Below, in pieces: positions 1 through 7,164 of a DNA stretch of 7,164 nt. This DNA is from Faecalicoccus sp. (lineage in GTDB: Bacteria > Bacillota_I > Bacilli_A > Erysipelotrichales > Erysipelotrichaceae): NCBI GenBank assembly GCA_017941505.1, contig JAGAWH010000101.1, forward strand, positions 1 through 7,164. Direction: 5' to 3'. The first letter of the stretch is position 1. Each line of letters opens with the position of its first letter. Position numbers and translations under genes: made by a program. Under the pieces are notes generated by a model, which searched no databases, was not told the DNA's origin, and saw only the letters and a program-made list of their open reading frames with translations.

Positions 1-237
1 GCCTATGAACCATGGCCATCATATGATGAAGCTAAGTTAGTGGAAACAATGAATACCATCGTTGTACAGGTAAACGGTAAGGTTCGCGGTAAGTTTGAAG
101 CACCGGTAGGAACATCGGATGATGTATTGAAAGAAACAGCGTTAGCCCAGGAAAACGTAGTACGCCAGATTGAAGGTAAAGAAATCAAGAAGGTTATCGT
201 TGTTAAGGGTAAAGTTGTAAACGTAGTTGCCAAATAA
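1..237 (+). CDS. leuS: Leucyl-tRNA synthetase, C-terminal end (5' truncated by window)
   Basis: Only the last 78 codons are present; the frame is open from base 1 and ends at TAA 235-237. The peptide begins AYEPWPSYDEAKLV and continues with VVQVNGKVRGKFE, then KKVIVVKGKVVNVV. These match the C-terminal domain of bacterial class I LeuRS, including the PWP...YD segment and the strand 'VQVNGKVR', which contacts the tRNA elbow. The full enzyme charges tRNA-Leu in the cytoplasm and is normally over 800 residues, so the catalytic, editing and anticodon domains lie upstream of the window. The GTG at 40 is internal and not a real start. The gene is followed after 3 nt by a HAD phosphatase gene in the same direction, suggesting one transcript. 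Identification is by recalled family similarity and is strong for so short a piece. Confidence 0.93.
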   Translation, partial: AYEPWPSYDEAKLVETMNTIVVQVNGKVRGKFEAPVGTSDDVLKETALAQENVVRQIEGKEIKKVIVVKGKVVNVVAK

Positions 238-240
238 ATT

Positions 241-909
241 ATGAACTTTAAAGCAGTCATTTTTGACTTTAACGGAACACTTTTCTTCGATAACGATAAG
301 CATGTTCTGGCATGGGGAAAGATTTCTCAAATATTAAGAGGTCATGATGTCACCCTGGATGAGCTTATGAATAAGATCAACGGTGTTCCCAATAAAGAGG
401 TTGTCAATTATTTTCTTGATGGGAAAGCTTCTGCAGGGCAGATGGAAAAATACAGCTATCTAAAGGAAGAATACTATCGTGATTTCTGTCGCAAAGATAC
501 CGACAGCTTTCATCTTGTATATGGTGCTGTAGAATTCTTTGATTATTTAAAGAATAAAGATATTCCGTTTACCATTGCGAGTGCTTCCATTAAGCCTAAT
601 ATCGATTTCTTTGTGGAAAGTTTTGATCTGGATAACTGGATGAATCCGGAAGATATCGTTTATGATGATGGGACTTTTTCCAGTAAGGTAAAGATGTTTG
701 AAAAGGCATCAGAGATTCTGGATACACCAATGAAAGATATTCTGGTGATCGAGGATTCCTACAGTGGAGTACAGAGTGCTTTAAAAGCAGGATGTGACAA
801 AATCATCATTATCGACTCGGCAGATCAAAGCAAACGCTTTTCTTCCATACCGGAAGTAAAGTATATTCTGGATGATTTTACAGAGATTATCCCTGCCATA
901 GAAAAGTAA
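241..909 (+). CDS. HAD-superfamily phosphatase (subfamily IA, beta-phosphoglucomutase-like)
   Basis: This 222-residue cytoplasmic protein has the standard HAD order. Motif I is FDFNGTL (residues 8-14) with nucleophile Asp9. A helical cap follows (about 17-85). Motif II lies at TIAS (111-114), motif III is probably Lys149 or Lys151, and motif IV is IEDSYSG (170-176) with Glu171/Asp172 for Mg2+. Such proteins hydrolyse small phosphate esters or act as phosphomutases; the substrate cannot be read here. The second motif I acidic residue, usually the Asp general acid/base of DxD, is Asn11, which is unusual and should affect catalysis. The start lies directly before the first beta strand, as expected. 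The gene begins 3 nt after the leuS stop and no convincing Shine-Dalgarno is visible, so translational coupling to leuS is likely. A terminator follows immediately. Confidence 0.88.
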   Translation: MNFKAVIFDFNGTLFFDNDKHVLAWGKISQILRGHDVTLDELMNKINGVPNKEVVNYFLDGKASAGQMEKYSYLKEEYYRDFCRKDTDSFHLVYGAVEFFDYLKNKDIPFTIASASIKPNIDFFVESFDLDNWMNPEDIVYDDGTFSSKVKMFEKASEILDTPMKDILVIEDSYSGVQSALKAGCDKIIIIDSADQSKRFSSIPEVKYILDDFTEIIPAIEK

Positions 910-912
910 TAC

Positions 913-941
913 AGGTTTCGGTTTTAACCGAGACCTTTTTT
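913..941 (+). terminator. Rho-independent terminator of leuS-HAD unit
   Basis: The arms GGTTTCGG (914-921) and CCGAGACC (928-935) pair, with one G-U, around a TTTTAA loop, and are followed by six T (936-941). The hairpin begins four bases after the HAD stop codon. The outer TAATACA (907-913) and TGTATTA (941-947) could also pair. Confidence 0.88.
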
Positions 942-975
942 GTATTAGAATGAAATAAACAAGGAAAGCACAAGT

Positions 976-1674
976 ATGAGATTAGTAATAAATGGGGATG
1001 ACTTTGGATTAACCAAAGGTGTTACATATGGGATTTTAGAAGCATATGAAAAAGGTATCCTTACTTCAACAACGGCGCTAGTCAATCAACCGTTTTTTAT
1101 GGAAGCAATGAATTTGGCACAAAATTATCCAAGTCTTGGAGTAGGGGTACATTTAAATGTAACCGTTGGAAAACCGCTGACCGATGCTGATAGTTTAACA
1201 GATCCAAATACCGGAATGTTTTATAGAAAACCGGAAATCGTTTTCTCACATGAAGTTGATTATGATGAAATCTATAAAGAATGGAAATGTCAAATTGATA
1301 CTTTTATCAAGTTGACAAACAGATATCCCGATCACTTGGATTCCCATCATTTTTCCAGTGATTATAATGATCAAACTAAAGAGATTTTAAAACAGTTATG
1401 TAAGGAATATGATGTACCGGCAAGATTAGATGGAACCTATTATTTTTCCAGAGATTTTTATAATGATACAGTATCTGCAGAAACACTGATGGAGATCATC
1501 GAAACAAATTTAAACCGCAATATGGAAATTATGGTGCATCCCGGATGGTGTGATTTAGAATTATATCATAAATCAAGTTACTCCTTTAAAAGGGTAGAAG
1601 AGCTTGATATTTTATGCAGCAAACAAATGAAGGACTTTATTAAAAATCATAATATTGAATTAGTGCATTACTAG
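976..1674 (+). CDS. YdjC/ChbG-family carbohydrate deacetylase
   Basis: The 232-residue protein starts MRLVINGDDFG, the signature of the YdjC/ChbG family. These are Mg2+-dependent enzymes that remove N-acetyl groups from sugars such as chitooligosaccharides. Candidate catalytic and metal residues are Asp8/Asp9 (GDDFG), His59 (GVHLN), His124 within LDSHHF (121-126), and His188 in the C-terminal MVHPG motif. The length is close to the family norm of about 230-290, on the short side. An AAGGAAA ribosome site (961-967) precedes ATG 976 at suitable distance. It is the first gene of a two-gene unit with the MBL-fold hydrolase 17 nt downstream. Its promoter is uncertain; the best -10 candidate is TAGAAT at 946-951 with a poor -35. 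No signal peptide is seen, so a cytoplasmic enzyme acting on imported sugars is likely. The exact substrate is unknown. Confidence 0.9.
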   Translation: MRLVINGDDFGLTKGVTYGILEAYEKGILTSTTALVNQPFFMEAMNLAQNYPSLGVGVHLNVTVGKPLTDADSLTDPNTGMFYRKPEIVFSHEVDYDEIYKEWKCQIDTFIKLTNRYPDHLDSHHFSSDYNDQTKEILKQLCKEYDVPARLDGTYYFSRDFYNDTVSAETLMEIIETNLNRNMEIMVHPGWCDLELYHKSSYSFKRVEELDILCSKQMKDFIKNHNIELVHY

Positions 1675-1691
1675 AAAGGAAGGTACATATT

Positions 1692-2303
1692 ATGAAACTT
1701 ACTTGGGAAGGACATTCCTGCTTCAAAGTAGAGACAAATGAAGGAAGTGTTGTCTTTGATCCATATCAAAACGGCAGTGTTCCGGGTCTTGCGGATTTAG
1801 ACTTAAATGCAGATTTAGTGCTATGTTCTCATGAGCATGGGGACCATAATGCCAGAGAGAAAGTTCATTTAACCGGCAATGAACCGACATTTAAAGTGAG
1901 TGTATTGGATTGTTTCCATGATGAAGTAAAAGGAGCTAAAAGAGGAAAGAATAAGATTTACTGTATTGAAGCAGAGGGCATGAAAATTGTTCATATGGGA
2001 GATTTAGGTCATGAATTAGAAGATGTATCCATGATCAAAAACTGTGATGTATGTATGATTCCGATTGGCGGCTTCTATACTATTGATGCAGCTACTGCCA
2101 AAAAGATTTTAGATCAGATAGAACCAAGAATTATTGTTCCGATGCATTATAAATCTGAAAAATTTGGTTTTGATGTGATCGGAACACTGGATTCCTTTAC
2201 GAAGTACTACAATAATGTAGAAGTTTATAATTCTTCTTCTGCCGATATCACAAAGGATACCAAGGCTCAGGTTATGGTTCTAACCCCTGAAAAAATTGCT
2301 TGA
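1692..2303 (+). CDS. Metallo-beta-lactamase-fold hydrolase, UlaG-like
   Basis: The 203-residue protein carries the MBL metal signature HEHGDH (residues 47-52: His47, His49, Asp51, His52). Further candidate ligands are His76 (CFHDE), Asp104 within HMGDLGH (101-107), and His152 (PMHYK). The N-terminal LTWEGHSCFKVE and the IIVPMHYK strand are typical of the compact UlaG-like/UPF0173 'L-ascorbate-6-P lactonase-like' branch. E. coli UlaG itself is far longer, so the name gives fold, not substrate. Such proteins bind two metal ions and hydrolyse lactones, esters or phosphoesters in the cytoplasm. A strong GAAAGGAAGG site (1674-1683) precedes the ATG. It is probably cotranscribed with the upstream deacetylase; a sugar-related role is an inference from that pairing. 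Its TGA stop overlaps the -35 of the proposed tyrS promoter, and no separate terminator is seen before the T-box. Confidence 0.87.
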   Translation: MKLTWEGHSCFKVETNEGSVVFDPYQNGSVPGLADLDLNADLVLCSHEHGDHNAREKVHLTGNEPTFKVSVLDCFHDEVKGAKRGKNKIYCIEAEGMKIVHMGDLGHELEDVSMIKNCDVCMIPIGGFYTIDAATAKKILDQIEPRIIVPMHYKSEKFGFDVIGTLDSFTKYYNNVEVYNSSSADITKDTKAQVMVLTPEKIA

Positions 2304-2328
2304 TTTTTATATATTGAATTAGTATTAT
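2300..2328 (+). promoter_or_regulatory. Probable tyrS / T-box promoter
   Basis: TTGATT (2300-2305) and TATTAT (2323-2328) are separated by 17 bp. The predicted start is near 2335, just at the 5' end of the T-box leader fold. The -35 overlaps the stop codon of the MBL gene. Read by eye; no transcription start data. Confidence 0.5.
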
Positions 2329-2335
2329 TTATTCA

Positions 2336-2539
2336 GCGCTGTGAAAAGACAGAGTACATAATGGATGCCTTTAAGAGAGAAGCCGGGTGGTGCAAGGCTT
2401 TGGGATAAGTTATGGAATACACCTTGGAGCTTCTGTATAGACGTATACCTGCGTTAAAGGTTTGAGTGCATGTTTATATGTTAGACATGAAGTAAGGTGG
2501 TACCGCGTATTTTACGTCCTTATATAGGACGTTTTTTTT
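2336..2539 (+). promoter_or_regulatory. T-box riboswitch, tyrosine-specific leader of tyrS
   Basis: This leader senses uncharged tRNA-Tyr and controls transcription into tyrS. The T-box core AAGGTGGTACCGCG lies at 2494-2507, with the TGGT bulge at 2498-2501. Its last base U would pair with the A discriminator of tRNA-Tyr. In stem I, AGTA (2353-2356) forms the S-turn side of the specifier loop. It faces GAA followed by TAC (2418-2420), the Tyr codon, and the loop is closed above by CATAA (2357-2361) pairing with TTATG (2410-2414). AAGCC (2380-2384) and GGCTT (2396-2400) form the apical hairpin. GTATA (2435-2439) and TATAC (2444-2448) form the next stem. TAAGG (2493-2497) can pair with CCTTA (2518-2522) as antiterminator, which competes with the terminator arm. 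This is the classical transcription-attenuation type. Confidence 0.95.
2514..2539 (+). terminator. T-box regulated terminator
   Basis: ACGTCCT (2514-2520) and AGGACGT (2526-2532) form a perfect 7-bp stem with loop TATAT, followed by T up to 2539. The 5' arm overlaps the CCTTA needed by the antiterminator, so the two folds exclude each other: charged tRNA-Tyr favours termination. Confidence 0.93.
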
Positions 2540-2554
2540 ATGGAGGAGAAGGAA

Positions 2555-3787
2555 ATGGAATTATTTGATGAACTGAAATGGCGTGGCTTAATTAACGATG
2601 TTACAAGCCCGGAAGTAGAAGATGTAATCAATAACCAGCAGATTACTTTCTACATTGGAACTGACCCGACAGCTGACAGCTTACATATCGGTCATTATTC
2701 ATCTTTATTGATGGCAAAGCGTTTGGAAAAACACGGTCATCATCCTTTGATGTTGGTAGGTGGAGCAACCGGATTTATCGGTGATCCAAAGGCAACCGGT
2801 GAAAGAAGCATGTTGACAGCTGAAACATTAAAGAAAAACTTTGATGGAATTTATGCACAGATTCAGAAGATCTGGGGCTTTGAAATGGTTAACAACTTAG
2901 ACTGGACCAAGGATATGAGCGTTATTGATTTTTTACGTGACTACGGTAAATTCTTTAATGTTAACTATATGTTGAATAAGGAAACCGTTCAAAAGCGTTT
3001 GGAATCCGGTATCAGCTATACTGAATTCTCATACATGATCTTACAGTCTTTAGACTTCTTAGAATTATATCGTACAAAGAACTGTGTCATGCAGATCGGC
3101 GGTCAGGACCAGTGGGGAAATATCACTTCCGGTCTGGAATTAATTCGTAAAAAGTGCGGAGCTGATGTGAAGTGTTATGGCTTAACTATGCCGCTTATCA
3201 CAAAGGCAGACGGTACTAAGTTTGGTAAGAGTGAATCCGGAACTGTTTGGTTGTCAGCAGAAAAGACAAGTCCGTATGAATTGTACCAGTTCTTGTTCAA
3301 TACCGAAGATGCAAAGGTTATTGAATATCTTAAGAAGCTTACTTTCTTAACTAAGGAAGAAATTGAAGCATTAGAAGTATCTTTGAAGGAAGAACCGCAT
3401 TTACGTAAAGCACAGCGTGCTCTAGCTGAGGAAGTTGTAAAGGATTTACACGGGGAAGAGGGACTCGATTCCGCTTTAACAATCACCAACGCCTTATTCC
3501 GTGGTAAGATTCAGGATCTTTCTGATAGCCAGAAACGCGATGCCATCAAGAATATGGAAAAGAGAAGCTGTGAAGCAGGTATTAAATTAGAAGATGTATT
3601 AGTAAATACAAAGATTGCATCAAGTAAGCGTGAAGCTCGTGAATGGATCAAGGGTAATTCCATTATGTTGAATGGAGTTAAGGTTACTGATCCAAACATG
3701 ATCATTGACTTAAGCAATGCCTGTGTAGATAATTTCTCTATCTTTAGAAGAGGTAAGAAGAATTACTACTGTGTAGAATTAGCTTAA
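2555..3787 (+). CDS. tyrS: Tyrosyl-tRNA synthetase
   Basis: The 410-residue class I synthetase attaches tyrosine to tRNA-Tyr in the cytoplasm, normally as a dimer. Visible motifs: YIGTDPTADSLHIGH (33-47) with the HIGH signature at 44-47; Tyr160/Gln164/Asp167 in the tyrosine pocket with the same spacing as Bacillus TyrRS Tyr169/Gln173/Asp176; GGQDQWGNI (182-190); KFGKS (222-226), the KMSKS loop; and a C-terminal S4-type RNA-binding domain from about 345. Length matches the family (about 410-420). The start chosen is ATG 2555, giving MELFDELKWRGL. GGAGGA (2542-2547) sits 7 nt before it. The in-frame ATG at 2540 directly abuts the terminator T-tract, has no ribosome site, and would add five charged residues absent from homologues as I recall them. 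Expression is controlled by the upstream T-box. Confidence 0.97.
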   Translation: MELFDELKWRGLINDVTSPEVEDVINNQQITFYIGTDPTADSLHIGHYSSLLMAKRLEKHGHHPLMLVGGATGFIGDPKATGERSMLTAETLKKNFDGIYAQIQKIWGFEMVNNLDWTKDMSVIDFLRDYGKFFNVNYMLNKETVQKRLESGISYTEFSYMILQSLDFLELYRTKNCVMQIGGQDQWGNITSGLELIRKKCGADVKCYGLTMPLITKADGTKFGKSESGTVWLSAEKTSPYELYQFLFNTEDAKVIEYLKKLTFLTKEEIEALEVSLKEEPHLRKAQRALAEEVVKDLHGEEGLDSALTITNALFRGKIQDLSDSQKRDAIKNMEKRSCEAGIKLEDVLVNTKIASSKREAREWIKGNSIMLNGVKVTDPNMIIDLSNACVDNFSIFRRGKKNYYCVELA

Positions 3788-3812
3788 TAATTAGTTATAG
3801 AATAAAATAATT

Positions 3813-3861
3813 AACACCTTTTGACTTTATTTTAGAAATTTTAGTCAAAAGGTGTTTTTTT
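3813..3861 (+). terminator. Rho-independent terminator after tyrS
   Basis: AACACCTTTTGACT (3813-3826) pairs perfectly over 14 bp with AGTCAAAAGGTGTT (3843-3856). The loop is 16 nt and T runs on to 3861. On the minus strand the stem is followed by an AT-rich tail, so it may also stop leftward transcripts coming from the element to its right. Confidence 0.93.
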
Positions 3862-3907
3862 GCGTATAACATATTAGAAGGGCAGAGGTTGAGAGTAAAA
3901 AAAATGT

Positions 3908-3928
3908 CGTAGAGTGTCCCAATCTACG
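3908..3928 (+). repeat. Left 21-bp inverted repeat (candidate recombination site)
   Basis: CGTAGA (3908-3913), spacer GTGTCCCAA (3914-3922) and TCTACG (3923-3928). The arms are perfect inverted copies of each other. The whole 21 bp recurs exactly, as reverse complement, at 5245-5265. Identity stops sharply at both edges. The arm-spacer-arm form resembles a tyrosine-recombinase core site, with the asymmetric spacer setting direction. Confidence 0.9.
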
Positions 3929-3952
3929 ATTGTATTGAATATTGTCGTTTGA

Positions 3953-3981
3953 ATTGTATCTTACATATCAAATTTTGTAAA
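3953..3981 (-). promoter_or_regulatory. Outward-facing promoter just inside the left repeat
   Basis: On the minus strand TTTACA (3981-3976) is followed after 17 bp by TACAAT (3958-3953); each hexamer differs from consensus by one base. Transcription would start near 3946, cross the left repeat and run toward the tyrS terminator, where no minus-strand gene lies. If the segment were inverted it would read across the right repeat into the vWA gene. Confidence 0.5.
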
Positions 3982-4003
3982 CTTCATGACTAAGAATTAC
4001 AAT
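3975..4003 (+). promoter_or_regulatory. Probable integrase promoter
   Basis: TTGTAA (3975-3980), 17 bp, then TACAAT (3998-4003), with a start expected near 4010, about 47 nt before the integrase ATG. Its -35 overlaps the -35 of the minus-strand promoter almost completely, so the two divergent promoters should compete for polymerase. Confidence 0.45.
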
Positions 4004-4011
4004 ACTATTTT

Positions 4012-4045
4012 TTCAAAAGATATTCGAAAAGGATTCCCGGAAAAG
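4012..4045 (+). repeat. Three TTC...AAAAG repeats at 11-bp period upstream of integrase
   Basis: TTCAAAAG (4012-4019), TTCGAAAAG (4023-4031) and TTCCCGGAAAAG (4034-4045) begin exactly 11 bp apart, placing them on the same helix face. They lie between the proposed integrase promoter and its ribosome site and could bind the integrase or a repressor. The third copy runs into the GAGGTG ribosome site. Confidence 0.4.
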
Positions 4046-4056
4046 AGGTGATCAAC

Positions 4057-5178
4057 ATGCCTAAAAAGGGTAAAAATATTTATCTCAGAAAAGATGGAAG
4101 ATGGGAAGGAAGATATATTAAAGAACGAATCAACGGTAAAACAAAATATGGATATATATTTGGAAAAAGCTATGAAGAAGTAGAAATAAAATTAGATAAT
4201 ATTTCTGCCTTTGCGAATATTGCTGGTCTATCGGAAGCTTATTTATTTGTTGATTTAGCTAATAGTTACCTATCTTTCAACTCAGTACAATTGAAACCTT
4301 CAAGTATCGCAAAATACACAAATATGTTGAACACCTATTTAATCCCTAGATTTGGAAATTTGTCTGTCACAGATATTACACGTGCACATGTTTTACAGAT
4401 GTCACAAGATTTACTCGTATCAGGAGGAAGTAAATCAAAGGGATTATCTCCAAAAACGGTAAATAGTATCTTATCTCTTTTAAAGAATATCTTTGACTTT
4501 GGATATCGTGAAAAAGAATTACAAGTTCCGGATATACGTAATATTTCTGTGAAACAGCCACAAAAACCATTACGTATTCTTAGTAAATTAGAGCAGCAGA
4601 GACTAAACCAATATCTTACTAACAATGTTTCACCATGTAATCTAGGGATTCTTGTATGCATGTATACAGGTCTAAGAATTGGAGAGCTTTGTGCATTAAA
4701 ATGGGGAGACATTCATTTATCAGAGAAATATATTTATGTGCATCAAACAATGCAGCGTATTCAAATTATGGATAAATCAGACTACAGCACTACTATCATT
4801 ATTCAATCACCGAAAAGTGACTGTTCCATCCGAATCATTCCATTGCCGGAAGAGCTGGTAAACATATTGATAAATGAAAAGAAAGAGGATAGCGCATTTC
4901 TGCTGACAGGGTTGGATACGAAATTTATGGAACCAAGACGATTGGAATATCGTTTTAAAAAAATCATAAGTGAATGTGAAATAGAAAATGTGAATTTTCA
5001 CGCCCTAAGACATACCTTTGCGACACGCTGCGTAGAGCTTGGATTCGATATTAAAAGTCTAAGTGAAATTCTGGGACACGCTAATGTAAATATCACATTA
5101 AATCGATATGTACATCCATCTATGGAACTAAAAAAGGAAAACATGGATAAGCTAAGTCAACTTTTGACTACAAAATAA
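4057..5178 (+). CDS. Tyrosine recombinase / phage-type integrase
   Basis: The 373-residue protein has three expected parts. A short basic N-terminal segment (about 5-50, KKGKNIYLRKDGRWEGRYIK) is typical of arm-type DNA-binding regions in Firmicute integrases. A helical core-binding domain spans about 64-155. The catalytic domain spans about 170-365. All active-site residues are visible: Arg207 (TGLRIGEL), Lys253 (SPKS), His315 and Arg318 (HALRHT), His341 (LGHAN) and nucleophile Tyr351 (NRYVH). It should therefore cut and rejoin DNA through a 3'-phosphotyrosine. Start ATG 4057 is preferred because GAGGTG (4045-4050) precedes it by 6 nt; GTG 4048 lies within that site. The gene is intact, has its own terminator, and is enclosed by 21-bp inverted repeats, which are its likely DNA sites. 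No excisionase, relaxase or phage gene accompanies it. Confidence 0.95.
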   Translation: MPKKGKNIYLRKDGRWEGRYIKERINGKTKYGYIFGKSYEEVEIKLDNISAFANIAGLSEAYLFVDLANSYLSFNSVQLKPSSIAKYTNMLNTYLIPRFGNLSVTDITRAHVLQMSQDLLVSGGSKSKGLSPKTVNSILSLLKNIFDFGYREKELQVPDIRNISVKQPQKPLRILSKLEQQRLNQYLTNNVSPCNLGILVCMYTGLRIGELCALKWGDIHLSEKYIYVHQTMQRIQIMDKSDYSTTIIIQSPKSDCSIRIIPLPEELVNILINEKKEDSAFLLTGLDTKFMEPRRLEYRFKKIISECEIENVNFHALRHTFATRCVELGFDIKSLSEILGHANVNITLNRYVHPSMELKKENMDKLSQLLTTK

Positions 5179-5180
5179 GC

Positions 5181-5208
5181 CGTCATTTCAACCGTCAAAA
5201 AAGCGTCA
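5181..5208 (+). repeat. Three CGTCA repeats spaced 11-12 bp
   Basis: CGTCA occurs at 5181-5185, 5193-5197 and 5204-5208, directly after the integrase stop and before the right repeat. The spacing of about one helical turn suggests possible protein-binding sites. The third copy lies partly in the terminator stem, so chance cannot be excluded. Confidence 0.35.
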
Positions 5209-5244
5209 AGCACACTTTAAATACAGTGTAATCGACGCTTTTTT
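5197..5244 (+). terminator. Integrase terminator abutting the right inverted repeat
   Basis: AAAAAAGCGTC (5197-5207) pairs over 11 bp with GACGCTTTTTT (5234-5244), and an inner stem ACACT (5212-5216)/AGTGT (5225-5229) closes the apex. The final T touches the first base of the right repeat. It should stop integrase transcripts before the vWA gene. The A-run on the other side gives it a T-tail on the minus strand too. Confidence 0.87.
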
Positions 5245-5265
5245 CGTAGATTGGGACACTCTACG
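5245..5265 (-). repeat. Right 21-bp inverted repeat (candidate recombination site)
   Basis: This is the exact reverse complement of 3908-3928: CGTAGA (5245-5250), TTGGGACAC (5251-5259), TCTACG (5260-5265). Outside it, the sequence shows no further similarity to the left flank. The segment TTGGGACA reading outward is loosely like a -35 element, but I see no well-spaced -10 for it. Confidence 0.9.
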
Positions 5266-5318
5266 GATAATATGTATGGTAATCGGTTTCTATGACACAT
5301 CACTGGTATTGAAAATAT

Positions 5319-5324
5319 TATAAT
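5319..5324 (+). promoter_or_regulatory. Possible basal -10 element for the vWA gene
   Basis: A perfect TATAAT lies 68 nt before the vWA start codon, but no good -35 is found at 16-18 bp upstream and there is no TGn extension. It may give weak transcription independent of the neighbouring segment. The rest of 5266-5392 is AT-rich and shows no gene or terminator. Confidence 0.3.
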
Positions 5325-5392
5325 GTTGTTTGTTTACGATTTCTATGGATATGTAAAATGATTACTAGATTAAGCGTTGGGAGGCAAAATAC

Positions 5393-6046
5393 ATGTCAAA
5401 TTCAATTCAATCAAATACTATTATTCCAGTTATTTTTGTACTGGATACATCCACTACAAACAATGAATGGATGAGAACAATGGTAAATAATTCTATTCAA
5501 CATCTTCTAAATTTTCATAAAAATAATTCTTCATTTCAAAACAATATTTATATCGGAATTCTTCATTCCGATAGGTGGATCACAGGTAATCAATTAATTC
5601 CTGTTCAAGAACTTTCCAATATAGATGTTTCATTAAATCGAAAGGGCTCTCTTAAAGATATTGCTGAGACTGTATCACAATCTCTGACAAAGGAAAACTT
5701 CTTTAATTTTGATAAGGATTTTATGCAGCCATCGATTGTTTTTTTGACAAATGGGGAATCATTCGGAATGAATATTTATCTTAGATCAGCTTTTAATCTT
5801 CTTTGGAATAATGAAATCTATCGGTCGTGCCAACGATTTATAATTAGCTCTCAAGGATTAAAAAATGAAGAAGTATATGTAAATCTGGTTCATGAAGGAA
5901 CATACATAGATATAATCGATCATGCATCTGTTACAGATGAACTTGTTTCTGATTTACTGACGAATCAATGGTGTGATACAAAAGTTGATATCGAAGATAA
6001 GTATAAGGATGCTATTAAAATACGAGATATCATTATTGCCGAATAA
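5393..6046 (+). CDS. Orphan TerY-like von Willebrand factor A domain protein
   Basis: The 217-residue protein is essentially one vWA domain. The first strand IIPVIFVLDTSTT (10-22) gives a metal-ion-dependent adhesion site (MIDAS) of DxSxT type (Asp18, Ser20, Thr22). KGSLKDIAETV (84-94) fits the position of the conserved Thr, here Ser86. PSIVFLTNGESFG (113-125) matches the usual 'LTDG' strand, with Asn120 where Asp is normal. The length fits TerY-type proteins, which elsewhere work with a PP2C phosphatase and a kinase in stress or tellurite-linked signalling. None of those partners is in the window, so function is unknown. No signal peptide or membrane segment is seen. GGGAGG (5379-5384) lies 8 nt before the ATG. 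The gene sits 127 nt outside the right inverted repeat and converges with the radical SAM gene. Confidence 0.72.
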   Translation: MSNSIQSNTIIPVIFVLDTSTTNNEWMRTMVNNSIQHLLNFHKNNSSFQNNIYIGILHSDRWITGNQLIPVQELSNIDVSLNRKGSLKDIAETVSQSLTKENFFNFDKDFMQPSIVFLTNGESFGMNIYLRSAFNLLWNNEIYRSCQRFIISSQGLKNEEVYVNLVHEGTYIDIIDHASVTDELVSDLLTNQWCDTKVDIEDKYKDAIKIRDIIIAE

Positions 6047-6071
6047 AAAAGCGATGCCTGCTACATCGCTT
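6045..6071. terminator. Shared terminator between convergent vWA and radical SAM genes
   Basis: AAGCGATG (6049-6056) pairs with CATCGCTT (6064-6071) over 8 bp around a 7-nt loop. On the minus strand it is followed by six T (6050-6045), a good terminator for the radical SAM gene. On the plus strand the tail is only GATATTTCTT, so termination of the vWA gene is weaker. The minus-strand TAG stop (6063-6061) lies in the loop. Confidence 0.82.
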
Positions 6072-7005
6072 GATATTTCTTACCTTGCCAGGTATCTTTT
6101 TTGACCATCAATTTATCAATCTCATTGGTAACGATGGTCTTTTTTATTGTCCATAACGGAGCTATCAAATCTTTGGCCATGCCATCTCCTGTTAATCTTT
6201 CAATAATGCAATCCGGAGGTAATAATTCTAATTGATCTACTACCACATCTACATATTCTTCCAGAGAGAGAAGGGGAAATGGATTATCTTTATAATCTTT
6301 GGCCATCTTTGTTCCTTCGATAATGTGTAACATATGAATCTTTACTGCATCTGGATGATGTAAAGATACCTGCTTGACTGTTTCTAACATATCTTCTTTT
6401 GTTTCACCGGGAAGAGAATTCATTAAATGAATGCAGGTCTTAATCGGTGTATTTTTAAGTTTATCCAATACATCCCATACCTCTTGTGTAGTATGGCATC
6501 TATTACATGCTTCCATCGTTCTCTCGTGAACACTTTGAAGACCAATCTCAATCCACGTTTCTTTTTCAACAGCCTTTTGAGATAGATATTCTATTGTATC
6601 ATCTGTTAAACAATCCGCTCTTGTGGCAATACACACACCTTTGACATCATCGTTTTCGTAAAATGGATCATAAATGGATTGTAAAATGGATAAAGGAGCA
6701 TATGTATTGGTAAAGGATTGAAAGTAGGCAAATCCGTAACAATCCGGCCATTTATGACGCATTCTTTCAAGTCCTAACTCGTATTGTTTCATTAAATCTT
6801 CATGAAATCCAAGAATACTGTCGCCAGACCCCTTGCCCGAACAGAACGTACAGCCACCGATTCCTTTAGATCCATCTCGATTGGGACAGGTAAAACCGGC
6901 ATGTAAAGGAACCTTGGCGACCTTATGGTTATACTTCGTTTTAAAGTAGTAATTGATTGTTTGATACCTCTTATTGTCAAGAGAATACGGATATGGATTT
7001 TGCAT
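6061..7005 (-). CDS. Radical SAM protein, YhcC/TIGR01212 family
   Basis: The 314-residue protein has three cysteines for the SAM-binding [4Fe-4S] cluster within FTCPNRDG and GGCTFCSGKG: Cys40, Cys52 and Cys55 (CX11CX2C). This is the spacing of the YhcC/TIGR01212 group related to the Elp3 radical SAM domain. Other matching pieces are DKRYxxxNYY-like NKRYQTINYY (11-20), FAYFQSFTNTYAP (92-104), IEIGLQS (152-158), HLMNSLPGET (193-202), and a C-terminal IERLTGDG (268-275). Family members are cytoplasmic and their reaction is not firmly established, so I give no substrate. Length is near the family norm. ATG 7005 is the only sensible start; no Shine-Dalgarno precedes it, and an extended -10 ends only six bases upstream, so a leaderless mRNA is likely. 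It is transcribed alone and ends in the hairpin shared with the vWA gene. Confidence 0.92.
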   Translation of the reverse strand: MQNPYPYSLDNKRYQTINYYFKTKYNHKVAKVPLHAGFTCPNRDGSKGIGGCTFCSGKGSGDSILGFHEDLMKQYELGLERMRHKWPDCYGFAYFQSFTNTYAPLSILQSIYDPFYENDDVKGVCIATRADCLTDDTIEYLSQKAVEKETWIEIGLQSVHERTMEACNRCHTTQEVWDVLDKLKNTPIKTCIHLMNSLPGETKEDMLETVKQVSLHHPDAVKIHMLHIIEGTKMAKDYKDNPFPLLSLEEYVDVVVDQLELLPPDCIIERLTGDGMAKDLIAPLWTIKKTIVTNEIDKLMVKKDTWQGKKYQAM

Positions 7006-7011
7006 ATTCGC

Positions 7012-7020
7012 ATTATAACA
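7012..7020 (-). promoter_or_regulatory. Extended -10 promoter of the radical SAM gene
   Basis: On the minus strand TGTTATAAT (7020-7012) is a perfect TGn-TATAAT extended -10. No good -35 is seen 16-18 bp upstream, as allowed for extended -10 promoters. The start of transcription should fall at or next to A of the ATG at 7005. Confidence 0.6.
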
Positions 7021-7046
7021 CAGCTAGTTACTATTCACCGATAAAT

Positions 7047-7090
7047 AAAAAAGAGCCTTAGCTTAAAACTCGTGCCAAGTAAGCTAAGGC
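7047..7090 (-). terminator. Terminator of the transposase gene
   Basis: Read on the minus strand, GCCTTAGCTT (7090-7081) pairs perfectly with AAGCTAAGGC (7064-7055) across a 16-nt loop, followed by TCTTTTTT (7054-7047). The TAA stop of the upstream minus-strand gene (7060-7058) lies inside the 3' arm. Confidence 0.88.
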
Positions 7091-7164
7091 ATTTTCATTT
7101 CTGAGATTGGCGGTCTGTAAAAGAGTCAGTATGTCTGTATAGGCTGCCGCACTATCTTCTGATA
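7058..7164 (-). CDS. Probable IS66-family transposase, C-terminal end (partial)
   Basis: Only the last 34 complete codons are in the window, ending at TAA (7060-7058). The tail includes SAAAYTDILTLLQTAN and NALAYLARVLS. The stretch from ILTLLQTA to AYL aligns without gaps to the C-terminal segment of IS66-type transposases as I recall it (IYSLIETAK...AYL). That would be the small C-terminal domain after the DDE catalytic part. The identification rests on few residues; another protein with a similar amphipathic helix is possible. The stop codon is embedded in the terminator hairpin. No terminal inverted repeat of the element can be recognised with confidence in 7013-7057, and the rest lies outside the window. 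Confidence 0.5.
   Translation of the reverse strand, partial: SEDSAAAYTDILTLLQTANLRNENALAYLARVLS

Follow-up and report, generated by a model that had tools for sequence, protein, structure and literature searches.

The Hin segment of Salmonella holds the gene of a serine invertase and an outward promoter inside the segment that is inverted. Fim-type switches and the RecV/Cdi switches of Clostridioides difficile have their enzyme gene outside the invertible segment. Bacteroides capsule loci combine an invertible promoter with an UpxY antiterminator. A section of PMC5903667 gives the lengths of the fim and mad invertible segments as 296 and 266 bp and describes, for the fimbrial region of Providencia stuartii, a putative 844-bp invertible segment enclosing a recombinase ORF between imperfect 14-bp repeats. 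At the pneumococcal locus cod/Spn556II, as treated in part of PMC4948785, the tyrosine recombinase PsrA inverts DNA between copies of IR1, and psrA is situated between hsdSB and hsdSC; it would therefore be enclosed whenever hsdSB and hsdSC are the genes that contain the IR1 copies. Sections of PMC11892184 report inverton group 139 with invertase group 35 in gut Clostridia (32 of 33 invertons came from Clostridia, and inversion was seen in reads), and link the UpxY antiterminator to the invertible promoters of Bacteroides capsule loci.

The window, by which we mean the whole stretch of DNA analysed (7,164 nt of contig JAGAWH010000101.1, Faecalicoccus sp.), very probably contains a self-encoded invertible-promoter cassette at positions 3908–5265. 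Like the Hin segment, this cassette has a recombinase gene and a predicted outward promoter inside the inverted segment; it differs in that its enzyme is a tyrosine recombinase, and in its sites, chemistry and family. With fim-type and RecV/Cdi switches it shares the tyrosine recombinase, the inverted sites and the putatively invertible promoter. The fim-type layout, with the recombinase gene outside, does not apply, since the window integrase lies between the sites. The window unit of about 1.36 kb, enzyme included, also differs in size from the fim/mad segments (296/266 bp).

The only gene identified between the two window sites encodes a tyrosine recombinase, in one intact ORF at 4048–5178 on the forward strand, as the initial annotation had held. 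The ORF begins with GTG; ATG 4057 is the probable start and agrees with the length of 373 aa that is common among homologues. The product matched the Pfam families PF00589 (Phage_integrase, E = 1.1e-26) and PF14659. The residues Arg, Lys, His, Arg, His and Tyr, which we take to be the active-site pattern of tyrosine recombinases, were invariant among 21 aligned relatives (picked by hand), and the catalytic domain together with these residues places the window integrase among the tyrosine recombinases. Membership in the Hin/serine invertase family was rejected, as the protein had no serine resolvase domain and matched only tyrosine-recombinase/phage-integrase families. A Tn916/Tn1549-type mobile element was likewise rejected, with the integrase alone identified inside the ends and no transfer or mobilisation genes. 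The nearest solved proteins were the 'Int protein' chains 6EMY–6EN2, presumably the Tn1549 transposon integrase. This relationship, like the presence of inverted termini around a recombinase, speaks for a one-gene mobile element that inserts next to genes and whose inverted ends would be the repeats, an explanation weighed further below.

A repeat search of the window returned inverted arms of 22 nt at 3908–3929 and 5244–5265, 100% complementary and with 1314 nt between them. The initial annotation had described a perfect repeat of 21 bp (3908–3928 and 5245–5265); its perfection was upheld, but its length had to be corrected to 22 bp. With up to three mismatches allowed, the 21-mer occurred only twice in the window, and not at all in 200 dinucleotide shuffles. 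The left recombination site (3908–3929) reads CGTAGAGT-GTCCC-AATCTACG plus A, and the right site (5244–5265) is its perfect inverted copy with an identical spacer, so that the cassette has the two inverted sites with matching spacer of an inverton. The site arms agreed with the family consensus at 15 of 16 positions. No tRNA gene that could serve as an attachment site was found within the window.

Just inside the left site lies a candidate outward promoter on the reverse strand (TTTACA-17-TACAAT, 3953–3981), which aims at the tyrS side in the present orientation and would face the 217-aa gene once inverted. Its score of 11.3 is among the weaker ones (family median 13.8), and by sequence the window copy is a weak example of a promoter pointing out from the segment (p = 0.045 versus shuffles). 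Across the window region, seven promoter-like sites were found against 8.8 expected, which is not above chance. A candidate integrase promoter (TTGTAA-17-TACAAT, 3975–4003, forward strand) is a consensus match only, at 9 of 12 positions. Downstream of the integrase, an imperfect hairpin followed by a T run is terminator-like (5197–5244, forward strand; arms 5197–5219/5222–5244, 83%). A second hairpin, between tyrS and the left site (3813–3856; arms 3813–3833/3836–3856, 86%), is likely a terminator and may also terminate transcription from the outward promoter. Neither hairpin was called by the strict terminator scan. Three CGTCA repeats, 11–12 bp apart (5181–5208, forward strand), may represent arm-type binding sites; among 48 elements of the family, 13 have CCGTCA in their right end.

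To the left of the cassette lie a T-box leader and then tyrS. The leader (2332–2524) is immediately upstream of tyrS and belongs to ordinary tRNA synthetase gene regulation. To the right, the presumed target, a 217-aa gene adjoining the site (5393–6046, forward strand), is followed by a radical-SAM gene on the opposite strand. The 217-aa protein was rejected as a member of a known family, as no Pfam or NCBIfam family was found for it; three clusters were found among about 5.8 billion proteins. Its low-confidence model (pLDDT 56.5) had many vWA domains among the best PDB matches, suggesting a vWA-like fold. A separate promoter for this gene may lie outside the site (5292–5321, ATGACA-18-TATTAT), which would count against the switch reading; the spacing of this sequence changes in the related locus L001.

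In the mechanism that we propose, the tyrosine recombinase would bind both sites, which are partly palindromic and mutually inverted, and exchange strands across the short spacer, flipping the 1.36-kb segment together with its own gene. Inside the segment, at the end upstream of the integrase, lies a predicted outward-facing promoter. As the segment now stands, this promoter would face away from the 217-aa gene, toward the tyrS side (presumably OFF); after inversion it would lie about 170 nt upstream of the 217-aa gene and transcribe it (presumably ON). Transcription of the integrase would end at the terminator-like hairpin before the right site. We infer that the window integrase flips the segment in living cells of Faecalicoccus sp., and that expression is affected.

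An integrase scan of genome contigs gave three loci (L001, L002 and L003). L001, the window's nearest relative, in a MAG titled Erysipelothrix rhusiopathiae RUG11795, had the same locus, orientation and 22-bp sites as the window, with one additional 460-aa gene between tyrS and the cassette. L002, in a MAG titled Lachnospiraceae bacterium, encoded an integrase 47% identical and had sites of its own in the corresponding places, 25 bp long and 96% complementary; its cassette adjoins a gene that starts with an apparent signal peptide (by eye). Between the window and L001, all 44 of 44 site bases and 72 of 74 positions of the promoter segment (3930–4003) were conserved, compared with 79/119 in the 120 nt left of the site, 109/126 in the leader right of the site and 49/64 in the right inner end. 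L001 has the same outward TTTACA-17-TACAAT promoter (p = 0.03) and two of the three CGTCA repeats; the -10 box of the candidate integrase promoter was not exactly kept. The integrase genes were identical at 960 of 1122 positions, with a dN/dS of 0.11. A dead or frozen relic, in which an ancestral inversion left a window copy that no longer switches, would agree with the orientation common to the window and L001 and with the weaker window promoter. The conservation of sites and promoter segment over the surrounding DNA, the low dN/dS and the intact active-site residues argue against it, and we regard a relic as highly improbable.

Whole-genome searches detected relatives of the integrase in 8/195 genomes of the family of L001 (E 1e-60), 19/299 of the family of L002 (E 1e-90), 13/26 of the genus of G310 (E 1e-80), 2/5 of the genus of G059 (E 1e-80) and 17/391 of the class of L002 (E 1e-75); these counts include the genome searched from, and several searches scored only some candidates per genome. 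A protein search with the integrase gave 4092 clusters at E 1e-80 among 7998 candidates scored. In total, 80 integrase loci (31 + 29 + 20) were examined for flanking repeats. L062, which shows the sites and ORFs of L041 around its cassette, was left out, and L003 and the remote or partial integrases L007–L011 also lay outside the 80; scans of L003 (integrase 28% identical) and of L007–L010 revealed no flanking repeat.

Flanking inverted repeats enclosed the integrase at 66 of the 80 loci (27, 22 and 17 in the three batches). The repeat of L068 was off-motif, and those of L134 and L142 were weak, with scores of 16 and 14, or 16.5 and 15.5 in the shuffle control. Among the 14 exceptions, five were cut by a contig end and kept one site (L042, L103, L122, L124 and L128), eight had no accepted flanking repeat despite enough flank (L054, L057, L065, L090, L120, L121, L144 and L148; 8/80), and L143 had none, with only 107 nt on one side. 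Of 70 loci with sufficient flank, 63 scored at least 17 in that control, against 0 of 700 shuffles (highest shuffle 15); the loci scoring lower were L054, L057, L090, L120, L121, L134 and L142. Outside this control were L143, L144 and L148, which lack a flanking repeat, as well as L062 and short-flanked loci. The initial annotation had expected a self-inverting tyrosine-recombinase unit to be uncommon. The window cassette belongs to a large family, so that among its relatives such a unit is not uncommon.

A re-scan of 11 unflanked loci for short invertons that leave the enzyme outside gave one candidate, a distant and doubtful repeat pair of a different motif in L065. There, a perfect 21-bp inverted repeat (975–995/1279–1299, integrase-forward; 283 bp apart) lies just upstream of the integrase and is perhaps such a short inverton. 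Viral contigs provided 80 loci of 252 relatives; ten were inspected, and five had flanking repeats. An exact search of viral contigs for the site pattern returned one contig. The viral loci L152 and L153 were identical over 8434 nt and therefore show no polymorphism. Parts of the right flank of L152, a locus with no flanking repeat detected, correspond in reverse to the left flank of the viral locus L190, a further possible inversion. For 7 of 120 integrase relatives among the matches listed, the longest contig measured 1342–1407 nt, about one cassette. Contigs cut at both sites are expected where both orientations coexist in a sample, and these seven relatives are suggestive only.

Before spacers were counted, L068, L140, L142, L145, L149 and L150 were dropped by judgement as off-motif or weak. 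In the 60 elements in register, the family site was CGTAGAGT-NNNNN-ACTCTACG, with arms matching the consensus at 9 to 16 of 16 positions. The spacer was identical at both ends in 60/60 elements and took 49 different forms, whereas random pairing of left and right spacers gave a mean of 1.35 matches and at most 7; the agreement is favoured because the site pairs had been picked as inverted repeats. By position, the arms differed between ends in 0 to 18% of elements, and the eight central positions never did. Strand exchange requires a matching overlap between sites, and matched spacers with varying arms are, in terms of sequence, what exchange across such a must-match overlap would leave. No spacer recurred within any of the nine genomes with at least two parsed cassettes (25 cassettes: four each in G310, G504 and G509, three in G510, and two each in G002, G505, G506, G517 and G533).

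For a one-gene mobile element, spacers that vary between copies yet agree at both ends of each copy would be hard to accommodate. Moreover, inverted rather than direct sites do not yield an excised circle by simple site-specific recombination. The cassettes also keep their neighbours, both between the window and L001 (bar the extra 460-aa left gene in L001) and in the inverted pairs described below, and the closest G310 copies were 85 and 87% alike (L048/L051 and L047/L049) and had similar neighbouring DNA. What appears to be one cassette was present in two genomes from two different family searches (L041, 7803–9213; L062, 7694–9104), as mobility would predict; however, these two loci have a much longer region in common, beside a gene with an rRNA adenine dimethylase domain (Erm-like by eye), so that the cassette can travel as a passenger. 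On this evidence a mobile element is disfavoured and very unlikely. A further explanation is that the segment does invert, but through a different recombinase encoded elsewhere in the genome, much as RecV serves several switches. Additional integrases do occur in the L001 and L002 genomes, and enzymes acting on several switches exist (section of PMC5903667); against this, every cassette contains its own enzyme of the integrase family, and we consider a foreign recombinase unlikely. Inversion by the enclosed enzyme remains our preferred reading.

We scanned 150 nt inside each end of 48 elements, namely the flanked ones of the first two batches (31 + 29 loci) without L068, with the third batch outside the scan; weights came from the general sigma-A-type consensus, and 200 shuffles served as the control. 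On the outward strand of the left end, upstream of the integrase, 47 of 48 elements had a sigma-A-type promoter scoring at least 9 (median 13.8). Such scores were reached in 8/48 on the inward strand of the left end, and in 0/48 outward and 4/48 inward at the right end. The outward promoter had p ≤ 0.05 against shuffles in 44 of 48 elements (p > 0.05 in L044, L063, L064 and L067), and eleven of the 48 contained an exact TTGACA-17-TATAAT. Its -10 box was 23 to 41 nt from the site in 46/48 (48 nt in L067, 62 nt in L044). An outward promoter within the cassette makes a gene switch likely.

A crude ORF call had the first right-hand gene reading away from the element in 33/43 cases and the first left-hand gene in 16/47; this call misplaces some genes, such as those of L049 and L101, where protein search placed the NusG-like gene otherwise. 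We then analysed 74 right-side proteins (up to three per locus from the right side where ORFs ran away, plus L042). They included 10 NusG, 4 sugar transferase, 2 CpsB/CapC and 2 Wzz matches (25 of 76 families listed), and other matches among those listed were glycosyltransferases, SpaA and FctA pilin domains, signal peptidase, PP2C and FHA. With the L047 NusG-like protein as query, 19 of the 48 elements had such a gene within 500 nt, all of them in the G310 genus. All 19 genes read away from the cassette, with the predicted promoter toward them in three (L049, L110 and L126) and away in 16. As judged by these protein matches, cassettes in related bacteria precede surface-polysaccharide and other surface genes. 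In L040 (1014–1352), L041 (7241–7669) and L046 (1886–2230), a helix-turn-helix gene directed away from the cassette was seen on the left, and in L043 (8399–8719) on the right, in integrase-forward coordinates and labelled by eye except in L043; it is possibly a regulator or an alternative target.

When flanks were compared, using matches no farther than 1500 nt from the site, six pairs of loci had their two flanks matched crosswise while the element itself aligned in plus orientation; in five pairs the order of the two flanks was conserved. A spacer is shared by four of these six crosswise pairs: L049/L101 (element 89% identical, flanks 90 and 86%), L116/L117 (92%; 95 and 87%), L110/L112 (82%; 88 and 88%) and L064/L067 (75% over 262 nt; flanks 83 and 75%, starting 671 and 1039 nt from the site). 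Because L049/L101 and L110/L112 occupy the same chromosomal locus in four genomes, these pairs represent three loci; the remaining crosswise pairs, L049/L112 and L101/L110 (elements 74 and 77%), are cross-comparisons at that shared locus. As L064 and L067 had p > 0.05 in the promoter scan, one inverted pair lacks a convincing promoter. Base-level alignment of L116/L117 and L049/L101 showed that the sequence outside the left end of one matches that outside the right end of the other, whereas inside the element left matches left, with the change at the site. For L116/L117 this alignment is the evidence, as the quick ungapped identities were low because the two repeats had been trimmed unequally. 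L116 has a sugar-transferase gene on one side of the integrase and L117 on the other. Opposite orientations were thus observed between homologous loci of related genomes, while the window and L001, the genus of which comprised one genome, agree in orientation.

Since the inverted loci come from different genomes, they record a past inversion or opposite independent insertions rather than switching in culture. Site anatomy, matched spacers, cassettes inverted at homologous loci of relatives and the family-wide position of the predicted promoter can be read directly from the aligned loci. The proposal of the initial annotation that the window holds a tyrosine-recombinase counterpart of Hin gained support from the cassettes inverted between relatives, the change of homology at the repeat (two pairs) and the outward promoter. 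We lean towards seeing the family as a widespread Hin-like class of tyrosine recombinases that form autonomous, transplantable promoter switches, each with a private enzyme and a private 5-nt spacer as its address, so that several independent switches could operate in one genome with neither a master invertase nor recombination between switches. If so, Lachnospiraceae- and Erysipelotrichales-type bacteria would owe part of the phase variation in their capsule, pilus and other surface operons to compact one-enzyme switches, which could be found by sequence alone. The private spacers suggest a way for several switches to coexist in one genome, and the window offers a small test object of 2.2 kb that includes the enzyme, both sites, the promoter and the presumed target. 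Inverton survey tools have a length limit, and surveys restricted to short invertible segments could miss units of 1.3–1.5 kb.

No description of this cassette family was found in a search of mainly open-access literature, in which the first PhaseFinder survey did not come up, and the sections of PMC11868660 and PMC13343947 considered contained no enclosed tyrosine recombinase. The enclosed arrangement as such has precedents, a putative one in Providencia and, by deduction, one configuration of a pneumococcal locus. The Providencia stuartii segment is a published precedent for the window layout in that its recombinase is enclosed; it differs in its imperfect 14-bp repeats and its restriction to one locus, and the source section does not state the recombinase class. 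The cod/Spn556II locus, as far as that part of its source goes, shuffles parts of hsdS genes rather than a promoter, and psrA lies outside in the hsdSA–hsdSB IR1 inversion. Inverton group 139, compared with the window family by its description only, likewise has a tyrosine-type integrase close by; in the source sections, its two examples measure 205 and 227 bp inside, and the enzyme is nearby (within 5 kb or intersecting). The relatives of the window cassette resemble Bacteroides capsule loci in placing a putative switch ahead of a NusG-like antiterminator gene. They differ in phylum and in sites, and in the assignment of one private enzyme to each cassette.
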